64,000 nucleotides of DNA from an uncultured Spartobacteria bacterium (GTDB lineage: Bacteria > Verrucomicrobiota > Verrucomicrobiia > Chthoniobacterales > Terrimicrobiaceae), in the NCBI GenBank assembly GCA_937919825.1, contig CALFPA010000052.1:1-64000 (forward strand), read 5' to 3'. The notes under the pieces are model-generated. The model had not been told where the DNA came from, searched no databases, and was given only the letters and a program-made list of their open reading frames with translations. This document shows, piece by piece, positions 1 to 64,000 of the stretch (positions are counted from its first letter, which is position 1; every line of letters starts with the position of its first letter). Both the position numbers and the translations under genes were made by a program.

Positions 1-72
1 TCATCCCCTGCGAATTGTAGGCCGGGTGTCCTGCGTGCCATCAAAAGTTTTCCGCCGCAGGCGTAAGACCCA

Positions 73-456
73 CTACATTTCAGAAAAGCGAGAGGCTTTC
101 ACCCCCCGGTGCCGGTTTTTCACCAGCACCCCGATCGAAATCAGCGACCCCGCCAGCATGAGAGTGATGAGAGACGCCGCAAACAACTTTGGCTGCCCCG
201 TTGAATAGGCCATCCACCCCGCTGCTGCTCGCCAAGTGAACACCGCCGCGAGAAATCCCGTGCACCCCAGCGCCACCATCCAAGCCCAACCAAGTCCCCG
301 CGACATAAGCACACCCGAGAGCGCGGAGAGAAATCCGAAAGTTCCTCCGGAAATCAGAGCCGTCTTTGCTCCCGAGGGATTCGACAAAAACCCCGCGAGA
401 CCGCAAACAAAGAGGAAAATTCCAAAACCGATAAACCAGCGTCCGCAAAATTTCAT
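73..456 (-). CDS. Small integral membrane protein, unknown function
   Basis: I do not recognise this 127-residue protein. Four hydrophobic stretches (about residues 5-22, 32-50, 55-75 and 85-108) separated by short Gly/Ser loops, with a basic C-terminal tail (KNRHRG), suggest a four-helix inner-membrane protein. The frame is open upstream to 570, but the N-terminal part from there is polar and unlike a membrane protein, so I start at the methionine beginning MKFCGRW at 456. No catalytic motif is visible. It points away from the cyo operon, separated by about 240 bases in which I see no gene. Confidence is mainly from the coherent membrane topology. Confidence 0.55.
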   Translation of the reverse strand: MKFCGRWFIGFGIFLFVCGLAGFLSNPSGAKTALISGGTFGFLSALSGVLMSRGLGWAWMVALGCTGFLAAVFTWRAAAGWMAYSTGQPKLFAASLITLMLAGSLISIGVLVKNRHRGVKASRFSEM

Positions 457-696
457 GGCGCTGGGAAACTCTGCAATGCTCGAAACAAATTCAAGTGCGC
501 CTTCCTCGCGGGAGATGGAGCCAGCTACCTCACTGCCACAACGATCTTCGCCGACGGTGGCATCATGCACAGCAGCCCGGGGCTTTAATCAAAGAAACCG
601 AGGACCGGCCGCCCCCACGGCCGCCAACCTCAAAACCGCACTTTCCGCTGGCAGGCCCGAGGCAAAGCTAATACCAGAACTCACTGTGTTTTTTCG

Positions 697-1632
697 TTGA
701 TGATCGATCCCTCCACTCATTTAGCCATTGCGGAGTCTTTCCTGCAGCCGATGGGGCCTGTGGCGGCGGATCAGTTGCGGCATCTCATAATCGTAACCCT
801 CCTGACTTTGATCGCCGTGGTTCCCGTCATGGTGTCCATGCCATGGATTCTGTGGCGCTACCGTCGCAGCAAGCCGAAGGGCGAATATCGTCCGAGCTGG
901 GAGTCGAACTCGTTTCTGGAGTGGTTGATGTGGGGCGTGCCGATTGTCGTCGTCGCTCTGATTGGGGTCAACCTGACGATCATGACTTTCCGGCTCGACC
1001 CCTACAAGGAACTGGGCAAAGACCCGCTCCAAGTCCAAGTCATCGGTCTCGATTGGAAATGGATTTTCATCTACCCGGACGAAGGGGTTGCCTTGGTGGA
1101 CGAGTTGGTCGTGCCCGAGGGGCGCGCGGTCGAGTTGACATTGACCACCGACACAGTGATGCAGAGCCTGCAAATCTCTGCGATCGTCGGGCAAATCTAC
1201 GCCATGCCGGCGATGACCACGAAGTTGAACTTCCGCGCTGTCAAACAGGGTGTGGCCGAGGGGATGAATTCCCAGTTTACCGGCAACGGATTCTGGAAGC
1301 AGAAGTTCCAGGTTTATTCGGTATCCAAGGAGGACTACGCCGCCCGGATGAAGAAGGCGCAATCAAGCGACCTCTCGCTCACGGACGACACCTATGCCAT
1401 TCTGGCCATGCAGGGGACTTCCGAAGAGGCAAAAAAACCCCTCGCTATCGAGAATCGCAAAGGCCCGATTGAAATGGTCCTCGGCGATCCGAAAATTTTT
1501 CAACGCGTGCTGGCCCGCTACATGGTCGAGGACATGACTCCGGAAAGCCAACCGGGCAGTCCCTCCTACGACCCCAAGAAATCCCCGCTCCCGCCGGCAT
1601 CAGATAAACCCATGATGGGAATGGAAATGTAA
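697..1632 (+). CDS. cyoA: Cytochrome bo3-type quinol oxidase subunit II (CyoA)
   Basis: Subunit II of a haem-copper quinol oxidase, which in this family docks on subunit I and faces the periplasm. Two membrane helices (about residues 28-50 and 72-95) precede a cupredoxin-like domain containing WKWIFIYP and QIYAMPAM, typical of CyoA; the Cys/His ligands of the CuA site are absent, so quinol rather than cytochrome c is the likely donor. The C-terminal part is a COX-aromatic-rich region. Unlike E. coli CyoA no lipobox is seen at the N-terminus. There are two adjacent ATGs (697 and 700) and no clear Shine-Dalgarno sequence; a later ATG at 751 is possible. First gene of cyoABCD. Confidence 0.9.
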   Translation: MMIDPSTHLAIAESFLQPMGPVAADQLRHLIIVTLLTLIAVVPVMVSMPWILWRYRRSKPKGEYRPSWESNSFLEWLMWGVPIVVVALIGVNLTIMTFRLDPYKELGKDPLQVQVIGLDWKWIFIYPDEGVALVDELVVPEGRAVELTLTTDTVMQSLQISAIVGQIYAMPAMTTKLNFRAVKQGVAEGMNSQFTGNGFWKQKFQVYSVSKEDYAARMKKAQSSDLSLTDDTYAILAMQGTSEEAKKPLAIENRKGPIEMVLGDPKIFQRVLARYMVEDMTPESQPGSPSYDPKKSPLPPASDKPMMGMEM

Positions 1633-1633
1633 A

Positions 1634-3712
1634 ATGCTTGACGCGATTTTTGGCAGATTAACTTGGGACTCGATCATCCTCGTTCAGGCGGTCGAACAAC
1701 CAAATATCAACACATTCATCACCGCCGGCGCAGCGGCCATGATGCCGGTCGGGGGAGTCATGATTGTCGCTCTTCTCACCTGGATGAAGTGGTGGAAGCC
1801 TCTTTTCGAATGGCTCACGAGTGTCGATCACAAGAAAATCGGGACGATGTATATCATCTTCGCGGTGATTATGTTGTTCCGTGGGGTGGTCGAGGGGATG
1901 TTGATGCGGGCGAACCAAGCGGTCGGCCTCAATGGCGGGTTTCTCTCCTCGGATCACTTCAACCAGCTTTTCACGACCCACGGCACCAACATGATCTTTT
2001 TCGTGGCGATGCCTTTCCTGTTTGGCCTGATCAATATCATCGTTCCCTTGCAGATCGGTGCCAGGGATGTGGCCTTTCCGAGGCTCAATCAAATCAGTCT
2101 GGGTCTCACGGCGGCCGGCGGATTTCTCTTCATGATCTCGCTGATGGTCGGTGAGTTTTCGACGGGTGGATGGACCGGGTATCCCTCCTTCACAGGCCGC
2201 TTGGTCAACCCCGGAGTCGGCCCCGATTATTACATCCTGGCCATCGCGATTTCTGGAATTGGTTCCACGCTCACGGGCGTCAACTTTTCGGTGACCATTT
2301 ACAAATTACGCACGGCGGGGATGAGTTTCATGAGGATGCCGCTCTTCACTTGGACGGCTCTCTGCACCTCCATCCTGCTGATCTTTGCGATGCCGCCCCT
2401 CACAGCCTGCTGCGCCATGCTCGGGCTCGACCGCTTCCTCGGCTTCCATTTTTTCACGAACGACATGGGCGGGAATTTGATGAATTTCATCAACCTCTTC
2501 TGGATGTTCGGCCACCCCGAGGTTTACATCCTCATCCTCCCGGCTTTCGGGGTGATGTCGGAAATCTCATCCACATTTTCCGGCAAGCGCCTTTACGGCT
2601 ACACCAGTATCGTTGCGGCCACGATGTGCATCGCGGTTCTTTCGTTCACGGTCTGGCTGCACCACTTCTTCACCATGGGGCAATCCGCCACGGTGAACGC
2701 TGCCTTTGGCGTGGCGACGATGCTGATTGCCATTCCGACCGGGGTGAAAATCTACGATTGGCTGGCGACTCTTTGGGGCGGACGAATCCGGTTCACCGCC
2801 CCGATGATCTATCTCTGCGGTTTTTTCGTCCTCTTCACCATCGGCGGTCTCAGCGGGGTGGTCCTCGCGAGCCCCACCTTGGATTACCAACTGCACAACA
2901 GCCAGTTTCTGGTGGCGCATTTTCACAATGTGATCATTCCCGGGGTCCTGTTCGGAATTCTCGCGGGCATTCACATCTGGTTCCCCAAAATTTACGGGTT
3001 CCGACTCATGGAGGGTTTGTCCCGCATCACCGCATTCCTCTGGGCGATCGGCTTCATTCTGGCCTTCATGCCTCTCTACCAAACCGGATTGATGGGAATG
3101 ACCCGGCGAACCGTCGCCTACGAAGATCCGGCGCTGGTCCCGTGGATGATTGTCTCGGGCATCGGTGCGCTCATCCTCGGCTGCGCTTTCCTTTCCATCC
3201 TCCTGACAATCTTTGTAAGCGTTTTAAACCGGAAAAAATTGATGGTTCCCATTGGTGATCCTTGGGACGGGCGAAGCCTCGAGTGGGCGACCCCTGCGCC
3301 CACTCCCGAATGGAACTTTGCTGTTCTACCGAAGGTCGATTGTCGCGATGCCTTCACGGATGCCAAGGCCAAGGGCACGGCCTACCAGCCGATCGAGAAA
3401 TACGAAGACATCGAGATGCCCGCAAATACCTATTATGGCTTCATCATTATGATTATGGCCTCAGGGCTCGGCTTCGGCTTGGTCTGGCACATGTGGTGGT
3501 TGGCCATCGCCTCACTCCTCGGCGCCATCGCGACAGCCATCACTTACGCGTTTCTGCCTCAAAAACAGTATATCATTCCCGCCGCCGAGGTGCGCGAAAT
3601 CGATGAAGCCTGGCGCCGGTCGGCCCGCGAGGGCCGGGGAATCACGCGCGATGACGAGGGCAATGAGGCAAACCAAGGGCTGGCCCGTCCCGACAACATC
3701 ACCAACCCATGA
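1634..3712 (+). CDS. cyoB: Cytochrome bo3-type quinol oxidase subunit I (CyoB)
   Basis: Catalytic subunit holding the haem-copper centre that reduces oxygen to water and pumps protons in the inner membrane. 692 residues, slightly longer than E. coli CyoB, with more than twelve hydrophobic segments. Visible motifs are FTTHGTNMIFF (low-spin haem ligand), WMFGHPEVYILILPAFG (CuB histidine, the Tyr of the His-Tyr crosslink and the D-channel region), VWLHHFFTMG (two CuB histidines), IPTGVKIYDW (K-channel Lys) and VAHFHNVIIPG (haem ligands). It starts one base after the cyoA stop and its own end overlaps cyoC by four bases, so translation is probably coupled. Confidence 0.95.
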   Translation: MLDAIFGRLTWDSIILVQAVEQPNINTFITAGAAAMMPVGGVMIVALLTWMKWWKPLFEWLTSVDHKKIGTMYIIFAVIMLFRGVVEGMLMRANQAVGLNGGFLSSDHFNQLFTTHGTNMIFFVAMPFLFGLINIIVPLQIGARDVAFPRLNQISLGLTAAGGFLFMISLMVGEFSTGGWTGYPSFTGRLVNPGVGPDYYILAIAISGIGSTLTGVNFSVTIYKLRTAGMSFMRMPLFTWTALCTSILLIFAMPPLTACCAMLGLDRFLGFHFFTNDMGGNLMNFINLFWMFGHPEVYILILPAFGVMSEISSTFSGKRLYGYTSIVAATMCIAVLSFTVWLHHFFTMGQSATVNAAFGVATMLIAIPTGVKIYDWLATLWGGRIRFTAPMIYLCGFFVLFTIGGLSGVVLASPTLDYQLHNSQFLVAHFHNVIIPGVLFGILAGIHIWFPKIYGFRLMEGLSRITAFLWAIGFILAFMPLYQTGLMGMTRRTVAYEDPALVPWMIVSGIGALILGCAFLSILLTIFVSVLNRKKLMVPIGDPWDGRSLEWATPAPTPEWNFAVLPKVDCRDAFTDAKAKGTAYQPIEKYEDIEMPANTYYGFIIMIMASGLGFGLVWHMWWLAIASLLGAIATAITYAFLPQKQYIIPAAEVREIDEAWRRSAREGRGITRDDEGNEANQGLARPDNITNP

Positions 3713-4350
3713 GTTTCTCGATCAGAAAATCACTCCATCCTGGCCTGAATCTGGGCGAGGATCACGGCGACGACCGCCTTGAGGCCGAGACATCCGTCTT
3801 CGGGTTCTGGGTTTTCATGATGAGCGATCTCGTGACCTTCGGGATGTTTTTCGCCGTCTTCGCCACCACCATGCCTCTCGCATGTTGCCCCGGCCCAAAG
3901 GAACTCTTCGACCTCGGCAGCGTTGCTTGGCAAACCGCCTTCCTTCTCGCCTCGAGTTTGACCAGCGGAATGGCCATCCTGACTCTCAAGCAGGAACATG
4001 CGTCTCGAAGCGCCTCCACGAAAAAGTTGGTTTTTTGGCTCTTGGTTACGGTTCTGCTGGGTTGCGGATTCCTCTACCGTGAGATCTCCGACTTCATCGC
4101 CATGGCCGCCGCTGGAGGGCCGCCGACACGCAGCGGCTACCTTTCCGCTTTGTGGTCCCTCGTGGGGCTCCACGGTCTGCATGTTACCGGTGGACTCATC
4201 TGGTGTCTCGTAATCGTCGCCGGGATTGTGGTTCGGGGTGTCGACCATCGCTGGAAGTTGACCCTGCTCCGCTGGGCAGTCTTCTGGCATTTTCTCGATG
4301 TGGTCTGGATCGCCATCTTCAGCTTCGTCTTTTTGGGAGGTTTGCTCTGA
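3709..4350 (+). CDS. cyoC: Cytochrome bo3-type quinol oxidase subunit III (CyoC)
   Basis: Membrane subunit of the quinol oxidase, 213 residues, within the usual range for CyoC. Five hydrophobic segments are visible, starting with FGFWVFMMSDLVTFGMFFAVF, a signature stretch of the subunit III family, and including LVGLHGLHVTGGLIW. It begins in an ATGA overlap with the end of cyoB and ends in a TGATG overlap with cyoD, so all four subunits are tightly coupled. No internal break or missing segment is apparent. Subunit III is not catalytic but stabilises the complex in known members. Confidence 0.93.
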   Translation: MSFSIRKSLHPGLNLGEDHGDDRLEAETSVFGFWVFMMSDLVTFGMFFAVFATTMPLACCPGPKELFDLGSVAWQTAFLLASSLTSGMAILTLKQEHASRSASTKKLVFWLLVTVLLGCGFLYREISDFIAMAAAGGPPTRSGYLSALWSLVGLHGLHVTGGLIWCLVIVAGIVVRGVDHRWKLTLLRWAVFWHFLDVVWIAIFSFVFLGGLL

Positions 4351-4640
4351 TGGAAAATAACAAAGAATTTCGTCATTATCTGATCGGTTTTGTGCTGGCG
4401 ACGCTTCTCACGGTCATCCCCTTCACTCTTGTGGCGACCGTGGGCGGAAAGATCGCCTTTTTCGCTCTGATCCTCAGCGCGATCCTTCAACTCATCGTGC
4501 ATCTCCGCTACTTTCTGCACCTGTCCTTCAAAGGCCAGCAGAGGGAAGATCTCCAACTGGTCCTGTTCACCGGGCTCATCCTGCTCATCATGATTGGGGG
4601 ATCCGTCTGGGTCCTCGGCGATCTTTACAACCGGATGTAA
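4350..4640 (+). CDS. cyoD: Cytochrome bo3-type quinol oxidase subunit IV (CyoD)
   Basis: Small 96-residue membrane subunit with three hydrophobic segments (about 10-30, 36-56 and 68-90) and the stretch LQLIVHLRYFLHL typical of the prokaryotic cytochrome c/quinol oxidase subunit IV family. A longer frame is open upstream, but the ATG at 4350 overlaps the cyoC stop (TGATG) and gives the usual length of this family, so it was chosen. It is the last gene of the operon; no cyoE (haem O synthase) follows in this window, so haem O must be made from a gene elsewhere. Confidence 0.9.
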   Translation: MENNKEFRHYLIGFVLATLLTVIPFTLVATVGGKIAFFALILSAILQLIVHLRYFLHLSFKGQQREDLQLVLFTGLILLIMIGGSVWVLGDLYNRM

Positions 4641-4653
4641 GCCCTCAAGGAGC

Positions 4654-4670
4654 GTGGGCGGCCCGCCCAC
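4654..4670. terminator. GC-rich hairpin between convergent genes
   Basis: A perfect 7-bp inverted repeat (GTGGGCG / CGCCCAC, loop GCC) lies between the convergent ends of cyoD and the YacP-like gene. It has no T-run on either strand, so it may aid RNA end formation or be a small palindromic repeat rather than a classical intrinsic terminator. Confidence 0.4.
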
Positions 4671-4678
4671 CTGAGTTC

Positions 4679-5122
4679 CTACCTCCGTTTTTTAGCGAGG
4701 TTTTGGATTCTTTCGCGCAAGGCGCCATCGGCGGAGTCCATTTCGGAGAGGAGTTGGTCGGTCGAAATGCTCATGCCTCCGAGGGCTTCCACGGTCGTGC
4801 GTTCCATGTGGTCGTCCGTGGCGACGGTGACTTCGCAAGTCGCGGCATATTTGGCGGCGAGGCGCTCGATGATTTCGTCGGCGGTCTGGCCTGATTTCGA
4901 GTAAAAAACGGCAATGCCGTGGGGAACGGAATCACTCGAGGCCTTTGCTCCGCGTCCGTCGAAGACCACAGCGACTTCCCATTCGCTTGAGTCTTGGAGT
5001 GCGGTCAAACGCCGGACGACGGTTTCCCGGGCGGAGGCGGTATTTCGTCGGTGGATTTCAGCGAGATCAGGCCAGGCAAAAATCACGCTGTGGCCATCCA
5101 CGAGCAAAATCCGGCGCTTCAT
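4679..5122 (-). CDS. NYN-domain ribonuclease-like protein (YacP/Rae1 family)
   Basis: 147 residues with the opening KRRILLVDGHSVIF, the AVVFDGRGA strand and a VTVATDDHMERTTVEALGG segment characteristic of YacP/NYN domains, a PIN-like fold with acidic residues binding metal. The Bacillus member (Rae1) cuts mRNA at the ribosome; whether this one does is unknown. The acidic positions (Asp9, Asp54, Asp102-103) are present. It is the third gene of a minus-strand set with the two unknown envelope proteins upstream, starting three bases after the end of the 681-residue gene. Confidence 0.75.
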   Translation of the reverse strand: MKRRILLVDGHSVIFAWPDLAEIHRRNTASARETVVRRLTALQDSSEWEVAVVFDGRGAKASSDSVPHGIAVFYSKSGQTADEIIERLAAKYAATCEVTVATDDHMERTTVEALGGMSISTDQLLSEMDSADGALRERIQNLAKKRR

Positions 5123-5125
5123 CGG

Positions 5126-7171
5126 CTACTTGGCGTCGGGCAGAACCTTCGTTCCGAGGCGCTGGATGCCGGCCTTCGCGAAGGTGCTGGCGGGGTAGAT
5201 TTGACGGGCCTTGAGATACCAAGCGAGTGAGGAGCCAGGGAGGTCCTTCTTCTCCAATTCCTCGGCGCGGTTGATGGCCTGCACGAATTGCGAGGCCTGC
5301 GTGGTGAGGTCGGCGCGGAGTTGGTTGAGCTTGTTGTCGTCGGGAAATTCCTTCCGCGCGGACTCGGCGCTTTCCCAGGCCCCGGCGGCATCGCCTCGGC
5401 TGGCGATCTCTTGGGCCTTCACGATCGAGGCTTCGACCATCGACATTTTTTCCAAAACCTCGCCGAGTTGTTTTTGCTTTTCGGGGTAAAGCGCAGAGGC
5501 GGCGATGAAGCGCATCCGGTCCTCGAAAATTTGGCGGTGGTTATTTTGTTGGAGCAGACGGTCGAAGTCATTCATCGCCTGTTGCTGAACATCGGACTGG
5601 GTGAAGATCGTGTTCCCGACTTCGGCGAGAGCTGGGTTGCGCGGCCAAATCTCGGCGGCGGCGCGGAGCTCCTTTTCCATCGTCGCCTTGTCGCCGGAGA
5701 CCGCAGCCGTGCGGGCCTTCGCGAGATGCATGGCGCTGATCGTCTTCGCAGTTTCGACCTTCGCAAGCGGCTTGCTGGGGTCGAAATCCTTCGCGAGGCC
5801 CTCCAGTTCGGGAACGAGTTTTTCGGCACGCGTGAGATCGTTCACTTCCAGCGCGGCGAGGAGTTCGTTGCTCTTGCGTGTGAATTCCAAGGCGCGCCGT
5901 TTGTCGTCGCGCGAGAGGAGACGCACGCTGGGCATGTATTCGCCGAGGGCGAAAGTCTCGGCGAGCCGCTCAGTGGCGCTTTGCATTTCGCCCTGCTCGA
6001 GGAGGTATTTGTAGGCCTCGATGCCCTCGTTCACATCGCGGATCGCCTCGCTGGCGAGGCTGTCGATTTGGCTGAGGGAGCTGACGAGTTTGCTGATGCT
6101 TTGGGCTGCGGTCGCCGCGCCTCCAGTGAGGCTTTCCACGCCGATGTTTTCGAGTCCCATCTTCGCGCCGCTGGCGGCGAAGGAGCTGCCGGTGCGGTTG
6201 GCACCGCCGGTGTTGTTGTTAATAATGACATTCGTCCCCTTCCTATCGGCTCCCGCTCCGGTGGAGGTTTGCTGATCCAGGGCGCCTTGCGAGCCCGAGA
6301 CGCGCGGATCGAGTTCGGCATTCAGTTTGGCTTGCCCGGCATCCTTGTTCACCGGAAGGGAATCGACCATTTTCTTGTAAACTTCGATCGAGTTGTCGCC
6401 GTCTTTGTAGATGGCGCGGTAGAAGCGGTTCGCGATGATCACATGCTCGAAGCGCCGCGTGGCGAAATACTGCATGATCAAGGCTTGGAGGTGTCCTTTG
6501 GTGAAAAGCTCGACGGTGGCGATGCGGAGTTTGTTGTTTTGGATGGTCTGCCCGATGTCGGAGAGTTTGCGCTTCGCCGTGGCCATGCGGGCATCGCGCT
6601 CGATCTTGATATTCTCCTGCTGCAGTTGCGAAACATTGGTGCCGCTGGGCGTGTTGAGGAGCCGGTTTTGCGCAGCCATCTGGTTATTCCACTCGGCCTT
6701 GCCCAGTTCCTTCTCGAGCAGGGCATTCTCGCGTTTGATTTTTGCCACCGTTTCGAGGCTACGGCGCGCGGAGTGGATTGCGTCGGACATCGTCCGGCAG
6801 AGGTTGGCGTCATCCCGGTATTCGGAGGCCTTTTTCAACAGGGAAAATGCGGTCTCGATATTTTGCGGTGAGGCTTTGCCGGGGGAGAGGAGGTCGAGGA
6901 TGCGGTCGATCGTTTGCCGGTAGGCCACATCGGCCTCGCTCGTGGCGGCGGGGGCGTTGAGATATTTTTCGAAACGCGCGCGGAGGAGGCGGTTGTTGTT
7001 AATGTTCCAAATCTTCCCGTCGTAATTCATCACATCGCTGCCGGGATCGAACGCCGGAACGTCGCGGCCGATGAATCCCTCGTTCATTTGCGGGGGGCGG
7101 GAGGAGTCCTGCGCCTTAGCGGGCAGGATAGCGAGCAAACAGGCCAGTGGGAGGGCCAGGCGGAGATTCAT
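5126..7171 (-). CDS. Exported repeat/coiled-coil protein, unknown function
   Basis: 681 residues starting with a clear Sec signal peptide (positively charged start, hydrophobic core, cleavage around PAKAQ at 20-21). The mature part is mostly charged and helical with long heptad-like stretches (for example residues 130-200) and several segments resembling helix-turn-helix solenoid repeats near the C-terminus, and a low-complexity Asn/Gly segment near residue 320. It probably acts in the periplasm or at the outer membrane as a scaffold. The upstream gene overlaps its start by four bases, so the two are likely made together. I do not recognise a named family. Confidence 0.65.
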   Translation of the reverse strand: MNLRLALPLACLLAILPAKAQDSSRPPQMNEGFIGRDVPAFDPGSDVMNYDGKIWNINNNRLLRARFEKYLNAPAATSEADVAYRQTIDRILDLLSPGKASPQNIETAFSLLKKASEYRDDANLCRTMSDAIHSARRSLETVAKIKRENALLEKELGKAEWNNQMAAQNRLLNTPSGTNVSQLQQENIKIERDARMATAKRKLSDIGQTIQNNKLRIATVELFTKGHLQALIMQYFATRRFEHVIIANRFYRAIYKDGDNSIEVYKKMVDSLPVNKDAGQAKLNAELDPRVSGSQGALDQQTSTGAGADRKGTNVIINNNTGGANRTGSSFAASGAKMGLENIGVESLTGGAATAAQSISKLVSSLSQIDSLASEAIRDVNEGIEAYKYLLEQGEMQSATERLAETFALGEYMPSVRLLSRDDKRRALEFTRKSNELLAALEVNDLTRAEKLVPELEGLAKDFDPSKPLAKVETAKTISAMHLAKARTAAVSGDKATMEKELRAAAEIWPRNPALAEVGNTIFTQSDVQQQAMNDFDRLLQQNNHRQIFEDRMRFIAASALYPEKQKQLGEVLEKMSMVEASIVKAQEIASRGDAAGAWESAESARKEFPDDNKLNQLRADLTTQASQFVQAINRAEELEKKDLPGSSLAWYLKARQIYPASTFAKAGIQRLGTKVLPDAK

Positions 7172-7560
7172 GATTTTTCGACCTTTCGGGTGCGGAGGAT
7201 TCCTTTTTCATCAACGGCCACGAGAAACACGAGCCGCTGTTCCTTTTGGATGTTCATGTCGTTGAAGTCGGCTGTCACGAGGACCGGGATGATTTCATTG
7301 TCCACCTCGATGGCGATGAGGCGGCCGGAGTCGGGCGACCAAGCGAGGGATTCGGAGACCTTGCCCTCGAGCTTGTAGGTATTCCCGCGAAGGCTGTTGG
7401 AATTTTGCAAGTAAGCCGCGACATCCAATGAGGGAACGGTGCGGTGGGTCGATTTGTCCTTGGAACCGAGGAACACGAAACCCAGTGCGATGAGCACAAA
7501 AAAACCTGCGGCGATGGGGAGGAGGCTCTTTGAGCGGGAGGAACTTTTCTTGCGTGCCAT
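7168..7560 (-). CDS. Membrane-anchored small protein, unknown function
   Basis: 130 residues: a Lys/Arg/Ser-rich N-terminus, one membrane helix at about 13-30, and a soluble domain with alternating strands including NTYKLEGKVSESLAW and IIPVLVTADFNDMNIQKEQ, which resembles a small beta-barrel (OB-like) fold; that assignment is inference. It should be an inner-membrane protein with the domain outside the cytoplasm. Its stop overlaps the start of the 681-residue exported protein by four bases (ATGA), so the pair are very likely functionally linked. No catalytic residue pattern is seen. Confidence 0.65.
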   Translation of the reverse strand: MARKKSSSRSKSLLPIAAGFFVLIALGFVFLGSKDKSTHRTVPSLDVAAYLQNSNSLRGNTYKLEGKVSESLAWSPDSGRLIAIEVDNEIIPVLVTADFNDMNIQKEQRLVFLVAVDEKGILRTRKVEKS

Positions 7561-7643
7561 GTCCGCAGGCTAGCGAATGCCAACGCGACTTCAAGGCTGC
7601 GCGTTGCGGCGGAGCGGGAGTCGTGCTTCAATCCTCACCGCCC

Positions 7644-8606
7644 ATGCTGAACTTCCTCGTCCGCCGACTTCTGATCAGCGCGTTCCTGCTTTTTTGTATC
7701 AGCCTGGTTTCGTTTTTCATGATCACGCTGGCGCCGGGCAGCCCGTATCCGTGGGGCGAGTTGAATCCAAAAATCACGCCGCAGGTGAAGGAGGCGTTCC
7801 GCAAAAAATTCCACCTCGACCGTCCGCTCCACGAACAATACTGGCTCAATATGCGCGACCTCTTCACCGGCGAGTTGCGCAGCATCAAGGACGACCGCCC
7901 CGTGCTGGGCCGCATCCTCGAGCGCCTGCCCGCTACTGTGATTCTCAATGTGGCAGCGATTGGACTCTCGCTCACCTTTGGAATGTTGATCGGTATTTAT
8001 TGCGCAAGGAACGCCGGCCGCACACCGGACACCGTGGTTTCCTTCGGAGTGTTTCTCTTCATCGCCATTCCGACTTTCTGGATCGCGAATCTGGCGATCA
8101 TCGGATTGGTGAAATTCGGCGGGATTCCCGTGCTGGGAATGCAATCGTTCGGGATCGCCTTTCCAAATGCTCCCTCGATGTGGCTCGACCGCGTGTGGCA
8201 CATCGCGCTCCCCGCCACCATCCTCTCGCTGGGCGGCATCGCGGTGCAATCCCGCTACATCCGCGCCAGCATGCTCGAGACGCTTCACGAAGGTTACATC
8301 CGCACTGCGCGGGCCAAGGGACTCGATGACGACACGGTTTTCTACAAACACGCGTTGCGAAATTCGATTCGGCCCCTGATCACCGGCATCGGCGGACTTC
8401 TGCCCGCGTTAATCGGCGGCTCGGTGATTGTGGAAACGATTTTCGCCTATCCTGGAATGGGGCGTCTTGGCTATGAGGCCGTCTTGGAGCGGGATTACCC
8501 GACGCTGGTGGCATTGAATTTCATCGTCGCCGCGCTGGTGCTGGTTGGGAATCTGGTTTCCGACCTTCTCTACGCGGTGGTCGATCCGAGGGTTCGGCTC
8601 GAGTAG
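7644..8606 (+). CDS. ABC transporter permease, DppB/OppB peptide type
   Basis: 320-residue inner-membrane permease of the oligopeptide/dipeptide import family. It has the N-terminal helix with FMITLAPGSP, six hydrophobic segments and the cytoplasmic EAA-like loop RTARAKGLDDDTVFYKHALRNSIRPL, followed by PALIGGSVIVETIFAYPGMG. The frame is open from 7530, but the preceding part is polar and the ATG at 7644 gives the standard N-terminus (MLNFLVRRLL). No partner permease, ATPase or binding protein lies beside it, so the rest of the transporter must be elsewhere or the gene works as an orphan. It converges on the next gene with a one-base gap. Confidence 0.88.
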   Translation: MLNFLVRRLLISAFLLFCISLVSFFMITLAPGSPYPWGELNPKITPQVKEAFRKKFHLDRPLHEQYWLNMRDLFTGELRSIKDDRPVLGRILERLPATVILNVAAIGLSLTFGMLIGIYCARNAGRTPDTVVSFGVFLFIAIPTFWIANLAIIGLVKFGGIPVLGMQSFGIAFPNAPSMWLDRVWHIALPATILSLGGIAVQSRYIRASMLETLHEGYIRTARAKGLDDDTVFYKHALRNSIRPLITGIGGLLPALIGGSVIVETIFAYPGMGRLGYEAVLERDYPTLVALNFIVAALVLVGNLVSDLLYAVVDPRVRLE

Positions 8607-8607
8607 A

Positions 8608-9093
8608 TCAATCCTCGGGCTCTTCCCCGGCTTCGGATTCCTCCGTCGCGGGGGGCTCTTTTTGGAGTTTTTGGAGGAGAGGGGTCATGTCTTCGACTTC
8701 CTCCCAAACGACCTCGCTCACATAGATCGGGGCCTTCTGAAGCGCAGCCATGGCCATGCAGTCACTGGAACGCGCGTCGAGTTCCACGATCTTGCGTTGC
8801 TGGAGTTCATTCTCGGCAGTGATGATCAGGCGGCCATAGAAGACTCCGCTTTTAAAATCATTGATGATGATCCGCTCGACCTTGCCGCCGAGAGCCGTGA
8901 GGACATTCGCGAGCAGGTCGTGAGTAAGTGGCCGTTCTTTCTCAGCGTCGTTCAGGTAGAGGTTGATGGCATGGCCGATCGTCTGGTCGATGTAGATGGT
9001 AAAAACCTTTTCGTCGTTTCCCAAAAAAACGGCCGTTCCCGCGTTTGTCGGGATCAGCGCGCGAATTTGAATCGGAATCACGGACTTGCTCAC
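8608..9093 (-). CDS. Bifunctional nuclease-family (BFN/DUF151) protein
   Basis: 161 residues. The core (about 10-135) matches the BFN family pattern: VFLGNDEKVFTIYIDQTIGHAI, then RPLTHDLLANVLTALGG, VERIIINDFKSGVFYGRLII and the DARSSDCMAMAAL segment, which is the best conserved part of the family. Plant and Thermotoga members have been assigned nuclease activity or structures; the role in bacteria is not settled. The last 25 residues are very acidic (EESEAGEEPED). It is a stand-alone gene convergent with the permease. Confidence 0.8.
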   Translation of the reverse strand: MSKSVIPIQIRALIPTNAGTAVFLGNDEKVFTIYIDQTIGHAINLYLNDAEKERPLTHDLLANVLTALGGKVERIIINDFKSGVFYGRLIITAENELQQRKIVELDARSSDCMAMAALQKAPIYVSEVVWEEVEDMTPLLQKLQKEPPATEESEAGEEPED

Positions 9094-9161
9094 GGTGCGA
9101 AATTATCAGCGTGATCTCGCTTCGCAAGCCGCGCGAGGTTTTGGCAGGAGGCGGTGAAAAC

Positions 9162-10340
9162 CTACCCAAGTCTGGCTCGAATTCTCTCGATGATGACGAG
9201 CGCCTCGGCGGTGGAATCCGCCATCACGCAGACATGGCCCATCTTGCGGCCAGGCCGAGCTTCGGATTTGCCGTAGAGGTGGAGCTTCGCGCAAGGTTCC
9301 CGCAGGACGACACTCCAGTCGGGCTCTCCGTTTTTCCAAAGGTCGCCGAGGATGTTCCACATCACGACCGGGCGGAGGAGTTCCGGCGAGCCCAGCGGGA
9401 GGCCGCACACGGCGCGGAGTTGTTGCTCGAACTGGCTCGTCGCGCAGGCGTCGAAGGAAAAATGCCCGGAGTTGTGCGGGCGGGGGGCGAGTTCGTTGAC
9501 CAAAAGCTCCCCGTCACGAGTCAGGAAAAACTCAACCGCGATCAGGCCGACCACATCGAGCGCCTCGGCGATGGAGGCGGCGATCTTTTCGGCGCGTTCC
9601 GCAATTTCAGGAGCAAACCGCACCGGCACGATCGAGAGGTCGAGGATGTGGTTTTCGTGGATGTTTTCCGAGCAGGGGAAGGGCACGACCTCGCCGTTCA
9701 GTCCGCGCGCGCAAACGACCGACAGCTCGGCCTCGAATGGAATCCATTTTTCCAAAACCCCGCGCGGAGCGCCGAAGCGTTGCCAGAGTTCCGTGGCGTC
9801 GGAGGGGCCCGAGATTTTCAACTGCCCCTTGCCGTCGTAGCCGAAGTCCGCAGTCTTCAGCACCGAGGGCGTTCCGATCTCCGCCAGAGCAGAAGCGAGG
9901 TTTTCGGCGGAATCCACCACGCGGAATGGCGCGCAAGGAAAGCCCTGCGCTCGGAGGAAGTTTTTTTCGCGTTCCCGGTTCTGACAAATGTGCAAAACCT
10001 CGCCACGCGGGCGCACCGGCTTGAGCGCTGAAACCGTGTCCAACGCCGTTCGAGGGATGTTTTCAAACTCGAAGGAAATGACATCCACGCCTTGTGCGAA
10101 TTTTTCCAGCGACGCCGAATCGGTGTAGGGCGCGTTGACCTCAACATCGCAAATCTGACCGGCCGGGCAGTCGGGCTGGGGTTCGTAGGCGTGCACGCGA
10201 TACCCCATGCGGCGTGCGGCGATGGCGAGCATCCGGCCGAGTTGGCCGCCGCCGAGGATGCCGACAACTCCTCCAGGCTGGATGGATTTCTGTTCCGTCG
10301 TCCGGCGATTACCGGTAGTTTCCGCAGTCTTTTCCGTCAT
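9162..10340 (-). CDS. purK: 5-(carboxyamino)imidazole ribonucleotide synthase (PurK)
   Basis: ATP-grasp enzyme that carboxylates AIR with ATP and bicarbonate in purine synthesis. After a 22-residue polar N-terminal extension comes GGVVGILGGGQLGRMLAIAARRMGY, the nucleotide-binding start typical of PurK, then SFEFENIP, KTADFGYDGKGQ (ATP-grasp loop), EKWIPFEAELSVVCARG and VEFFLTRDGELLVNELAPRPHNSGHF (metal and substrate residues). 392 residues. Its start codon overlaps by two bases the start of the divergent acyltransferase gene at 10339 (CATG), so each promoter must lie within the other gene. No purE is adjacent. Confidence 0.93.
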   Translation of the reverse strand: MTEKTAETTGNRRTTEQKSIQPGGVVGILGGGQLGRMLAIAARRMGYRVHAYEPQPDCPAGQICDVEVNAPYTDSASLEKFAQGVDVISFEFENIPRTALDTVSALKPVRPRGEVLHICQNREREKNFLRAQGFPCAPFRVVDSAENLASALAEIGTPSVLKTADFGYDGKGQLKISGPSDATELWQRFGAPRGVLEKWIPFEAELSVVCARGLNGEVVPFPCSENIHENHILDLSIVPVRFAPEIAERAEKIAASIAEALDVVGLIAVEFFLTRDGELLVNELAPRPHNSGHFSFDACATSQFEQQLRAVCGLPLGSPELLRPVVMWNILGDLWKNGEPDWSVVLREPCAKLHLYGKSEARPGRKMGHVCVMADSTAEALVIIERIRARLG

Positions 10341-12213
10341 GGCAGATCGATTAGTCTATATTCTTGCGCTGGCTGTTTTGGGCCTGGTCCGGCGCCTGCC
10401 CCTCGCGTTGTGCTTCGTGGTGGGTCAGGCCGGCGGCGCGTTGATGTGGCTCATCCTGCCCGGCTACCGCCGCCTCGCAAGGGAAAACCTGAAGATTGCT
10501 TTCGGTCGCGAACTTTCCCCCGCACAAATCCGCCGGCTGGTTTTTAAACACTTCACCACCCTTGGGGCGAATGTGGTGAGTGCGATCAAAATTCCCGCGC
10601 TCTCGCACGAAGCGATCGACCGCATCGCCACGACCGAAAACCTCGACCTCATCCGCCAAAACATCGCCAAGGGCCGTCCGGTTCTTCTCGCTATCAACCA
10701 CATCGGCAACTGGGAATTGTATGCTCAACTCGCTTATAATAATACAGGGGTGCGCTTGGGAACTATTTATCAAGCCCTGCACAACAAGCTGCTTGATGAC
10801 CTTCTGAACAGCGACCGACGCCGACTCGGTGTTCTCACTTTCAATCGCAAGGAGGGGTTTCAAGGCGCGCTAAATCTGCTCCGCGAGCCAGGGTTTCTTG
10901 GAGTTCTTGTCGACCAGCATGCTGGCAACAGTGGAGTGTGGACGCCATTTTTCGGGAGGCTTTGCTCAACCTCACCTCTCTCGGCCACGCTAGCCATCCA
11001 CACAAATGCCGTCGTCCTACCGGCGGCAATTTATACAAAGGGATTTGCCAAGTGGCGCGTCGTCGTGAGCGAGGCAGTCCCTTGGACCGCCGAGAATCCC
11101 GACCAGCTCACGCTCGACATCAATAAGGCCCTCGAAAAACAAATTCGCACCTCGCCCGCCGATTGGTTTTGGGTTCACAACCGCTGGAAAACCCCGAACC
11201 CGAATTTCCTGCTCGAAAACACCAAGCGCGGGATTTTTCTTCCGCCCGAGGAGCCGCCTCCCCATCCTTTCCGCATGGTTGTTCGCTCCCCAAACTGGCT
11301 TGGTGACGCGGTGATGTCCGTCGAAGCGGTCCGCGCCTTCAAGCTCGGCCGCCCCGACGCCCACCTCGCCGTGCTGGCTCCCGAAAAGCTCGCGGGCTTC
11401 TGGCAGCGGGTCGGTGATGTGGACGAGGTGATTTCCTTCGAGCCAGGCGAGTCGGTTTTTTCCATCGCCAAAAAACTGCGCGGCCAATTTGAAGTCGCGG
11501 TTTTGCTCCCGAATTCTCTCCGCTCTGCGCTTGAGGTCTGGCTTGCCGGAATTCCTCGCCGAGTCGGATATCGAGGCTATTCGCGTGCCTGGTTGCTCAA
11601 TCAGATTGTCCGCGAACCCGAAAAGAAGAACCGTCCGCCCGAACATCACGCCGACCGCTATTGGCGGATCGCCCAGCGCTGCGGCGCGGCCGAGCGACCA
11701 CACCTCAAAACCCTCTGGAAGCCGAATCCGAAGGAATGCGTGATCGGCCTTTGCCCCGGCGCGGAATACGGCTCGGCCAAACGCTGGCCCGCTTATAAAT
11801 TTCAGACCTTGGTGAAAGAAGTGAACGAGCGGCTCGATTGCCAATGGGTGATCCTCGGCACCGCTGCCGACACGCCGCTTGCGGCCGAAATCTCGCAAGG
11901 CATTCCCAACATCACCGACCTCACCGGCAAAACCTCCCTCGGACAGTTGATGGAATTGCTCTCGAAACTCACAGGGCTGGTGACGAACGACACCGGCACA
12001 ATGCATCTGGCGGATTTCATTGGAACTCCACTCGCCGCGTTGTTCGGCTCCACCGAGCCCTCCCTCACCGGCCCCCGCAGCCCGCGCAGTGTGGTGATTC
12101 GTCAAAAAGCCGAATGCAGCCCCTGCTTCCTGCGCGAGTGCCCGATCGACTTCCGCTGTATGCAGGACATCCCGATGGAAAAAGTCATCGAAGCCGTGCT
12201 GGCCTTTCGGTAG
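10339..12213 (+). CDS. Fused lipid A-type acyltransferase and heptosyltransferase (GT9)
   Basis: One uninterrupted 624-residue frame with two lipopolysaccharide domains. Residues about 1-295 are an LpxL/HtrB-like acyltransferase: N-terminal hydrophobic helix, then NHIGNWELYAQL with the HX4E catalytic motif, and LVDQHAGNSGVWTPFFG. Residues about 313-624 are a family 9 glycosyltransferase of the WaaF type: VVRSPNWLGDAVMSVEA at the start, LCPGAEYGSAKRWP in the middle and LVTNDTGTMHLADFIGTPLAALFGSTEP near the end. The domains are joined by a Pro/Glu-rich linker. A methionine at 313 could allow separate translation, but no ribosome site precedes it. It probably acylates lipid A and adds heptose at the inner membrane; acceptors are inference. 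Confidence 0.88.
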   Translation: MADRLVYILALAVLGLVRRLPLALCFVVGQAGGALMWLILPGYRRLARENLKIAFGRELSPAQIRRLVFKHFTTLGANVVSAIKIPALSHEAIDRIATTENLDLIRQNIAKGRPVLLAINHIGNWELYAQLAYNNTGVRLGTIYQALHNKLLDDLLNSDRRRLGVLTFNRKEGFQGALNLLREPGFLGVLVDQHAGNSGVWTPFFGRLCSTSPLSATLAIHTNAVVLPAAIYTKGFAKWRVVVSEAVPWTAENPDQLTLDINKALEKQIRTSPADWFWVHNRWKTPNPNFLLENTKRGIFLPPEEPPPHPFRMVVRSPNWLGDAVMSVEAVRAFKLGRPDAHLAVLAPEKLAGFWQRVGDVDEVISFEPGESVFSIAKKLRGQFEVAVLLPNSLRSALEVWLAGIPRRVGYRGYSRAWLLNQIVREPEKKNRPPEHHADRYWRIAQRCGAAERPHLKTLWKPNPKECVIGLCPGAEYGSAKRWPAYKFQTLVKEVNERLDCQWVILGTAADTPLAAEISQGIPNITDLTGKTSLGQLMELLSKLTGLVTNDTGTMHLADFIGTPLAALFGSTEPSLTGPRSPRSVVIRQKAECSPCFLRECPIDFRCMQDIPMEKVIEAVLAFR

Positions 12214-12307
12214 GGAGCGCCGATTCCCCCGTCGGCACAGCGAAGAACTCAAGAGTAACAACTTCTTGAAAACGGGTGACCAAGCCGACGAGGGCGTCGG
12301 CGTTCCC
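12213..12307. repeat. Nested imperfect palindrome, possible dispersed intergenic repeat
   Basis: The arms GGGAGCGCCGA (12213-12223) and TCGGCGTTCCC (12297-12307) are inverted copies with one mismatch. Inside them CCCGTCGGC (about 12228-12236) faces GCCGACGAGGG (12284-12294), and the centre holds TCAAGA/TCTTGA. The whole 95 bases could fold into one long hairpin. It fills the gap between the convergent fusion gene and mutS and resembles dispersed palindromic elements; it could also act as a shared terminator, though it lacks a T-run. Confidence 0.6.
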
Positions 12308-12320
12308 AAGGGGGGTAAAA

Positions 12321-14804
12321 TCAGAGCAACGGCAACTGAGCAGCGGCGGTGGGGTCGGGGACGAGGCGTTTGCGGGAGGATTTGGCGAGGGCGGGTTGAC
12401 CTTCGGTGTTGAGCTCGGATTTTTCCAGATTGCCGAGGATTTCCTTGGCGCGGGCGATGATTGAGTCGGGCAGTCCAGCGAGTCGGGCGACTTGGATGCC
12501 GTAGCTTTGATCGGCGCGGCCGGGGACGATTTTGCGGAGGAAAACGATTTGGTCGTTCCACTCGCGCACGGCGACATTGAGGTTCAACACCCCCGGTCGG
12601 GTGCGCTCGAGGTCGGTGAGTTCGTGGTAGTGCGTGGCGAAAAGGGCTCGGCAACCGATCTGGTCGTGCAGGTGCTCGGCCACGCTCCACGCGATCGAGA
12701 GGCCGTCGAAGGTCGAGGTGCCGCGTCCAATTTCATCCAAGATGACGAGACTTTTCGCCGTGGCGTTGTTCAGGATGTTCGCGGTTTCATTCATCTCGAC
12801 CATGAAGGTCGATTGGCCGCGGGCGAGGTCGTCGTTGGCTCCGACGCGGGTAAAAATCCGGTCGGTGAGGCCGAGGCGCATCGACTTCGCAGGGACGAAA
12901 CTGCCGGTTTGCGCCATGAGCGCAAGAAGGGCGGTTTGGCGGATGTAGGTGGATTTTCCCGCCATGTTCGGGCCAGTGATGATGGCGAACTTTTTGCCGT
13001 CGGTGCCGAGGTTCGTGTCATTCGGCACGAAGCGCGCGCCGTCCATTTGCCGGTCCAAAACAGGATGGCGGCCTTCGGTGATTTCGAGAATTTCGGAATC
13101 GTCGATCTCGGGGCGGCAGTAGCCGTGGAGGCGGGCGGTTTCGGCGAGGGAGCAGAGGACATCGAGCACAGCCAGTGTGGCGGCGGACTCTTGCAACTTC
13201 GAAAGCTCGGCGAGGACGGCCGCACGGAGTTCCGCGAAAATCTCGATCTCGCGGGCGCGCGCGCGTTCGTCGGCCCCAAGGATTTTGCCTTCCATTTCCT
13301 TGAGCTCGGGAGTCACGAACCGCTCGCCGTTCACTGTCGTCTGCTTGCGGATGTAGTCGGCGGGAACCGAGGGAAGGTTGGATTTGGTGATCTCGATGAA
13401 ATAGCCGAAGACCGAGGTGAAGCGGACCTTGAGCGACTTGATGCCGGTGCGCTCGATCTCGCGCTCCTGCAGGGCGGCGATCCAGCCTTTCCCCTCGAGC
13501 GAGGCGGCGCGGAGTTCGTCCAGCGCGGGGTCGAAGCCGGTCTCGACAAACCCGCCGTCGCGGATGATCGCGGGAGGTTCGGCCACGATGGCCTGGCGGA
13601 GTTTTTCGCTCAACTCAGGGAGGGCGTGGAGGCTTTCGACGAGGCCAGAGAGAAGAGGGGAGGGGAGGCGGAACGAGTCGGCCCCGCCCAGACTGGCGGC
13701 GAGGGGAGGGATGAGTGCCAGCGACTGGGACAGCGCGGCGAGGTCGCGGGCGTTTCCGGAGGGCCCGCCGAGGCGGGATGTCGCACGCTCGATATCGCGG
13801 ATTTCGGCGAGGCGCGAGCGGAGGTCGCCGAGGAGCATGGCGTTGTCGAGCAGAGCGGCGATGGCATCCTGGCGGTGCTCGATGGCCTCGGCATTGCGGA
13901 GCGGGTGGAGAATCCAATCGCGCAGAAGCCGTGCTCCCATCGGGGTGCGGGTCGTGTCGAGCGCGCCGAGGAGTGTCATCTGGCGGCCGGCGCGGGATTG
14001 GACAAGCTCGAGGTGGCTTTGGGTGGCGGCGTCGAGAATGAGAAATTCGCTGCGGCGGTAGGGTTGGAGGCGGCGGAGGTGGCCGGCGGGCCGCCGCATT
14101 TGGCGCGTGATGTAGTGGAGGAGCGCCCCAGCGGCGCCTGTGGCGGCGGGCAGGTCGGCGCAGCCAAATCCATCGAGGGAGTGGACTTTGAAATGGGTGC
14201 GCAACAACTCGGCGGCGGGTTCGGGTTCAAAAGCGTAGCCATCGAGCGGCGATTGAGGGGAAACCGAGGAAAACTCAGAGGCTTGGTGATCAGGAACGAG
14301 GATTTCGGCGGGGGAGATGCGGGCGAGTTCGTCGAGCAGGGCGGGGAGGGAATCGAGTTCGGTGAGGCGGAATTCGCCGGTGCTCAAGTCGCAGTAGGCG
14401 AGGCCGTGCGCGTCGCCGCGCTTCGAGAGAGCCGCGAGGAAGTTCGGTTTTCGGTCATCCAGGCCGAAGTCGTCGAGTGTGCCGGGGCTGAGGATTTGGG
14501 AAATCTCGCGGCGCACGAGTTTGCCAGCGGTCACTTCGCCGACCTGATCGCAGATGGCAGCACGCCAGCCGGCGGCGATGAGCTTTTCGATGTAGCCGCG
14601 AGCGGCGTGGAAGGGGACACCGCACATGGGGGTCGTGCCGCGTTTCGTGAGGGCGACATTGAGGATGCGCGAGGCCTCCACGGCATCCTCGCCGAACATT
14701 TCGTAGAAGTCGCCGAGGCGGAAAAGCAGGAAGGTTCCCGGGGGCAGTTCGCGCCTCACGGCGAGATACTGCTGCATCATCGGGGTCAACTTTTCCTCCG
14801 GCAT
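12321..14804 (-). CDS. mutS: DNA mismatch repair protein MutS
   Basis: 827-residue mismatch-recognition ATPase. The N-terminal mismatch-binding domain has FRLGDFYEMFGEDA with the Phe-X-Glu that wedges into mispairs, the connector and lever domains follow, and the C-terminal ATPase has GPNMAGKSTYIRQ (Walker A), DEIGRGTSTFDGLSIAW (Walker B) and ATHYHEL. The frame is open far upstream, but the ATG at 14804 begins MPEEKLTPMMQQYLAV, the normal MutS start, five bases after the thiG stop. It is the last gene of a minus-strand run behind thiG; mutL is 22 kb away on the other strand. Confidence 0.95.
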   Translation of the reverse strand: MPEEKLTPMMQQYLAVRRELPPGTFLLFRLGDFYEMFGEDAVEASRILNVALTKRGTTPMCGVPFHAARGYIEKLIAAGWRAAICDQVGEVTAGKLVRREISQILSPGTLDDFGLDDRKPNFLAALSKRGDAHGLAYCDLSTGEFRLTELDSLPALLDELARISPAEILVPDHQASEFSSVSPQSPLDGYAFEPEPAAELLRTHFKVHSLDGFGCADLPAATGAAGALLHYITRQMRRPAGHLRRLQPYRRSEFLILDAATQSHLELVQSRAGRQMTLLGALDTTRTPMGARLLRDWILHPLRNAEAIEHRQDAIAALLDNAMLLGDLRSRLAEIRDIERATSRLGGPSGNARDLAALSQSLALIPPLAASLGGADSFRLPSPLLSGLVESLHALPELSEKLRQAIVAEPPAIIRDGGFVETGFDPALDELRAASLEGKGWIAALQEREIERTGIKSLKVRFTSVFGYFIEITKSNLPSVPADYIRKQTTVNGERFVTPELKEMEGKILGADERARAREIEIFAELRAAVLAELSKLQESAATLAVLDVLCSLAETARLHGYCRPEIDDSEILEITEGRHPVLDRQMDGARFVPNDTNLGTDGKKFAIITGPNMAGKSTYIRQTALLALMAQTGSFVPAKSMRLGLTDRIFTRVGANDDLARGQSTFMVEMNETANILNNATAKSLVILDEIGRGTSTFDGLSIAWSVAEHLHDQIGCRALFATHYHELTDLERTRPGVLNLNVAVREWNDQIVFLRKIVPGRADQSYGIQVARLAGLPDSIIARAKEILGNLEKSELNTEGQPALAKSSRKRLVPDPTAAAQLPLL

Positions 14805-14809
14805 GGCGG

Positions 14810-15595
14810 TCAGGCTGATTTGAGAAAAGCCGCGAGCGGGCTGGTAGCGGCAGCGTGGTCGAGTTGGATCGGAAGGCCGGCTTCGCGCGCCTCGCGGGCG
14901 GCTTCGACCGTGGCCTTGAACGCGCGGGCCATACGAACAGGATCCTCGGCGGCGGCGATGGCGGTATTCACCAAAACGGCGTCGGCTCCCATTTCCAAAG
15001 CCTCGGCGGCGTGACTCGGGGCGCCGATGCCGGCGTCTACAATGACTGGGACGGTGGCTTGATTGATAATGATATCGATCTGGGCACGGGTCTCGAGGCC
15101 GCGGTTGCTGCCGATGGGCGAGCCGAGCGGCATCACGGTCGCGGTGCCGACATCTTGCAGGCGGCGGGCGAGAACGGGGTCGGCGTTGATGTAGGGCAGG
15201 ACGATGAAGCCCTCCTTCACGAGGATTTCGGCGGCGGCGAGGGTTTCGATGGGATCCGGCAGGAGGTAGTGGGGGTCGGGGTGAATTTCGAGTTTCACCC
15301 ATTTCGGAAGACCGGCGGAGGCGGCGAGGCGGGCGAGGCGAACGGCCTCGTCGGCATTCATCGCCCCGCTGGTGTTCGGCAGGAGGAGATATTTTTCGGG
15401 ATCGATGAAATCGAGGATGTTCGCGAACGGGTCTTTTTTCCCACTGAGGTCAGCGCGGCGGAGGGCGACGGTGACGATCTCGCAACCGCTCGCCGCAAGG
15501 GCGTCGCGCATGGTTTCGTTCGACGAAAATTTTCCGGTTCCGAGAAGAAGGCGCGAGGAGAAGGTGCGCCCGGCGATGGTGAGTGGTTGTGGCAC
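14810..15595 (-). CDS. thiG: Thiazole synthase (ThiG)
   Basis: Makes the thiazole phosphate part of thiamine from deoxyxylulose phosphate, dehydroglycine and ThiS thiocarboxylate. 261 residues, normal for the family: [18 protein letters not shown] at the start, [50 protein letters not shown] and [31 protein letters not shown] (phosphate site). A GTG at 15595, two bases after the upstream ATPase stop, is chosen because it gives the usual N-terminus and no ATG is suitably placed. No thiS, thiF or thiH lies nearby, so the partners must be elsewhere. Confidence 0.92.
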
Positions 15596-15597
15596 GG

Positions 15598-17286
15598 TCA
15601 GGTGTATTTGACGACTTCCTCGATGGTGGTGATGCCGTCGTAGATCGAGCGCATACCGTCCTGACGGAGGGTGGTCATGCCGAGCTCGATGGCTTTTTGG
15701 CGGATGAGGATTCCGGGTTCGCGGTTGTTGATCATTTCGCGGATCGGGTCGGAGATTTTGAGGAGTTCGTAAATGCCTTTGCGGCCTTTGTAGCCGGTCT
15801 GGTTGCAGACCTCGCAGCCCTTGCCGTAGAAGAAGGACTTGTCTCCGATGTCGTGCGGTTGCAGGCCGATCGAGGCCAGGACTTGCTCGCTGGGTTGGTA
15901 GGGGGTGCGGCAGTTCGCGCAAATTTTGCGGATCAGGCGCTGGGCGAGCACGCACTCGAGCGAGGCCGAGATGAGGAACGGCTCGATGCCCATGTCCATG
16001 AGACGGGTGACCGCGCCGGTCGAGTCGTTCGTGTGGAGCGTGGTGAAAACCAAGTGGCCGGTGAGCGAGGCCTGGATGGCGATCTGGGCGGTCTCGGTGT
16101 CACGCGTCTCGCCAACGAGGATGCGGTCGGGATCCTGACGAAGGAACGCCCGGAGGACTCGGGAAAAACTCAGGCCGATCGAGTCGTTGATCGGCACCTG
16201 GATAATGCCGTCGATCTCGTATTCCACGGGGTCCTCAGCGGTGAGGAGCTTGGAGTCGATCGTGTTGATCTTGCGCAGACACGAGTAAAGCGTGGTGGTT
16301 TTTCCCGAACCGGTCGGGCCGGTGACGATGAAAATGCCATTGGGTCTTTCGATGACCTCCAGGATGTAGGCCATGATGTCATCGGGCATTCCGAGCGTCT
16401 CGAGTTCGAGGTTCACGCTCGAGCGGTCGAGCACGCGGAGCACGACGCTCTCGCCGAACGCGGTGGGGAGGGTGGAAACACGGAGATCGACCTGGCGGCC
16501 ATTGATCTCGCGTTGGATGCGGCCGTCCTGCGGCAGGCGGCGCTCGGCGATGTTGAGATTCGCCATCACCTTCACGCGGGAGATGACGGGTAGGGCGAGG
16601 CGGAAGGGTGGGGGGTCCATCTCGTAAAGCGCGCCGTCCACGCGGTAGCGGATTTTAAACTCGCTCTCGAACGGCTCGAAATGGATATCGCTCGCTCGCG
16701 CTGCGATGGCCTTGTCGAGGATGAGGTCGACATACTTGATGATCGGCGCGGCGTTTGCTTCGGCGAGGACGGCCTGGTCGTTGATCTGTTCGTCAGGGCC
16801 CTCGTTGACCGTGACTTCGCCTCCGATGCTTTCCAGGATTTCGCTGATGCTGGCTTCTTCAGAGCCAAAGTGCGTGCGGATCAGAGCTCGCACGGTTGGC
16901 GGGAAGGAGACAACCGCCACGATCTCGCGGCCGAGGGCGAAGCGGAGATCCTCAATGGAGCGGGAGTTCAGGGGGTCCGTGTGGGCGACGAAAATGGTAT
17001 TTCCCGAAGCGGAAATCGGAATCACGCCGTGGAGGCGTGCGAGGCCGGAGGGAATGAGTTGGAGCGTTTCAGGATCTGGCTCGAATTCGCTCAAATCAAA
17101 CGGTTCGGCCCCGATTGAGTCCGCGATGGCTTTTTCGAAACCCCGCTCGCTGACGATCCCGTTATCGACAAGGATTTGCTCAATCGGAGACTCGGAGTTC
17201 GAGGCTTGGAGCAGGAGATTGGCTCCGTCATCTTCGGTGATCAGTCCCTGCTCGACAAAAATTTCGACAACTTGCTTGGCGTCCAT
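15598..17286 (-). CDS. PilB/GspE-type secretion or pilus assembly ATPase (second copy)
   Basis: 562-residue hexameric motor ATPase of the type IV pilus/type II secretion family. An N-terminal MshEN-like region (1-150) precedes the ATPase core, with [35 protein letters not shown] (Walker A), an Asp box at [10 protein letters not shown], the Walker B region [12 protein letters not shown] and [13 protein letters not shown]. The Zn tetracysteine CANC...CEVC is present. The Walker B stretch reads GETRD rather than the common GEIRD. It lies eight bases after a closely related copy and is followed directly by thiG. No pilin, PilC or secretin genes are beside it, so pilus and secretion cannot be told apart. 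Confidence 0.88.
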
Positions 17287-17294
17287 GGTGGGGG

Positions 17295-18986
17295 TCAGTC
17301 GAGATCGGACATTGTGGTGCTGATGACCTCCTCGGCGGTGGTCATGCCGGCGAGGACCTTGCGAACTCCGTCCTCGCGGAGGGTGCGCATGCCGAGTTCG
17401 CGTGCGCGCAGGCGCAGGGCGATGGTCGAGGCGTTGTTGTTAACCATGTTTCGGACTTCGTCATCGATAATGAACATTTCAAAAATACCCATTCGGCCAC
17501 GGTATCCACGGCCCCGGCAGCGTTCGCATCCGACAGGGCGCATGACGCTGGCTTGGCGGACTTGGCCCGGGTCGATCTGGAGTGTCTGCAATTCGTAATC
17601 GGAAAGTTCGCCGGGGAGTTTGCAATGCGGGCAGAGGCGCCGAACGAGTCGCTGGGCGACAATGGCGCGGACGGAACTGGAAACGAGAAATGGCTTCACG
17701 CCGATATCCACGAGACGCGCGATGGCGCTGGGGGCGTCGTTGGTGTGGAGGGTGGAAAGGACGAGGTGGCCGGTGAGCGAGGCGTTGACCGCGATGCTGG
17801 CCGTTTCGCTGTCTCGAATTTCACCGATCATGATGATGTTCGGGGCCTGACGCAGGATCGAGCGCAGGGCGGCGGGGAATGTCATGCCGATGCTGGTATT
17901 CACCGGGACCTGGTTGATGCCGTTCATCTGGTATTCGACGGGATCCTCGACCGTGATGAGTTTGCGGTCCGGCTTGTTCATGTAATTGAGGCAGCCGTAA
18001 AGCGTGGTGGTTTTTCCCGAACCGGTCGGGCCGGTGACGAGTATGATGCCATCGGGGAGATTGATGCACTGCTCGAATTTCGCCTGGTCGTCGGATAGGA
18101 AACCGAGGTCCGGCAGGCCGAGTAGGAGCGAGGTTTTATCGAGGATACGCATGACCACGCTCTCGCCGTGGACGGTCGGAATTGTGGAAACACGGAGGTC
18201 GATGGCGTTGTCTCCCACGCGAATTTGGATGCGGCCGTCCTGCGGGATGCGCTTTTCGGCGATGCTCATCGAGCGCGACATGATTTTGAGTCGGCTGATG
18301 ATCGCGCCGTGGAGTTTCTTAGGCGGCGGCTGCATTTCCTGAAGGACGCCATCGATGCGGAAGCGGATGCGAAGTTTGTGCTCGAGGGGTTCGATGTGGA
18401 TATCGCTCGCGCGGTTCGTGTGGGCTTCCAAAAGAATCATCGAGACGAGCTTGATGACCGGCGCGTCGCCCGGACCGTCGTCATCCTCCTCGTCATCGGT
18501 GGCATCCGATCTTTTGGCTTGCCCGGCTTCCTTGAGCAATTCGTTCGCGGCATCTTCGGCGCTTCCGTAGTGCTTCACCACGAGCTTTCGGATTTCCTGG
18601 GGGGAGGCGCAGACAAATTCGATCTCCCGCTGCAACTTGTAGGTGAGGTCATCCATGGACTGCATGTCCATGGGGTCGCCAATCGCCACGGTCAGGATGC
18701 CATTGCGAAGCGCGATAGGGAGGGCTTGGTAGCGGCGCGCATCGTCGGCCTCCACCATATCCAAAATGCGTCGCTCCGGGTGGGCCTCGCCGAGATCCAC
18801 GAACTCCATGCTGTTCTGTGCCGCGAGGGCGCGGGCGATGTCTTCCTCGGTGACGATGCCGTCGTTAACGAGAGTTTGGATCAAGCCTTCTTCCGCCAAA
18901 TGCTCACGCGCGGCCCCAATCTGCGCCTTGGTGACAAGACCTAGGTCGCGGAGGGTTTCGGCTATGAATTCGTCGTTGTGGAACAC
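17295..18986 (-). CDS. PilB/GspE-type secretion or pilus assembly ATPase (first copy)
   Basis: 563 residues, paralogous to the next gene. The N-terminal MshEN-like domain covers about 1-160 and an acidic linker (DATDDEEDDDGPGD) leads into the motor core: [35 protein letters not shown] (Walker A), TVEDPVEYQM, IMIGEIRDSETA (Walker B) and TGHLVLSTLHTNDAPS. The Zn tetracysteine CPHC...CERC is present. Both copies retain the ATPase motifs, so they may form different motors or one mixed one. First gene of a minus-strand run with its paralogue, thiG and mutS. Confidence 0.88.
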   Translation of the reverse strand: MFHNDEFIAETLRDLGLVTKAQIGAAREHLAEEGLIQTLVNDGIVTEEDIARALAAQNSMEFVDLGEAHPERRILDMVEADDARRYQALPIALRNGILTVAIGDPMDMQSMDDLTYKLQREIEFVCASPQEIRKLVVKHYGSAEDAANELLKEAGQAKRSDATDDEEDDDGPGDAPVIKLVSMILLEAHTNRASDIHIEPLEHKLRIRFRIDGVLQEMQPPPKKLHGAIISRLKIMSRSMSIAEKRIPQDGRIQIRVGDNAIDLRVSTIPTVHGESVVMRILDKTSLLLGLPDLGFLSDDQAKFEQCINLPDGIILVTGPTGSGKTTTLYGCLNYMNKPDRKLITVEDPVEYQMNGINQVPVNTSIGMTFPAALRSILRQAPNIIMIGEIRDSETASIAVNASLTGHLVLSTLHTNDAPSAIARLVDIGVKPFLVSSSVRAIVAQRLVRRLCPHCKLPGELSDYELQTLQIDPGQVRQASVMRPVGCERCRGRGYRGRMGIFEMFIIDDEVRNMVNNNASTIALRLRARELGMRTLREDGVRKVLAGMTTAEEVISTTMSDLD

Positions 18987-19008
18987 GGTGGCGAGAAGAT
19001 CGAGCGCG

Positions 19009-19791
19009 CTATCTTAAGAAGGCGCGAGGTGAAGTCAATGTGGTCGGCGGGGAATCAAGAAACGCCGCGAGCTCCTCGGGAAGCTCGCTCCGCCACTCGA
19101 GCAGGGAGCCGTTCCACTCGAGCGCCAACCCTGCCGAGTGGAGGGCGTGGCGGGGCAGGTGGAGGCGCTCTGCCAGGGCGGGGGTCCAACCGGTTTGAAT
19201 AAACTCCAAGTAACAATCCTCGGAGGGCCCGTAGATTTTATCCCCGACGACGGGGCAGCCGGCATGGGAGGCGTGGACGCGGATTTGGTGGGTTCGGCCG
19301 GTGAGGGGTTTGGCTTCGACGAGCGAAAAAAGACCGAGCCGGTTTTCGAATTTTTCCAGAACACGAAACTCCGTCCGCGCCACCGCGCCGCTCGGGTGGA
19401 CCATCCGCTGGAGGTGGATTTTGGTCTCCAAAACCTCCCCCCGGCGGATGATCGGGGCGTTGATCGTAAAAGTCTCCTCCGCCGGATGGCCGGTGAGGAT
19501 CGCGCGGTAGGTTTTCTGGATTTTTCCCTCTTGCATCGCGATGGCGGCCTTCCGCGCGGCGGCCGATGTTTTGGCGACAAGGACCACGCCGCTTGTTTCG
19601 CGGTCGAGACGGTTGATGAGCGAGACTTGGCCGCTGTTGGCGATCTCGTAGGAGAGCAGTTCACGCAAGCCGTCCCACAGCGTCTTTGGTCCTCCCGGCT
19701 TGCTCGGGTGGACCAGGAGCCCCGCGGGTTTGTCCACGGCGAGCAGGTCGGCCGTTTCGCCGAGAACCCGGAACTCTGCTTGATCAGTCAT
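19009..19791 (-). CDS. RluA-family pseudouridine synthase
   Basis: 260-residue enzyme that isomerises uridine in RNA. The catalytic aspartate lies in INRLDRETSGVVLV; other family stretches are VDKPAGLLVHPS at the N-terminus, the KTYRAILTG strand, and AKPLTGRTHQIRVHASHAGCPVVGDKIYG. There is no N-terminal S4 domain, so this resembles RluA/TruC-type members rather than RluD; the target RNA cannot be told. The frame is open to 19836, but the ATG at 19791 starts at the domain and avoids overlap with the divergent ABC gene at 19819. Confidence 0.88.
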   Translation of the reverse strand: MTDQAEFRVLGETADLLAVDKPAGLLVHPSKPGGPKTLWDGLRELLSYEIANSGQVSLINRLDRETSGVVLVAKTSAAARKAAIAMQEGKIQKTYRAILTGHPAEETFTINAPIIRRGEVLETKIHLQRMVHPSGAVARTEFRVLEKFENRLGLFSLVEAKPLTGRTHQIRVHASHAGCPVVGDKIYGPSEDCYLEFIQTGWTPALAERLHLPRHALHSAGLALEWNGSLLEWRSELPEELAAFLDSPPTTLTSPRAFLR

Positions 19792-19818
19792 CGCTTCGCG
19801 GAAACACTCCCCGTCACC

Positions 19819-20508
19819 ATGATCGAACTCCGCCATCTCACGCGAACCTATTCCTCGGGCACTGGCGTGGTCCGCGCGCTCGACGATGTGTCGCTCGACC
19901 TCGCGCCGGGGGATTTTGCCACGATCACCGGTCCCAGCGGTTGCGGCAAAAGCACGCTGCTGAACCTCCTTGGCGGCCTCGACACGCCGACCTCGGGCGA
20001 GATCCGGGTGGATGGCCTCGAGCTACACCGCGCCGGCGAGCGGGAACTCACCCATTACCGCCGCCACACGCTCGGCATCGTGTTTCAATTTTTCAATCTC
20101 CTGCCTGCCATGACGGTTCGGGAAAATGTCGAACTCCCCCTGCTCCTGCGCGGGGATTCCCAAAAAAAGACCACCCCTCGCGTGGCGGAAATGCTCGATC
20201 TGGTTGGCATGTCCCACCGCGCGGGGCATTTCCCTCACCAGCTGAGCGGCGGCGAGATGCAACGCGTCGCCATCGCCCGCGCGCTTGCCGGGCGTCCCGC
20301 CCTGCTCCTCGCCGACGAACCGACCGGCAACCTCGACTCCGCCAACGCCGCCCATGTCTGCGAAACTTTCTCAAAGATTGCTTCCCAAAAAATTGCCACG
20401 CTGATTATTGTCACCCACAGCGATTCGGTGGCCGCTCTAGCCCCGGTGCGCATCCACATGATCGACGGAACCATCCTCTCCAAGCATGTCATCAATCATT
20501 CAACCTGA
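19819..20508 (+). CDS. ABC transporter ATP-binding protein, LolD/MacB type
   Basis: 229-residue ATPase with TGPSGCGKSTLLNLLGGLD (Walker A), the Q-loop in VFQFFNLLPAMTVRENVELPL, the signature LSGGEMQRVAIARAL, LLLADEPTGNLDSANA (Walker B) and the H-loop IVTHSD. This pattern is that of the LolD/MacB/FtsE group, which works with MacB-type permeases in lipoprotein release or export. No permease is adjacent, so the partner is unknown. The frame is open upstream, but the ATG at 19819 starts the domain (MIELRHLTRTY). Its end overlaps the cNMP-binding gene by 23 bases. Confidence 0.88.
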   Translation: MIELRHLTRTYSSGTGVVRALDDVSLDLAPGDFATITGPSGCGKSTLLNLLGGLDTPTSGEIRVDGLELHRAGERELTHYRRHTLGIVFQFFNLLPAMTVRENVELPLLLRGDSQKKTTPRVAEMLDLVGMSHRAGHFPHQLSGGEMQRVAIARALAGRPALLLADEPTGNLDSANAAHVCETFSKIASQKIATLIIVTHSDSVAALAPVRIHMIDGTILSKHVINHST

Positions 20509-20959
20509 CGACCCACGGCTTCAACAATTTGCACTTTTTTCAGGGCTCGGCCACGACGAGCTTTTGGCCCTCGTGCGCCTCACCGACACGGTGACTTTTT
20601 CTCAAGGCACCAAGATCATCCAAGCGGGCGAAGAAGGTCATTGTCTCTACCTGCTTCTTTCCGGCACTGCGGTCGTCCAAGCCCCCCCGCCGGATGGCAA
20701 AGTGGAGCTCGCGACGCTCAAAATCGGCGACTTTTTCGGCGAAATCTCCCTTGTCGATGAAGGCCCCCGCTCGGCAGATGTCATGGCGCTCGAGGATTGC
20801 GAACTCCTCCGCGTCACCCGCACCGCGATCGGCGTTCTGGCCGGCCTCCAACCCGCCGCCGCCGTCCAAATCCTCAGCTCGATCGGCCGCGAACTCGTCC
20901 AGCGCCTTCGCATTGCCAACCAGAAGTATCTTGACCTCCTGCACCGTCTGGCCCGCTAA
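20486..20959 (+). CDS. Cyclic nucleotide-binding (Crp-like sensor) domain protein
   Basis: 157 residues forming a single cNMP-binding beta-barrel: LFSGLGHDELLALV, then FSQGTKIIQAGEEGHCLYLLLSGTAVV, a phosphate-binding-cassette-like GDFFGEISLVDEGPRSADVMALEDCELLRV, and a C-terminal helix. The PBC has the GE and the Arg (RSADV) that hold the cyclic nucleotide phosphate in related proteins. No DNA-binding domain follows, so this is not a Crp-type regulator; it may sense a nucleotide and act through a partner. It overlaps the ABC ATPase gene by 23 bases and precedes lpxC-fabZ by 16 bases. Confidence 0.8.
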   Translation: MSSIIQPDDPRLQQFALFSGLGHDELLALVRLTDTVTFSQGTKIIQAGEEGHCLYLLLSGTAVVQAPPPDGKVELATLKIGDFFGEISLVDEGPRSADVMALEDCELLRVTRTAIGVLAGLQPAAAVQILSSIGRELVQRLRIANQKYLDLLHRLAR

Positions 20960-20975
20960 ACCACCCAATTCCATC

Positions 20976-22277
20976 GTGTCCAACCAACGCACCCTCGCAT
21001 CCTCCGCAAGCCTCACCGGAAGCGCCCTTCACACCGGCGAGAATGTCACTCTCACCATCCTGCCTGCGCCTGTGGGCCATGGGTTCAAATTCCAGCGCGT
21101 CGATCTCCCCGATGAACCAATCGTCGAAGCCGCCGCGATTCATGTGAAGACCGTCGAGCGGGCGACCACGCTCGTTCAGGGGGCGGTAAAAATCCACACC
21201 GTCGAGCATGTCATTTCCGCCCTCGTGGGCCTGGGGGTCGACAACGCCTTGATCCAGATGAACGCCAACGAGCCGCCGATCGGTGATGGCAGCGCCTCGG
21301 AGTATGTGGCCTTGATCAAAAAAGCCGGCATTGCCGAGCAGGACGCCCCCCGCCGTTTCCTCGATATCCGCGAACCGCTCACCGTGGAACTCAACGGCTC
21401 CACGCTCGTCATTCTACCCGACACGAAGTTCCGCGTTTCCTGCACCCAAGTCGGTCCCGAGGGGCGCTTCACCCAATTTCTCTCCGCCGAGATCACGCCC
21501 GAGTTTTACGAAAAGGAAATCGCCCCTGCGCGGACCTTTGTTTTTTACGAGGATGTGAAGCCTCTCATGGACAAAGGCCTCATCAAGGGAGGCAGCCTCG
21601 AAAACGCCATCGTCGCCCGCGGAGACAGCGTTCTCAGCAAGGAACCGCTCCGCTTTCCCGATGAATTCGTCCGCCACAAGATCCTCGACATCGTCGGTGA
21701 CCTCGCGCTTTGCGGGCGCTTCCTTCGCGCCCATGTCATCGCGATAAAGCCCGGCCACGGCATCAACACCGAAGCTGCTAAAAAACTCGCCGAAATCGTC
21801 GGAGCCGCCTCCTCCGTCGCGCCGCGCCCAGTCGCCGCGCCAGTTGGCGCGCTCGATATCAATGCCGTGATGAACATCCTCCCGCACCGCTATCCGTTCC
21901 TTATGGTCGATCGAATCGTGGAATTCGACGGCGGGCTCAAAGCCACCGGCGTCAAGGCCGTCACGATCAATGAGCCCTATTTCCAAGGCCACTTCCCCGG
22001 CCACCCTGTCATGCCCGGTGTGCTCCAACTCGAAGCCATGGCGCAAGTTTCCAGCATCGTCATGATGCGCCGCACCGAGAACGACGGGAAAATCGGCTAC
22101 TTCATGAGCGCGGACGAGGTGAAATTCCGCAAACCCGTCATGCCTGGCGACACGCTCTTCATCGAGTGCGAACTCACCAGCGCCAAGAAACGCCTCGGCA
22201 AGGCCTCCTGCCGTTGCCTCGTCAACGGCGAGGTGGTCTCCGAGGGAACCCTGCTTTTCGGCCTCGTCGACAAATGA
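20976..22277 (+). CDS. Bifunctional LpxC deacetylase / FabZ dehydratase
   Basis: 433-residue fusion. Residues about 1-285 are LpxC, the zinc enzyme committing UDP-acyl-GlcNAc to lipid A: KIHTVEHVISAL (zinc His), PPIGDGSASEYV, and DEFVRHKILDIVGDLAL plus KPGHGINTEAAKKL with the other zinc and catalytic residues. Residues about 290-433 are FabZ, the 3-hydroxyacyl-ACP dehydratase: INAVMNILPHRYPFLMVDR, FQGHFPGHPVMPGVLQLEAMAQ (catalytic His and Glu). The GTG at 20976 gives the normal LpxC N-terminus. This fusion is known from Bacteroidetes and other phyla. It overlaps lpxA by four bases. Confidence 0.93.
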   Translation: MSNQRTLASSASLTGSALHTGENVTLTILPAPVGHGFKFQRVDLPDEPIVEAAAIHVKTVERATTLVQGAVKIHTVEHVISALVGLGVDNALIQMNANEPPIGDGSASEYVALIKKAGIAEQDAPRRFLDIREPLTVELNGSTLVILPDTKFRVSCTQVGPEGRFTQFLSAEITPEFYEKEIAPARTFVFYEDVKPLMDKGLIKGGSLENAIVARGDSVLSKEPLRFPDEFVRHKILDIVGDLALCGRFLRAHVIAIKPGHGINTEAAKKLAEIVGAASSVAPRPVAAPVGALDINAVMNILPHRYPFLMVDRIVEFDGGLKATGVKAVTINEPYFQGHFPGHPVMPGVLQLEAMAQVSSIVMMRRTENDGKIGYFMSADEVKFRKPVMPGDTLFIECELTSAKKRLGKASCRCLVNGEVVSEGTLLFGLVDK

Positions 22278-23047
22278 CGCTCATCCACCCGAGTTCGGTC
22301 GTCGATCCATCGGCGGTGCTCCACGACGGCGTCGAGATTGGCCCCTTTTGCCACATCGGCCCGCAAGTTGAAATCGGCTCCGGCACGCGCCTCATCAGCC
22401 ATGTCTCGATCGCCGGCCCGACCAAAATCGGGGAGGGGAATTTGTTTTATCCCTACGGCTCGATCGGCCAGCGCTCGCAGGATTTGAAATACACCGCCGA
22501 GCCGACCTACCTCGAAATCGGAAACCAAAACACCTTCCGTGAATTCTGCACCGTCAACCGAGGCACCCTGCCGGGCACCAAGACGATCGTCGGCAGCCAT
22601 GGGAATTTCCTTGCCTACTCGCACATCGCGCATGATTGCGTGGTCGGCGACCATGTCATTTTCTCGAACAACGGCACACTCGCCGGCCATGTGATTGTTG
22701 AAGAGCATGCGATCATCGGCGGACTCTCCGGGATCCATCAATTCTGCCGCATCGGCCGCCACGCCATCGTCGGCGGTTGCACGAAGATCGTCCAGGATGT
22801 GCCGCCCTACATGATCGCCGATGGCAACCCCGCCGAAGTCCGTGGCGTGAACCAGGTCGGGCTCGAGCGTCGAGGATTTTCCCCCGAAGACACCCGCACC
22901 CTCCGCGAAGCCTACCGCCTCCTTTACCGGTCCAACATGAATGTGAAGCAGGCTTGCGAAAAAATCGCCGCCGAGCACTCCGGCCCCGAGTCGATCGCCC
23001 GCCTCCTCGAATTCATCGAGGCCAGCCAGCGCGGCATCATCCGGTAA
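22274..23047 (+). CDS. lpxA: Acyl-ACP--UDP-N-acetylglucosamine O-acyltransferase (LpxA)
   Basis: First enzyme of lipid A synthesis, adding a hydroxyacyl chain to UDP-GlcNAc. 257 residues forming a left-handed beta-helix of hexapeptide repeats (IHPSSVVDPSAVLHDGVEIGPFCHIGP), with SHIAHDCVVGDHVIFSNN carrying the catalytic His, and the helical C-terminus LREAYRLLYRSNMN. It starts in an ATGA overlap with lpxC-fabZ, so the three activities are coupled in one transcript. lpxD and lpxB are not present nearby. Confidence 0.94.
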   Translation: MTLIHPSSVVDPSAVLHDGVEIGPFCHIGPQVEIGSGTRLISHVSIAGPTKIGEGNLFYPYGSIGQRSQDLKYTAEPTYLEIGNQNTFREFCTVNRGTLPGTKTIVGSHGNFLAYSHIAHDCVVGDHVIFSNNGTLAGHVIVEEHAIIGGLSGIHQFCRIGRHAIVGGCTKIVQDVPPYMIADGNPAEVRGVNQVGLERRGFSPEDTRTLREAYRLLYRSNMNVKQACEKIAAEHSGPESIARLLEFIEASQRGIIR

Positions 23048-23054
23048 AAACACA

Positions 23055-23083
23055 TTGGCAGCCCCATCGCGAGTGTGGCAAAT
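23055..23083 (+). promoter_or_regulatory. Possible promoter of tRNA-Thr
   Basis: TTGGCA at 23055-23060 is followed after 17 bases by GCAAAT at 23078-23083, about 11 bases upstream of the tRNA. The -35 is good but the -10 is weak, so the tRNA may instead be read through from lpxA. Confidence 0.25.
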
Positions 23084-23094
23084 TCCAGCCTCTC

Positions 23095-23166
23095 GCCGAT
23101 GTAGCACAGTGGTAGTGCAATCGATTCGTAATCGATAGGTCACGAGTTCGAGTCTCGTCATCGGCT
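23095..23166 (+). tRNA. tRNA-Thr (anticodon CGT)
   Basis: A full cloverleaf folds from 23095: acceptor stem GCCGATG/CATCGGC, D-stem GCAC/GTGC, anticodon stem ATCGA/TCGAT with loop TTCGTAA (anticodon CGT, reading ACG), and T-stem ACGAG/CTCGT with loop TTCGAGT. The discriminator is T and no CCA is encoded. The overall pattern matches bacterial tRNA-Thr(CGT). It sits 47 bases after lpxA and just upstream of the methyltransferase gene. Confidence 0.96.
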
Positions 23167-23176
23167 CCCCTTCCCA

Positions 23177-23914
23177 ATGAGCACGAAGCCTTCTCTTTTC
23201 AACCCCTCGAATCTGCTCGGGCTTGTTTTAACGCTGGCTTTCCTTCTTTCATCCACGCCCGCCCGCGCTTGCTACAACCACGGTGCGGCGTCGTCTGATG
23301 GAACCGGGAAATTTTTTATGGGGCGGGAGATTTCGCAGGTCATGGGGCATGAGGGGATCGATTGGCTCGAACGCGACAACCGCGAGTCCGAGGAGGCACC
23401 GAGCCGCGCGGTGGCGGCCTTGGCGCTGAAGCCCACCGATGTGGTGGCCGATATCGGGGCGGGCTCGGGTTACCACGCGTTCCGTATCGCGCCGCTGGTC
23501 CCGCAGGGCCGGGTCGTGGCGGTCGATATCCAGCCCGAGATGCTGACCTTTCTTCAATCGCGCGCTGCGGAACTCGGCGTCAAAAATGTGGAGTCGCACC
23601 TCGGCGCGGTGGATGGCGCCAAACTCCCTCCCGACTCGATCGACCTCGCCCTCATGGTCGATGCCTACCACGAGTTTTCGCATCCCCAGGAAATGCTGGA
23701 ATCCCTGATGTCCGCCTTGCGTCCCGGAGGTCGGGTTGTCCTTTTGGAATACCGCGCGGAGGATCCGGCCGTTCCCATCAAGCCCCTCCACAAAATGACG
23801 GAGCGCCAGATTCGCCTCGAGTTGGAGTCCGTCGGATTTCGCTGGGTGGCCACGCACGACTTTCTCCCGTGGCAGCACATGGTGATTTTTGAAAAGCCAC
23901 CGATTTCCCCGTAA
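23177..23914 (+). CDS. Exported class I SAM-dependent methyltransferase-like protein
   Basis: 245 residues. A hydrophobic segment (about 12-26) followed by STPARA/C at 31-32 forms a probable Sec signal peptide; the Arg before the Cys makes a lipobox unlikely. The rest is a class I methyltransferase fold: VVADIGAGSGYHAFRIA (SAM-binding loop), VVAVDIQPEMLTF with the acidic residue, LALMVDAYHEFSHP and RPGGRVVLLEYRAED. SAM is not normally available outside the cytoplasm, so either the signal is a membrane anchor, or the export is real and the function unusual. Substrate unknown. A hairpin terminator lies about 100 bases downstream. Confidence 0.75.
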   Translation: MSTKPSLFNPSNLLGLVLTLAFLLSSTPARACYNHGAASSDGTGKFFMGREISQVMGHEGIDWLERDNRESEEAPSRAVAALALKPTDVVADIGAGSGYHAFRIAPLVPQGRVVAVDIQPEMLTFLQSRAAELGVKNVESHLGAVDGAKLPPDSIDLALMVDAYHEFSHPQEMLESLMSALRPGGRVVLLEYRAEDPAVPIKPLHKMTERQIRLELESVGFRWVATHDFLPWQHMVIFEKPPISP

Positions 23915-24010
23915 CCGCGCGTCATCGAAGTGGGGCCGAAAAATAATTTAAAAAAAAGTATTGCGCCCCGGAAGAGGGTGTGAGAGTTTGAATCCGTTCT
24001 GGGGGGAACA

Positions 24011-24052
24011 GCAGGCCGTCGTAACTTTCGTTGCGGCGGCCTGCAACTTTTA
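24011..24052 (+). terminator. Long stem-loop terminator-like structure
   Basis: A 15-bp stem (24011-24025 with 24030-24044, loop TTTC) ends in AACTTTTAT. Two pairs are G-U and would be A-C mismatches on the other strand, so the structure is made in plus-strand RNA. It can end the methyltransferase transcript or a short RNA of its own. It touches the convergent lipB stop. Confidence 0.65.
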
Positions 24053-24682
24053 TAGGGTTCGTGAATCGGTCAAATGATCGATTCGTTGCATAAACAAATC
24101 CACCATTTGTGCGAGGGCGTCTTCGAGCGCAATGTCCGCTCCGCTTTCATGACTGAGACTGGTCATTTCCACGCCGGTGAGGCCGCAGGGCGTGATGTGC
24201 GCGAAGGCTTGGGTGGACTCCTGGGTGATGTTGATGGCGAAGCCGTGCATCGAAATCCATTTTCGGACGCCGACGCCGAGCGAGGCGAGTTTGCGCAGGC
24301 CGACCCACACGCCGGTGAGGCCGTCGCGGTTTTGGGCGGTGACGCCGTAGCTCGCAGAAAGTTCGATCAGCAAATCCTCGAGAAATCTCAGGTAGCGGTG
24401 GAGGTCGCGACCGCGCTGAGTGAGGTCGAGGATCGGGTAGCCGACGAGTTGGCCGGGGCCGTGGAAGGTCGCTTGTCCGCCCCGGTTGGTTTCAAAAACA
24501 GGGTGGGGAAGGTTTGGGCGCAGGCTTGAGTGGTCGCGCGTGCGGCCGATGGTGTAAACTGGCTCGTGCTCGAGCAGGACGAGGGTTTCCTCTCCTCGGC
24601 CAGATTGCAGCTCGGCGACGAGGTTTTCCTGGAGTGCGAGGGCGGCCTCGAACGACATCCGGCCCGGAGTGAGGACTTTCAT
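24050..24682 (-). CDS. lipB: Lipoyl(octanoyl) transferase (LipB)
   Basis: Transfers octanoate from acyl carrier protein to lipoyl domains of enzymes such as pyruvate dehydrogenase. 210 residues with family motifs GGQATFHGPGQLVGYPILDL, the catalytic lysine in GLRKLASLGVGVRKWISMHGFAINI and the catalytic cysteine in ITPCGLTGVEMTSL. The frame is open well upstream through ruvC, but the ATG at 24682 gives the normal length and overlaps the ruvC stop by four bases (ATGA). No lipA follows in the window. Confidence 0.93.
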   Translation of the reverse strand: MKVLTPGRMSFEAALALQENLVAELQSGRGEETLVLLEHEPVYTIGRTRDHSSLRPNLPHPVFETNRGGQATFHGPGQLVGYPILDLTQRGRDLHRYLRFLEDLLIELSASYGVTAQNRDGLTGVWVGLRKLASLGVGVRKWISMHGFAINITQESTQAFAHITPCGLTGVEMTSLSHESGADIALEDALAQMVDLFMQRIDHLTDSRTL

Positions 24683-25173
24683 CGGAGCGCGGGAAATTTC
24701 GCGGTTTGAAAATGCGTAAGGCCGACGGCGATGGCGTCCGCGGCGTCGGGCGGGGGTGTGACCGTGAGGCCGAGAATCGAGCGAATCATGAAGGCGACTT
24801 GGGCTTTTTGCGCGCCGCCGCGTCCGACCACGGCCTGCTTCACGCGGCGCGGCGCGTATTCGTGGATGGGGAGGCCGTGGTGGGCGGCGGCCAGCAGAAC
24901 CGCTCCCCGAGCCGATCCGAGCGTGATGGCGGTCGGGAAACTCTGCACAAAAATGACGCTCTCCACGGCCATGGCGATCGGGTGGAACTGCTTGATCGCA
25001 TCGCCGAGTCGGGTGTGGATTTCGAGGAGGCAACCGGCTTGGGAGAGTTTGGGTGGGTTTTTGACCACATCAAAATGAAGGCAGCGCACCTTGCCGGCGT
25101 CGCGCGACAGGATGGCGAATCCGGTGCCGCGAAGCGACGGATCCACGGCCAGCAAAATTTCCTCGGAAGCCAT
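24679..25173 (-). CDS. ruvC: Crossover junction endodeoxyribonuclease (RuvC)
   Basis: Resolves Holliday junctions during recombination, with RuvAB. 164 residues from the ATG at 25173 (a GTG at 25182 would add three). The acidic catalytic residues are visible: LLAVDPSLRGTGFA (first Asp), MAVESVIF (Glu) and PDAADAIAVGL (two Asp). It overlaps lipB by four bases; ruvA and ruvB are not nearby. Start choice affects only three residues. Confidence 0.92.
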   Translation of the reverse strand: MASEEILLAVDPSLRGTGFAILSRDAGKVRCLHFDVVKNPPKLSQAGCLLEIHTRLGDAIKQFHPIAMAVESVIFVQSFPTAITLGSARGAVLLAAAHHGLPIHEYAPRRVKQAVVGRGGAQKAQVAFMIRSILGLTVTPPPDAADAIAVGLTHFQTAKFPALR

Positions 25174-25206
25174 GGCGCGCACTTTAGGGGAAAGCCCCCG
25201 CTCGGT

Positions 25207-25242
25207 GGAAGGATTGCCTTCCGTGGGTCTGGATTCTATAAA
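25207..25242 (+). promoter_or_regulatory. Sigma-70-type promoter of pyc with palindrome over the -35
   Basis: TTGCCT (25214-25219), a 17-base spacer and TATAAA (25237-25242) make a good housekeeping promoter 20 bases before the pyc ATG. A perfect inverted repeat GGAAGG-ATTG-CCTTCC (25207-25222) overlaps the -35 and could be a regulator site. Confidence 0.6.
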
Positions 25243-25262
25243 CCGAAGTCCCTTTTTCCCGT

Positions 25263-28200
25263 ATGAAACCCAAGACCACCTCCCCGGCTGTCTCTGTCGC
25301 CGGAAAAACCCTCCTCGTCGCCAACCGCAGCGAAATCGCCATCCGCGTTTTTCGTGCCGCCACCGAACTCGGTATGCGAACCGTCGCGATCTACGCGCAA
25401 GAAGATCGCTACACGATGCATCGCTTCAAGGCCGACGAGGCCTATGTCGTCGGCGAGGGCAAGGGGCCAGTCGGCGCGTATCTCGACATCGAGGGCATCA
25501 TCGCTTTGGCCCGCGAGCGCGGTGTGGACATGATCCATCCCGGCTACGGATTCCTCTCCGAAAACGCCGAGTTCGCGCGCGCCTGCGAGCGGGCGGGAAT
25601 TATTTTCGTCGGGCCGGATGTGAATTTGCTCGAAAATATGGGCGACAAAACCGCCGCCCGCACCCTCGCCCAAAAGCTGAATGTCCCCGTGCTTCCCGGC
25701 ACCGAAGATGCGGTGACCGAGCGAGCCGAGGCGTTGCGCATCGCGAAACAAATTGGGTTCCCGCTCATCATCAAAGCGGCCTTCGGCGGCGGTGGGCGCG
25801 GCATGCGGGTGGTCACGAAGCCCGAGGATTTGGCGCCGCTGCTCGACGAGGCGCAGGGCGAGGCTGGGCGGGCATTTGGAAATCCCGCAGTGTTTCTCGA
25901 AAAATACATCCCGCGCGCGAAGCACATCGAGGTGCAAATCCTCGGCGACCGCCACGGGAATGTCCTGCACCTCCACGAGCGCGATTGCTCGGTGCAGCGC
26001 CGCCACCAGAAAGTGGTCGAGATCGCGCCTTCCGTGGCGCTCGATCCCGGCATCCGGCGCGAACTTTGCGAGGCCTCGGTGCGCCTCGCGGCCGGCATCG
26101 GCTACAACAACGCGGGCACGATCGAGTTCCTCTACGATGTGGACAAAAAAGAGTGGTTCTTCATCGAAATGAACCCCCGCATTCAGGTCGAGCACACGGT
26201 CACCGAGCAGGTCACAGGCATCGACCTCGTGCGCTCCCAAATCCTCGTCGCCGCCGGCGCCTCGCTCCACGGTCCAGAGCTCGCGCTTCCGCAGCAGGAC
26301 GCGATTCCTTGCAACGGCTTCGCCATCCAATGCCGCATCACCACCGAGGATCCTGCGAACAAATTCATGCCGAATTACGGCAAGATCGTCACCTACCGCA
26401 GCGCGGCGGGATTCGGTGTGCGTCTCGACAGCGGCATGGGCACGACCGGCAGCGTGATCACGCCCTTCTACGACTCGCTTCTCACCAAAGTCACCACGAC
26501 CGGGCAGACCTTTCCGATGGCGATGCAACGCATGATCCGCGCGCTCCGGGAATTCCGCATCCGTGGCGTGAAGACGAACATTCCGTTTTTGGAAAATGTC
26601 ATCCTGAACCCCGAGTTTGCATCGGGCCAGGCGACGACCACGCTCATCGACACGACGCCGTCGTTGTTCGAGTTCAAGCCCCGCCGCGACCGCGCCTCGC
26701 GCCTGCTTTCCTTCCTCGCCGATGTGATTGTGAACGGCAACCCGCAGGCAAAAGGCCACCGCATCTCCGCGCCACTCGAGCCCGCGCGGCGTCCCGCCTA
26801 CGACGGCAAGCAGACGCCGCCGGCGGGAACGCGCCAGCTTTTGCTCGAGCTCGGACCCGAGAAATTCGCCGAGTGGACGCGCAAACAAAAGCGCCTGCTT
26901 TTCACCGACACCACCTTCCGCGACGCGCACCAATCGCTCCTCGCCACGCGCGTTCGCACCTACGACATGCTCGCCGTGGCCGACGCCGTGGCGCACCGCT
27001 CATCGGAGCTTTTCAGTCTGGAAATGTGGGGTGGGGCAACCTTTGACGCCTCGATGCGTTTTCTTTACGAGGATCCATGGGACCGCCTCCGCGAAATCCG
27101 CGAGCGTGTTCCGAATATTTGCTTCCAAATGCTCCTGCGCGGCTCGAACGCCGTCGGCTACTCGAATTACCCGCCAAATGTCGTCGCCGGTTTCATCAAA
27201 CACTCGGCCGAGTGCGGCATGGATATCTTCCGGATTTTCGATTCGCTGAATGACCTTCCGAACATGCGCGCCGCGATGGAGGCGGTGAGAAAACACACGC
27301 GCGGCATTTGCGAGGGCACGGTCTGCTATACCGGCGACATCCTCGACCCCAATCGCACGAAGTATTCGCTGAAATACTATATCGGCCTCGCGAAGGAGTT
27401 GGAGAAAATGGGGGCGCACATCCTCGCGGTGAAAGACATGGCCGGCCTGTGCCGTCCCTTTGCCGCCCGCGCTTTGATCAAGGCGCTGCGCGAGGAGGTT
27501 TCGCTGCCGGTTCATTTCCACACCCACGACACGAGCGGTGTGAATTCCGCCTCGCTCCTCATGGCCGCCGAGGCCGGGGTGGATGTGGTGGACGCCGCGA
27601 TTTCCTCGATGTCCGGTTCGACCTCGCAGCCGAATCTCAACAGCCTCGTCGCCGCGCTCCAAAACACGCCGCGCGACTCGGGCCTCGATCTCGACGCGCT
27701 CGAGGAATTTGCCGTTTACTGGGAGCAGGTTCGCTCGTTCTACGCTCCGTTCGACACCTCCCCGCGCACCGGCAGCGCCGAGGTTTATGTGCACGAGATG
27801 CCCGGCGGGCAGTTCACGAATCTCAAGGAGCAAGCCGCGAGCATGGGCATTTCCCACCGCTGGCCGGAGATCGCGCGTTGCTATGCCGAGGTGAACCAAC
27901 TCTTCGGAGACATCGTGAAAGTCACACCGTCCAGCAAGGTCGTCGGCGACATGGCGCTTTTCCTTTTCACGCGCGGTATCAAGCCTGCCGATGTCCTGAA
28001 TCTCGAGCCTGGCACCGCTTTCCCCGAGTCGGTGAAAGACATGCTCGCGGGAGGACTTGGCGAGCCGATGGGCGGCTGGCCGAAGAATCTCGTCGAGGTC
28101 GTGCTTGGAAAATCCAAGCCCGCCAAGGCGCGCGCGCCGAAGGTCGATCTCGACGAAGTTCGCGCCGAACTCGCCACGAAGCTCAAGCGCGAGCCGACCG

Positions 28201-28730
28201 AGGACGATCTCTACAGCCACCTCATGTATCCCGGGGTTTTTGCCGACTTCTGGAAAATCACGCGCGAGTTCGGCGATGTCTCGAAACTCCCGACGCCCGC
28301 GTTTTTCTACGGCCTGAAATCCGGCGAGGAAATCGCCATCGATATCGAGCAGGGCAAAACGCTTTTCGTGAAACTCATCAATGTCGGCGACGCCGCGAAG
28401 GACGGCCGCCGCATTGTTTCCTTCGAGTTCAATGGCATGCCCCGCGAGGCAACGGCCATCGACCGTTCGCTCAAAACCAAAGCCGCCGCGAGGCCGAAAG
28501 CCGATGCGTCGAAAGCCAACGAAGTCGGCGCGCCGATTCCCGGCATGGTCAGCTCGATGGATGTCGGCGTGGGCGCGCGCGTGGCGAAGGGGGACAAGAT
28601 TCTCACGCTTGAGGCGATGAAAATGCAGACCACGCTTTACGCTCCGGCGAATGGCGTGATCGGCGAGCTTTTCGCCAAGGCCGGCGATGCCGTGGATACC
28701 GGCGATCTTTTGGTTCGCTTGAAGGAGTAA
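25263..28730 (+). CDS. pyc: Pyruvate carboxylase
   Basis: Biotin enzyme making oxaloacetate from pyruvate, bicarbonate and ATP; refills the citrate cycle and starts gluconeogenesis. 1155 residues, single-chain type. Order: biotin carboxylase (about 10-465; KTLLVANRSEIAIRVFRAA, FGGGGRGMRVV, EVQILGD, EMNPRIQVEHTVTE), carboxyltransferase (about 540-830; FTDTTFRDAHQSLLATRVRT, with HFHTHDTSG at the metal site), a conserved linking domain and a C-terminal biotinyl domain with EAMKMQT, Lys1120 being the biotin site. Complete with no break. It has its own promoter and is followed five bases later by the kinase gene, which may be co-transcribed. Confidence 0.95.
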   Translation: MKPKTTSPAVSVAGKTLLVANRSEIAIRVFRAATELGMRTVAIYAQEDRYTMHRFKADEAYVVGEGKGPVGAYLDIEGIIALARERGVDMIHPGYGFLSENAEFARACERAGIIFVGPDVNLLENMGDKTAARTLAQKLNVPVLPGTEDAVTERAEALRIAKQIGFPLIIKAAFGGGGRGMRVVTKPEDLAPLLDEAQGEAGRAFGNPAVFLEKYIPRAKHIEVQILGDRHGNVLHLHERDCSVQRRHQKVVEIAPSVALDPGIRRELCEASVRLAAGIGYNNAGTIEFLYDVDKKEWFFIEMNPRIQVEHTVTEQVTGIDLVRSQILVAAGASLHGPELALPQQDAIPCNGFAIQCRITTEDPANKFMPNYGKIVTYRSAAGFGVRLDSGMGTTGSVITPFYDSLLTKVTTTGQTFPMAMQRMIRALREFRIRGVKTNIPFLENVILNPEFASGQATTTLIDTTPSLFEFKPRRDRASRLLSFLADVIVNGNPQAKGHRISAPLEPARRPAYDGKQTPPAGTRQLLLELGPEKFAEWTRKQKRLLFTDTTFRDAHQSLLATRVRTYDMLAVADAVAHRSSELFSLEMWGGATFDASMRFLYEDPWDRLREIRERVPNICFQMLLRGSNAVGYSNYPPNVVAGFIKHSAECGMDIFRIFDSLNDLPNMRAAMEAVRKHTRGICEGTVCYTGDILDPNRTKYSLKYYIGLAKELEKMGAHILAVKDMAGLCRPFAARALIKALREEVSLPVHFHTHDTSGVNSASLLMAAEAGVDVVDAAISSMSGSTSQPNLNSLVAALQNTPRDSGLDLDALEEFAVYWEQVRSFYAPFDTSPRTGSAEVYVHEMPGGQFTNLKEQAASMGISHRWPEIARCYAEVNQLFGDIVKVTPSSKVVGDMALFLFTRGIKPADVLNLEPGTAFPESVKDMLAGGLGEPMGGWPKNLVEVVLGKSKPAKARAPKVDLDEVRAELATKLKREPTEDDLYSHLMYPGVFADFWKITREFGDVSKLPTPAFFYGLKSGEEIAIDIEQGKTLFVKLINVGDAAKDGRRIVSFEFNGMPREATAIDRSLKTKAAARPKADASKANEVGAPIPGMVSSMDVGVGARVAKGDKILTLEAMKMQTTLYAPANGVIGELFAKAGDAVDTGDLLVRLKE

Positions 28731-28735
28731 AGCCT

Positions 28736-31024
28736 ATGCCCACCTTGCCCGAGTGGTGCCGGAAGTCCTACCTCGGACACGGCTTGCTGGATGAGAACGG
28801 CGCGTGGATTTGCCTGAATCCCGCGCTTCTCAACATCTTCCAGCGCCCCGCTCGGGAATTCCTCGGAAAGCGTTTCGACGAAATCCTCGAGCCCACCAGC
28901 CGCGAGGTTTTCCGGAAGGCCTGGGAGGATGTGGTCTCAGGTGCGCTCCCCTCGCGCTGCATGGATCTGGAATTTCCCGCGCCGGATGGCGGGCGTTTGT
29001 TCACGGATGTCTTCCTCACCAAATTCGACGAAGCCCCCGGCGTGATGATGCTCCAAATGCTGAACATCACCCGCCACAAGGAAACCGAGATCGCGCTTGC
29101 GAGGGCCAAGGGCCGACTTCACCTCACTGCCGCCGTGGCCGGCATGGGGTATTGGGAATTTGATTTCAAAACCCAAACCGAGCACTGGGATGACGGAGTT
29201 TTTCGCATCTACGGAATCCGGCGTGAGGATTTCAGCGGGCGCTGGGATACCTATGTTCACCCCGAGGATTTGGCGGGCGCAGAGCAGGTCGTGTTGGATG
29301 TTTTGAAAAATGGAGACTCCGGCGAGCAGAGATTTCGCGCCCTCCGGCCGGATGGCTCGATCCGGCATGTGCATTCGATTTTCACACTCGAGCGGGATGC
29401 CGATGGCGAGCCATCGCTGATGACGGGCCTGAATTTCGATATCACCGACAGCGTTTTCGCTGAAGAGAGTGAGGCCTCCCTGCGCGTGATCCTGGACAAC
29501 ATGCCGATCCCGGTGACCACCAGCAAAACCTCGGGCGATGGCGAAATCACACTCATCAACAAGGAATTTACCCGCCTCCTCGGCTACACGGCCGATGATG
29601 CTCCGACGATCGCGAAGCTCGTGGAGTTGAATTTTCCGGATGCCGAGGTTCAAGCGGCAGGCATGGCGTGGTGGAGGGATTTGGTGGCTCAGTCGAAGAA
29701 AAATCCGACGCCCGCGCGAGAGGTGCCGTTCCATGTGAAATCGAAGGCCGGCGAGTTTCGCGATTTTTTAGCGAATGCCACCGTGGTCAAAGACACTCTG
29801 ATCCTCGCTAGTCACGACATCACCGAGCGGAAGCGGGCCGAGGCTGAGTTGTTAGAGAGCCGGAAGACCCTCGAACGCATCCTCGAGGATATGCCTGTGC
29901 CTGTAATGGTGCTCAACGCCGATGATTCCTTTGAAGAGCGCCATTTCCTCATGGCGAACCGGAAATTCACCGAAATTCTCGGCTACACGCTCGAGGACAT
30001 GCCCTCGGCCATGGAATGGGCGGCCAAAGCCTACCCCAATGAGGAATACCAGAAGATGGTGGTCGATTGGTGGCGAGACGCCCTGGAGGCGGCCGCCAAG
30101 GGCAGCAGGTTGGTTCAAAATGTTGAATTTCAAGTAGTTGCCAAGGACGGCGCGCGCCGGGACATCATTTTCAGCACCACGCTCGTCGGCCCTTACATCG
30201 TCATTGCCATGCGCGACGCGACCGAACAAAAGAAAGCCGCCGCCGCGCTGGAGGCCGCCTACAAGAACGAGTCGATCCTGCGCGCCCAGGCCGAACAGGC
30301 GGCGAAAGCCAAAGTCCGGTTCCTCGCCGGCGTGAGTCACGAAATCCGAACGCCGATCTCCGCGCTGGTGAATATTTCCCAATCCATGCTCCTCGAGAGC
30401 GAGAAACACAGCCTCCCGCCCGAGTTTTTGGAGCACCTTGCAACCGTCCGCTCCGGCGGTCAATACCTGAACCTCATCCTCACGAACCTGCTCGATGTCT
30501 CGGCCGCCGAATCCGGCCACGCGCCCGTGCGGGCCACGACTTTTTATTTGAGGGATTGGGTGGAAGACATCGGCGCGATCCTCGAGCCCATCGCCCGGTC
30601 GCGGTCGGTCCAGATCGTTTGGCACCTGCCCGAGGATGATAACGAAAAGTTCACGACCGACTCGGTGCGGCTCACCCAAATCCTCCTCAACCTCGCGCAC
30701 AACGCCGTGAAATTCTCGGTGAAACACGGTTCGCGCATTTGGATTTCCATGTCGTCCACCGGCGAGGGGGTGCTGCGCTTGAGCGTCGCTGACGAGGGGC
30801 CGGGGATTCCCGCCGACAAGCTCGAGGGGCTCTTCAGCGAATTCGGCCAGAGCGCGGACACGCCATCCACCGACCGTGGCGTGGGCTTGGGCCTCGCCGT
30901 CGTGCGGCAAAATCTCGACCTGCTCGGCGGTAAAATCTCCACCCGGCCGCTCGCGCCGAGTGGAATTTGCTTTGAAATTGAACTCCCCGGGTTGAAGAAA
31001 TCCAGCGAATCATGCGCACCTTAA
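28736..31024 (+). CDS. PAS-domain sensor histidine kinase (hybrid-type HisKA)
   Basis: 762 residues with no membrane segment, so a cytoplasmic sensor. Four PAS/PAC repeats are apparent: about 10-125, 130-245 (AVAGMGYWEFDFKTQTEHW), 250-370 and 375-505. A short coiled coil leads to HisKA with FLAGVSHEIRTPISAL, phosphorylated His535, then HATPase: NLAHNAVKFS (N box), VADEGPGIP (G1) and GVGLGLAVVRQNL (G2). No receiver domain is attached. It overlaps the LytTR regulator gene by 13 bases, so they are almost certainly a pair. Its start lies five bases after pyc, with the ATG at 28736. The ligand cannot be told. Confidence 0.9.
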   Translation: MPTLPEWCRKSYLGHGLLDENGAWICLNPALLNIFQRPAREFLGKRFDEILEPTSREVFRKAWEDVVSGALPSRCMDLEFPAPDGGRLFTDVFLTKFDEAPGVMMLQMLNITRHKETEIALARAKGRLHLTAAVAGMGYWEFDFKTQTEHWDDGVFRIYGIRREDFSGRWDTYVHPEDLAGAEQVVLDVLKNGDSGEQRFRALRPDGSIRHVHSIFTLERDADGEPSLMTGLNFDITDSVFAEESEASLRVILDNMPIPVTTSKTSGDGEITLINKEFTRLLGYTADDAPTIAKLVELNFPDAEVQAAGMAWWRDLVAQSKKNPTPAREVPFHVKSKAGEFRDFLANATVVKDTLILASHDITERKRAEAELLESRKTLERILEDMPVPVMVLNADDSFEERHFLMANRKFTEILGYTLEDMPSAMEWAAKAYPNEEYQKMVVDWWRDALEAAAKGSRLVQNVEFQVVAKDGARRDIIFSTTLVGPYIVIAMRDATEQKKAAAALEAAYKNESILRAQAEQAAKAKVRFLAGVSHEIRTPISALVNISQSMLLESEKHSLPPEFLEHLATVRSGGQYLNLILTNLLDVSAAESGHAPVRATTFYLRDWVEDIGAILEPIARSRSVQIVWHLPEDDNEKFTTDSVRLTQILLNLAHNAVKFSVKHGSRIWISMSSTGEGVLRLSVADEGPGIPADKLEGLFSEFGQSADTPSTDRGVGLGLAVVRQNLDLLGGKISTRPLAPSGICFEIELPGLKKSSESCAP

Positions 31025-31722
31025 TCGTTGATGACAGCAAGCCCGACCGGGCCGCCCTCCGAGGTTTGCTCGAAAGGGTTTCCGCCGTTGACTCGATCCT
31101 AGAGGCGGAGTGCCTCGGCTCAGCGCGCGAAATTCTCGCCAATCCCGATATCGACCTCGTGTTTCTCGACATCGAAGTCGGCCGTGAGAACGGCTTCTCG
31201 CTCCTCGACTCTGTGGGCCGCGACCGCCGCGTGATTTTTACCACCGTCCACACCGGCTACGGCGGGCAGGCGTTCGATGCCGATGCCGTGGATTACATCG
31301 TGAAGCCCGTCACCGAGGATCGCATGCTCCGTGCGCTCAGTCGGGCCGCGTCGTCGTTCGGCCGCTCCACCGCGCCTCTGGCCCGCGTGCCGGTGCACCG
31401 CAGCGGATCGACCCGGATTTTCCTCGCGCTGGAAAACCTCTCCGCCGTGACCGCCGAGGGTAATTACTCGCGCGTCATCTGTGGCTCGAAGGAATACCCC
31501 GACCACCGCCGCCTGCGGGAGTGGGAAAAACTGCTCGCTGATTTTCCCTTCCAGCGACTCGACCGCTCCACGCTGCTGAGGCTCGATCACATCCAAGCGA
31601 TCGAGCCACAAGGCGTCGGCGCTCGGGTGATTTTATCCCACAACGCCGTTTTGGAGCTTGGCCGCACCGCCAATGAACGCCTCCGCGAAGTTCTCTCAGA
31701 CCCCCCCCCCCTGCGCGCCTAA
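31012..31722 (+). CDS. LytTR-family response regulator
   Basis: 236 residues. An N-terminal receiver domain (1-120) has the acidic pocket LIVDDSK (Asp7, Asp8), the phosphoacceptor Asp53 in LVFLDIEVG, a Thr in VIFTTVHTGYG and Lys in DYIVKPV. The C-terminal LytTR DNA-binding domain (about 135-230) includes VTAEGNYSRVICGSKEY, FQRLDRSTLLRLDHIQAIEP and VILSHNAVLELGRTANERL. Its partner is an orthodox HisKA kinase, while LytTR regulators are more often paired with LytS-type kinases. A run of eleven C residues lies just before the stop. Repeats downstream may be its own binding sites. Confidence 0.9.
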   Translation: MRTLIVDDSKPDRAALRGLLERVSAVDSILEAECLGSAREILANPDIDLVFLDIEVGRENGFSLLDSVGRDRRVIFTTVHTGYGGQAFDADAVDYIVKPVTEDRMLRALSRAASSFGRSTAPLARVPVHRSGSTRIFLALENLSAVTAEGNYSRVICGSKEYPDHRRLREWEKLLADFPFQRLDRSTLLRLDHIQAIEPQGVGARVILSHNAVLELGRTANERLREVLSDPPPLRA

Positions 31723-31747
31723 AGCCTGCCTAGAAAACCTTGTTTAG

Positions 31748-31819
31748 GCGGATTCGCACAAAAAATTGCGGATTCGCACAATAAGGTGCGCACCCTATTG
31801 ACCGATTTTTCACAATAAG
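31748..31819 (+). promoter_or_regulatory. Tandem direct repeats upstream of the small RHH-like gene
   Basis: GCGGATTCGCACAA occurs twice, at 31748-31761 and 31768-31781, exactly 20 bases apart, and CACAATAAG recurs at 31777-31785 and 31811-31819. Two-turn spacing and direct orientation are what LytTR-domain regulators bind. A -35-like TTGACC lies at 31798-31803, but no good -10 follows it. The site may serve the LytTR regulator, the small downstream protein, or both. Confidence 0.45.
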
Positions 31820-31881
31820 CGATCAGTGCGTCTGGATGGCGGGTTTCCGCTCGCTGCCAATAAAACAAACAAAACAAAACT

Positions 31882-32112
31882 ATGCCTAGAATCGCAGATC
31901 CCAACCGCAAGCTTCGCGGTAAGCTTAACCTCACGATCCATCCTGAAATTCGCGATTTCGCGGAGCAACTCGCCTTCAAGCGCCGTCGTTCCGTTTCGCA
32001 ATTGTTTGAGGACCTCGTCGAGGCCGAGTGGTTCCGCTTCCAAGCCGCCCAACAAGGCGCGCCGGCTCCCCAATATCCGCAAGCTGCCTACTACGGCACG
32101 CCCAAGATGTAA
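31882..32112 (+). CDS. Small ribbon-helix-helix-like protein, unknown function
   Basis: 76 residues. KLNLTIHPEIRDFAEQLAFKRRRSVSQLFEDLVEAEW (given here as a short strand followed by two helices, residues about 14-50) resembles the ribbon-helix-helix DNA-binding fold. The last 24 residues are Gln/Pro/Ala/Tyr-rich. An ATG at 31882 follows an A-rich stretch with no clear ribosome site. It is preceded by tandem repeats and followed by a strong terminator, so it is its own transcription unit. It could regulate itself or work with the neighbouring two-component pair. The assignment is inference from the sequence pattern. Confidence 0.65.
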   Translation: MPRIADPNRKLRGKLNLTIHPEIRDFAEQLAFKRRRSVSQLFEDLVEAEWFRFQAAQQGAPAPQYPQAAYYGTPKM

Positions 32113-32131
32113 TCACCGGACTACAAACCTC

Positions 32132-32174
32132 AAAAAAAGCAGCGCTGTTCAAAAAAACAGCGCTGAATTTTTTT
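32132..32174. terminator. Strong intrinsic terminator, usable in both directions
   Basis: A perfect 10-bp stem, CAGCGCTGTT (32140-32149) with AACAGCGCTG (32156-32165), is flanked by an A-run before and a T-run after, so it can end transcription on either strand: the small RHH-like gene from the left and, after the structured element, the UDP-sugar gene from the right. Confidence 0.88.
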
Positions 32175-32180
32175 GGGGGT

Positions 32181-32256
32181 CAGGAGAGGCCTGATTCAGG
32201 CCCGGAGCGGCTTTCGAAACCGCACCAATGCGGCCCTGACAAGCAGGGCCCTCCTG
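32181..32256. repeat. Three-armed structured intergenic element
   Basis: CAGGAG (32181-32186) pairs with CTCCTG (32251-32256) and encloses three hairpins: GGCCT/AGGCC (32188-32202), GCGG/CCGC with an inner TTT/AAA (about 32207-32223), and GCCCTG/CAGGGC (32233-32249). Such a cloverleaf-like layout in a short gap suggests a dispersed element or a structured RNA. It lies between the terminator and the end of the UDP-sugar gene. Confidence 0.5.
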
Positions 32257-32260
32257 TTGG

Positions 32261-34030
32261 TTAAGCCTCGCGGGCGACGATGCGGTAGCCTCGGATGCGG
32301 AGGTATTCCGGAACATCCGCCGAGGCCATCTCGGCATTGGTAAGCGGAACAAGATCGTGGACGGCGCCGCCGCGAGAGACGATGCGGTCCTTGATTTCGA
32401 GCGTTCCGCCCTCCGGGGCCTTCGCCACGAGCGAGGCGCCGTCGGCGATGGTGACATTTTCCAAAGTCACATCGCCGTCGAGCACGAGGGTCGCCTTGCC
32501 GGAGATCGAACCGCCGCTGATTCTGGCGCGGACATCAGCGAGTGTGAGGGCAAAGGAGGGACGCAAAATGACGCGGGGGCCGGTCGTGAGCGGAATGCCG
32601 TGAAGGTTTTTTTGCGGGGCATCGATCACTTCCATTCCAGCGGCGCGGAGCTTCATGCGTCCAGCGAGGTAGAAGTCGTTCTCAGCGCTGGAGGCGCTTT
32701 CGGGCGGGCCGTCCGAGGCGACCTTGGCGGCGGCATCGACGAGATTGTTTTTGCAGGCGCTGAAACACCACACGCGATCGAAGATGGTGACGCCGACCTT
32801 TTCGCCGGAGACGAAGGACTTCGGCAAATCCTGCATCAATGTCTCGAGCCGTGCGGGTTTTTTGAACTTGGTGCGTGAGGCGTCGGCGAACTTCGGATTC
32901 ACAAACTCAGCGATCACGCCGCCGGAAGATTCCAGCACGCGGAGGTAGGGCTCGAGACGGACTACGAGGAGGTTGATGTTGCCGGGGAAGCGCGAGAAGC
33001 CGTTAGGCTCCGCGACATCGCCGGCGGGGTTCACCGTCTCGCGCAGGAGCGGGTCGAGGTAGTTGTATTCGACATTGAGCGTGAGGTCGGGCGCGCCGGA
33101 TTTCTTGAGCCGCGCGATGCCGCCCACCGCCTCGCCGGGAATGCGGTTCACGGCGATCGAGTTGAAGTCATAGCCGCGAATTTCGGAAACCCCGAGCGCG
33201 GCGAGCGCGGCGTTGAAGACCTGGCCGTTCGTGTCCTGGATGAAAAGAAGATGGCGAATGCCCGAGGCTGCGAATTTTTTGGCCGTGCCGCTCGTGTGGA
33301 GGAGCGTGTGGATGTCGCCGTGGCCATGGGGCTTCAGGTTCAGGTTGTATTTTTTCTCCAGCGAAAGATGGGCCTCGATGTCGGAGAGGGCGGGGACGAG
33401 TTCTTGGTTGAGAATCGTGATTTGGCCAGGCGCGAGGCCGAAATTATGGTTCGCCTCGAGCGTGGCGATCGTGCCGGCGTTCGTCTCGCGGCTTGTCATG
33501 ATCACGAGAGGAATCTCGCGGCCGAGGCGCTTCGAGGCGGCGCGGATAACGGCAGTGTAGTGGGCGAGGTAGGAAGTCGTTTCGGTGACTTCGACGGGGA
33601 TGTCGAGTTTGATGCCGTGGTAGCCGAGGCGTTCGCCAAGTCCTCCCGCGACGAGCACGATGGCAGTCTCGGCGAGGGATTTCAGCCCCACGCCCTCGGC
33701 TTCCTCATAAGCCGGGCCAAAGTTTGAAAGATCGACGAGATCGGGTTCCTCCGGCGTGTAGCCCGCGAAGGGATTTCCGCCGGTGGCGGATTCGGCGAGG
33801 AGGCGGCGTGCGTTGCGGATGTAGGCCACAAGGCCTCCCGGGTAGGAGCGATTGCAATTTTGGAGGGTTTGGAGAAATGCGCGCTTCTGGTCGTCGTTCG
33901 TTCCCGGGGCGTCCCAATCGCCGAAAAGCTGGCCTTGGTCCTCGGCGAGGAGGGATTCGGCGAGTTGCAAATCCTCGGAGGAAAGAACTCCGGCGGCAAG
34001 GTGGTCGGTGAGGAAGGATGGAGTGGGCAT
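32261..34030 (-). CDS. UDP-sugar pyrophosphorylase-like uridylyltransferase
   Basis: 589-residue member of the UDPGP family, which makes UDP-sugars from UTP and sugar 1-phosphates. The nucleotide-binding loop is IVLVAGGLGERLGYHGIKLDIP, whose sequence resembles the broad-specificity UDP-sugar pyrophosphorylases of plants and protists more than bacterial GalU. HGHGDIHTLL and LFIQDTNGQVF (uridine site) follow, and the C-terminus is a beta-helix region. Substrate range is inference; N-acetylglucosamine 1-phosphate is possible. It starts eight bases after the MidA-like gene ends and is the last of a minus-strand run. Confidence 0.82.
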   Translation of the reverse strand: MPTPSFLTDHLAAGVLSSEDLQLAESLLAEDQGQLFGDWDAPGTNDDQKRAFLQTLQNCNRSYPGGLVAYIRNARRLLAESATGGNPFAGYTPEEPDLVDLSNFGPAYEEAEGVGLKSLAETAIVLVAGGLGERLGYHGIKLDIPVEVTETTSYLAHYTAVIRAASKRLGREIPLVIMTSRETNAGTIATLEANHNFGLAPGQITILNQELVPALSDIEAHLSLEKKYNLNLKPHGHGDIHTLLHTSGTAKKFAASGIRHLLFIQDTNGQVFNAALAALGVSEIRGYDFNSIAVNRIPGEAVGGIARLKKSGAPDLTLNVEYNYLDPLLRETVNPAGDVAEPNGFSRFPGNINLLVVRLEPYLRVLESSGGVIAEFVNPKFADASRTKFKKPARLETLMQDLPKSFVSGEKVGVTIFDRVWCFSACKNNLVDAAAKVASDGPPESASSAENDFYLAGRMKLRAAGMEVIDAPQKNLHGIPLTTGPRVILRPSFALTLADVRARISGGSISGKATLVLDGDVTLENVTIADGASLVAKAPEGGTLEIKDRIVSRGGAVHDLVPLTNAEMASADVPEYLRIRGYRIVAREA

Positions 34031-34038
34031 GATGGATT

Positions 34039-35139
34039 TTAAAAAGGGAGTGGCCGCGCGTGGCGGAATCCCGAGATCGTTGGCGCGGAGACCCCCTTGG
34101 AGGCAAGCAGGACTTTGAATTGAACGCCCATCGTTTCGGGGTGGAGGAGGGTGCGGAGCGAGCGGAGTTTCTTGAGGGTTGCGGGAGTCGGCGGCTGGCC
34201 GTCGAGGGAGAGCAGGAGGCGCTCGGCCGCACCGACGAGGAAATGGTGTTGGTCGGTGAAGGCGGCAGGCTCGAGGCCGCAGGCCCGCAAATCCTCGGCG
34301 AGGGCGGTGAAATCGACATGGGCCGTAATGTCTTTGTCGCCGGTGGATTGGAAGGGATCGTCATCGCGTTGGTGCGCGGCGTAGCAAGCGAGAGTTCCGC
34401 CGGAGCGGTGCGGCGCGAGGAGTTCCTCGCGCGTCATGCCGTAGTCGATCGCGAGTAGAAAACCACGCTGGAGGCGCGAAGAAATGGTCGAAAGAAGTTC
34501 GTGCTGGCCGACACGAATCTCCGAAATGAAATCCTCGGTGGGCGCGGGCCAGTTGAGATCCAAAACCTCGGCGGGCTCGAGGCGGAACGCGCCGTCGAGG
34601 AATTGGACGCGCTGAAGTTCCCAGCGGCCTGCGCGGCATTTCACGATTTCGAACGGCAGGGCGTCGAAGAGTTCGTTCGAAAAATGAACTCCGGTGAAAT
34701 TTGGCAAATCCTCGGGCGCTTCTACCCACTCAACTCGCCGACCCGCGAGGCGGGCTTGTTGTTTTTCGCGAAGCGGGGCGAATGGCTCGATGATGATGAG
34801 TCGGGCTTCGGCGAGGGGCGTTCCAGCAAGGCCATCGAGCACATCGGCGGCGAGGCGGCCGTCGTTCGCGCCCTGCTCGACCAGCGTGAAATCTTCGGGA
34901 CGGCCGAGGATTTCCCACATCTCGAGGAATTGGGCGGTGAGGATTTCGCCAAAGACCGGGCCGATGCTGATGTTCGTAAAAAAATCTCCGTCGCGCCCGA
35001 CCACGGCTTTCCCGCTGGCGTAGTAGCCTTCGGCGGGATCGTAGAGAGCCAACTCCATGAAGCGCGAGAAGCGCATCGGGCCTTGGAGGCCGATTTCAGC
35101 GGCGAGACGGTCTCTAAGGCCGGGTGACCTCGCGGACAT
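34039..35139 (-). CDS. MidA-like (NDUFAF7/DUF185) SAM-dependent methyltransferase
   Basis: 366 residues. ELALYDPAEGYYASGKAVVGRDGDFFTNISIGPVFGEILTAQF (a split description: the substrate cap and the region before SAM motif I, residues about 29-72) and LVEQGANDGRLAADVL are typical of the MidA family, as is FSNELFDALPFEIVKC. The eukaryotic member methylates an arginine of respiratory complex I; bacterial substrates are not settled. Start is uncertain: the ATG at 35139 overlaps the upstream gene's end by 26 bases and is chosen because the domain begins soon after; 35145 is an alternative. Confidence 0.82.
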   Translation of the reverse strand: MSARSPGLRDRLAAEIGLQGPMRFSRFMELALYDPAEGYYASGKAVVGRDGDFFTNISIGPVFGEILTAQFLEMWEILGRPEDFTLVEQGANDGRLAADVLDGLAGTPLAEARLIIIEPFAPLREKQQARLAGRRVEWVEAPEDLPNFTGVHFSNELFDALPFEIVKCRAGRWELQRVQFLDGAFRLEPAEVLDLNWPAPTEDFISEIRVGQHELLSTISSRLQRGFLLAIDYGMTREELLAPHRSGGTLACYAAHQRDDDPFQSTGDKDITAHVDFTALAEDLRACGLEPAAFTDQHHFLVGAAERLLLSLDGQPPTPATLKKLRSLRTLLHPETMGVQFKVLLASKGVSAPTISGFRHARPLPF

Positions 35140-36616
35140 ACACATTGATCTGCCCGCCGGTGCTCTCTCGCACATCGAGAACTTGGAACGGCCGCCGCTC
35201 GTCGCGGGCCACACTCGTGCCGTCGGCGGGCGGTGCCATGCCCTCGGGGTATTGCACGATCACGCGGACATTGCCGGCGCGGCGCGGTGAGCGGAGGACG
35301 GCGCGATCAGATCCGGCAGCGGTGACCTCGAAGTTGCCCTGCAAATAAACCCGATCTCCGCCGGTGCCGCGCTTGGCGATGGAGGAAATATCGGTGACGC
35401 CAAGGAGTCGGCCCCGCGGCATGCGCCCGGCTTCGTAGGTTTGCCAATTCCTCGAGTTGCCGGCGACGATGGCTTTCGGGGATGGGGAAGGGGTGGGTTT
35501 TGCCTCGGCGACTTGGGTGGGAGTCGCGGCGGGGAGGGGATTCACGGGTGTCGCAGGAAGCGCGGTGACAGGCGAGACGGGGACTGGCGGGGTGGCTTCG
35601 GAGACAGGCAGGGCGGCGCGAACTTCGACGGGCTTTTCCACCGGCAGGGCGACCGCAACGCGCGGCTCGGGAGTTGCAATCGGAGTTGGCGCCGGCGTGG
35701 GCTGGGGTTCATCGGTCGCGAGAGGTTTTTCTACCCGCATGAGACGGGATTTGGTGTCGGCAAGCTGGCTGGGTTTTTCCTCCTTGCCGGCGAGGCGGGC
35801 CTTGCGGCGGAAGTGGTCGTATTTTGAATCCGCGTCGCGCTGGCGAGGGAGGTCGATGACGGGTAGACCGGCTTGGACATTCAGTTGTTCGGGAGGGTCG
35901 AGGTTGAAGGTGCCGTCGGCGGTGGCGGCTTCGTAGCTCGGGTAGAGAATCGAGACGGTGGTGAGTTTGATGCGGCCGTCGTTGAGTCGCTCGATATTGA
36001 TGACGGCGGCTAGTTCGTTCTCGCGCTTCAGGTCGATATCCAGCCCGGTCAACAGTGTGCGATGGAGGGTGGGAACCATGCGTTTGTCGGAGCAGAAGAC
36101 CTGCTCGATCAGAAGATTTGGATTTTCCTTCGACTGCGCGAGCGCCACGACACCGGAGGGGAAGAAGTCGTCACCGGTGAGTTCAAAGGAATCGAGAATA
36201 TTGAAAGTGCCGAGGACATAGGGCACGAGGCCGTCGCAGGGTTTGAAATTGCGGAGGTAGTTCCGCAGGAGGACTTCGTTCGTGCGCTCGAGTTGGCGGG
36301 GACGCATCGCCGCGTAGCGTTCCATGATTTCAGGCGCGCGGAGGAATTCGCCTCGTGGGGCGGCGGTGAGTTCGAAGCGTTTCGGTGGCTCGATTTTCTT
36401 GAGCTTGCTGAGGATGTCGTAGCTGAGGGGTTTTTCGGGGTGACCGAAGACATAGAAACTTCCGATCCAGCAGAAAATCGCGACGCCGATGAGAAGGAGG
36501 ATCAGAACCGTCCAACCAAAAAGCCCGCCGTCCTGGCGGCCGCGGGGCTTGGAGGGATCGGTGTCGGGGTCCTTAAACCAAGCGCGGCTGTTTTTTGTTT
36601 CCTCGTCGTGTGGCAT
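35114..36616 (-). CDS. Membrane-anchored Pro/Ala-rich protein, unknown function
   Basis: 500 residues. A charged cytoplasmic N-terminus is followed by a membrane helix (LFGWTVLILLLIGVAIFCWIG, about 31-51), a domain of about 220 residues, a long Pro/Ala/Thr/Val linker (about 310-385) and a C-terminal domain of about 120 residues with GGDRVYLQGNFEVTAAG and VIVQYPEGMAPP. This layout suggests an inner-membrane protein reaching across the periplasm. I do not recognise a named family. The frame is open to 36727 but the earlier part is unrelated low-complexity; the ATG at 36616 follows IscA by seven bases. Confidence 0.6.
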   Translation of the reverse strand: MPHDEETKNSRAWFKDPDTDPSKPRGRQDGGLFGWTVLILLLIGVAIFCWIGSFYVFGHPEKPLSYDILSKLKKIEPPKRFELTAAPRGEFLRAPEIMERYAAMRPRQLERTNEVLLRNYLRNFKPCDGLVPYVLGTFNILDSFELTGDDFFPSGVVALAQSKENPNLLIEQVFCSDKRMVPTLHRTLLTGLDIDLKRENELAAVINIERLNDGRIKLTTVSILYPSYEAATADGTFNLDPPEQLNVQAGLPVIDLPRQRDADSKYDHFRRKARLAGKEEKPSQLADTKSRLMRVEKPLATDEPQPTPAPTPIATPEPRVAVALPVEKPVEVRAALPVSEATPPVPVSPVTALPATPVNPLPAATPTQVAEAKPTPSPSPKAIVAGNSRNWQTYEAGRMPRGRLLGVTDISSIAKRGTGGDRVYLQGNFEVTAAGSDRAVLRSPRRAGNVRVIVQYPEGMAPPADGTSVARDERRPFQVLDVRESTGGQINVYVREVTRP

Positions 36617-36623
36617 CTGGGGT

Positions 36624-36956
36624 TCAGGTGTCGATCGCGGCGGGCTCGAAGGAAGTGCCGCAGCCGCAGGAGCGGGAGGCTTGGGGATTTCTAATGCGAA
36701 AGCCCGCGCCGGAGAGCCCGTCCTCATAATCCAGCACGCTTCCGCTCAAGTGGGCCGTGCTCTCGGCATCAATGAAAACCTTCGCGCCAGCGTGCTCGAT
36801 CGTGATGTCGCCGCCGCGTGGGGAGCCGGTCTCCATGATATATTGGAGGCCAGCGCAGCCGCCTTTTTCGACTCCCAAGCGCAAGCCATCGCCGGTTCCC
36901 TTCGCGGCGATCAAATCCAATAACGCGCGCGCAGCTTGGTCGGTAATCGTGATCAC
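36624..36956 (-). CDS. A-type iron-sulfur cluster carrier (IscA/ErpA family)
   Basis: 110 residues. The three family cysteines are present: GGCAGLQYIM and SCGCGTSF at the C-terminus, with the usual beta-rich core and LSGSVLDYEDGLSGAGFRI before them. It passes Fe-S clusters to target proteins. Whether it is IscA, SufA or ErpA cannot be told without neighbours; no isc or suf genes lie nearby. It is the first gene of the minus-strand run and faces mutL, whose start is 40 bases away. Confidence 0.9.
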   Translation of the reverse strand: MITITDQAARALLDLIAAKGTGDGLRLGVEKGGCAGLQYIMETGSPRGGDITIEHAGAKVFIDAESTAHLSGSVLDYEDGLSGAGFRIRNPQASRSCGCGTSFEPAAIDT

Positions 36957-36996
36957 GGCCTTTTCTTAAAAACGAATCCGTGCAAAGTCAAACGGC

Positions 36997-38694
36997 ATGG
37001 GAAGGATTCGATTGCTCGCCGATGAAGTCGCCAGCCAAGTTGCGGCCGGCGAAGTGGTCGAGCGTCCAGCCTCCGTCGTGAAGGAATTGGTGGAAAACAG
37101 CATCGATTCCGGAGCCCGGCGGGTCACCGTGGAATTTGTCGGCGGTGGGTCGCGCCTGCTTCGCGTGGGTGACGATGGATGCGGCATGGACCGCGAGGAT
37201 GCGCTGCTGAGCCTCGAGCGCCACGCCACCAGCAAAATCCGCACCGCCACTGATCTGGCCTCGGTGGCGACGATGGGCTTTCGTGGCGAGGCCTTGCCAA
37301 GCATCGCGAGCGTTTCGAGGTTTCGTCTGGCGACCCGTCCGCACGATTCCGACGCCGGAACCGAAATCCGCGTGGGAGGCGGGAAAATCGAATCCGTCTC
37401 GGATAGTGGGGGCGCCCCGGGAACCACGATCGAGGTCGAATCTCTTTTCTACAATCTCCCGGCGCGAAAAAAATTTCTGCGAGGCGAGGAGACCGAGTCG
37501 GCCCATATCATTCACCAGATGCAATCACTCGCCGTGGCGCATCCTGGGGTCGGCATGACGCTCGTGCGCGAGGGGCGTCGACTTTGGCAAGCCGCACCGT
37601 CCGAGGATTTGGGCGTGAGGTTGCGGGATTTGTTCGGCGTGGACTTCATGGCGAGGCTGCTGCCGGTCGAGCCGGTAGAGGAAAATGGGATTCGAATCGA
37701 AGGGTTCATTTCGAAGCCGGGCGAGGGGAGACCGGACCGCGAATTGCAATTCGTTGTTCTGAACAAAAGGGTCGTCCAGTGCCCAGCAGTCTTCCAATCC
37801 CTGCGCGAGGCTTACTCCGAGGCTTTGCCGAAAGGTCGGCATCCCCTGGCCGTGTTGAGGATTTCGATGGACCCCTTGGCCTTCGATTGCAATGTGCATC
37901 CCGCCAAGCGCGAGGTGCGGCTTCATCGTCCGGACCAGCTCCGTCAGGCCGTGTATCTGGCGGCGGGAAAAACTCTCGAAAAACTCCGCAAGCCTGCGCC
38001 GCCGATTTCCCCGCCGATGCCAAGGCGCGAGGAGCCTGTGCCTCGGGCTGCGGCGAAACCATTCAAGCAGGCGCCCCAATTGGATTTGCCCGCCGTGCGC
38101 GCGCCGGAACCCGCCCGGCCCGGGGCGGAGTTTCGGCTCATGGGAGGACTTGGTGGACGGTGGATTCTGATGGAGGGAGCGGATGGCTTGGTGCTCCTCG
38201 ATATTCGCGCGGCTTCGGAACGGATCATTTTTGAAACCATGCGTCGTGAGGCGGCGGCGGGCGGGACGCATTCCCAAAGACTCCTTCTGCCCATCGTGGT
38301 CGAAATGACGCCGAAGGATGCGGTGTGGATTTCGGAAAATTTGGACGCTCTCTCGCGAGCGGGTTTTTTGTTGGAACCCTTCGGCGGCGGATCTTTCAAA
38401 ATCGAGGCACTGCCAGCGTGTGTCGGCGACCGCGATCCGCGCGAGACGCTGGCTGATGTTTGCGAAACTCTGAAAGCGACTGGTCTGCTCGGCGGCGGTC
38501 AACCCGTGCTCGATGCTCTGATCCGCTCGGTTTCGCGGTTCGCGGCGCTCGATGCGTTTCCTTACGAGGAATCGCGGGCTCGGCGGCTCGTCTGCGAATT
38601 GCTCGGGTGCGAACTCCCCTACGCGTGTCCGCAGGGGCGGCCGACCATGATCCAGTGGTCGTTTTCCGAACTCGATCGGAAGTTCGGCCGCTGA
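36997..38694 (+). CDS. mutL: DNA mismatch repair protein MutL, degenerate endonuclease site
   Basis: 565-residue partner of MutS. The GHKL ATPase domain (1-330) is intact: AAGEVVERPASVVKELVENSIDSG, DDGCGMDREDALLSLERHATSK, TMGFRGEALPSIASV and NVHPAKREVRLH. A Pro-rich linker leads to a shortened dimerisation domain. There the endonuclease motif DQHAxxExxxxE reads D402-I-R-A-A-S-E-R-I-I-F-E, the ACR cysteine is Ser513, and the CPHGRP motif is C544-P-Q-G-R-P. Several metal ligands are therefore replaced, so nicking by MutL is doubtful. Start at 36997 begins MGRIRLLADEVASQVAAGE, as usual. A bidirectional gap of 40 bases separates it from iscA. Confidence 0.93.
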   Translation: MGRIRLLADEVASQVAAGEVVERPASVVKELVENSIDSGARRVTVEFVGGGSRLLRVGDDGCGMDREDALLSLERHATSKIRTATDLASVATMGFRGEALPSIASVSRFRLATRPHDSDAGTEIRVGGGKIESVSDSGGAPGTTIEVESLFYNLPARKKFLRGEETESAHIIHQMQSLAVAHPGVGMTLVREGRRLWQAAPSEDLGVRLRDLFGVDFMARLLPVEPVEENGIRIEGFISKPGEGRPDRELQFVVLNKRVVQCPAVFQSLREAYSEALPKGRHPLAVLRISMDPLAFDCNVHPAKREVRLHRPDQLRQAVYLAAGKTLEKLRKPAPPISPPMPRREEPVPRAAAKPFKQAPQLDLPAVRAPEPARPGAEFRLMGGLGGRWILMEGADGLVLLDIRAASERIIFETMRREAAAGGTHSQRLLLPIVVEMTPKDAVWISENLDALSRAGFLLEPFGGGSFKIEALPACVGDRDPRETLADVCETLKATGLLGGGQPVLDALIRSVSRFAALDAFPYEESRARRLVCELLGCELPYACPQGRPTMIQWSFSELDRKFGR

Positions 38695-38749
38695 AAAAAA
38701 CTGGAGGCGGTGGATTGCCTCCCGGCGCGGGATGTGGGATAGGAGGGCC

Positions 38750-39211
38750 ATGCCTGACTTGAGGATAGAGCCCGCGACAGTCGATGACCTTTCCGAGCTT
38801 GCCGATTTGCTCGCCGACCTTTTCTCGCAGGAGGCCGACTTTACGCCTGACCGCGAGAAGCAAATTCGCGGCTTGCGCCTGATCCTCGAGCAGCCCTCGC
38901 GCGGTAGGATTTTTGTGATGCGCAATGACCGAATGATCGTCGGCATGATTAATCTCCTGATTACGATCAGCACCGCCGAGGGAGGATTTGTATTGATGCT
39001 GGAGGATCTGGTGATTCACCGGGATCACCGAGGACACCGCTTGGGAGTGAAGCTCCTCGAGCATGCGATCGCCTTTGCGCGGGAGAAAAAATTTCTTCGA
39101 ATCACGCTGCTGACCGATCCGGGAGAGAGGAGTGCGGGGTTCTACCGGCGCCATGGTTTTGTGGATAGCACGCTGCATCCGATGCGCTACTTGTTGAGCG
39201 CTGATGAGTGA
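38750..39211 (+). CDS. GNAT-family N-acetyltransferase
   Basis: 153 residues with the GNAT acetyl-CoA fold: VMRNDRMIVGMINLLI, LMLEDLVIHRDHRGHRLGVKLLEHAI (the R/Q-X-X-G-X-A loop, here HRGHRLG) and ITLLTDPGERSAGFYRRHGF. The substrate cannot be told. The ATG at 38750 has a canonical AGGAGG ribosome site at 38741-38746, rare among the genes here, which fixes the start. It overlaps the following nucleotidyltransferase gene by eight bases. Confidence 0.88.
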   Translation: MPDLRIEPATVDDLSELADLLADLFSQEADFTPDREKQIRGLRLILEQPSRGRIFVMRNDRMIVGMINLLITISTAEGGFVLMLEDLVIHRDHRGHRLGVKLLEHAIAFAREKKFLRITLLTDPGERSAGFYRRHGFVDSTLHPMRYLLSADE

Positions 39212-40184
39212 CAAGCCAGTCGATCGCGCGGCGGGCCCGATCTCCACGGCATTCGTGCTCGGAGCTGGCCTCGGAACACGACTGAGGCCTCTTACGGATT
39301 CGCGGCCGAAGCCGCTCGTGCCGGTCTTCAACAAGCCTCTCATCACTTTCGCATTCGATCATCTGATGGATGCCGGAGTGCAAAAATTCGTCGTCAATAC
39401 ACACCATCGCCCCGAGGCCTACGGAAGCTTGCTGGGCGCTTCGCAGGGGCGTGGCGACTACCGGGGGCGTGAAGTTTTTTTCCGCCACGAACCCGTTCTC
39501 CTCGAAACCGGAGGCGGCATCAAAAATGCGGCCGACCTTCTCGGCGATGAACCGTTCCTTGTATATAATGGCGATGTGCTCGCGGACTTTCCACTGGGCC
39601 CGCTGATCCGCGCGCACAGCGGATCCGGAAATATCGCCACGCTCGCGCTGCGCTCTTCGGGAGCTGAACGCCGCATCCAATTTGATGTGGACTCGGGGCT
39701 CGTCACGGACATGCGCGGCTTGATTGGTGGACGCCCCGAGCCGGCTTTTCTTTTCACCGGAGTGAGCATCGTTTCTCCAGAAATCCACAAGCACATCGGC
39801 GACGGCCAAATCGTTTCGATCATCCCCGTGCTGATTGATCTCATGAGGCGCGGCGCGCGGGTGGGGGGAGTCGTCGTGGATGAAGGCGTGTGGTTTGATA
39901 TTGGAAATATCGGGGCTTATCTCGAGGTCCACAAAATCCTCGCCGGAGATGCCCATCGATTCTCTTATCTGCCTGAAGATTGGTGGCAAGTTGTGGCGCC
40001 TGGCGCGGTGGTCGATCCCTCGGCGACCCTGACTGGAGGCACCGCTGTGGGGGAAGGAGCGATCGTTGGTGAAGGGGCGATTCTCGAAGATGTGGTGGTG
40101 TGGCCGGGAGAAATCGTCGAGCCATCCACGAGGCTCTGCCGCGTGGTTCTAGCGGTTGGTCGCATGTGCGAATCGGTCGGATAA
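39204..40184 (+). CDS. Sugar nucleotidyltransferase with hexapeptide-repeat tail
   Basis: 326 residues. FVLGAGLGTRLRPLTDSRPKPLVPVFNKPLI is the start of NTP transferases (catalytic loop GxGTRLxPLT and PKP); LLETGGGIKNAADLL and FLVYNGDVLADF (metal Asp) follow. The C-terminal part (about 265-326) has hexapeptide repeats of a left-handed beta-helix (VVDPSATLTGGTAVGEG). It resembles mannose-1-phosphate guanylyltransferases and MurNAc-phosphate uridylyltransferases; the sugar is not clear. It overlaps the GNAT gene by eight bases and ends at a terminator. Confidence 0.85.
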   Translation: MSDKPVDRAAGPISTAFVLGAGLGTRLRPLTDSRPKPLVPVFNKPLITFAFDHLMDAGVQKFVVNTHHRPEAYGSLLGASQGRGDYRGREVFFRHEPVLLETGGGIKNAADLLGDEPFLVYNGDVLADFPLGPLIRAHSGSGNIATLALRSSGAERRIQFDVDSGLVTDMRGLIGGRPEPAFLFTGVSIVSPEIHKHIGDGQIVSIIPVLIDLMRRGARVGGVVVDEGVWFDIGNIGAYLEVHKILAGDAHRFSYLPEDWWQVVAPGAVVDPSATLTGGTAVGEGAIVGEGAILEDVVVWPGEIVEPSTRLCRVVLAVGRMCESVG

Positions 40185-40227
40185 AAACTCGGAAAAAACC
40201 TCATGGAATCACTAGGCGAGTTTTTTT
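40184..40227 (+). terminator. Intrinsic terminator after the nucleotidyltransferase
   Basis: AAAACTCG (40184-40191) pairs with CGAGTTTT (40217-40224), with an inner CCT/AGG, followed by a T-run. It separates the nucleotidyltransferase from the ribosomal protein cluster. Confidence 0.55.
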
Positions 40228-40238
40228 CGTTTTTTATC

Positions 40239-40266
40239 TTGCCTCATTTTCAGCGGCCTGTAGTTT
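40239..40266 (+). promoter_or_regulatory. Candidate promoter of the ribosomal protein cluster
   Basis: TTGCCT (40239-40244), a 16-base spacer and TAGTTT (40261-40266). A start near 40272 would give a leader of about 170 bases containing the hairpin at 40302 and the small reading frame at 40361. The -10 matches only partly. Confidence 0.4.
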
Positions 40267-40301
40267 CCCACTTCCCGTTAGTCCTTGGGGGTAGCTTAAT
40301 G

Positions 40302-40323
40302 ACCACGCAAGCGTGGTTTTTTT
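40302..40323 (+). terminator. Leader hairpin with T-run, possible attenuator
   Basis: ACCACGC (40302-40308) pairs with GCGTGGT (40311-40317) and is followed by seven T residues, the form of an intrinsic terminator, about 120 bases upstream of rplD. An enclosing GGGGG (40287-40291) and CCCCC (40326-40330) could form an alternative or extended fold. Its position in the leader of a cluster starting with L4 suggests attenuation; the regulation is inference. Confidence 0.55.
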
Positions 40324-40360
40324 GTCCCCCGATGAAGGGCGAAAACAACGGTCAACAACA

Positions 40361-40444
40361 ATGAATTTCCAACCGCACATCGTCTTCGAAATCGCTTCCC
40401 AAGCGGGATCCGAGGCTTGTGCCGTTTCCGTTTCCAACTCATGA
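40361..40444 (+). CDS. Possible 27-residue leader peptide coupled to rplD
   Basis: ATG at 40361 opens 27 codons (MNFQPHIVFEIASQAGSEAC and a short Val/Ser tail) ending in a TGA that overlaps the rplD ATG (ATGA). Such overlap suggests translational coupling, but no ribosome site is clear and the peptide matches nothing I recognise. It could be chance. The peptide does not look like a remnant of L3. Confidence 0.3.
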   Translation: MNFQPHIVFEIASQAGSEACAVSVSNS

Positions 40445-41058
40445 GCGCGACAGTTTTCACCGCCAAGGACGCCGAGAAGGCAAAGATTGAACTCATCACC
40501 GACGAGGCCAAGGGCAACCAAGCCGTGCACGATGTCGTCGTGGCGATCCAAGCCGCCCGCCGCAGTGGAACAGCCTGCGCCAAGACCAAGGGCGATGTGA
40601 ATCTCTCGGGTCGCAAGCCCTGGCGCCAAAAAGGCACCGGCCGCGCCCGTGCGGGATATTTTTCCAGCCCGGTTTGGGTTGGTGGTGGTGTCGCTCACGG
40701 CCCCGTGCCTCGCGATTATACGAAGAACACTCCAAAGGCTGTTAAGAAACTCGCATTTCGCAAAGCTCTCAGCGCCCGCATCGCTCTTGGCGATGTTCTT
40801 CTCGTCGATGCCTTCGCCGTCGCCGAACCCAAGACGAAGCAATTTGTCACTCTTCTCAAGTCTGCTTCCCCGGATTCCAAAACCACCCTCGTCGTTTCCG
40901 AGGGGTTTGATGAAAATACTTTCAAGGCCGCCCGCAATGTGGCGAAGGCCCAACTCACCCGCGCAGCGGATGTCAACACCGAGGACCTCCTCAAGTTCGA
41001 CAAGATCATCGTCACCCGTGGCGCGTTGGATAAAATTTCCGAAAGGCTGGCAAAATGA
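40441..41058 (+). CDS. rplD: 50S ribosomal protein L4
   Basis: 205 residues. GRKPWRQKGTGRARAGYFSSPVWVGGGVAHGP is the extended loop of L4 that lines the exit tunnel, split here as residues about 58-90. The C-terminal domain is complete. In E. coli L4 also represses its own operon by binding the leader. Here it is the first gene; S10 and L3 are not upstream. The ATG at 40441 is preceded by the possible leader frame. It overlaps rplW by four bases. Confidence 0.95.
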   Translation: MSATVFTAKDAEKAKIELITDEAKGNQAVHDVVVAIQAARRSGTACAKTKGDVNLSGRKPWRQKGTGRARAGYFSSPVWVGGGVAHGPVPRDYTKNTPKAVKKLAFRKALSARIALGDVLLVDAFAVAEPKTKQFVTLLKSASPDSKTTLVVSEGFDENTFKAARNVAKAQLTRAADVNTEDLLKFDKIIVTRGALDKISERLAK

Positions 41059-41339
41059 GCGATGTTTACGACCATATTCAATCCGTCCTGCTGACCGAGA
41101 AAGCGACCCTGCTTTCCGAAAAGCTCAACAAGTATGTCTTCCGGGTCCCTCCTTCGGCAAACAAGCTCCAGATCAAGCGAGCCATCGAAGTGATCTTTAA
41201 AAAGAAGGTCGCCGATGTGAACACCGCAAACTACGCGGGCAAAAAAAAGCGCGAACGCCGCGCCGACTTTGGCCGCCGCCCAAACTGGAAAAAAGCCATC
41301 GTCACCCTCAAAGAAGGTGAGAAACTCGATATCGTCTAA
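41055..41339 (+). CDS. rplW: 50S ribosomal protein L23
   Basis: 94 residues with the L23 pattern LLTEKATLLSEKLNKYVFRV and NKLQIKRAIEVIFKKKVADVNTANY, then the basic loop KKKRERRADFGRRPNWKKAIVTL. It sits at the exit tunnel and docks trigger factor and SRP in known ribosomes. Start overlaps the rplD stop (ATGA). Confidence 0.96.
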   Translation: MSDVYDHIQSVLLTEKATLLSEKLNKYVFRVPPSANKLQIKRAIEVIFKKKVADVNTANYAGKKKRERRADFGRRPNWKKAIVTLKEGEKLDIV

Positions 41340-41351
41340 GGGAAACTAGCC

Positions 41352-42200
41352 ATGGCACTCAAAACATTCCGTCCACTCACCCCGGCTGCCCGCTTCAAAA
41401 TCCTTCCGGATTTCGCGGAGATCACCAAAACCAAGCCGGAGAAAAAACTCACCGAGTCCATCAAGCGCACCGGCGGCCGCAACAACCAAGGTCGCATCAC
41501 GATGCGTCATGTCGGCGGTGGCCACAAACGCCGCTACCGTATCATTGATTTCAAGCGCCTCCACCGTGATGTGGTCGCCAGCGTGGTCGCCATCGAGTAT
41601 GATCCGAACCGCACTTCGCGTATCGCTTTGATCCAATTTCCTGATGGCGAGCGTGCTTATATTCTTGCCCCAGTCGGTTTGACTGTTGGCATGAAAGTTA
41701 GCGCCGGTGAAAAAGCCGAACCCAGTGTCGGCAATGCCCTTCCTTTGAAGTCTATCCCGCTGGGAACTCAAGTCCACAATGTGGAACTCGTTCCAGGTCG
41801 TGGCGGCCAGATGATCCGCAGCGCGGGTTCGTTTGCCACCCTTGCCAACCGCGAGGGCGGATATGCGCTTTTGAAACTCGCCTCCGGCGAAATTCGCCGC
41901 ATCAATGAAAATTGCTACGCCACGATCGGCCAAGTCGGCAACACCGACCACATGAATGTCTCGTCCGGCAAGGCTGGTCGCAGCCGTTGGCTCGGCGTTC
42001 GCCCTCATGTCCGCGGTATGGTCATGAACCCGGTCGATCACCCGATGGGTGGAGGTCAAGGCAAGAGCAAGGGCGGTGGCGGTCGCCACCATCCGATGTC
42101 CCCTTGGGGTCAGCTCGCCAAGGGCTTCAAGACCCGCGCGAAGCACAAACCCAGCGACACCTTTATTATCCAGCGCCGCAAGGCCAAATCGAAGAACTAA
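41352..42200 (+). CDS. rplB: 50S ribosomal protein L2
   Basis: 282 residues, within the usual L2 range. [29 protein letters not shown] at the N-terminus, and the C-terminal signature [19 protein letters not shown] with the conserved His close to the peptidyl-transferase centre. GCC stands directly before the ATG and there is no Shine-Dalgarno sequence. Complete. Confidence 0.97.
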
Positions 42201-42203
42201 TCC

Positions 42204-42482
42204 ATGGCACGCTCACTGAAAAAAGGCCCATTTGTGGAGTGGAAGCTCCTCGACAAGATCGACCGGATCAACGACTCCGGAACAAAAAAACCCATCAAAA
42301 CCTGGTCCCGCCGCAGCACAATTACGCCGGACTTCGTTGGCCACACCTTCAATGTGCACAACGGCAAGACTTTCATTCCCGTCTTCGTGACCGAAAATAT
42401 GGTTGGTCACAAGTTGGGCGAATTTTCGCCAACACGAATTTTCAAGAAACACGGTTCTCACACCGCAAAAGTGACAAAATAA
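42204..42482 (+). CDS. rpsS: 30S ribosomal protein S19
   Basis: 92 residues with [14 protein letters not shown] at the start and [48 protein letters not shown] (a conserved core, residues about 30-78). Partner of S13 in the 30S head. It is followed three bases later by the non-ribosomal gene at 42486 instead of rplV. Confidence 0.97.
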
Positions 42483-42485
42483 ATA

Positions 42486-43268
42486 ATGAGGGTTGTCGCC
42501 ACGGCGGCATCTCTCGCGTTCTTGCTGTCGCTCTCTGGGGCATCGGCACGGAACGACCGATCTTTGACAGATTTTGAATCAGGCAGTCCGGATCCGGGAT
42601 ACACACTTCCCGACCCGGAAACCAATGATGTTGCCGCGCTAAAAGAGCAACTCCTCATGGCGCGATCGCAGATGAAAAACCTCACAGAGGGCATCGCGGC
42701 CGCAAATACCGAGGCAGAAATCTTTAAGCGTCAACTTTTAGAGGCCCAACTCCGATTAGAAGCGATCGGTTTATCCAATATAGACAACGATCCCTCCCTG
42801 CTGGAAGCCAGGTTGCTCCAAGCCATTCGAGAACTTCGTGTTCTCAAGGAAAAACATCAAGCAGCCATCGAGCAGTTGGTAAAACTCAGTGAATCCATTA
42901 CAATCCTTGTCAAAACCTCCGGTGACATCAAAACCGAGGCCCGAGTAGCTGTGGAAGCCGAATTGCGGGAAACAGCCCAAATCCTCGGAGTGACCGAAAA
43001 CCAAACTAGCGATGCAAACGATAGTCTTCAGCAGGCTCGGGTGGTGGACTTCAAAGAGGACCTTTCCCTCATTGTCGCGAATGTCGGCTCGACCAACGGC
43101 GTCAAAGTAGGAATGCCCTTTATCATCCTTCGGGATGGACAACTCATAGGAAATGCCAAAGTCATCGATGTGCGAGAACGCATCAGCGGTGCTGTGATTC
43201 AAAATCTAAGCTCGGATAACACGCGAGTGGAAAAAGGCGACACCCTTAAAGTGGACGCCAAAAAATAA
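42486..43268 (+). CDS. Secreted coiled-coil protein inside the ribosomal protein cluster
   Basis: 260 residues and not a ribosomal protein. A Sec signal peptide (1-21, cleavage after SGASA) leads to an acidic segment, a coiled coil (about 50-165, heptads rich in Leu, Glu and Gln) and a C-terminal beta domain (about 185-258, with LIVANVGSTNGVKVGMPFIIL and IGNAKVIDVRERISGAVIQNL) resembling small beta domains of envelope scaffold proteins. It lies 3 bases after rpsS and 12 before rplV, so it must be co-transcribed with them. TTA and ATA codons are commoner here than in its neighbours, perhaps a sign of later arrival. No function can be assigned. Confidence 0.8.
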   Translation: MRVVATAASLAFLLSLSGASARNDRSLTDFESGSPDPGYTLPDPETNDVAALKEQLLMARSQMKNLTEGIAAANTEAEIFKRQLLEAQLRLEAIGLSNIDNDPSLLEARLLQAIRELRVLKEKHQAAIEQLVKLSESITILVKTSGDIKTEARVAVEAELRETAQILGVTENQTSDANDSLQQARVVDFKEDLSLIVANVGSTNGVKVGMPFIILRDGQLIGNAKVIDVRERISGAVIQNLSSDNTRVEKGDTLKVDAKK

Positions 43269-43280
43269 ACAACAAAAGAC

Positions 43281-43760
43281 ATGCAGGTAAAATCGACACA
43301 CAGGTTCGCCAAGATCTCGGCCTTCAAGGCTCGCGAGGTCACACGCGCCATTCAAGGTCTTCCCGCCACGGATGCCCTTGATCTTTTGCGTTTCACTCCG
43401 AAAAAAGCCGCCGGCTTGATTCTGAAGACACTTCGTAGCGCGATCGCCAACGCCGAGAACAACAATAGCTTGAATGTTTCCGACCTCGTCGTGAAAGAAG
43501 CCGTTGTAGGCGAGGGGCCGACCTTGAACCGCTCCCAGCCCAAAGCTCGCGGAAGTGCCGGTCCGATCCGCAAACGCTCCAGCCATATTCGTGTCATCCT
43601 AACCGACGAGATCGAAATTGTCCGGCGCGAGGACAAACTTAAGAAAAAGAAACAAAAAACAACTAAAAAAGCCTCCGCCAAGTCGAAGGCTCCAGGCGCC
43701 GAGCCCGCCCCGGCGTCTGAAACCGAATCCGCCGCTCCCGCCGCGGAAACCAAGGAGTAA
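43281..43760 (+). CDS. rplV: 50S ribosomal protein L22, extended C-terminus
   Basis: 159 residues. The L22 core (1-118) includes [45 protein letters not shown] and the C-terminal loop region [17 protein letters not shown], with the tunnel-reaching beta-hairpin. The last 38 residues are a low-complexity tail ([19 protein letters not shown] then Ala/Pro/Glu), absent from most L22 proteins. The ATG at 43281 follows the secreted protein gene by 12 bases. Confidence 0.95.
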
Positions 43761-43762
43761 TC

Positions 43763-44467
43763 ATGGGACAAAAAGTAAACCCGATCGGATTTCGTCTACC
43801 CATCACCCGTGACTGGGGTTCCCGCTGGTATGCATCGCGCAAAGACTTTGCCGACTACCTGATCGCCGACGACAAAATTCGCACCACTCTCAAGAAAAAG
43901 CTCAAGCAAGCCGCCGTCGCCCGCATCGTGATCGAGCGCGCTTGGAATAGTGTCCGAGTGACAATCCACACCGCCCGTCCGGGTGTCGTGATCGGTCGCC
44001 GCGGCCAGGAAATCGAGAACCTCACCAAGGAAGTCAGTGACCTCGCCGGCGGCAAGCAGGTGAAAATTGACATCGTCGAAATCAAGAATCCCGACCTCGA
44101 TGCCCAACTCGTGGCCGAGAATGTCGCCTCTCAACTTGAGCGCCGTATTTCCTTCCGTCGCGCCATGAAGCGCGCTGTGCAACTCACGATGGACCAAGGT
44201 GCTCTTGGTATCAAAATCCGTTGCGCCGGTCGTTTGGGTGGCGCGGAAATTGCCCGCACCGAGCGCTATCACGAAGGCAAAGTCCCTCTCCACACCCTCC
44301 GTATCCCGATCGACTACGGGTTTGCGGAAGCCGAGACCGTTGCCGGTAAAATCGGAGTCAAGTGCTGGATCTGCAAGAAAGTCGAAGAAGAAGTGCAGGA
44401 TAAACCGAAGGAAATCATCGTTCGTTCCAACCCGGCCCCCGATGTCGAGGCCCCGGCGACTGTCTGA
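43763..44467 (+). CDS. rpsC: 30S ribosomal protein S3
   Basis: 234 residues. The N-terminal [23 protein letters not shown] and KH domain ([16 protein letters not shown], with the GXXG loop GRRG) are clear, as is the C-terminal domain [29 protein letters not shown] short acidic C-terminal tail ends the protein. It starts two bases after the rplV stop. Confidence 0.97.
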
Positions 44468-44501
44468 GATCATTAACGAATTTAAGTAAAAGGATAAAGT
44501 T

Positions 44502-44921
44502 ATGCCATTGATGCCAAAACGCGTGAAGTATCGCAAAACCCAGCGGGGTAGCCGCAAGGGGATCGCTTCTCGCAATCTTAAGATCGACTTCGGTGAATTC
44601 GGCCTTCAGACCCTCGAGCGTGGTTGGATCACCAACACACAAATCGAGGCCGCCCGTGTTGCGCTCACCCGCAACATGAAGCGCAAAGGCAAGCTGTGGA
44701 TTCGCATTTTCCCCGACAAATCCGTCACCGCCCGTCCACCGGAAACCCGAATGGGTAAAGGCAAAGGCCAGCCCGAATATTGGGTCGCTGTCATTAAACC
44801 CGGCAATATTCTTTTTGAATTGGATGGTGTCTCCGAGACCATCGCTCGCGAGTCCCTACGCCTGGCAGCCAATAAGCTCCCGGTCCGCACCCGCTTCATC
44901 ACCCGCCACCACGCCAGCTGA
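44502..44921 (+). CDS. rplP: 50S ribosomal protein L16
   Basis: 139 residues: [32 protein letters not shown] and [49 protein letters not shown] are standard (about residues 3-34 and 83-133). An AAGGA stretch about eight bases upstream of the ATG is one of the few Shine-Dalgarno-like sites in this cluster. Confidence 0.97.
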
Positions 44922-44928
44922 TTACGCC

Positions 44929-45132
44929 ATGAAGATTCAGGAAATCCAGGAACTCACTCCGAAAGAACTTCTCACCCGCAAGCGCGAGTTGAAGGAAGAA
45001 ATTTTCAATCTGCGCATGCAACAGCAGAGCAGCCAACTCGAGAAGCCCCACCTCATCCGCGTGGCCCGTCGAAACATCGCCCGCGTCGAAACCGTCCTCA
45101 GCCGCAAGGCCGCCGAGGCATCCAAGAAATAA
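44929..45132 (+). CDS. rpmC: 50S ribosomal protein L29
   Basis: 67 residues: IQELTPKELLTRKRELKEEIFNLRMQQ (two-helix bundle start) and LIRVARRNIARVETVL. The ATG at 44929 lies seven bases after the rplP stop with GCC directly before it and no Shine-Dalgarno site. The frame is open upstream within rplP, but the chosen start gives the family length. Confidence 0.95.
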   Translation: MKIQEIQELTPKELLTRKRELKEEIFNLRMQQQSSQLEKPHLIRVARRNIARVETVLSRKAAEASKK

Positions 45133-45138
45133 CCAGCC

Positions 45139-45417
45139 ATGGCAGAAACCACCGCTCCCGAAACAGTCGAAAACCGCGCGCTCCGCAAGGTCCGCCTCGG
45201 CGAGGTCGTGTCCAATAAAATGGATAAAACCATCGTCGTTCGCTCCATCACTCGCGTGCCACATCCGAAGTTCGGCAAAATTATCAAGCATGTCTCGAAG
45301 TTTCATGCTCATGACGAAAAGAACGAGGCTCAGATTGGCGACCGTGTCAGCATCATGGAAACCCGCCCGCTCAGCAAAACCAAGCGCTGGCGCCTCATTG
45401 AAGTCCTTAAGCACTAA
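45139..45417 (+). CDS. rpsQ: 30S ribosomal protein S17
   Basis: 92 residues. [45 protein letters not shown] and [23 protein letters not shown] are the OB-fold core of S17 (about 14-85). A short Ala/Glu N-terminal extension precedes it. AGCC stands directly before the ATG. Confidence 0.96.
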
Positions 45418-45426
45418 TTTAAAGCC

Positions 45427-45792
45427 ATGATTCAGATCCGCTCCCGCATCGATGTCGCCGACAATACCGGCGCCCGCATGGCCACCATGATCGGTGTCAT
45501 CGGCAAGGCCACCTCCACTGCTCAGATCGGTGATATCATCACCGCCAACGTCAAGGAGGCCTCCACTGGCGGCACCGTCAAAAAAGGCGATGTGGTCCGC
45601 GCCGTGGTCGTCCGCACCAAGCAACCCGTCCGCCGCGAAGATGGCTCCGCGCTCCGCTTCGATAGCAACGCGATTGTCATCATCGATAAGGACTCGAACC
45701 CACGCGGAACCCGCATTTTCGGCCCAGTCGCCCGCGAGCTTCGCGAGAAAAATTTCATGAAAATCATCTCCCTCGCACCGGAGGTCCTATGA
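45427..45792 (+). CDS. rplN: 50S ribosomal protein L14
   Basis: 121 residues: [24 protein letters not shown] and [31 protein letters not shown], with [28 protein letters not shown] at the end, all standard L14. Binds 16S rRNA at the subunit bridge. AAAGCC precedes the ATG. Its stop overlaps rplX by four bases. Confidence 0.97.
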
Positions 45793-46058
45793 GCAAGCCC
45801 AAGTTCCATGTCCGCCGCGGTGACACCATCCAAGTGATTTCCGGAAACCACAAAGGTTCCACCGGGAAAATCCTCGAGATCAAAGCCGATAAAGCCCAAG
45901 TCATCGTCGAAGGTGTTCGCATGATCAAAAAACATCAGCGCAAATCGCAACTTCACCCGAACGGCGCGATCATTGAGCGCGAAGGTCCGATCCATGTTTC
46001 CAATGTGAAAGTCTTGGAGAAAGCCACCACTGACAAGAAGGCCAAGAAAGCCGCCTGA
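45789..46058 (+). CDS. rplX: 50S ribosomal protein L24
   Basis: 89 residues with the KOW motif in [25 protein letters not shown] and the later [29 protein letters not shown]. An early assembly protein of the large subunit. A GGAGG ribosome site about nine bases upstream, within the end of rplN, supports the start; it overlaps rplN by four bases. Confidence 0.96.
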
Positions 46059-46066
46059 GTAAAGCC

Positions 46067-46657
46067 ATGACGCAAGAACCCGAACTCCTGACCGAATACA
46101 AGACCCGCATCCTTGGCGCGATGCGCGAAAAGCACGGCTACAAAAACATCCATCAGATTCCTAAAATCTCGAAGGTTGTCATCAATACCTGTATCGGCTC
46201 CGCGCAGGACACCAAAGAGGCTTTGGAAATTGCCAAGTCCGAGTTGACCACGATCAGTGGCCAACGACCGGTGACGACCACCTCCAAGAAGGCGATCTCG
46301 AACTTCAAGCTCCGCGAAGAGCAAGCCATCGGCGCGAAAGTCACGCTCCGCGGCCGCATCATGTATGAATTCCTCGAGCGCCTCATCAAGACCGCTCTTC
46401 CCCGCATTCGCGATTTCCGTGGCGTTTCCACCCGCGCTTTTGATGGCAATGGAAATTACACACTCGGTGTTACCGATCAGTCCATTTTCCCCGAGATCGA
46501 GCTCGACCGAATCAAAAAGAACATCGGCTTCGATGTCACGATCGTTACCACCGCCCGAACCAATGCCGAGGCCAAATCGCTCCTGACCGAGATGGGAATG
46601 CCCTTTGTGGACAAAGCCAAGAAGGCCCCAGTTAAAGCCACGGAACCCGCCGCCTGA
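46067..46657 (+). CDS. rplE: 50S ribosomal protein L5
   Basis: 196 residues: IHQIPKISKVVINTCIGSAQDTKEAL, QRPVTTTSKKAISNFKLREEQAIGAKVTLRG and DFRGVSTRAFDGNGNYTLGVTDQSIFPEIELD are characteristic of L5, which holds 5S rRNA. A Lys/Pro/Ala tail follows. AAAGCC precedes the ATG. rpsN (S14), usually next, is absent; rpsH follows ten bases later. Confidence 0.97.
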   Translation: MTQEPELLTEYKTRILGAMREKHGYKNIHQIPKISKVVINTCIGSAQDTKEALEIAKSELTTISGQRPVTTTSKKAISNFKLREEQAIGAKVTLRGRIMYEFLERLIKTALPRIRDFRGVSTRAFDGNGNYTLGVTDQSIFPEIELDRIKKNIGFDVTIVTTARTNAEAKSLLTEMGMPFVDKAKKAPVKATEPAA

Positions 46658-46667
46658 TTATCCTGTT

Positions 46668-47057
46668 ATGAACGATCCCATCGCCGACATGCTCACCCGC
46701 CTTCGCAATGCCACTGCGGCCGGTCAGTCCTCGCTCACCCTTCCCTACTCGAAGCTCAAGAGCGACATCGCCAAAATCCTAAAAAAGGAAGGCTATATCA
46801 ACGAAACCGAACTCGTGACCGACGATGGCCATCAAGCCATTAAAATCCAAACGAAATTCGTCAATAAAACCAGCGCCATCTCCGGTCTCAAGCGTGTGAG
46901 CCGTCCGGGTCTGCGCCGTTATGTAGGTGCCGGGGAGATCCCTCGCGTCCTCGGCGGCATGGGCATCGCGGTCCTCTCCACCTCGCGTGGAATTCTCACC
47001 GGCCACGAGGCGCGCAAACAAAAAGTCGGCGGCGAATTGCTCGCCTACATCTGGTAA
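46668..47057 (+). CDS. rpsH: 30S ribosomal protein S8
   Basis: 129 residues: NDPIADMLTRLRNATAAGQSSLTLPYSKLKSDIAKILKKEGYI and the C-terminal STSRGILTGHEARKQKVGGELLAYIW are typical of S8. It represses its operon in E. coli. The frame is open upstream in rplE, but the ATG at 46668 begins the standard S8 sequence. Confidence 0.97.
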   Translation: MNDPIADMLTRLRNATAAGQSSLTLPYSKLKSDIAKILKKEGYINETELVTDDGHQAIKIQTKFVNKTSAISGLKRVSRPGLRRYVGAGEIPRVLGGMGIAVLSTSRGILTGHEARKQKVGGELLAYIW

Positions 47058-47060
47058 GCC

Positions 47061-47600
47061 ATGTCACGAATCGGTAAAAAACCCATCACGATCCCACCAA
47101 AGGTCAAAGTAGCCGTCAACGGCGATAGCTCTGTGCTCGTCGAAGGCCCTAAGGGAAAACTCGAGTGGAAACTCCCCGCCAGCATCACGGCGAAAGTGGA
47201 TGGCGAAGTTCTCGCCGTCGAGCGCTCCAGCGAGCAACGCGAAGACAAAGCTCTTCACGGACTCTCCCGTTCCCTGCTTTCGAACATGATCATGGGAGTC
47301 ACCAATGGATTCAAGCGCGACATGGAAATCCATGGCGTCGGTTTCAAGGCCGCTGTTCAAGGCAAACTCCTGAATCTCAGCCTCGGGAAATCCCATCCCA
47401 TCCATTTCAATATCCCTGAAGGTGTGAAAATCACCGTCACCGATAACACCAAACTATCCATTGAGGGCATTGACAACCAAGTGGTTGGACAGTGCGCCGC
47501 CAATATCCGTGCCTATTACCCGCCCGAGCCTTACAAAGGCAAGGGTGTGCGATTCGCCGGAGAGCAACTCCGCCGCAAAGAAGGCAAAACCGTCCAATAA
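47061..47600 (+). CDS. rplF: 50S ribosomal protein L6
   Basis: 179 residues: SRIGKKPITIPPKVKVAVNGDSSVLVEGPKGKLEWKLP at the start, and PEPYKGKGVRFAGEQLRRKEGKT at the end, typical of L6 with its duplicated domain. TAAGCC precedes the ATG, three bases after the rpsH stop. Confidence 0.97.
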   Translation: MSRIGKKPITIPPKVKVAVNGDSSVLVEGPKGKLEWKLPASITAKVDGEVLAVERSSEQREDKALHGLSRSLLSNMIMGVTNGFKRDMEIHGVGFKAAVQGKLLNLSLGKSHPIHFNIPEGVKITVTDNTKLSIEGIDNQVVGQCAANIRAYYPPEPYKGKGVRFAGEQLRRKEGKTVQ

Positions 47601-47603
47601 GCC

Positions 47604-47960
47604 ATGTCTGCCATCGACAAACGCAAACTCCGCCACACACGCCTTCGCAAGAAGCTCACAGGCACACCAGCCCGTCCTCGTCTCGCCGTTCATTTTTCCG
47701 GCCGTCACATCACCGCTCAGGTCATCGATGACTCCCTCGGCAAGACCCTTGTCTCGGTTCACACGACGGAACCTGAAATCCGCGCCAAGGCGAATGCCCG
47801 CGCGAATGTGGCCATCGCCACCGAGGTCGGCAAACTAATCGCCCAGCGCGGCTCTGCACAAAAAATTTCCCAGGTCGTTTTCGACCGTGGTGGATTTAAA
47901 TACCACGGCAAAGTCAAAGCCTTGGCCGACGCCGCCCGCGATGGCGGATTCCAATTCTAA
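47604..47960 (+). CDS. rplR: 50S ribosomal protein L18
   Basis: 118 residues, with [41 protein letters not shown] and [27 protein letters not shown], standard L18, a 5S rRNA binder. TAAGCC precedes the ATG. Confidence 0.97.
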
Positions 47961-47970
47961 GAACGACACC

Positions 47971-48537
47971 ATGCCTCCGAAACCCAATAGAGAAAAAAGA
48001 AATTCCCGCCCCGAGACACCCAGGGAGCCCAAGGAAATCACCGAAAAAGTGGTTTTCATTAATCGTTGCGCCAAGGTCGTGAAAGGCGGTCGCCGTTTCA
48101 GCTTCAGCGCTTTGATCGTGGCTGGAGACGCCAAAAATGCCAAAGTCGGCGTCGGTTTCGGCAAGGCCAATGAGGTCAGCGAAGCCATCCGCAAGGCTAC
48201 CGATGCTTCCAAGAAGCGCATGGTGAAAGTCGCCGTAAAGGATAATACCATCCCGCACGAAGTGACCGGCGAATCCGGTGGTGGTCGTGTTCTGCTTCGC
48301 CCCGCATCGCCAGGAACTGGCGTCATCGCAGGTGGCGGTGTCCGCGCCGTCCTGGAAGCCGTTGGCATCCGCGATGTGCTCGCGAAATCCCTCGGCTCGA
48401 GCAATCACGCGAATGTGGTCAATGCCACGATCGCCGCACTTGTTCAACTCCGTCAAAAAGAGGAAATTTTCAAACTCCGCGGAAAAACCCTCCGCAAGCC
48501 GGCTCCCGCAGCCGCCACTGAACCCGTTGCTGCCTGA
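47971..48537 (+). CDS. rpsE: 30S ribosomal protein S5
   Basis: 188 residues: a basic N-terminal extension (about 1-22), then [83 protein letters not shown] and [10 protein letters not shown], all S5 signatures. A Pro/Ala tail ends it. The ATG at 47971 is chosen as it gives the S5 extension; the frame is open to 47887. rpmD (L30), normally next, is absent. Confidence 0.96.
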
Positions 48538-48542
48538 ATCCG

Positions 48543-49004
48543 ATGAGACTTCATACTCTTAAACCCAATCCCGGTGCCAAGCACCGCCGCAAGCGCCTCG
48601 GTATCGGCGAAAGCTCCGGCAAAGGCAAAACCTCGGGCAAAGGCCACAAAGGTCAAAAAGCCCGCTCGGGTGGTTCGATCCGCCTCGGATTCGAAGGTGG
48701 CCAGATGCCACTCTACCGCCGCTTGCCCAAGCGCGGCTTCAACAACGCCGCGTTCAAGACCGTTTACGGTGTGGTCAATCTCGACACGCTGGAGAAAAGA
48801 TTCTCCGCTGGAGATGTGGTTAACGAGGAAACGCTTCGCAAACTCGGTCTGGTGAATGGCCGTTTCGACGGGGTGAAAATCCTCGGTCGTGGCGAGATCA
48901 CCAAGGCTCTCACAGTCCAAGTTGACGAGGTGAGCGATTCCGCCCGCGCGAAAATCGAGAAAGCCGGAGGCAAGGTTGTCCTTCCGAAAGCTGAAGCCGC
49001 CTGA
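48543..49004 (+). CDS. rplO: 50S ribosomal protein L15
   Basis: 153 residues: RLHTLKPNPGAKHRRKRLGIGESSGKGKTSGKGHKGQKARSGG and GFEGGQMPLYRRLPKRGFNNA are the L15 start (about 2-72), ending with a short Glu/Ala tail. It follows rpsE after five bases and precedes secY by 69 bases. Confidence 0.97.
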   Translation: MRLHTLKPNPGAKHRRKRLGIGESSGKGKTSGKGHKGQKARSGGSIRLGFEGGQMPLYRRLPKRGFNNAAFKTVYGVVNLDTLEKRFSAGDVVNEETLRKLGLVNGRFDGVKILGRGEITKALTVQVDEVSDSARAKIEKAGGKVVLPKAEAA

Positions 49005-49073
49005 GCGGTTCGATTCCTTGATCCACCGATCTGTGAACTTCCTGATCCTCTGGCTGGGTAACACTTCCAAGGC

Positions 49074-50582
49074 ATGATCAGCGCGTTCGCCAATATTTTT
49101 AAAATTCCCGAACTGCGCACCCGTGTGCTGTTCACTTTAGCCGCGATCGTTATCATTCGCGCTGGCTCGTGCATCACGACCCCTGGCGTGAATGCCGAGG
49201 TTCTCCACCGCTGGTTCATCGATCAAGCGGATTCTGCCGCAGCCGGTGGGGTCGCGGCCCTGTTCAATCTCTTCAGCGGCGGTGCTCTTTCGAATTGCGC
49301 GATTTTCTCGCTCGGCGTCATGCCGTTTATCAGTGCATCGATCATGTTGCAGTTGCTAACGGCTGTGATTCCTCAGCTTGGAAAACTTTCTCGCGAGGAT
49401 GGTGGACGCCAAAAAATCATGCAATACACCCGATATACCACGATCGGGCTTTGCATTTTCCAATCTTACCTCTTGGCGCGTTCCTTCGAAAACCCGCAAG
49501 CGAACCCTTTCTTGCCGGGTATCATGGACACGATCAACGCAATTGGTCTGCCCTTGGTTTCGATGCCTGGAATCGGTTTCCACCTCATTACGATCATCAC
49601 CATGACATCGGGCACCATGCTGTTGATGTGGCTTGGAGATCAGATCACGGAGCGCGGCATTGGCAACGGAATGTCCATCATCATCACGGTGGGTATTCTC
49701 GCCCAGTTGCCAGCGGGCTTGATTCAAGCTTGGCGGACATTTGTTCCTTCCGGTCCCGAGGCCCAAAGCGCGGTGAGTCCGGTCGTTCTTGTGTTGATGA
49801 TTGCCTTCTTGATATTTGTGATTGCGGCAGTCATCGCCGTGACGCAAGCCCAGAGGAAAATCAGCGTTCAATACGCGAAGCGTGTGGTCGGTCGGAAGGT
49901 CTATGGTGGTCAGACCCAATACATGCCGCTGAAAGTCAACTACGCTGGCGTCATGCCGATCATTTTCGCGCAAGCCATCCTGCTTTTCCCCTCGACGATC
50001 CTGAACATGGCATTCCCAGGTGTCGGGTGGGCTCAGGATTTGTCCAACTTGCTCACTTACGGTTGGCTCCATTACCTATTTTACGCGCTGATGATTTTCT
50101 TTTTCAGCTACTTCTGGGTGGCGACCCAGTTCCAGCCCGTTCAAATCGCTGACGACCTCAAAAAATACGGCGGATTCATCCCTGGCGTTCGCCCCGGCAA
50201 GCCGACCGCGGATTTCCTCGACTACACGATGACGCGCCTCACTTTTGCCGGCGCCATCTTCCTCACCGGTATCGCTGTTCTTCCGCAGTTGCTCAGCCAA
50301 AGCATGCAGGTCCCCTACATGACATCGCAATTTTTCGGCGGCACAGGACTTCTGATCATTGTCGGTGTCGTGCTTGATACGATGCGTCAGGTGGAAACCC
50401 ACCTGCTCCAGCGCCATTATGATGGATTTCTCCGCAAGGGCCGAATCCGCAGCGCGCAGGAATCCCGTAGCCGTCTCAGCGGCGGGCAGGCTCTCAACGA
50501 TCAGACCCTTGTGTGGATGTATGCCGGCTTGGGCATCCTGGTCATCGCCGGCGTGACCATTTATTTCGCGTCGCGCTTCTAA
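49074..50582 (+). CDS. secY: Protein translocase subunit SecY
   Basis: 502 residues with ten membrane helices, the channel for Sec export. FNLFSGGALSNCAIFSLGVMPFISASIMLQLL (helix 2 and plug region), MWLGDQITERGIGNGMSIII and the C-terminal cytoplasmic loop QYAKRVVGRKVYGGQTQYMPLKVNYAGVMPIIFA are standard. It is longer than E. coli SecY (443) mainly by loops and C-terminus. Located between L15 and map as in most bacteria. Confidence 0.97.
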   Translation: MISAFANIFKIPELRTRVLFTLAAIVIIRAGSCITTPGVNAEVLHRWFIDQADSAAAGGVAALFNLFSGGALSNCAIFSLGVMPFISASIMLQLLTAVIPQLGKLSREDGGRQKIMQYTRYTTIGLCIFQSYLLARSFENPQANPFLPGIMDTINAIGLPLVSMPGIGFHLITIITMTSGTMLLMWLGDQITERGIGNGMSIIITVGILAQLPAGLIQAWRTFVPSGPEAQSAVSPVVLVLMIAFLIFVIAAVIAVTQAQRKISVQYAKRVVGRKVYGGQTQYMPLKVNYAGVMPIIFAQAILLFPSTILNMAFPGVGWAQDLSNLLTYGWLHYLFYALMIFFFSYFWVATQFQPVQIADDLKKYGGFIPGVRPGKPTADFLDYTMTRLTFAGAIFLTGIAVLPQLLSQSMQVPYMTSQFFGGTGLLIIVGVVLDTMRQVETHLLQRHYDGFLRKGRIRSAQESRSRLSGGQALNDQTLVWMYAGLGILVIAGVTIYFASRF

Positions 50583-50673
50583 CCGCTTTTTTTCCGGCCT
50601 TGAAAAATTTCGCTGACTTGACCGTCCCTTCGTCCCTCGGCGACATCTCCCGACCTCCTCTCATTTCCCGCCC

Positions 50674-51438
50674 ATGATTCCGATCAAGCGGCCTCACGAA
50701 ATTGAAAAAATGCGCCAAGCAGGAGAGACCGCCGCTTGGATTTTGCAAAATCTCGTTGAGATGATCGCTCCGGGCGTGACCACCGGAGAGGTCGATCACC
50801 GCGCCTCCCAATTGATGTCGGAGGCCGGAGTCAAGAGCGCGTTTCTCGGCTATAAAAAATTCCCCGGCCACATTTGCATTGGCCTAAACGAAGAGGTCGT
50901 TCATGGCATCGGCGGTTCCCGACCCATCGCCTATGGCGACATCGTCAAAATGGATGTCGGCATCATTCGTGATGGATGGATTGGCGACAATGCCACCTCC
51001 GTCGCCGTCGGAATCATCGCCCCCGAAACCGAGCGACTCCTTACCGTGACCGAGCGGATTTTGCGCGGCGCAGTGGAACTCGCCCGACCCGGACATCGCG
51101 TCGGCGACATTTCCAACTTCGTCGAAACTGAAGCCGTAAAAAATGGCTTCAGCGTCGTTCGCGAATTTGTTGGACATGGCGTCGGCCGTCGCCTTCACGA
51201 AGATCCCCAGATTCCCAATTTTGGAAAACGCGGCGTCGGCCCAAAACTCAAAGCCGGCATGACCCTCGCCATCGAGCCCATGATCAATTTGGGAACCGAA
51301 AAAGTCCGCATCCTTCCTGACAAGTGGACCGCCGTCACCGCCGACGGCCAGCCCTCCGCGCATTTCGAGCACACCGTTCTGGTCACCGACCATCAACCCG
51401 AAGTATTGACATGGCCACCAAAGACGCTATCGAAGTAG
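50674..51438 (+). CDS. map: Methionine aminopeptidase, type I
   Basis: 254 residues. It removes initiator methionine from new proteins. [47 protein letters not shown] (two metal Asp), [26 protein letters not shown] (metal His) and [18 protein letters not shown] (metal Glu) are present. Gene order secY-map-infA is common. Its end overlaps infA by 28 bases. Confidence 0.96.
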
Positions 51439-51662
51439 AGGGCAAGGTCGTCGAGTTGCTGCCGAACACTATGTTCAGGATTGAACTGGAAAACGGTCAT
51501 CGCGTGCTTGCTCATATCTCCGGGAAAATGCGTCTGCACTTCATTCGCATTCTCCCTGGAGACCGTGTCATGTTGGAAATGTCGCCCTACGATTTGACCA
51601 AGGGCCGCATCACCTACCGCCACAAGGATTCGTCGTCACATCAACCAAAAAGAAGAAAATGA
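51411..51662 (+). CDS. infA: Translation initiation factor IF-1
   Basis: 83 residues with the S1/OB fold: [67 protein letters not shown] (residues about 4-72), ending in a longer basic tail ([12 protein letters not shown]) than E. coli IF-1. The ATG at 51411 overlaps the end of map by 28 bases, and its stop overlaps rpmJ by four (ATGA). The frame is open upstream, but the chosen start is the standard one. Confidence 0.95.
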
Positions 51663-51772
51663 AAGTCCGAGCCTCAGTAAAAAGATTGTGCGAAGCGTGC
51701 AAAATCGTTCGCCGCAACAATGTCATCCGCGTGGTTTGCAAAAATCCGCGCCACAAACAGAAACAGGGCTAA
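51659..51772 (+). CDS. rpmJ: 50S ribosomal protein L36
   Basis: 37 residues, beginning [20 protein letters not shown]. The zinc ligands C11, C14, C27 and H32 are present, so it is the zinc-binding (C+) form. Too short to be obvious, but its place between infA and rpsM is classical. Starts in an ATGA overlap with infA. Confidence 0.96.
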
Positions 51773-51797
51773 GCCCGCAACCAGAAAAAAATCAAAA

Positions 51798-52193
51798 ATG
51801 CCCCGCTTACTTGGAGTAGACATTCCCGGCGACAAACGCATCGAAGCCTCCCTGCCGTATATTTACGGCTTGGGCCCCAGCAACTCGAAAAAAATTCTCG
51901 AACAGGCCAACATCGATCCCAACATCCGTGCCAAGGATCTTTCGCCCGAACAACTGAACGCCATCATCGTCGCGATCAACGCCAATAAAATTCCGATCGA
52001 AGGTGACCTCCGCCGCGAGGTTCAAGGCAATCTCAAGCGCCTTCAGGCGATCAATTGCTACCGTGGCATCCGCCACCGCCGCGGTCTGCCCGTTCGCGGT
52101 CAGCGCACTGGCACCAACGCCCGCACCCGCAAAGGCCCTCGCAAAACCGTCGGCGTCCAGCGCAACAAGGATGCCAAGGCCGGCAAAGTCTAA
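51798..52193 (+). CDS. rpsM: 30S ribosomal protein S13
   Basis: 131 residues: [35 protein letters not shown] at the start and [40 protein letters not shown] at the end, standard S13. The ATG at 51798 follows an A-rich stretch without a Shine-Dalgarno sequence; the frame is open upstream to 51720. Confidence 0.97.
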
Positions 52194-52211
52194 TCCCGCA
52201 TTTAAAATATC

Positions 52212-52805
52212 ATGAGCGAAGAAAACCAAACACCCGCCGCCGAGCCAGCCGCCCCAGCCGCTACGGAGGCTCCTGCGCCCGCCGCAACAGCGGAAGCCGC
52301 GCCCGCCAAAAAAGCGCCTGCCAAGAAAGCCGCGCCCAAAGCCAAGAAAGCCGCCGCAGAAACCACCGCACCCGCATCCGGAGCCCCTTCTGCTGCCAGC
52401 ATCTCCCTCGATGACACCATCGAGCCGATCAAGGTCGTCAAGGCCAAGGGCAGCAAAGGCGTCACACAGGGCATTGCCCATGTGCAAGCCAGCTTCAACA
52501 ACACCATCGTCAGCATCACCGACCTCCGTGGTGGTGTCATCGGATGGTCCAGCGCCGGCAAATGCGGCTTCAAAGGCTCCCGCAAAAGCACCGCCTACGC
52601 CGCCCAAATGGTCGCGCAGGACGCCTGCCGCCAAGCCATGGGCCACGGGCTCAAGGAAGTCGAAGTGCGCGTCAAAGGCCCCGGCTCCGGACGCGAATCC
52701 GCCGTCCGCGCCATGCAAGCGATCGGTCTCGATGTCACCACCATCCGTGATGTCACCCCGATCCCGCACAACGGTTGCCGCCCGCCAAAACAGCGCCGCG
52801 TCTGA
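52212..52805 (+). CDS. rpsK: 30S ribosomal protein S11 with long N-terminal extension
   Basis: 197 residues. The S11 core (about 80-197) includes [46 protein letters not shown] and [38 protein letters not shown]. The first 75-80 residues are Ala/Pro/Glu/Lys-rich with repeats like [20 protein letters not shown], absent from most S11 proteins. No later ATG gives a normal S11 start, so the extension appears real. Confidence 0.95.
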
Positions 52806-52812
52806 CGTTCCT

Positions 52813-52840
52813 GAAAACTTCCAACTGAAAACTTCCAACT
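52813..52840. repeat. Two-copy 14-base tandem repeat before rpsD
   Basis: GAAAACTTCCAACT occurs twice in a row (52813-52826, 52827-52840) in the 47-base gap between rpsK and rpsD, and a partial third copy (GAAAAATT) follows. No ribosome site for rpsD is visible in the gap. Confidence 0.7.
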
Positions 52841-52852
52841 GAAAAATTAAAA

Positions 52853-53464
52853 ATGGCTCGTTACACCGGACCCAAAACCAAAATCAGCCGCCGCTATGGC
52901 GTGTTCCTCGGCGGATCGCCGAAGGCCTTCGAAAATAAAAGCTATCCTCCAGGCCAACACGGCCCAAAGGGCTCACGCCGCAAGCAGACCGATTACTCGA
53001 TCGCCCTCGCTGAAAAGCAAAAACTCCGCCACCAGTATGGAGTCCTCGAGCGCCAATTCCGCCGCTACTTCGAGATCGCCAGCCGCCGCCGTGGCGTCAC
53101 CGGCGTGATCCTGCTCCAACTCCTTGAGACCCGCCTCGACAATGTCGTTCAAAAAATGGGTTTCTCGAAGACCCTGCGTGGAGCACGCCAGATGGTCGGC
53201 CACGGCCATGTGACCGTCAACGGCCGCAAGACCAACATTTCCTCGATGAACCTCAAGGCCGGCGATGTCGTCGCCGTCAAGGAGAGCGAAAAATCCAAGC
53301 GCCTCGGCAAGCGCGGTGTCGAACTCACGCAGATCGTTACCGTTCCCGATTGGCTGCTCGTGGATAAGGAAAACCTCAGCGGCACCATGGTCCGCATCCC
53401 CTCCCGCGAGGAGATCAATCCTATCGTCAACGAACAACTCGTCGTCGAACTTTACGCGCGTTAA
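52853..53464 (+). CDS. rpsD: 30S ribosomal protein S4
   Basis: 203 residues: ARYTGPKTKISRRYGVFLGGS at the start, LRHQYGVLERQFRRYFEIASRR, and the S4 RNA-binding domain RLDNVVQKMGFSKTLRGARQMVGHGHVTVNGRKTN. Zinc cysteines are absent. It is the last gene of the cluster: rpoA and rplQ do not follow; a strong terminator does. Confidence 0.97.
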   Translation: MARYTGPKTKISRRYGVFLGGSPKAFENKSYPPGQHGPKGSRRKQTDYSIALAEKQKLRHQYGVLERQFRRYFEIASRRRGVTGVILLQLLETRLDNVVQKMGFSKTLRGARQMVGHGHVTVNGRKTNISSMNLKAGDVVAVKESEKSKRLGKRGVELTQIVTVPDWLLVDKENLSGTMVRIPSREEINPIVNEQLVVELYAR

Positions 53465-53494
53465 TTCCGCGCGTTTGGCTTTCCCGCCAAATGC

Positions 53495-53530
53495 AAAACG
53501 CATCCCGCTCCGGTGGGATGCGTTTTCTTT
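53495..53530 (+). terminator. Strong intrinsic terminator of the ribosomal protein cluster
   Basis: A perfect 12-bp stem, AAAACGCATCCC (53495-53506) with GGGATGCGTTTT (53515-53526), loop GCTCCGGT, followed by CTTTT. It ends the long cluster 30 bases after rpsD. Confidence 0.92.
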
Positions 53531-53585
53531 TGCCCAGGAATAGCCCGCACTTGCCACGCGCCAACCCATCTCTGAAATTAGGACC

Positions 53586-54128
53586 ATGACGCATTTTGAA
53601 GACGAAGAACTCCGGTGGTTCTGTGTGAAAACCAAGCCCCGCAGCGAATCCGCCGCCCGCAGGATGCTCATGCGCGATGTCGGCATTGCTGTTTTCTGCC
53701 CGATGATCCGGTTCGAGAGGGCCAGGAGCAGCGGCAAGGTGAAGGTCACCGAGGCCATGTTCCCCGGCTATGTTTTCGCCCACTTCAACTACCGCGCCCA
53801 GCACCGCCATGTCCAAGGCACGCTCGGCGTGAGCACCATTGTCCGCTTCGGCGGAATTCCCTCGATCGTGCCCGACGAGATCGTCGCCGGTCTCCGCGCC
53901 TCCGTGGTCGACCAGGAAACCATCGAAATCCCGACCATCATTCAAGTCGGCGAAGAGGTGCAGTTGATCGAAGGCCCCTTCACTGGACTCCGCGCCCTCG
54001 TTACCCAAGTCCTCCCCGCCCAGGAGCGCATCAAAGTCCTCCTCGAAATCCTCGGCATGGAGCGCGAAGTCGAAGTCGAAACCAGCCGCGTCCTACCAAA
54101 AATCAGCCACCCACTGGCCGCCCGCTGA
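53586..54128 (+). CDS. NusG-family specialised transcription factor (RfaH/UpxY-like)
   Basis: 180 residues. An N-terminal NGN domain (about 8-110) begins RWFCVKTKPRSESAARRMLMRD and has the FPGYVFAHFN strand; a KOW-type domain (about 118-175) has IIQVGEEVQLIEGPFTGLRALV. These are features of NusG paralogues that act on particular operons, such as RfaH or UpxY. A housekeeping NusG usually sits with secE and rplK, which are not here. Its place directly after the ribosomal terminator may be chance. Target operon unknown. Confidence 0.85.
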   Translation: MTHFEDEELRWFCVKTKPRSESAARRMLMRDVGIAVFCPMIRFERARSSGKVKVTEAMFPGYVFAHFNYRAQHRHVQGTLGVSTIVRFGGIPSIVPDEIVAGLRASVVDQETIEIPTIIQVGEEVQLIEGPFTGLRALVTQVLPAQERIKVLLEILGMEREVEVETSRVLPKISHPLAAR

Positions 54129-54161
54129 AGCACGAAGGGGCCCGGTAGTCTCGCCGTGTTT

Positions 54162-54671
54162 TTACGACTCTGGGGTCGGCTTTTGTTCTGGCATCGCGGT
54201 CGGTTTGCGGGGGATCGCCCGCATGTTCGGGTAGCGCATGACGGGGACTTCGCGGAGGGCTTGGATTTGAACTTTCGCGATCCCTCGATCATAGGTGCCG
54301 AGTTGCTTGGCGGCGACGACGCTCAAGTCGATGATGCGCCCCCGCACGAATGGGCCGCGGTTGTTGATGCGGACGACGACCGATTTGCCGGTTTTCAAAT
54401 CCGTCACGCGCACCGGCGTGTGGAAGGGGAGTTTTTTGTGCGCGGCGGTGATGTCGCCTTGGCGGTAGGTCTCGCCGTTGGCGGTGAGGCGGCCGATCCA
54501 GCGTCCACCATACCAAGAGGCGATGCCCGTCTCGGGCTTGATAGGGGCGTCCACATAGACATGGGATTCCTTGCCGGGGATGCGCTCGAAGGTTTCCTTC
54601 ACCGATTGGCAACCGGTGAGAACAGCCAGAAGGGCGAGCGCGGCGGTGGTTTGTAAAAAGACTCGGGTCAT
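54162..54671 (-). CDS. rlpA: RlpA-like septal ring lytic transglycosylase lipoprotein
   Basis: 169 residues. A lipoprotein signal peptide ends at LAVLTGC (Cys about 21), and the double-psi beta-barrel domain follows: GIASWYGGRWIGRLTANGETY, AAHKKLPFHTPVRVTDLKTGKSVVVRINNRGPFVRGRIIDLSVVAAKQLG (about 50-132). Pseudomonas RlpA cleaves naked glycan at the septum; there the SPOR domain targets it, and none is present here. The ATG at 54671 overlaps the hflX stop by four bases. Confidence 0.9.
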   Translation of the reverse strand: MTRVFLQTTAALALLAVLTGCQSVKETFERIPGKESHVYVDAPIKPETGIASWYGGRWIGRLTANGETYRQGDITAAHKKLPFHTPVRVTDLKTGKSVVVRINNRGPFVRGRIIDLSVVAAKQLGTYDRGIAKVQIQALREVPVMRYPNMRAIPRKPTAMPEQKPTPES

Positions 54672-55936
54672 TTTTGGGGCGAACCGGCGTCGTATTTCGA
54701 CAACCGGCCGATCAACTCGGGTGGGATGTGGGCCGTGATCATGGCGCTGGCTTCGCCGTATTTCAAATCCAGAACATGGCCGACACGGTGAATCTCCGCG
54801 AGCAAAGCCTGCTCGGTGAGCGGTATCACAAAACGCCCCTGCATCCGCCAAGCGGCGAGCCGGATTTCGAGTTCCTGTATGAGTTGCGCCATGCCATCGC
54901 CGGTGCGGGCCGAGACCGCCACACTGCCGGGATGGCGAGCGAGGTTGGCCTGCACGATCTCGGGGTCTGTGACGAGATCGCATTTGTTGAAAACCATGAT
55001 CGTCTGCTTGCCCTTGGCATCGAGTTCACCCAGCACGGCATCCACCGCCTCAATCTGCTCGGCGTGGCGCGGGTGGGAGAGGTCCACCACATGCAGGAGC
55101 AGGTTCGCCAACTGGACTTCCTCGAGAGTCGCCTTGAAGGATTCGATGAGAGTGTGCGGGAGCTTGCGGATGAAACCTACGGTGTCGGTGAGCAAAACCT
55201 TCTGATGGTTCGGCAGCGTGAGCTGGCGCGTGGTGGGATCGAGTGTTTCGAAAAGCCGATCGCGGGCTTCGACGGTCGCGCCGGTGAGCCGGTTGAGGAG
55301 CGAGGATTTTCCAGCATTCGTGTAGCCCACGAGCGAGATGAACGGCCAGTTGTGGCGCAGGCGGCCCTCGCGCTGGATGCCCCGGTGTTTGCGCACCTCG
55401 GCCAATTCGCGTTCGAGCCGGGCGATGCGGTCCTGCACGCGGCGGCGGTCGACCTCGAGCTGGGTTTCACCCGGGCCGCGGGTGCCGATGCCGCCGGTCT
55501 GTCGCGAGAGGTGGCTCCACATGCCGGTGAGGCGGGGGAGGAGATATTGGAGCTGGGCGAGTTCGATCTGCAGCCGGCCCTCGCGGGTGCGGGCCCGGCT
55601 GGCGAAAATATCCAGAATCAGCTGGGTGCGATCGATGACTTTGCGGTGGGTGATTTCTTCGAGGTTTCGGCTCTGAGCGGGCGAAAGCTCGTCGTCGAAA
55701 ATCACGGAGGTCGCGTGTTTTTCCTTGGAGGATTTGGCGATCTCCTCGGCCTTGCCTTTGCCGATGTAGAAAGGCGCGGTGGGTTTGTCCAAACGCTGGA
55801 TGACGCTCTCCACGACCTTCGCCCCGGCGGTGTCGGCGAGCAGGCGGAGTTCCTCCAGAGAGTCCTGCAAATCCCAGCGTGTGACACCCTCGTGCTCCAA
55901 GCCGACCAGAATGACGAGCTCGGCGGCGGGGATCAT
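54668..55936 (-). CDS. hflX: Ribosome-associated GTPase HflX
   Basis: 422 residues. An N-terminal HflX domain (about 1-185; KPTAPFYIGKGKAEEIA, then RTREGRLQIELAQLQYLLPRL) and GTPase core with GYTNAGKSSLLNRLTGA (G1), LLTDTVGFIRKLP (G3) and VFNKCDL (G4) are clear. HflX splits or rescues stalled ribosomes in E. coli. It overlaps miaA by four bases upstream and rlpA by four downstream. The miaA-hflX pairing is common; hfq is not between them. Confidence 0.94.
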   Translation of the reverse strand: MIPAAELVILVGLEHEGVTRWDLQDSLEELRLLADTAGAKVVESVIQRLDKPTAPFYIGKGKAEEIAKSSKEKHATSVIFDDELSPAQSRNLEEITHRKVIDRTQLILDIFASRARTREGRLQIELAQLQYLLPRLTGMWSHLSRQTGGIGTRGPGETQLEVDRRRVQDRIARLERELAEVRKHRGIQREGRLRHNWPFISLVGYTNAGKSSLLNRLTGATVEARDRLFETLDPTTRQLTLPNHQKVLLTDTVGFIRKLPHTLIESFKATLEEVQLANLLLHVVDLSHPRHAEQIEAVDAVLGELDAKGKQTIMVFNKCDLVTDPEIVQANLARHPGSVAVSARTGDGMAQLIQELEIRLAAWRMQGRFVIPLTEQALLAEIHRVGHVLDLKYGEASAMITAHIPPELIGRLSKYDAGSPQK

Positions 55937-56817
55937 GGCGCTTGGGCTGCGAGGATTTCGAGGGCTCGCGGCAGGGCGGATTCGGGGTGGGGGATCTCAG
56001 TCAAATCGAGTGAGGGAAAATGAAATTGGGTGCGGCACCAGGTCAATTGGCGCTTGGCGTATTGCTTCGTCGCGGTGGCGATCGCCTCGCGGCAGGAGTC
56101 GAGGGAGGATTTGCCGGAGAGGAATTCCTCGATCTCGCGAAACCCGATCGCCCGGCGCGCGCCGTCTCCGGCGTGGCTGGCGTGGCGGACTTCCTCGATC
56201 GCGCCGCCGGCGAGCATTTGGGCGACATTTGCTTCGATACGGTCCCGCAAATCCTCGCGTTCGCGAGTGAGCACGAGGCCGCGAAATTCGTTGGAGGGAT
56301 TTTTCCATGTGCCCCGTGACTCCGCGAGCGGGCGTGAGGTTTGAAGCACGATTTCGAGGGCGCGGCGAACGCGGACGGGATTTTTCAGATCGATCTGACC
56401 CAACGCCTCGGGGTCGGCTTTTCCCAATTCCTCGACCGCTTGGGCGAGCGGCATGGCGGAAATCCTCGCGCGGAGGTCGGGATCGACGGGGGGCATTTCG
56501 GCAAGGCCGTGGGTGAGGGCTTTGAGGTAAAGGCCGGTGCCGCCGACGAGGATGGGGAGTTTGCCGCGCGAGGAAATGGCGGCGAGGGCTTCGCGCGCGG
56601 CGTTGGCGTAGCGGGCGGCGTCGAAATTCTCGCTCAAATCCAAAAAACCCACGAGGTGGTGGGGAACGGCGTCGAGTTGTTCGGGGGTAGGCTGGGCGGT
56701 GAGAACAGGAAGCCCAGCGTAAATCTGGAAGGCGTCGGCTCCGAGAATTTCACCATTAAGGCACTCGGCGAGCGCCAGGGCGAGGGAGGATTTGCCGACA
56801 CCGGTCGGCCCCGTCAC
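55933..56817 (-). CDS. miaA: tRNA dimethylallyltransferase (MiaA)
   Basis: 294 residues. It adds a dimethylallyl group to A37 of tRNAs reading UNN codons. TGPTGVGKSSLALALAECLNGEILGADAFQIY (Walker A and the substrate Asp) and LVGFLDLSENFDAARYANAA are visible, with VGGTGLYLKALTHGL and TKQYAKRQLTWCR at the end. The start is uncertain: the GTG at 56817 truncates the first strand, and the frame upstream has no ATG, so a non-standard start a few codons earlier is possible. It follows the RRM gene by 37 bases. Confidence 0.9.
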   Translation of the reverse strand: MTGPTGVGKSSLALALAECLNGEILGADAFQIYAGLPVLTAQPTPEQLDAVPHHLVGFLDLSENFDAARYANAAREALAAISSRGKLPILVGGTGLYLKALTHGLAEMPPVDPDLRARISAMPLAQAVEELGKADPEALGQIDLKNPVRVRRALEIVLQTSRPLAESRGTWKNPSNEFRGLVLTREREDLRDRIEANVAQMLAGGAIEEVRHASHAGDGARRAIGFREIEEFLSGKSSLDSCREAIATATKQYAKRQLTWCRTQFHFPSLDLTEIPHPESALPRALEILAAQAP

Positions 56818-56854
56818 GATGACCGGACGGGGCCTTTCGGCGTTTAAGTTTTTC

Positions 56855-57493
56855 TTATTCAGTGGCGGCGGCGGGCTCGGCGGGAGCGGCCGATTCCTGT
56901 TGGCGCTCGGAGCGACGCTCCTCGACGGCTTTGGCTCCGCTGACGACGAGTTTACGGCCCATGAACTCCTTGTCGTGGAGCTCGGAGACGGCGCGCTTGG
57001 CCTCGTCGATCGATTGCATTTGAATGAAGGCGAATCCCTTCGATCGCATCGTGTGGCGGTTCACAACGATTTCGACATTCTGGACGCTGCCGACTCCGTT
57101 GAAGAGTTCGAAGAGGTCACTCTCGGCGGCGTCGAACGACAAGTTGCCCACATAGAGGCGCGGCGAGGTGACCTCGACGACTTCGGGTGAGCGCATGCCG
57201 GTGGGGCGTTCGCTGCGACTACTCCGCTCGCGCGGGGCGCGCTCGGTGGAGGTGTTTTCGGAGGAGCGGGGGCGCCGCTCGCGTTCCGTGCGTTCGGTGC
57301 GGGCGGGACGCTCGGGCTCATCTTTTTTACCGGTGAAGAAGCCGATGATCTTCGAGATCAAGGAGGTCTCTTTTTTAGCAGGGTGTTCGTGTTGCTGTGT
57401 GGAGCGGGGCGTGCGGTTTGGGCGATCTTGACGGCGCCCTCCGCCGCGTCGCGGCGAGCGGCGTGAACCGCTCGGTGAGTATTCTGATGACAT
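56855..57493 (-). CDS. RNA-recognition-motif (RRM) protein
   Basis: 212 residues. A disordered, Arg/Ser/Glu-rich N-terminal half (1-120) with many RTERTER-like repeats precedes one RRM (about 122-195): RNP2 is LYVGNL and RNP1 is KGFAFIQM, both complete. The C-terminus is Glu/Ala-rich. Bacterial RRM proteins are common in cyanobacteria and PVC-group bacteria and are often cold- or RNA-metabolism-linked. The ATG at 57493 is the first one inside the disordered region. It has a 5' leader with a stem-loop. Confidence 0.82.
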   Translation of the reverse strand: MSSEYSPSGSRRSPRRGGGRRQDRPNRTPRSTQQHEHPAKKETSLISKIIGFFTGKKDEPERPARTERTERERRPRSSENTSTERAPRERSSRSERPTGMRSPEVVEVTSPRLYVGNLSFDAAESDLFELFNGVGSVQNVEIVVNRHTMRSKGFAFIQMQSIDEAKRAVSELHDKEFMGRKLVVSGAKAVEERRSERQQESAAPAEPAAATE

Positions 57494-57530
57494 GGTTGTG
57501 TGTATTGCGTTGCGTTGGCGGTCGGTGCGG

Positions 57531-57548
57531 ACGGGGAGTCCTCCCCGT
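57531..57548 (-). promoter_or_regulatory. Stem-loop in the leader of the RRM gene
   Basis: ACGGGGAG pairs with CTCCCCGT (57531-57548, loop TC). On the minus strand a T-run precedes rather than follows the stem, so it is not a terminator for either strand; it would sit in the RNA about 40 bases before the RRM start codon. The gap 57494-57767 otherwise holds only a tandem TGACCAA pair (57650-57663). Confidence 0.35.
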
Positions 57549-57767
57549 AAAAACGGCACGACCGCATGTTGGGCCTCAGGCGATGCGTATCCCCTTGAAA
57601 ATGCGTGCTGAACACACGCCGCAAGGAACATGAATGACGCGATGAACTCTGACCAATGACCAATAAAAACTGGGTCGCCGGAACTGAATTGCATAAACGA
57701 AAACGCCTAAGGCTCATGCAAACTCCCACACATCCCCCGCGAACTCAAGGAGCAATTTGGCGCCAAT

Positions 57768-58463
57768 TCAAGTGCCCCGCGTGTTGCCGAAAAGGCGGAT
57801 GTGCAGGCGGTCGCAGAGGCGGTGGCCGTGGCGGAGGCACAGGCCGACGAGCATGTCGCGACGGGAATCGATCGTTTCGGGGTCGGTGCCCTCGGGCATA
57901 AGAAGGATTTTCGAGGGAGAAACTGGGAGCCCGGTCGCGGCCAAGAGGGCGTGGATTTCGGGGAGGTCGGCTTCGCTCGAAACCACGAACTTGAGCTGGA
58001 ATGGATAGGCCGTCAGCCACTCGCGGAGAATTTCGGGGCGTTGGCGGGATTTTTCGTGGCGGTCGATCCAGGCGGTTTCAATCGATCCGGGCGCTGGGGT
58101 GGAGTCGGCGAGTTTTGGGCTGATCGAGGCGAGGTCGCAGGCGATACCAGCGGGGGCGACGGTGCCGGCGGTTTCGATCGTGATGTGTTTGCCTGTGGCG
58201 CGGAGTCGGGCAGCGAGTTCGTGAATGCCGCGGGCGACCATCGGCTCGCCGCCGGTGAGAACGACATGGGCGGCGGGATGTTTTTCCACCTCGGCGAGGA
58301 TTTGGTCGATGGACATCTCGGTGCCTTCGGGATTCCACGAGGCGTAGGGGGTGTCGCACCAGCGGCAGCGCAGATTGCAGCCCGAGGTTCGTATGAACAC
58401 CGAGGGCACGCCGGTGAGTTCACCCTCGCCCTGCACCGAATAAAAAATCTCGGAGATCAGCAT
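57768..58463 (-). CDS. queE: 7-carboxy-7-deazaguanine synthase (QueE), radical SAM
   Basis: 231 residues. It rearranges carboxytetrahydropterin to CDG in the queuosine pathway. EIFYSVQGEGELTGVPSVFIRTSGCNLRCRWCDTPYASW holds the CxxxCxxC [4Fe-4S] motif and the SAM region (about 5-42), and HVVLTGGEPM is the GGE motif. The frame is open to 58559 but the ATG at 58463 starts the normal QueE sequence. It overlaps queC by seven bases. Confidence 0.93.
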   Translation of the reverse strand: MLISEIFYSVQGEGELTGVPSVFIRTSGCNLRCRWCDTPYASWNPEGTEMSIDQILAEVEKHPAAHVVLTGGEPMVARGIHELAARLRATGKHITIETAGTVAPAGIACDLASISPKLADSTPAPGSIETAWIDRHEKSRQRPEILREWLTAYPFQLKFVVSSEADLPEIHALLAATGLPVSPSKILLMPEGTDPETIDSRRDMLVGLCLRHGHRLCDRLHIRLFGNTRGT

Positions 58464-59140
58464 GGCTTCGAGGGAAGCGGTCCGGTGGCGAGGTATTGGG
58501 TGGGGTCGGGGATGCCGGCGAGTTGGAACGCCTCGCGGCGCTCGACACAGGTGCCGCACTCACCGCAATGCGTCTCGCCGCCGACATAGCACGACCAGGT
58601 TTTGGAAAAATCCACGCCGAGTTCGGCTCCGCGACGGGCGATTCCGGCTTTGTCCATCGCGATGAACGGGCGAAGCACCGAGACTTCGGCATAGGTGCCG
58701 AGTCGGATGGCGTCGGACATGGCGCGCATGAATTCCTCGCGGCAATCGGGGTAGATCGCGTGGTCGCCGGCGTGCGCGGCGATCACGAGGCCAGACGCGT
58801 TTTTGCTTTCCGCGAAGCCGGCGGCGATCGAGAGCATGATGCCGTTTCGGAAGGGAACGACGGTTTTTTTCATCGTCTCCTCCTCGTAGTGGCCTTTCGG
58901 AATCTCGCCGCCTTTTTGAAGAAGGTCGGACTCAAACTCGCGGCCGATAAAATCCAGTGGCACCGTGATGTGAGGAACGCCGCAGGATTCGGCCTGCCAT
59001 TTGGCGAAGGGAATCTCGCGGTCGTTGTGCTTCGCGCCGTAGTGGAAGCTCAACGCTGCCACGACCTCATGCTCCCGCTGGGCGTGGTGAAGCGCGACGA
59101 CGGAATCCATCCCGCCGCTCAGGAGCACGACGGTTTTCAT
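58457..59140 (-). CDS. queC: 7-cyano-7-deazaguanine synthase (QueC)
   Basis: 227 residues. It makes preQ0 from CDG with ATP and ammonia. The PP-loop VVLLSGGMDSVVALHHA, AALSFHYGAKHNDREI, FRNGIMLSIAAGFAE and the zinc motif CYVGGETHCGECGTCVERREAF are present. The queC-queE pair is directly behind purB (six-base gap). queD and queF are not in the window. Confidence 0.95.
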   Translation of the reverse strand: MKTVVLLSGGMDSVVALHHAQREHEVVAALSFHYGAKHNDREIPFAKWQAESCGVPHITVPLDFIGREFESDLLQKGGEIPKGHYEEETMKKTVVPFRNGIMLSIAAGFAESKNASGLVIAAHAGDHAIYPDCREEFMRAMSDAIRLGTYAEVSVLRPFIAMDKAGIARRGAELGVDFSKTWSCYVGGETHCGECGTCVERREAFQLAGIPDPTQYLATGPLPSKPC

Positions 59141-59146
59141 GCGGGA

Positions 59147-60442
59147 TTAGTTGATGCCAACGGCGCGGAGTTTGTCTTCCACATGGCGGAAGTGGCGGTC
59201 GGGCGAGCAGGCGTGTTGGATTTCCTCGGCCGAGAGGTGGGCAGAGACGGTGGGTTCCTCGGAGAGGTTTTTGCCGAGGCCGCCACCTTCGCGCCAGGTT
59301 TTCATGGCGGCGCGCTGGACGGCTTCGTAGGCGGCTTTGCGCTCCATGCCCTTCTCCGTGAGCATGAGCAGTGCGGCCTGGCTCGCATAGAGACCGCCGG
59401 TGAGTTCCATGTTTCGCCGCATGTTTTCGGGATAAACGATCAGCTTTGAGACGAGCTTCGTCAAAAGCGAGAGCATGTAGTCGAGCAGGGTGCAACTGTC
59501 GGGCAGGATGATGCGCTCGACCGAGCTGTGGCTGATGTCGCGCTCGTGCCAGAGAGCGACATTTTCGAGGGCGGCCATGGCGTTTCCGCGGATCACGCGT
59601 GCGAGGCCGCTGAGGCGTTCGCCGGTGATCGGGTTCCGCTTGTGGGGCATGGCGCTGCTGCCTTTTTGCCCTTCGCTGAAATACTCCTCGACCTCCAAAA
59701 CCTCGGTGCGCTGCAGGTGGCGGAATTCGGTGGCCCAGCGGTCGATGCTCGAGGCGATGATCGCTAGGGTGGTCATGAACTCGGCGTGGCGGTCGCGCTG
59801 GATGATTTGGGTCGAGAGGGCGGCGGCTTTGAGGCCGAGTTTTTCGCAGACGGATTTTTCCACGCGCGGGTCAAGGTGGGCGTGGGTTCCGACGGCGCCG
59901 CTGATTTTGCCGACGCGGACGCGCTCGCGCATTTCGCGAAGGCGCTCGAGCGAGCGGCTGAACTCGTCATACATCAACGCCATCTTCAGGCCGAAACTGA
60001 TCGGCTCCGCGTGGATGCCGTGGCTGCGGCCAATCATCGGGGTGAATTTGTGCTCTTTCGCGCGGACGGCAACGGCCTCACGGAGGGCGAGGAGGTCGGC
60101 TTCGATCAAATTGCAGGACTCGAGCATTTGGACGGCGATGGTCGTGTCGAGGAGGTCGGAGGAGGTGAGGCCTTGGTGAATCCAACGCGAGGCGGGGCCG
60201 ACATATTCGGCGACATTCTCGAGGAACGCGATGACATCGTGGTTCGTGCGTTTCTCGATCTCGCGGATTTTTTCGATGTCGAAAGCTCCCTTGGCGCGGA
60301 TTTCGGCGGCGTCGGATTTTGGGATCGTGCCGAGTTCGGCCATCGCCTCACAGGCGAGGGTCTCGATTTCGAGCCAGATTTCGAGTTTTCGTTGCTCGGT
60401 CCAAATGGACCGCATTTTCGGCAGAGAATAGCGTTCGATCAT
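59147..60442 (-). CDS. purB: Adenylosuccinate lyase (PurB)
   Basis: 431 residues. It catalyses two steps of purine synthesis. Family signature SSAMPHKRNPITGERLSGLARVIRG, FTPMIGRSHGIHAEPISFGLK with the catalytic His, and a start IERYSLPKMRSIWTEQRKLEIWLEIE are standard. The frame runs open to 60562, but the ATG at 60442 begins the usual N-terminus. It is divergent from the toxin-antitoxin pair and leads queC and queE. Confidence 0.95.
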   Translation of the reverse strand: MIERYSLPKMRSIWTEQRKLEIWLEIETLACEAMAELGTIPKSDAAEIRAKGAFDIEKIREIEKRTNHDVIAFLENVAEYVGPASRWIHQGLTSSDLLDTTIAVQMLESCNLIEADLLALREAVAVRAKEHKFTPMIGRSHGIHAEPISFGLKMALMYDEFSRSLERLREMRERVRVGKISGAVGTHAHLDPRVEKSVCEKLGLKAAALSTQIIQRDRHAEFMTTLAIIASSIDRWATEFRHLQRTEVLEVEEYFSEGQKGSSAMPHKRNPITGERLSGLARVIRGNAMAALENVALWHERDISHSSVERIILPDSCTLLDYMLSLLTKLVSKLIVYPENMRRNMELTGGLYASQAALLMLTEKGMERKAAYEAVQRAAMKTWREGGGLGKNLSEEPTVSAHLSAEEIQHACSPDRHFRHVEDKLRAVGIN

Positions 60443-60525
60443 TGATCTCGAATCAAACCACCGATGAGCGGTCGCGCCAATACCGGAATGAGGGGGAGTT
60501 TTTGCCAAAGAATTCGAAGCATCGT

Positions 60526-60554
60526 TTGACAATCTAAAATATGCTCCATATTTG
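60526..60554 (+). promoter_or_regulatory. Promoter and palindromic operator of the toxin-antitoxin genes
   Basis: TTGACA (60526-60531), a 17-base spacer and TATTTG (60549-60554) lie eight bases before the antitoxin ATG, so the transcript may be leaderless. A perfect inverted repeat AAATATG-CTC-CATATTT (60537-60553) overlaps the -10, a typical place for autorepression by an antitoxin. Confidence 0.6.
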
Positions 60555-60561
60555 TAGCACA

Positions 60562-60816
60562 ATGAAAACAGCCTCCGTCCGCGATCTTCGAAACCACTAC
60601 ACGCAGCTTTTTTCCTGGATTGGTGCAGGCGAGGAAATCGTGATCACCCAGCGCGGTCGTCCTGTAGCAAGGTTGTGTCCCGAGCCGACGGCAGTATCCT
60701 CCCCGCGAGTCAGTTGGGGCGAAAGTGCGGCCATGCGTCGTGACCGATCCCAAGAAATCACCCTGAGTGCTGAAGAATCCAACAAGATCCGAACCGAGGC
60801 GGGGGGGCAATGGTAG
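60562..60816 (+). CDS. Phd/YefM-like antitoxin
   Basis: 84 residues from the ATG at 60562 (an ATG at 60541 would lie inside the operator and has no ribosome site). KTASVRDLRNHYTQLFSWIGAGEEIVITQRGRPVARLCPE (residues about 2-41) is the Phd/YefM DNA-binding fold, and the remaining tail should wrap the toxin. It overlaps the toxin gene by seven bases, the usual order. The region is less GC-rich than its neighbours, as is common for toxin-antitoxin genes. Confidence 0.88.
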   Translation: MKTASVRDLRNHYTQLFSWIGAGEEIVITQRGRPVARLCPEPTAVSSPRVSWGESAAMRRDRSQEITLSAEESNKIRTEAGGQW

Positions 60817-61244
60817 CGGCGGCGGATACGAGTTTTCTATTTTCCGTTTACGGAAACGATATTCACACCCCGCGAGCCTTGGAGTGGCTTCGTAAAAAAG
60901 AAGCCATGATTGTGATCTCGGACCTAGCGGATTACGAGCTTTCCAATGCCTTGCGCTTCGCGGAATTCTCGAAGCGCCTGAGGGTTGGGGATGCAGCGGT
61001 CTTTTGGGCTCAATATGAAGCCGATCGCGAAGCTGGAAGAATTCGTATTGAAATCTGCAACCTAGCGGCACTCATTTCCGAGGCACGCCGACTTTCGGCA
61101 ACTCATACGCTACGGTCGGGAAATCGGGCGTTTGATATCCTGCATGTCGCTGCCGGTTTGCATTTAAAAACAAAACATTTCCTAACTTTTGACGCGAGGC
61201 AGAAAAAACTCGCTGAGGCCGAGGGGTTGGTCGTGCCGTTTTAG
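60810..61244 (+). CDS. PIN-domain ribonuclease toxin (VapC-like)
   Basis: 144 residues. The four acidic catalytic positions of PIN nucleases are visible: AADTSFLFSVY (first Asp), ISDLADYELSNAL (Glu), SGNRAFDILHVAAGL (Asp) and FLTFDARQKKLAEAEGL (Asp). VapC-type toxins cut tRNA or rRNA; the target here is unknown. It ends 36 bases before a strong bidirectional terminator. Confidence 0.9.
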   Translation: MVAAADTSFLFSVYGNDIHTPRALEWLRKKEAMIVISDLADYELSNALRFAEFSKRLRVGDAAVFWAQYEADREAGRIRIEICNLAALISEARRLSATHTLRSGNRAFDILHVAAGLHLKTKHFLTFDARQKKLAEAEGLVVPF

Positions 61245-61270
61245 ACTCAAGCCACTCTGTTCTTCGGGCA

Positions 61271-61318
61271 AAAAAAAAGCGGCGGAGGACTCACAGGACC
61301 TCCGCCGCCTTTGTTTTT
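61271..61318. terminator. Bidirectional intrinsic terminator
   Basis: A 10-bp stem, GCGGCGGAGG (61280-61289) with CCTCCGCCGC (61300-61309), has an A-run before and a T-rich run after. It ends both the toxin gene (plus) and glnB (minus). Confidence 0.9.
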
Positions 61319-61328
61319 GTCTAACTTC

Positions 61329-61721
<393 letters not shown>

Positions 61722-61737
61722 TCAATCATTTGGGTTA

Positions 61738-63165
61738 TTATTTGTTTGGAACGAAGTCTGGGTAGGCTTCTTGGCCGTGTTCTCCGATGTCGAGACCGCC
61801 TTCCTCTTCCTCAGGGCTGACGCGAAGGCCGAAGATGGCTTTCACTACGAGAAAAGTGACTAGGGCAAAGACAAACGCGAAGGCTGAAATGGCCACCGTT
61901 CCGATCAACTGAGTGACAAACGAGCCGGCGCCGAAGATGCCCACCGCGATTGTTCCCCAATTGCCGCAGATGCCGTGAACCGAGATAGCACCGACTGGAT
62001 CGTCGATCTTGATTTTGTCGAGGGCGATGACTGAAACAACAACCAGAACGCCAGCGATGCCTCCAACAACTACGGATGCCCATGGAGAGATGCTATCTGC
62101 ACCTGCAGTGATGCCAACGAGACCTGCGAGAATGCCGTTGAGGGCCATCGAGAGATCCGGCTTTTTGAGCATGATCCACGAAGCGAAGCTGGCTGTGATT
62201 CCGCCAGCTGCGGCCGCCATGGCGGTGGTGACGAAGACGAGGGATACAAGAGGTGCGTTCGCGCTCAGGACAGATCCGCCATTGAATCCGAACCAACCGA
62301 AGAAAAGAAGGAACACGCCGATAGCTGCAAGCGGCATGCTGTGGCCGAGGATCGGCTTGACCTTGCCGTTTGGCAGATATTTTCCAAGGCGAGGGCCGAG
62401 GACGATCACAGCGGCCAATGCGGCGTAACCGCCGAAGGCATGAACCAACGAAGAACCGGCGAAGTCGATGAAATCCTCGCTCAGCCATCCACCACCCCAC
62501 TCCCACGAGCCCGTTATCGGGTAAGCGAAGGCCACAATGACAGTGGCCGCAATCATGAAGGGCCCAAGCTTGATGCGCTCGGCCACGGCGCCGGAGATGA
62601 TTGTCGCTGCGGTCGCAGCGAACATCGCCTGGAAAATAAAGTCGCCCCAGTAGGTGTAGCCCGCATTGTATTCCGCAGTGAGGTTCGCGACCTCGTCAGC
62701 ACCGCCAAAACCGTTGGCGATTGGCGAGCCGATGGCCAGCCATCCGGGAATGGTCCAGTTGTCGCCGGGATACATCGAGTTGAATCCGTAGGCGGCGTAG
62801 GCGAGGAGGCCCATGCAGACGATGAACACATTCTTGAAGAGAATGTTTGTGGTGTTCTTCGAGCGGGTGAGGCCGGTTTCAACGCAGGAGAATCCGAGGT
62901 GCATCACGAAAACAAGAGCCGCCGCGATGCAGATCCACAGGTTGTTCACCGTGAACATGGCTAAATCGCCGGTTTTTCCCTCCCAGTGTTTGTCGATGGC
63001 CGATACTTCCTCGGCCTCCTCGACCACAGCTGTGGTGGTGGCTACGACCGTCTCGGTGACGACGGCGACGGCTTCCTGCGCGAAGGCGGGATTTGTTGTG
63101 AATAGACCGCTCGCTGCAATAGCCAGCGCGGCGATCCCTGATTTGATGAGTGTTGTTTTTTTCAT
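61738..63165 (-). CDS. amt: Ammonium transporter (Amt)
   Basis: 475 residues. A signal peptide (cleavage around TNPAFA/QE, 27-28) and an acidic linker precede eleven membrane helices. SSLVHAFGGYAALAAVIVLGPR and ISVHGICGNWGTIAVGIFG carry the twin histidines of the pore; FIFQAMFAATAATIISGAVAER is the Phe-gate region. A C-terminal tail (EEEEGGLDIGEHGQEAYPDF) is the PII-binding type. It is first of the amt-glnB operon and has a sigma-54 promoter. Confidence 0.94.
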   Translation of the reverse strand: MKKTTLIKSGIAALAIAASGLFTTNPAFAQEAVAVVTETVVATTTAVVEEAEEVSAIDKHWEGKTGDLAMFTVNNLWICIAAALVFVMHLGFSCVETGLTRSKNTTNILFKNVFIVCMGLLAYAAYGFNSMYPGDNWTIPGWLAIGSPIANGFGGADEVANLTAEYNAGYTYWGDFIFQAMFAATAATIISGAVAERIKLGPFMIAATVIVAFAYPITGSWEWGGGWLSEDFIDFAGSSLVHAFGGYAALAAVIVLGPRLGKYLPNGKVKPILGHSMPLAAIGVFLLFFGWFGFNGGSVLSANAPLVSLVFVTTAMAAAAGGITASFASWIMLKKPDLSMALNGILAGLVGITAGADSISPWASVVVGGIAGVLVVVSVIALDKIKIDDPVGAISVHGICGNWGTIAVGIFGAGSFVTQLIGTVAISAFAFVFALVTFLVVKAIFGLRVSPEEEEGGLDIGEHGQEAYPDFVPNK

Positions 63166-63210
63166 TGATGCTGTGTTTTGCACCGCTCTTTGCGGTTCGG
63201 GCGTTCTTTA

Positions 63211-63226
63211 AGCAAACGCCGTGCCA
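63211..63226 (-). promoter_or_regulatory. Sigma-54 (RpoN) promoter of amt-glnB
   Basis: The minus strand reads TGGCACGGCGTTTGCT, a near-perfect match to the -24/-12 consensus TGGCACG-N4-TTGC(A/T). The -24 GG is at 63225-63224 and the -12 GC at 63213-63212, placing the start near 63200, about 35 bases before the amt ATG. NtrC control in low nitrogen is expected by analogy; no clear NtrC site was seen. Confidence 0.85.
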
Positions 63227-63264
63227 GCTAGCCCTGCGTAGGGGAAAGGAGATTTTGACTGCAA

Positions 63265-63299
63265 AAAAAACAACATCCGCGCGAGCCGTGTTGTTTTTT
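63265..63299 (-). terminator. Intrinsic terminator after the UvrD-like gene
   Basis: On the minus strand CAAAAAACAACA pairs with TGTTGTTTTTT around a GC-rich loop, with CAACA/TGTTG as the core (63271-63275 and 63089+200 to 63293), followed by the T-run. It separates the helicase gene from the amt promoter. Confidence 0.6.
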
Positions 63300-63315
63300 G
63301 ATCAGGCCTGAAAAA

Positions 63316-64000
63316 TCACTCCGCCGAGAGCATCGCGCGGAGATTCGCGAAGGACATGGCGACATCCTCCTCGGCTGCGGGCTTGGACATGATGTCCTCG
63401 TGGCTCTCGGCGTGGACGCCTTCGCCTTCGATTTCCTTGAGAAACGGGCTGGGGCGGCAGTGCATGGCGGAGCCGAATTTCATGCGGTTGCGGCAATGCG
63501 TGATCGTGAGGGATTTCATCGCGCGCGTGATGCCGACATAAAATAGCCGCCGCTCCTCGTCCACCGTGCCCTCGCTTTTTGAGCGTTCGTGCGGGAGGAG
63601 TCCGTCCTCGGCGCCGATGAGAAACACATGGGGAAACTCCAGGCCTTTCGCAGCGTGAAGCGTGATGAGCGTGACGCCCTTGCTGTCATCTTTTTTGTCC
63701 TCCTCGCGTTCGCGGTTCAGCGAGAGTTCGTCGAGAAAATCCTGCACGCTGCCGCGTCGCTTGGACTGGTGGTTTGCTAGGGCATTCAGGATTTCTTTCG
63801 CTCCGGATTCGCGGTTCAGGGCCTCCTCGGGCGTTTTGCAACTGCGTTTGAGGTCGTCGAAATAACCAGACTCCTCGAGGTAACCCGAGACGATCGCGCA
63901 GGCGTCCGCGCCGGGTGTGAGGAGGTGGATGCGCGTGGCGGCGAGATCCTCTGCAAAGGAACGGATGGCAGCAGCGGTCTTGCGCGAAACCTCGGGTTCG
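63316..64000 (-). CDS. UvrD/Rep-family DNA helicase, C-terminal part (cut by window edge)
   Basis: The last 227 codons of a superfamily 1 helicase; the frame is open to the right edge of the window. VTLITLHAAKGLEFPHVFLIG (motif V region) and EERRLFYVGITRAMKSL (motif VI with the arginine finger) are clear, and the C-terminus is short. Whether it is UvrD, PcrA or Rep cannot be told from this part. It is the likely start of a longer gene outside the window. Confidence 0.9.
   Translation of the reverse strand, partial: EPEVSRKTAAAIRSFAEDLAATRIHLLTPGADACAIVSGYLEESGYFDDLKRSCKTPEEALNRESGAKEILNALANHQSKRRGSVQDFLDELSLNREREEDKKDDSKGVTLITLHAAKGLEFPHVFLIGAEDGLLPHERSKSEGTVDEERRLFYVGITRAMKSLTITHCRNRMKFGSAMHCRPSPFLKEIEGEGVHAESHEDIMSKPAAEEDVAMSFANLRAMLSAE

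Follow-up and report, generated by a model that had tools for sequence, protein, structure and literature searches.

A predicted secreted coiled-coil and barrel protein encoded directly before rplV in the S10 operon of Verrucomicrobiota

Few gene strings are as well conserved among bacteria as the S10 operon. In the window (i.e., the whole stretch of 64,000 nucleotides analyzed here, from an uncultured Spartobacteria bacterium), the forward strand carries rplB (ribosomal protein L2; 41352 to 42200; identified from the list of open reading frames and from matches in the loci of relatives), rpsS (S19; 42204 to 42482; Ribosomal_S19, E = 1.7e-37), an inserted gene for a protein of 260 amino acids (42486 to 43268; ATG start, TAA stop), rplV (L22; 43281 to 43760), and rpsC (S3; 43763 to 44467), the next gene of the operon. 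The inserted open reading frame (ORF) begins 3 bases after rpsS and ends 12 bases before rplV, its constant neighbor, in agreement with the placement given in the preliminary description. The dN/dS ratios of six orthologue pairs (about 0.05 to 0.23) indicate purifying selection; therefore, the protein sequence is under selection and the gene is real. Given the tight spacing, the ORF product and the ribosomal proteins are probably translated from one mRNA. A promoter pattern scan of 4.4 kb returned four weak promoter-like sites (1.7 +/- 1.4 in shuffled sequences), one of them just 5' of rplV (43266 to 43293). The window and eight split-operon loci gave no Rfam match to an RNA leader or riboswitch; the window's only Rfam match at the gathering threshold is a tRNA gene at 23095 to 23166. 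The S10 operon of the window is headed by rplD, and rplC (L3) was not found upstream of it (window 40184 to 40417). The same holds for many close relatives (L032 to L041, L043, L045, L048, L058, L062, and L107), and rplC occurs together with rplD in 52 other named loci.

The N-terminus of the window protein (MRVVATAASLAFLLSLSGASA, followed by RN) resembles a signal peptide by inspection (residues 1 to 21, ending in SGASA; 42486 to 42548). A hydrophobic N-terminus is present in 74 of 79 orthologues, signal peptides being judged here by hydrophobicity and without a trained predictor. It is followed by a helical, coiled-coil region (residues 49 to 166; 42630 to 42983), with helices predicted at residues 49 to 94, 103 to 144, and 150 to 166 in the structure model, and by a C-terminal six-stranded beta-barrel (residues 182 to 258; 43029 to 43259; strands predicted within residues 184 to 256), which is the part conserved through the phylum. 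The model of the window protein is of moderate overall confidence (pLDDT, 76.5; pTM, 0.33) and does not fix the arrangement of coil and barrel; the model of a short form from another family shows the same barrel, with a pLDDT of >90 over most of it. The barrel is recognizable across classes, and the length of the coiled coil varies. The N-terminal sequence and the structure model support the proposed presence, within the S10 operon, of a gene whose secreted product has a coiled coil and a beta C-terminus. Searches of Pfam and NCBIfam with the window protein gave no match above cut-off, and a sequence search for PDB relatives gave weak coiled-coil and barrel matches and nothing stronger.

The closest structural likeness of the long form is to FlgT, a component of the Vibrio flagellar H ring (Z = 11.5 for 8z5n and 11.2 for 3w1e; 73 to 75 residues; rmsd, 1.8 to 2.0). 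The C-terminal domain of FlgT resembles that of the ORF product in its barrel fold and periplasmic setting. However, the ORF product lacks the other FlgT domains and has a coiled coil, and its gene lies in a ribosomal operon instead of beside flagellar genes. FlgT_C (PF16538) was matched weakly by 14 of 20 family members (best E = 1.1e-4, below the curated cut-off), and no match to it was listed for the window protein at E values up to 10. The C-terminal domain also resembles the N-terminal barrel of the F1-ATPase alpha subunit (Z, about 10) and MreC, which was among its best Foldseek matches (E = 8.8e-5). The alpha/beta N-terminal barrels have the same fold and form a ring in the F1-ATPase, but the ORF product has no ATPase domain, and this resemblance is one of fold only. 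A shared barrel fold does not establish function.

The same genomes encode further coil-barrel proteins that are not linked to rplV (e.g., G000:C80, at L171 1425 to 2219, and L174), each with an N-terminal helix, a long coiled coil, and the same barrel. Their C-terminal domain is that of the window family (hhalign E = 1.7e-11), but they are encoded outside the S10 operon and have no evident signal-peptide cleavage motif. They are likely paralogues. One such gene lies between dprA-like and prfB-like genes, and one genome carries a tandem pair (L174). The G000:C80 protein was considered as a candidate MreC and rejected, since it is one of these unlinked proteins. The PVC signature protein CT421.2 (about 53 to 80 amino acids; PMC3444138) was likewise rejected as the identity of the ORF product, being a different and much shorter protein.

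Orthologues were detected in 48 of 58 order-level relatives, and all 30 of the loci that we fetched carry the orthologue between rpsS and rplV, or beside whichever of the two is on the contig, usually starting a few bases 3' of rpsS. A motif-based scan of about 85,000 species returned 79 loci titled Verrucomicrobiota, Verrucomicrobiota subgroups, or "PVC group"; Chthoniobacter flavus Ellin428 is among them, and the gene lies between rpsS and rplV wherever a contig includes both. Loose labeling may affect the records titled Prosthecobacter or Akkermansia, which are environmental metagenome-assembled genomes. A class-level profile search matched 70 of 113 Verrucomicrobiia genomes, and the gene occupies the rpsS-rplV gap in 13 further matching members that we inspected. 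The homologues sought among related genomes are thus in the same gap in every Verrucomicrobiia relative fetched. Two 0.9-Mb genomes of the same order (L124 and L125; G031 and G040), probably Xiphinematobacter-like, have a short rpsS-rplV gap and have lost the gene; no clear remnant was seen on reading these gaps. The two gaps have a stretch of similar sequence in common.

The distance between rpsS and rplV was measured in 195 sampled Verrucomicrobiota genomes. In some families, the two genes are close (about 50 to 190 bases between domains), leaving no room for the gene, and several lineages have such intact junctions without it. Together with the two 0.9-Mb genomes, this absence indicates that the gene is not universally needed. 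Other families have gaps of 400 to 1,160 bases. The ORFs in these gaps, which belong to other families and classes of the phylum, are either short (111 to 130 amino acids), with a hydrophobic N-terminus and the barrel but without a coiled coil, or longer (164 to 321 amino acids), with a signal or anchor, a coil, and the barrel. A clear lipobox (VAAC) is present in one lineage (L139) and a possible one (GSGC) in another (L131). Profile comparisons connect the window family with the short forms (E = 7.6e-12) and with those of other classes (E = 1.1e-21). The core function cannot depend on the coil, which the short forms lack. The preliminary description had set a lineage-specific insertion against a gap regularly occupied across distant phyla. 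The gaps compared here are those of Verrucomicrobiota, and within this phylum the gap is filled across classes.

Many genomes of other classes have rpsS far from rplV, the break in the S10 operon falling exactly between rpsS and the inserted gene (L151 to L170; G161, G266, G235, G212, and others), so that the inserted gene leads the rplV-rpsC string. The complete or single-contig cases (G161, G266, G235, and G212) have unrelated genes after rpsS and a homologue directly before rplV (266 to 312 amino acids in the longest reading); the split-operon forms are homologous to the window family (profile E = 4.7e-13). A model of the barrel alone matched 148 of the 195 genomes. The best match and rplV could both be placed in 112 genomes; in 92 of these, the match lies directly upstream of rplV (roughly 67 of 87 when the approximately 25 placed genomes that contributed sequences to the model are excluded). 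In 30 of these 92 genomes, rpsS is listed elsewhere, some of which in draft genomes could be contig breaks. The linkage of the gene to rplV is thus tighter than that of rpsS. We propose an rplV-linked coil-barrel family, whose members are encoded directly upstream of rplV and have a predicted export signal and the conserved barrel; the window protein shows all of these features.

The codon usage of the ORF differs from that of its neighbors, as the preliminary description had noticed. TTA accounts for 3 of 33 Leu codons and ATA for 2 of 17 Ile codons, and neither occurs in rplB, rpsS, rplV, rpsC, rplD, rplE, rplF, or rplP; the GC3 is 0.54, versus 0.62 to 0.71 in those ribosomal genes. These differences would fit a recent horizontal insertion that has been kept by chance. 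However, they recur among relatives, in which the GC3 of the ORF is below that of rplB plus rpsC in 66 of 71 cases and the ORFs exceed the ribosomal genes in TTA (6.1% versus 3.0% of Leu) and ATA (10.9% versus 1.5% of Ile). The codon difference is a standing property and not a mark of recent arrival, and weaker translational selection is a sufficient explanation of it. We also compared trees of 65 orthologues with those of concatenated L2, S19, L22, and S3. The ORF and ribosomal trees have 36 of 62 splits in common (label shuffles: mean, 0.1; maximum, 2), and only 3 of 38 well-supported ORF splits conflict with the ribosomal tree. Patristic distances are correlated (Spearman, 0.77), with the ORF evolving about three times faster. 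The congruent splits and correlated distances show vertical descent. The later arrival suggested earlier is contradicted by the orthologues in the rpsS-rplV gap across order and class, by the homologues in other classes, and by an ORF tree that follows the ribosomal one; with synteny and trees both against it, recent horizontal insertion is refuted, and its probability is negligible. The gene has instead stood directly before rplV since early in the history of Verrucomicrobiota.

The function of the ORF product was weighed against known envelope systems. Its plan of an N-terminal export or anchor segment, a coiled coil, and a C-terminal beta domain is that of MreC, and weak MreC sequence matches (E = 0.0057) as well as the Foldseek result would be consistent with an MreC-like subunit of the MreB elongasome (i.e., a second MreC that times wall growth). 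This is nevertheless quite unlikely. A separate true MreC is encoded elsewhere in the genome (G000:C91; E = 5e-39), which is the genome's only match to PF04085, none being found for the window protein. mreB and mreC are both on that contig, and the ORF is not beside mreB but between rpsS and rplV. MreC has two beta domains, and a single six-stranded barrel is predicted for the ORF product. Presence is also uncoupled in both directions: PF04085 MreC is absent from each of the 17 genomes sampled from one genus (probably Akkermansia), of which the members with listed matches keep the inserted gene, and the two 0.9-Mb genomes have MreB and MreC without it. Identity with MreC is therefore rejected. 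In the two MreC-less genomes that we read (L192 and L193; G146 and G135), mreB is followed directly by the RNase E/G gene rng.

It is also unlikely that the protein belongs to a ring-shaped assembly of the envelope (e.g., a secretin or pilus complex), in the way that FlgT belongs to the flagellar H ring. The rank of FlgT among the structural matches and the weak FlgT_C matches favor such a role, but almost every sampled genome without the gene has secretins, the two of 0.9 Mb included, and one lineage only is without both; moreover, gene order ties the ORF to rplV and not to a secretion cluster. A dependence on either MreC or secretins is unsupported, since their presence does not track that of the gene. 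A role mainly in cis, in which the gene would set rplV expression as a spacer or as the carrier of a promoter and the protein would be of minor importance, could account for a linkage to rplV that survives operon splitting, for the wide variation in length, and for the weak promoter-like site before rplV. Against it are the purifying selection on the protein, the barrel that can be recognized across classes, the signal peptide kept nearly everywhere, and the Rfam search, which found no known RNA leader; we regard it as very unlikely.

We favor, with a probability of about 0.5, the explanation that the ORF is long established in the verrucomicrobial S10 operon, has been inherited vertically, and encodes a periplasmic scaffold or adaptor whose production is in proportion to that of ribosomes. 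Such a role is suggested by the combination of N-terminal export, a coil that varies in length, and a barrel that is constant. The product would be exported by Sec, with a lipid or an N-terminal helix as its anchor in some lineages; the coiled coil may form oligomers or a stalk, and the barrel may dock on an envelope complex or on other copies of the product. Because the ORF is probably read with S19 and L22, the amount of its product should follow the rate of ribosome synthesis and hence the growth rate. There may thus be a link between envelope growth and ribosome output, which the preliminary description had raised as speculation. More tentatively, and with the odds against it, this scaffold or adaptor may represent a phylum-wide, hard-wired coupling, in which transcription of ribosomal protein genes sets the dose of an envelope scaffold, the building of periplasm and envelope scales with ribosome content, and the arrangement is important enough for the gene to stay with rplV after the S10 split.

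We found no earlier description of the gene in the searchable open-licence literature, and an rplV-linked envelope gene seems not to have been described before. The phylum has a tractable model in Verrucomicrobium spinosum, with TraDIS and targeted mutagenesis (PMC12283558). The gene provides a marker of Verrucomicrobiota that is recognizable by gene order. The phylum-wide occurrence of a gene for a secreted protein in the S10 operon, and its persistence with rplV after the split, suggests selection for the coproduction of an envelope part and ribosomes and offers a concrete way into the question of how ribosome synthesis and envelope growth are matched.
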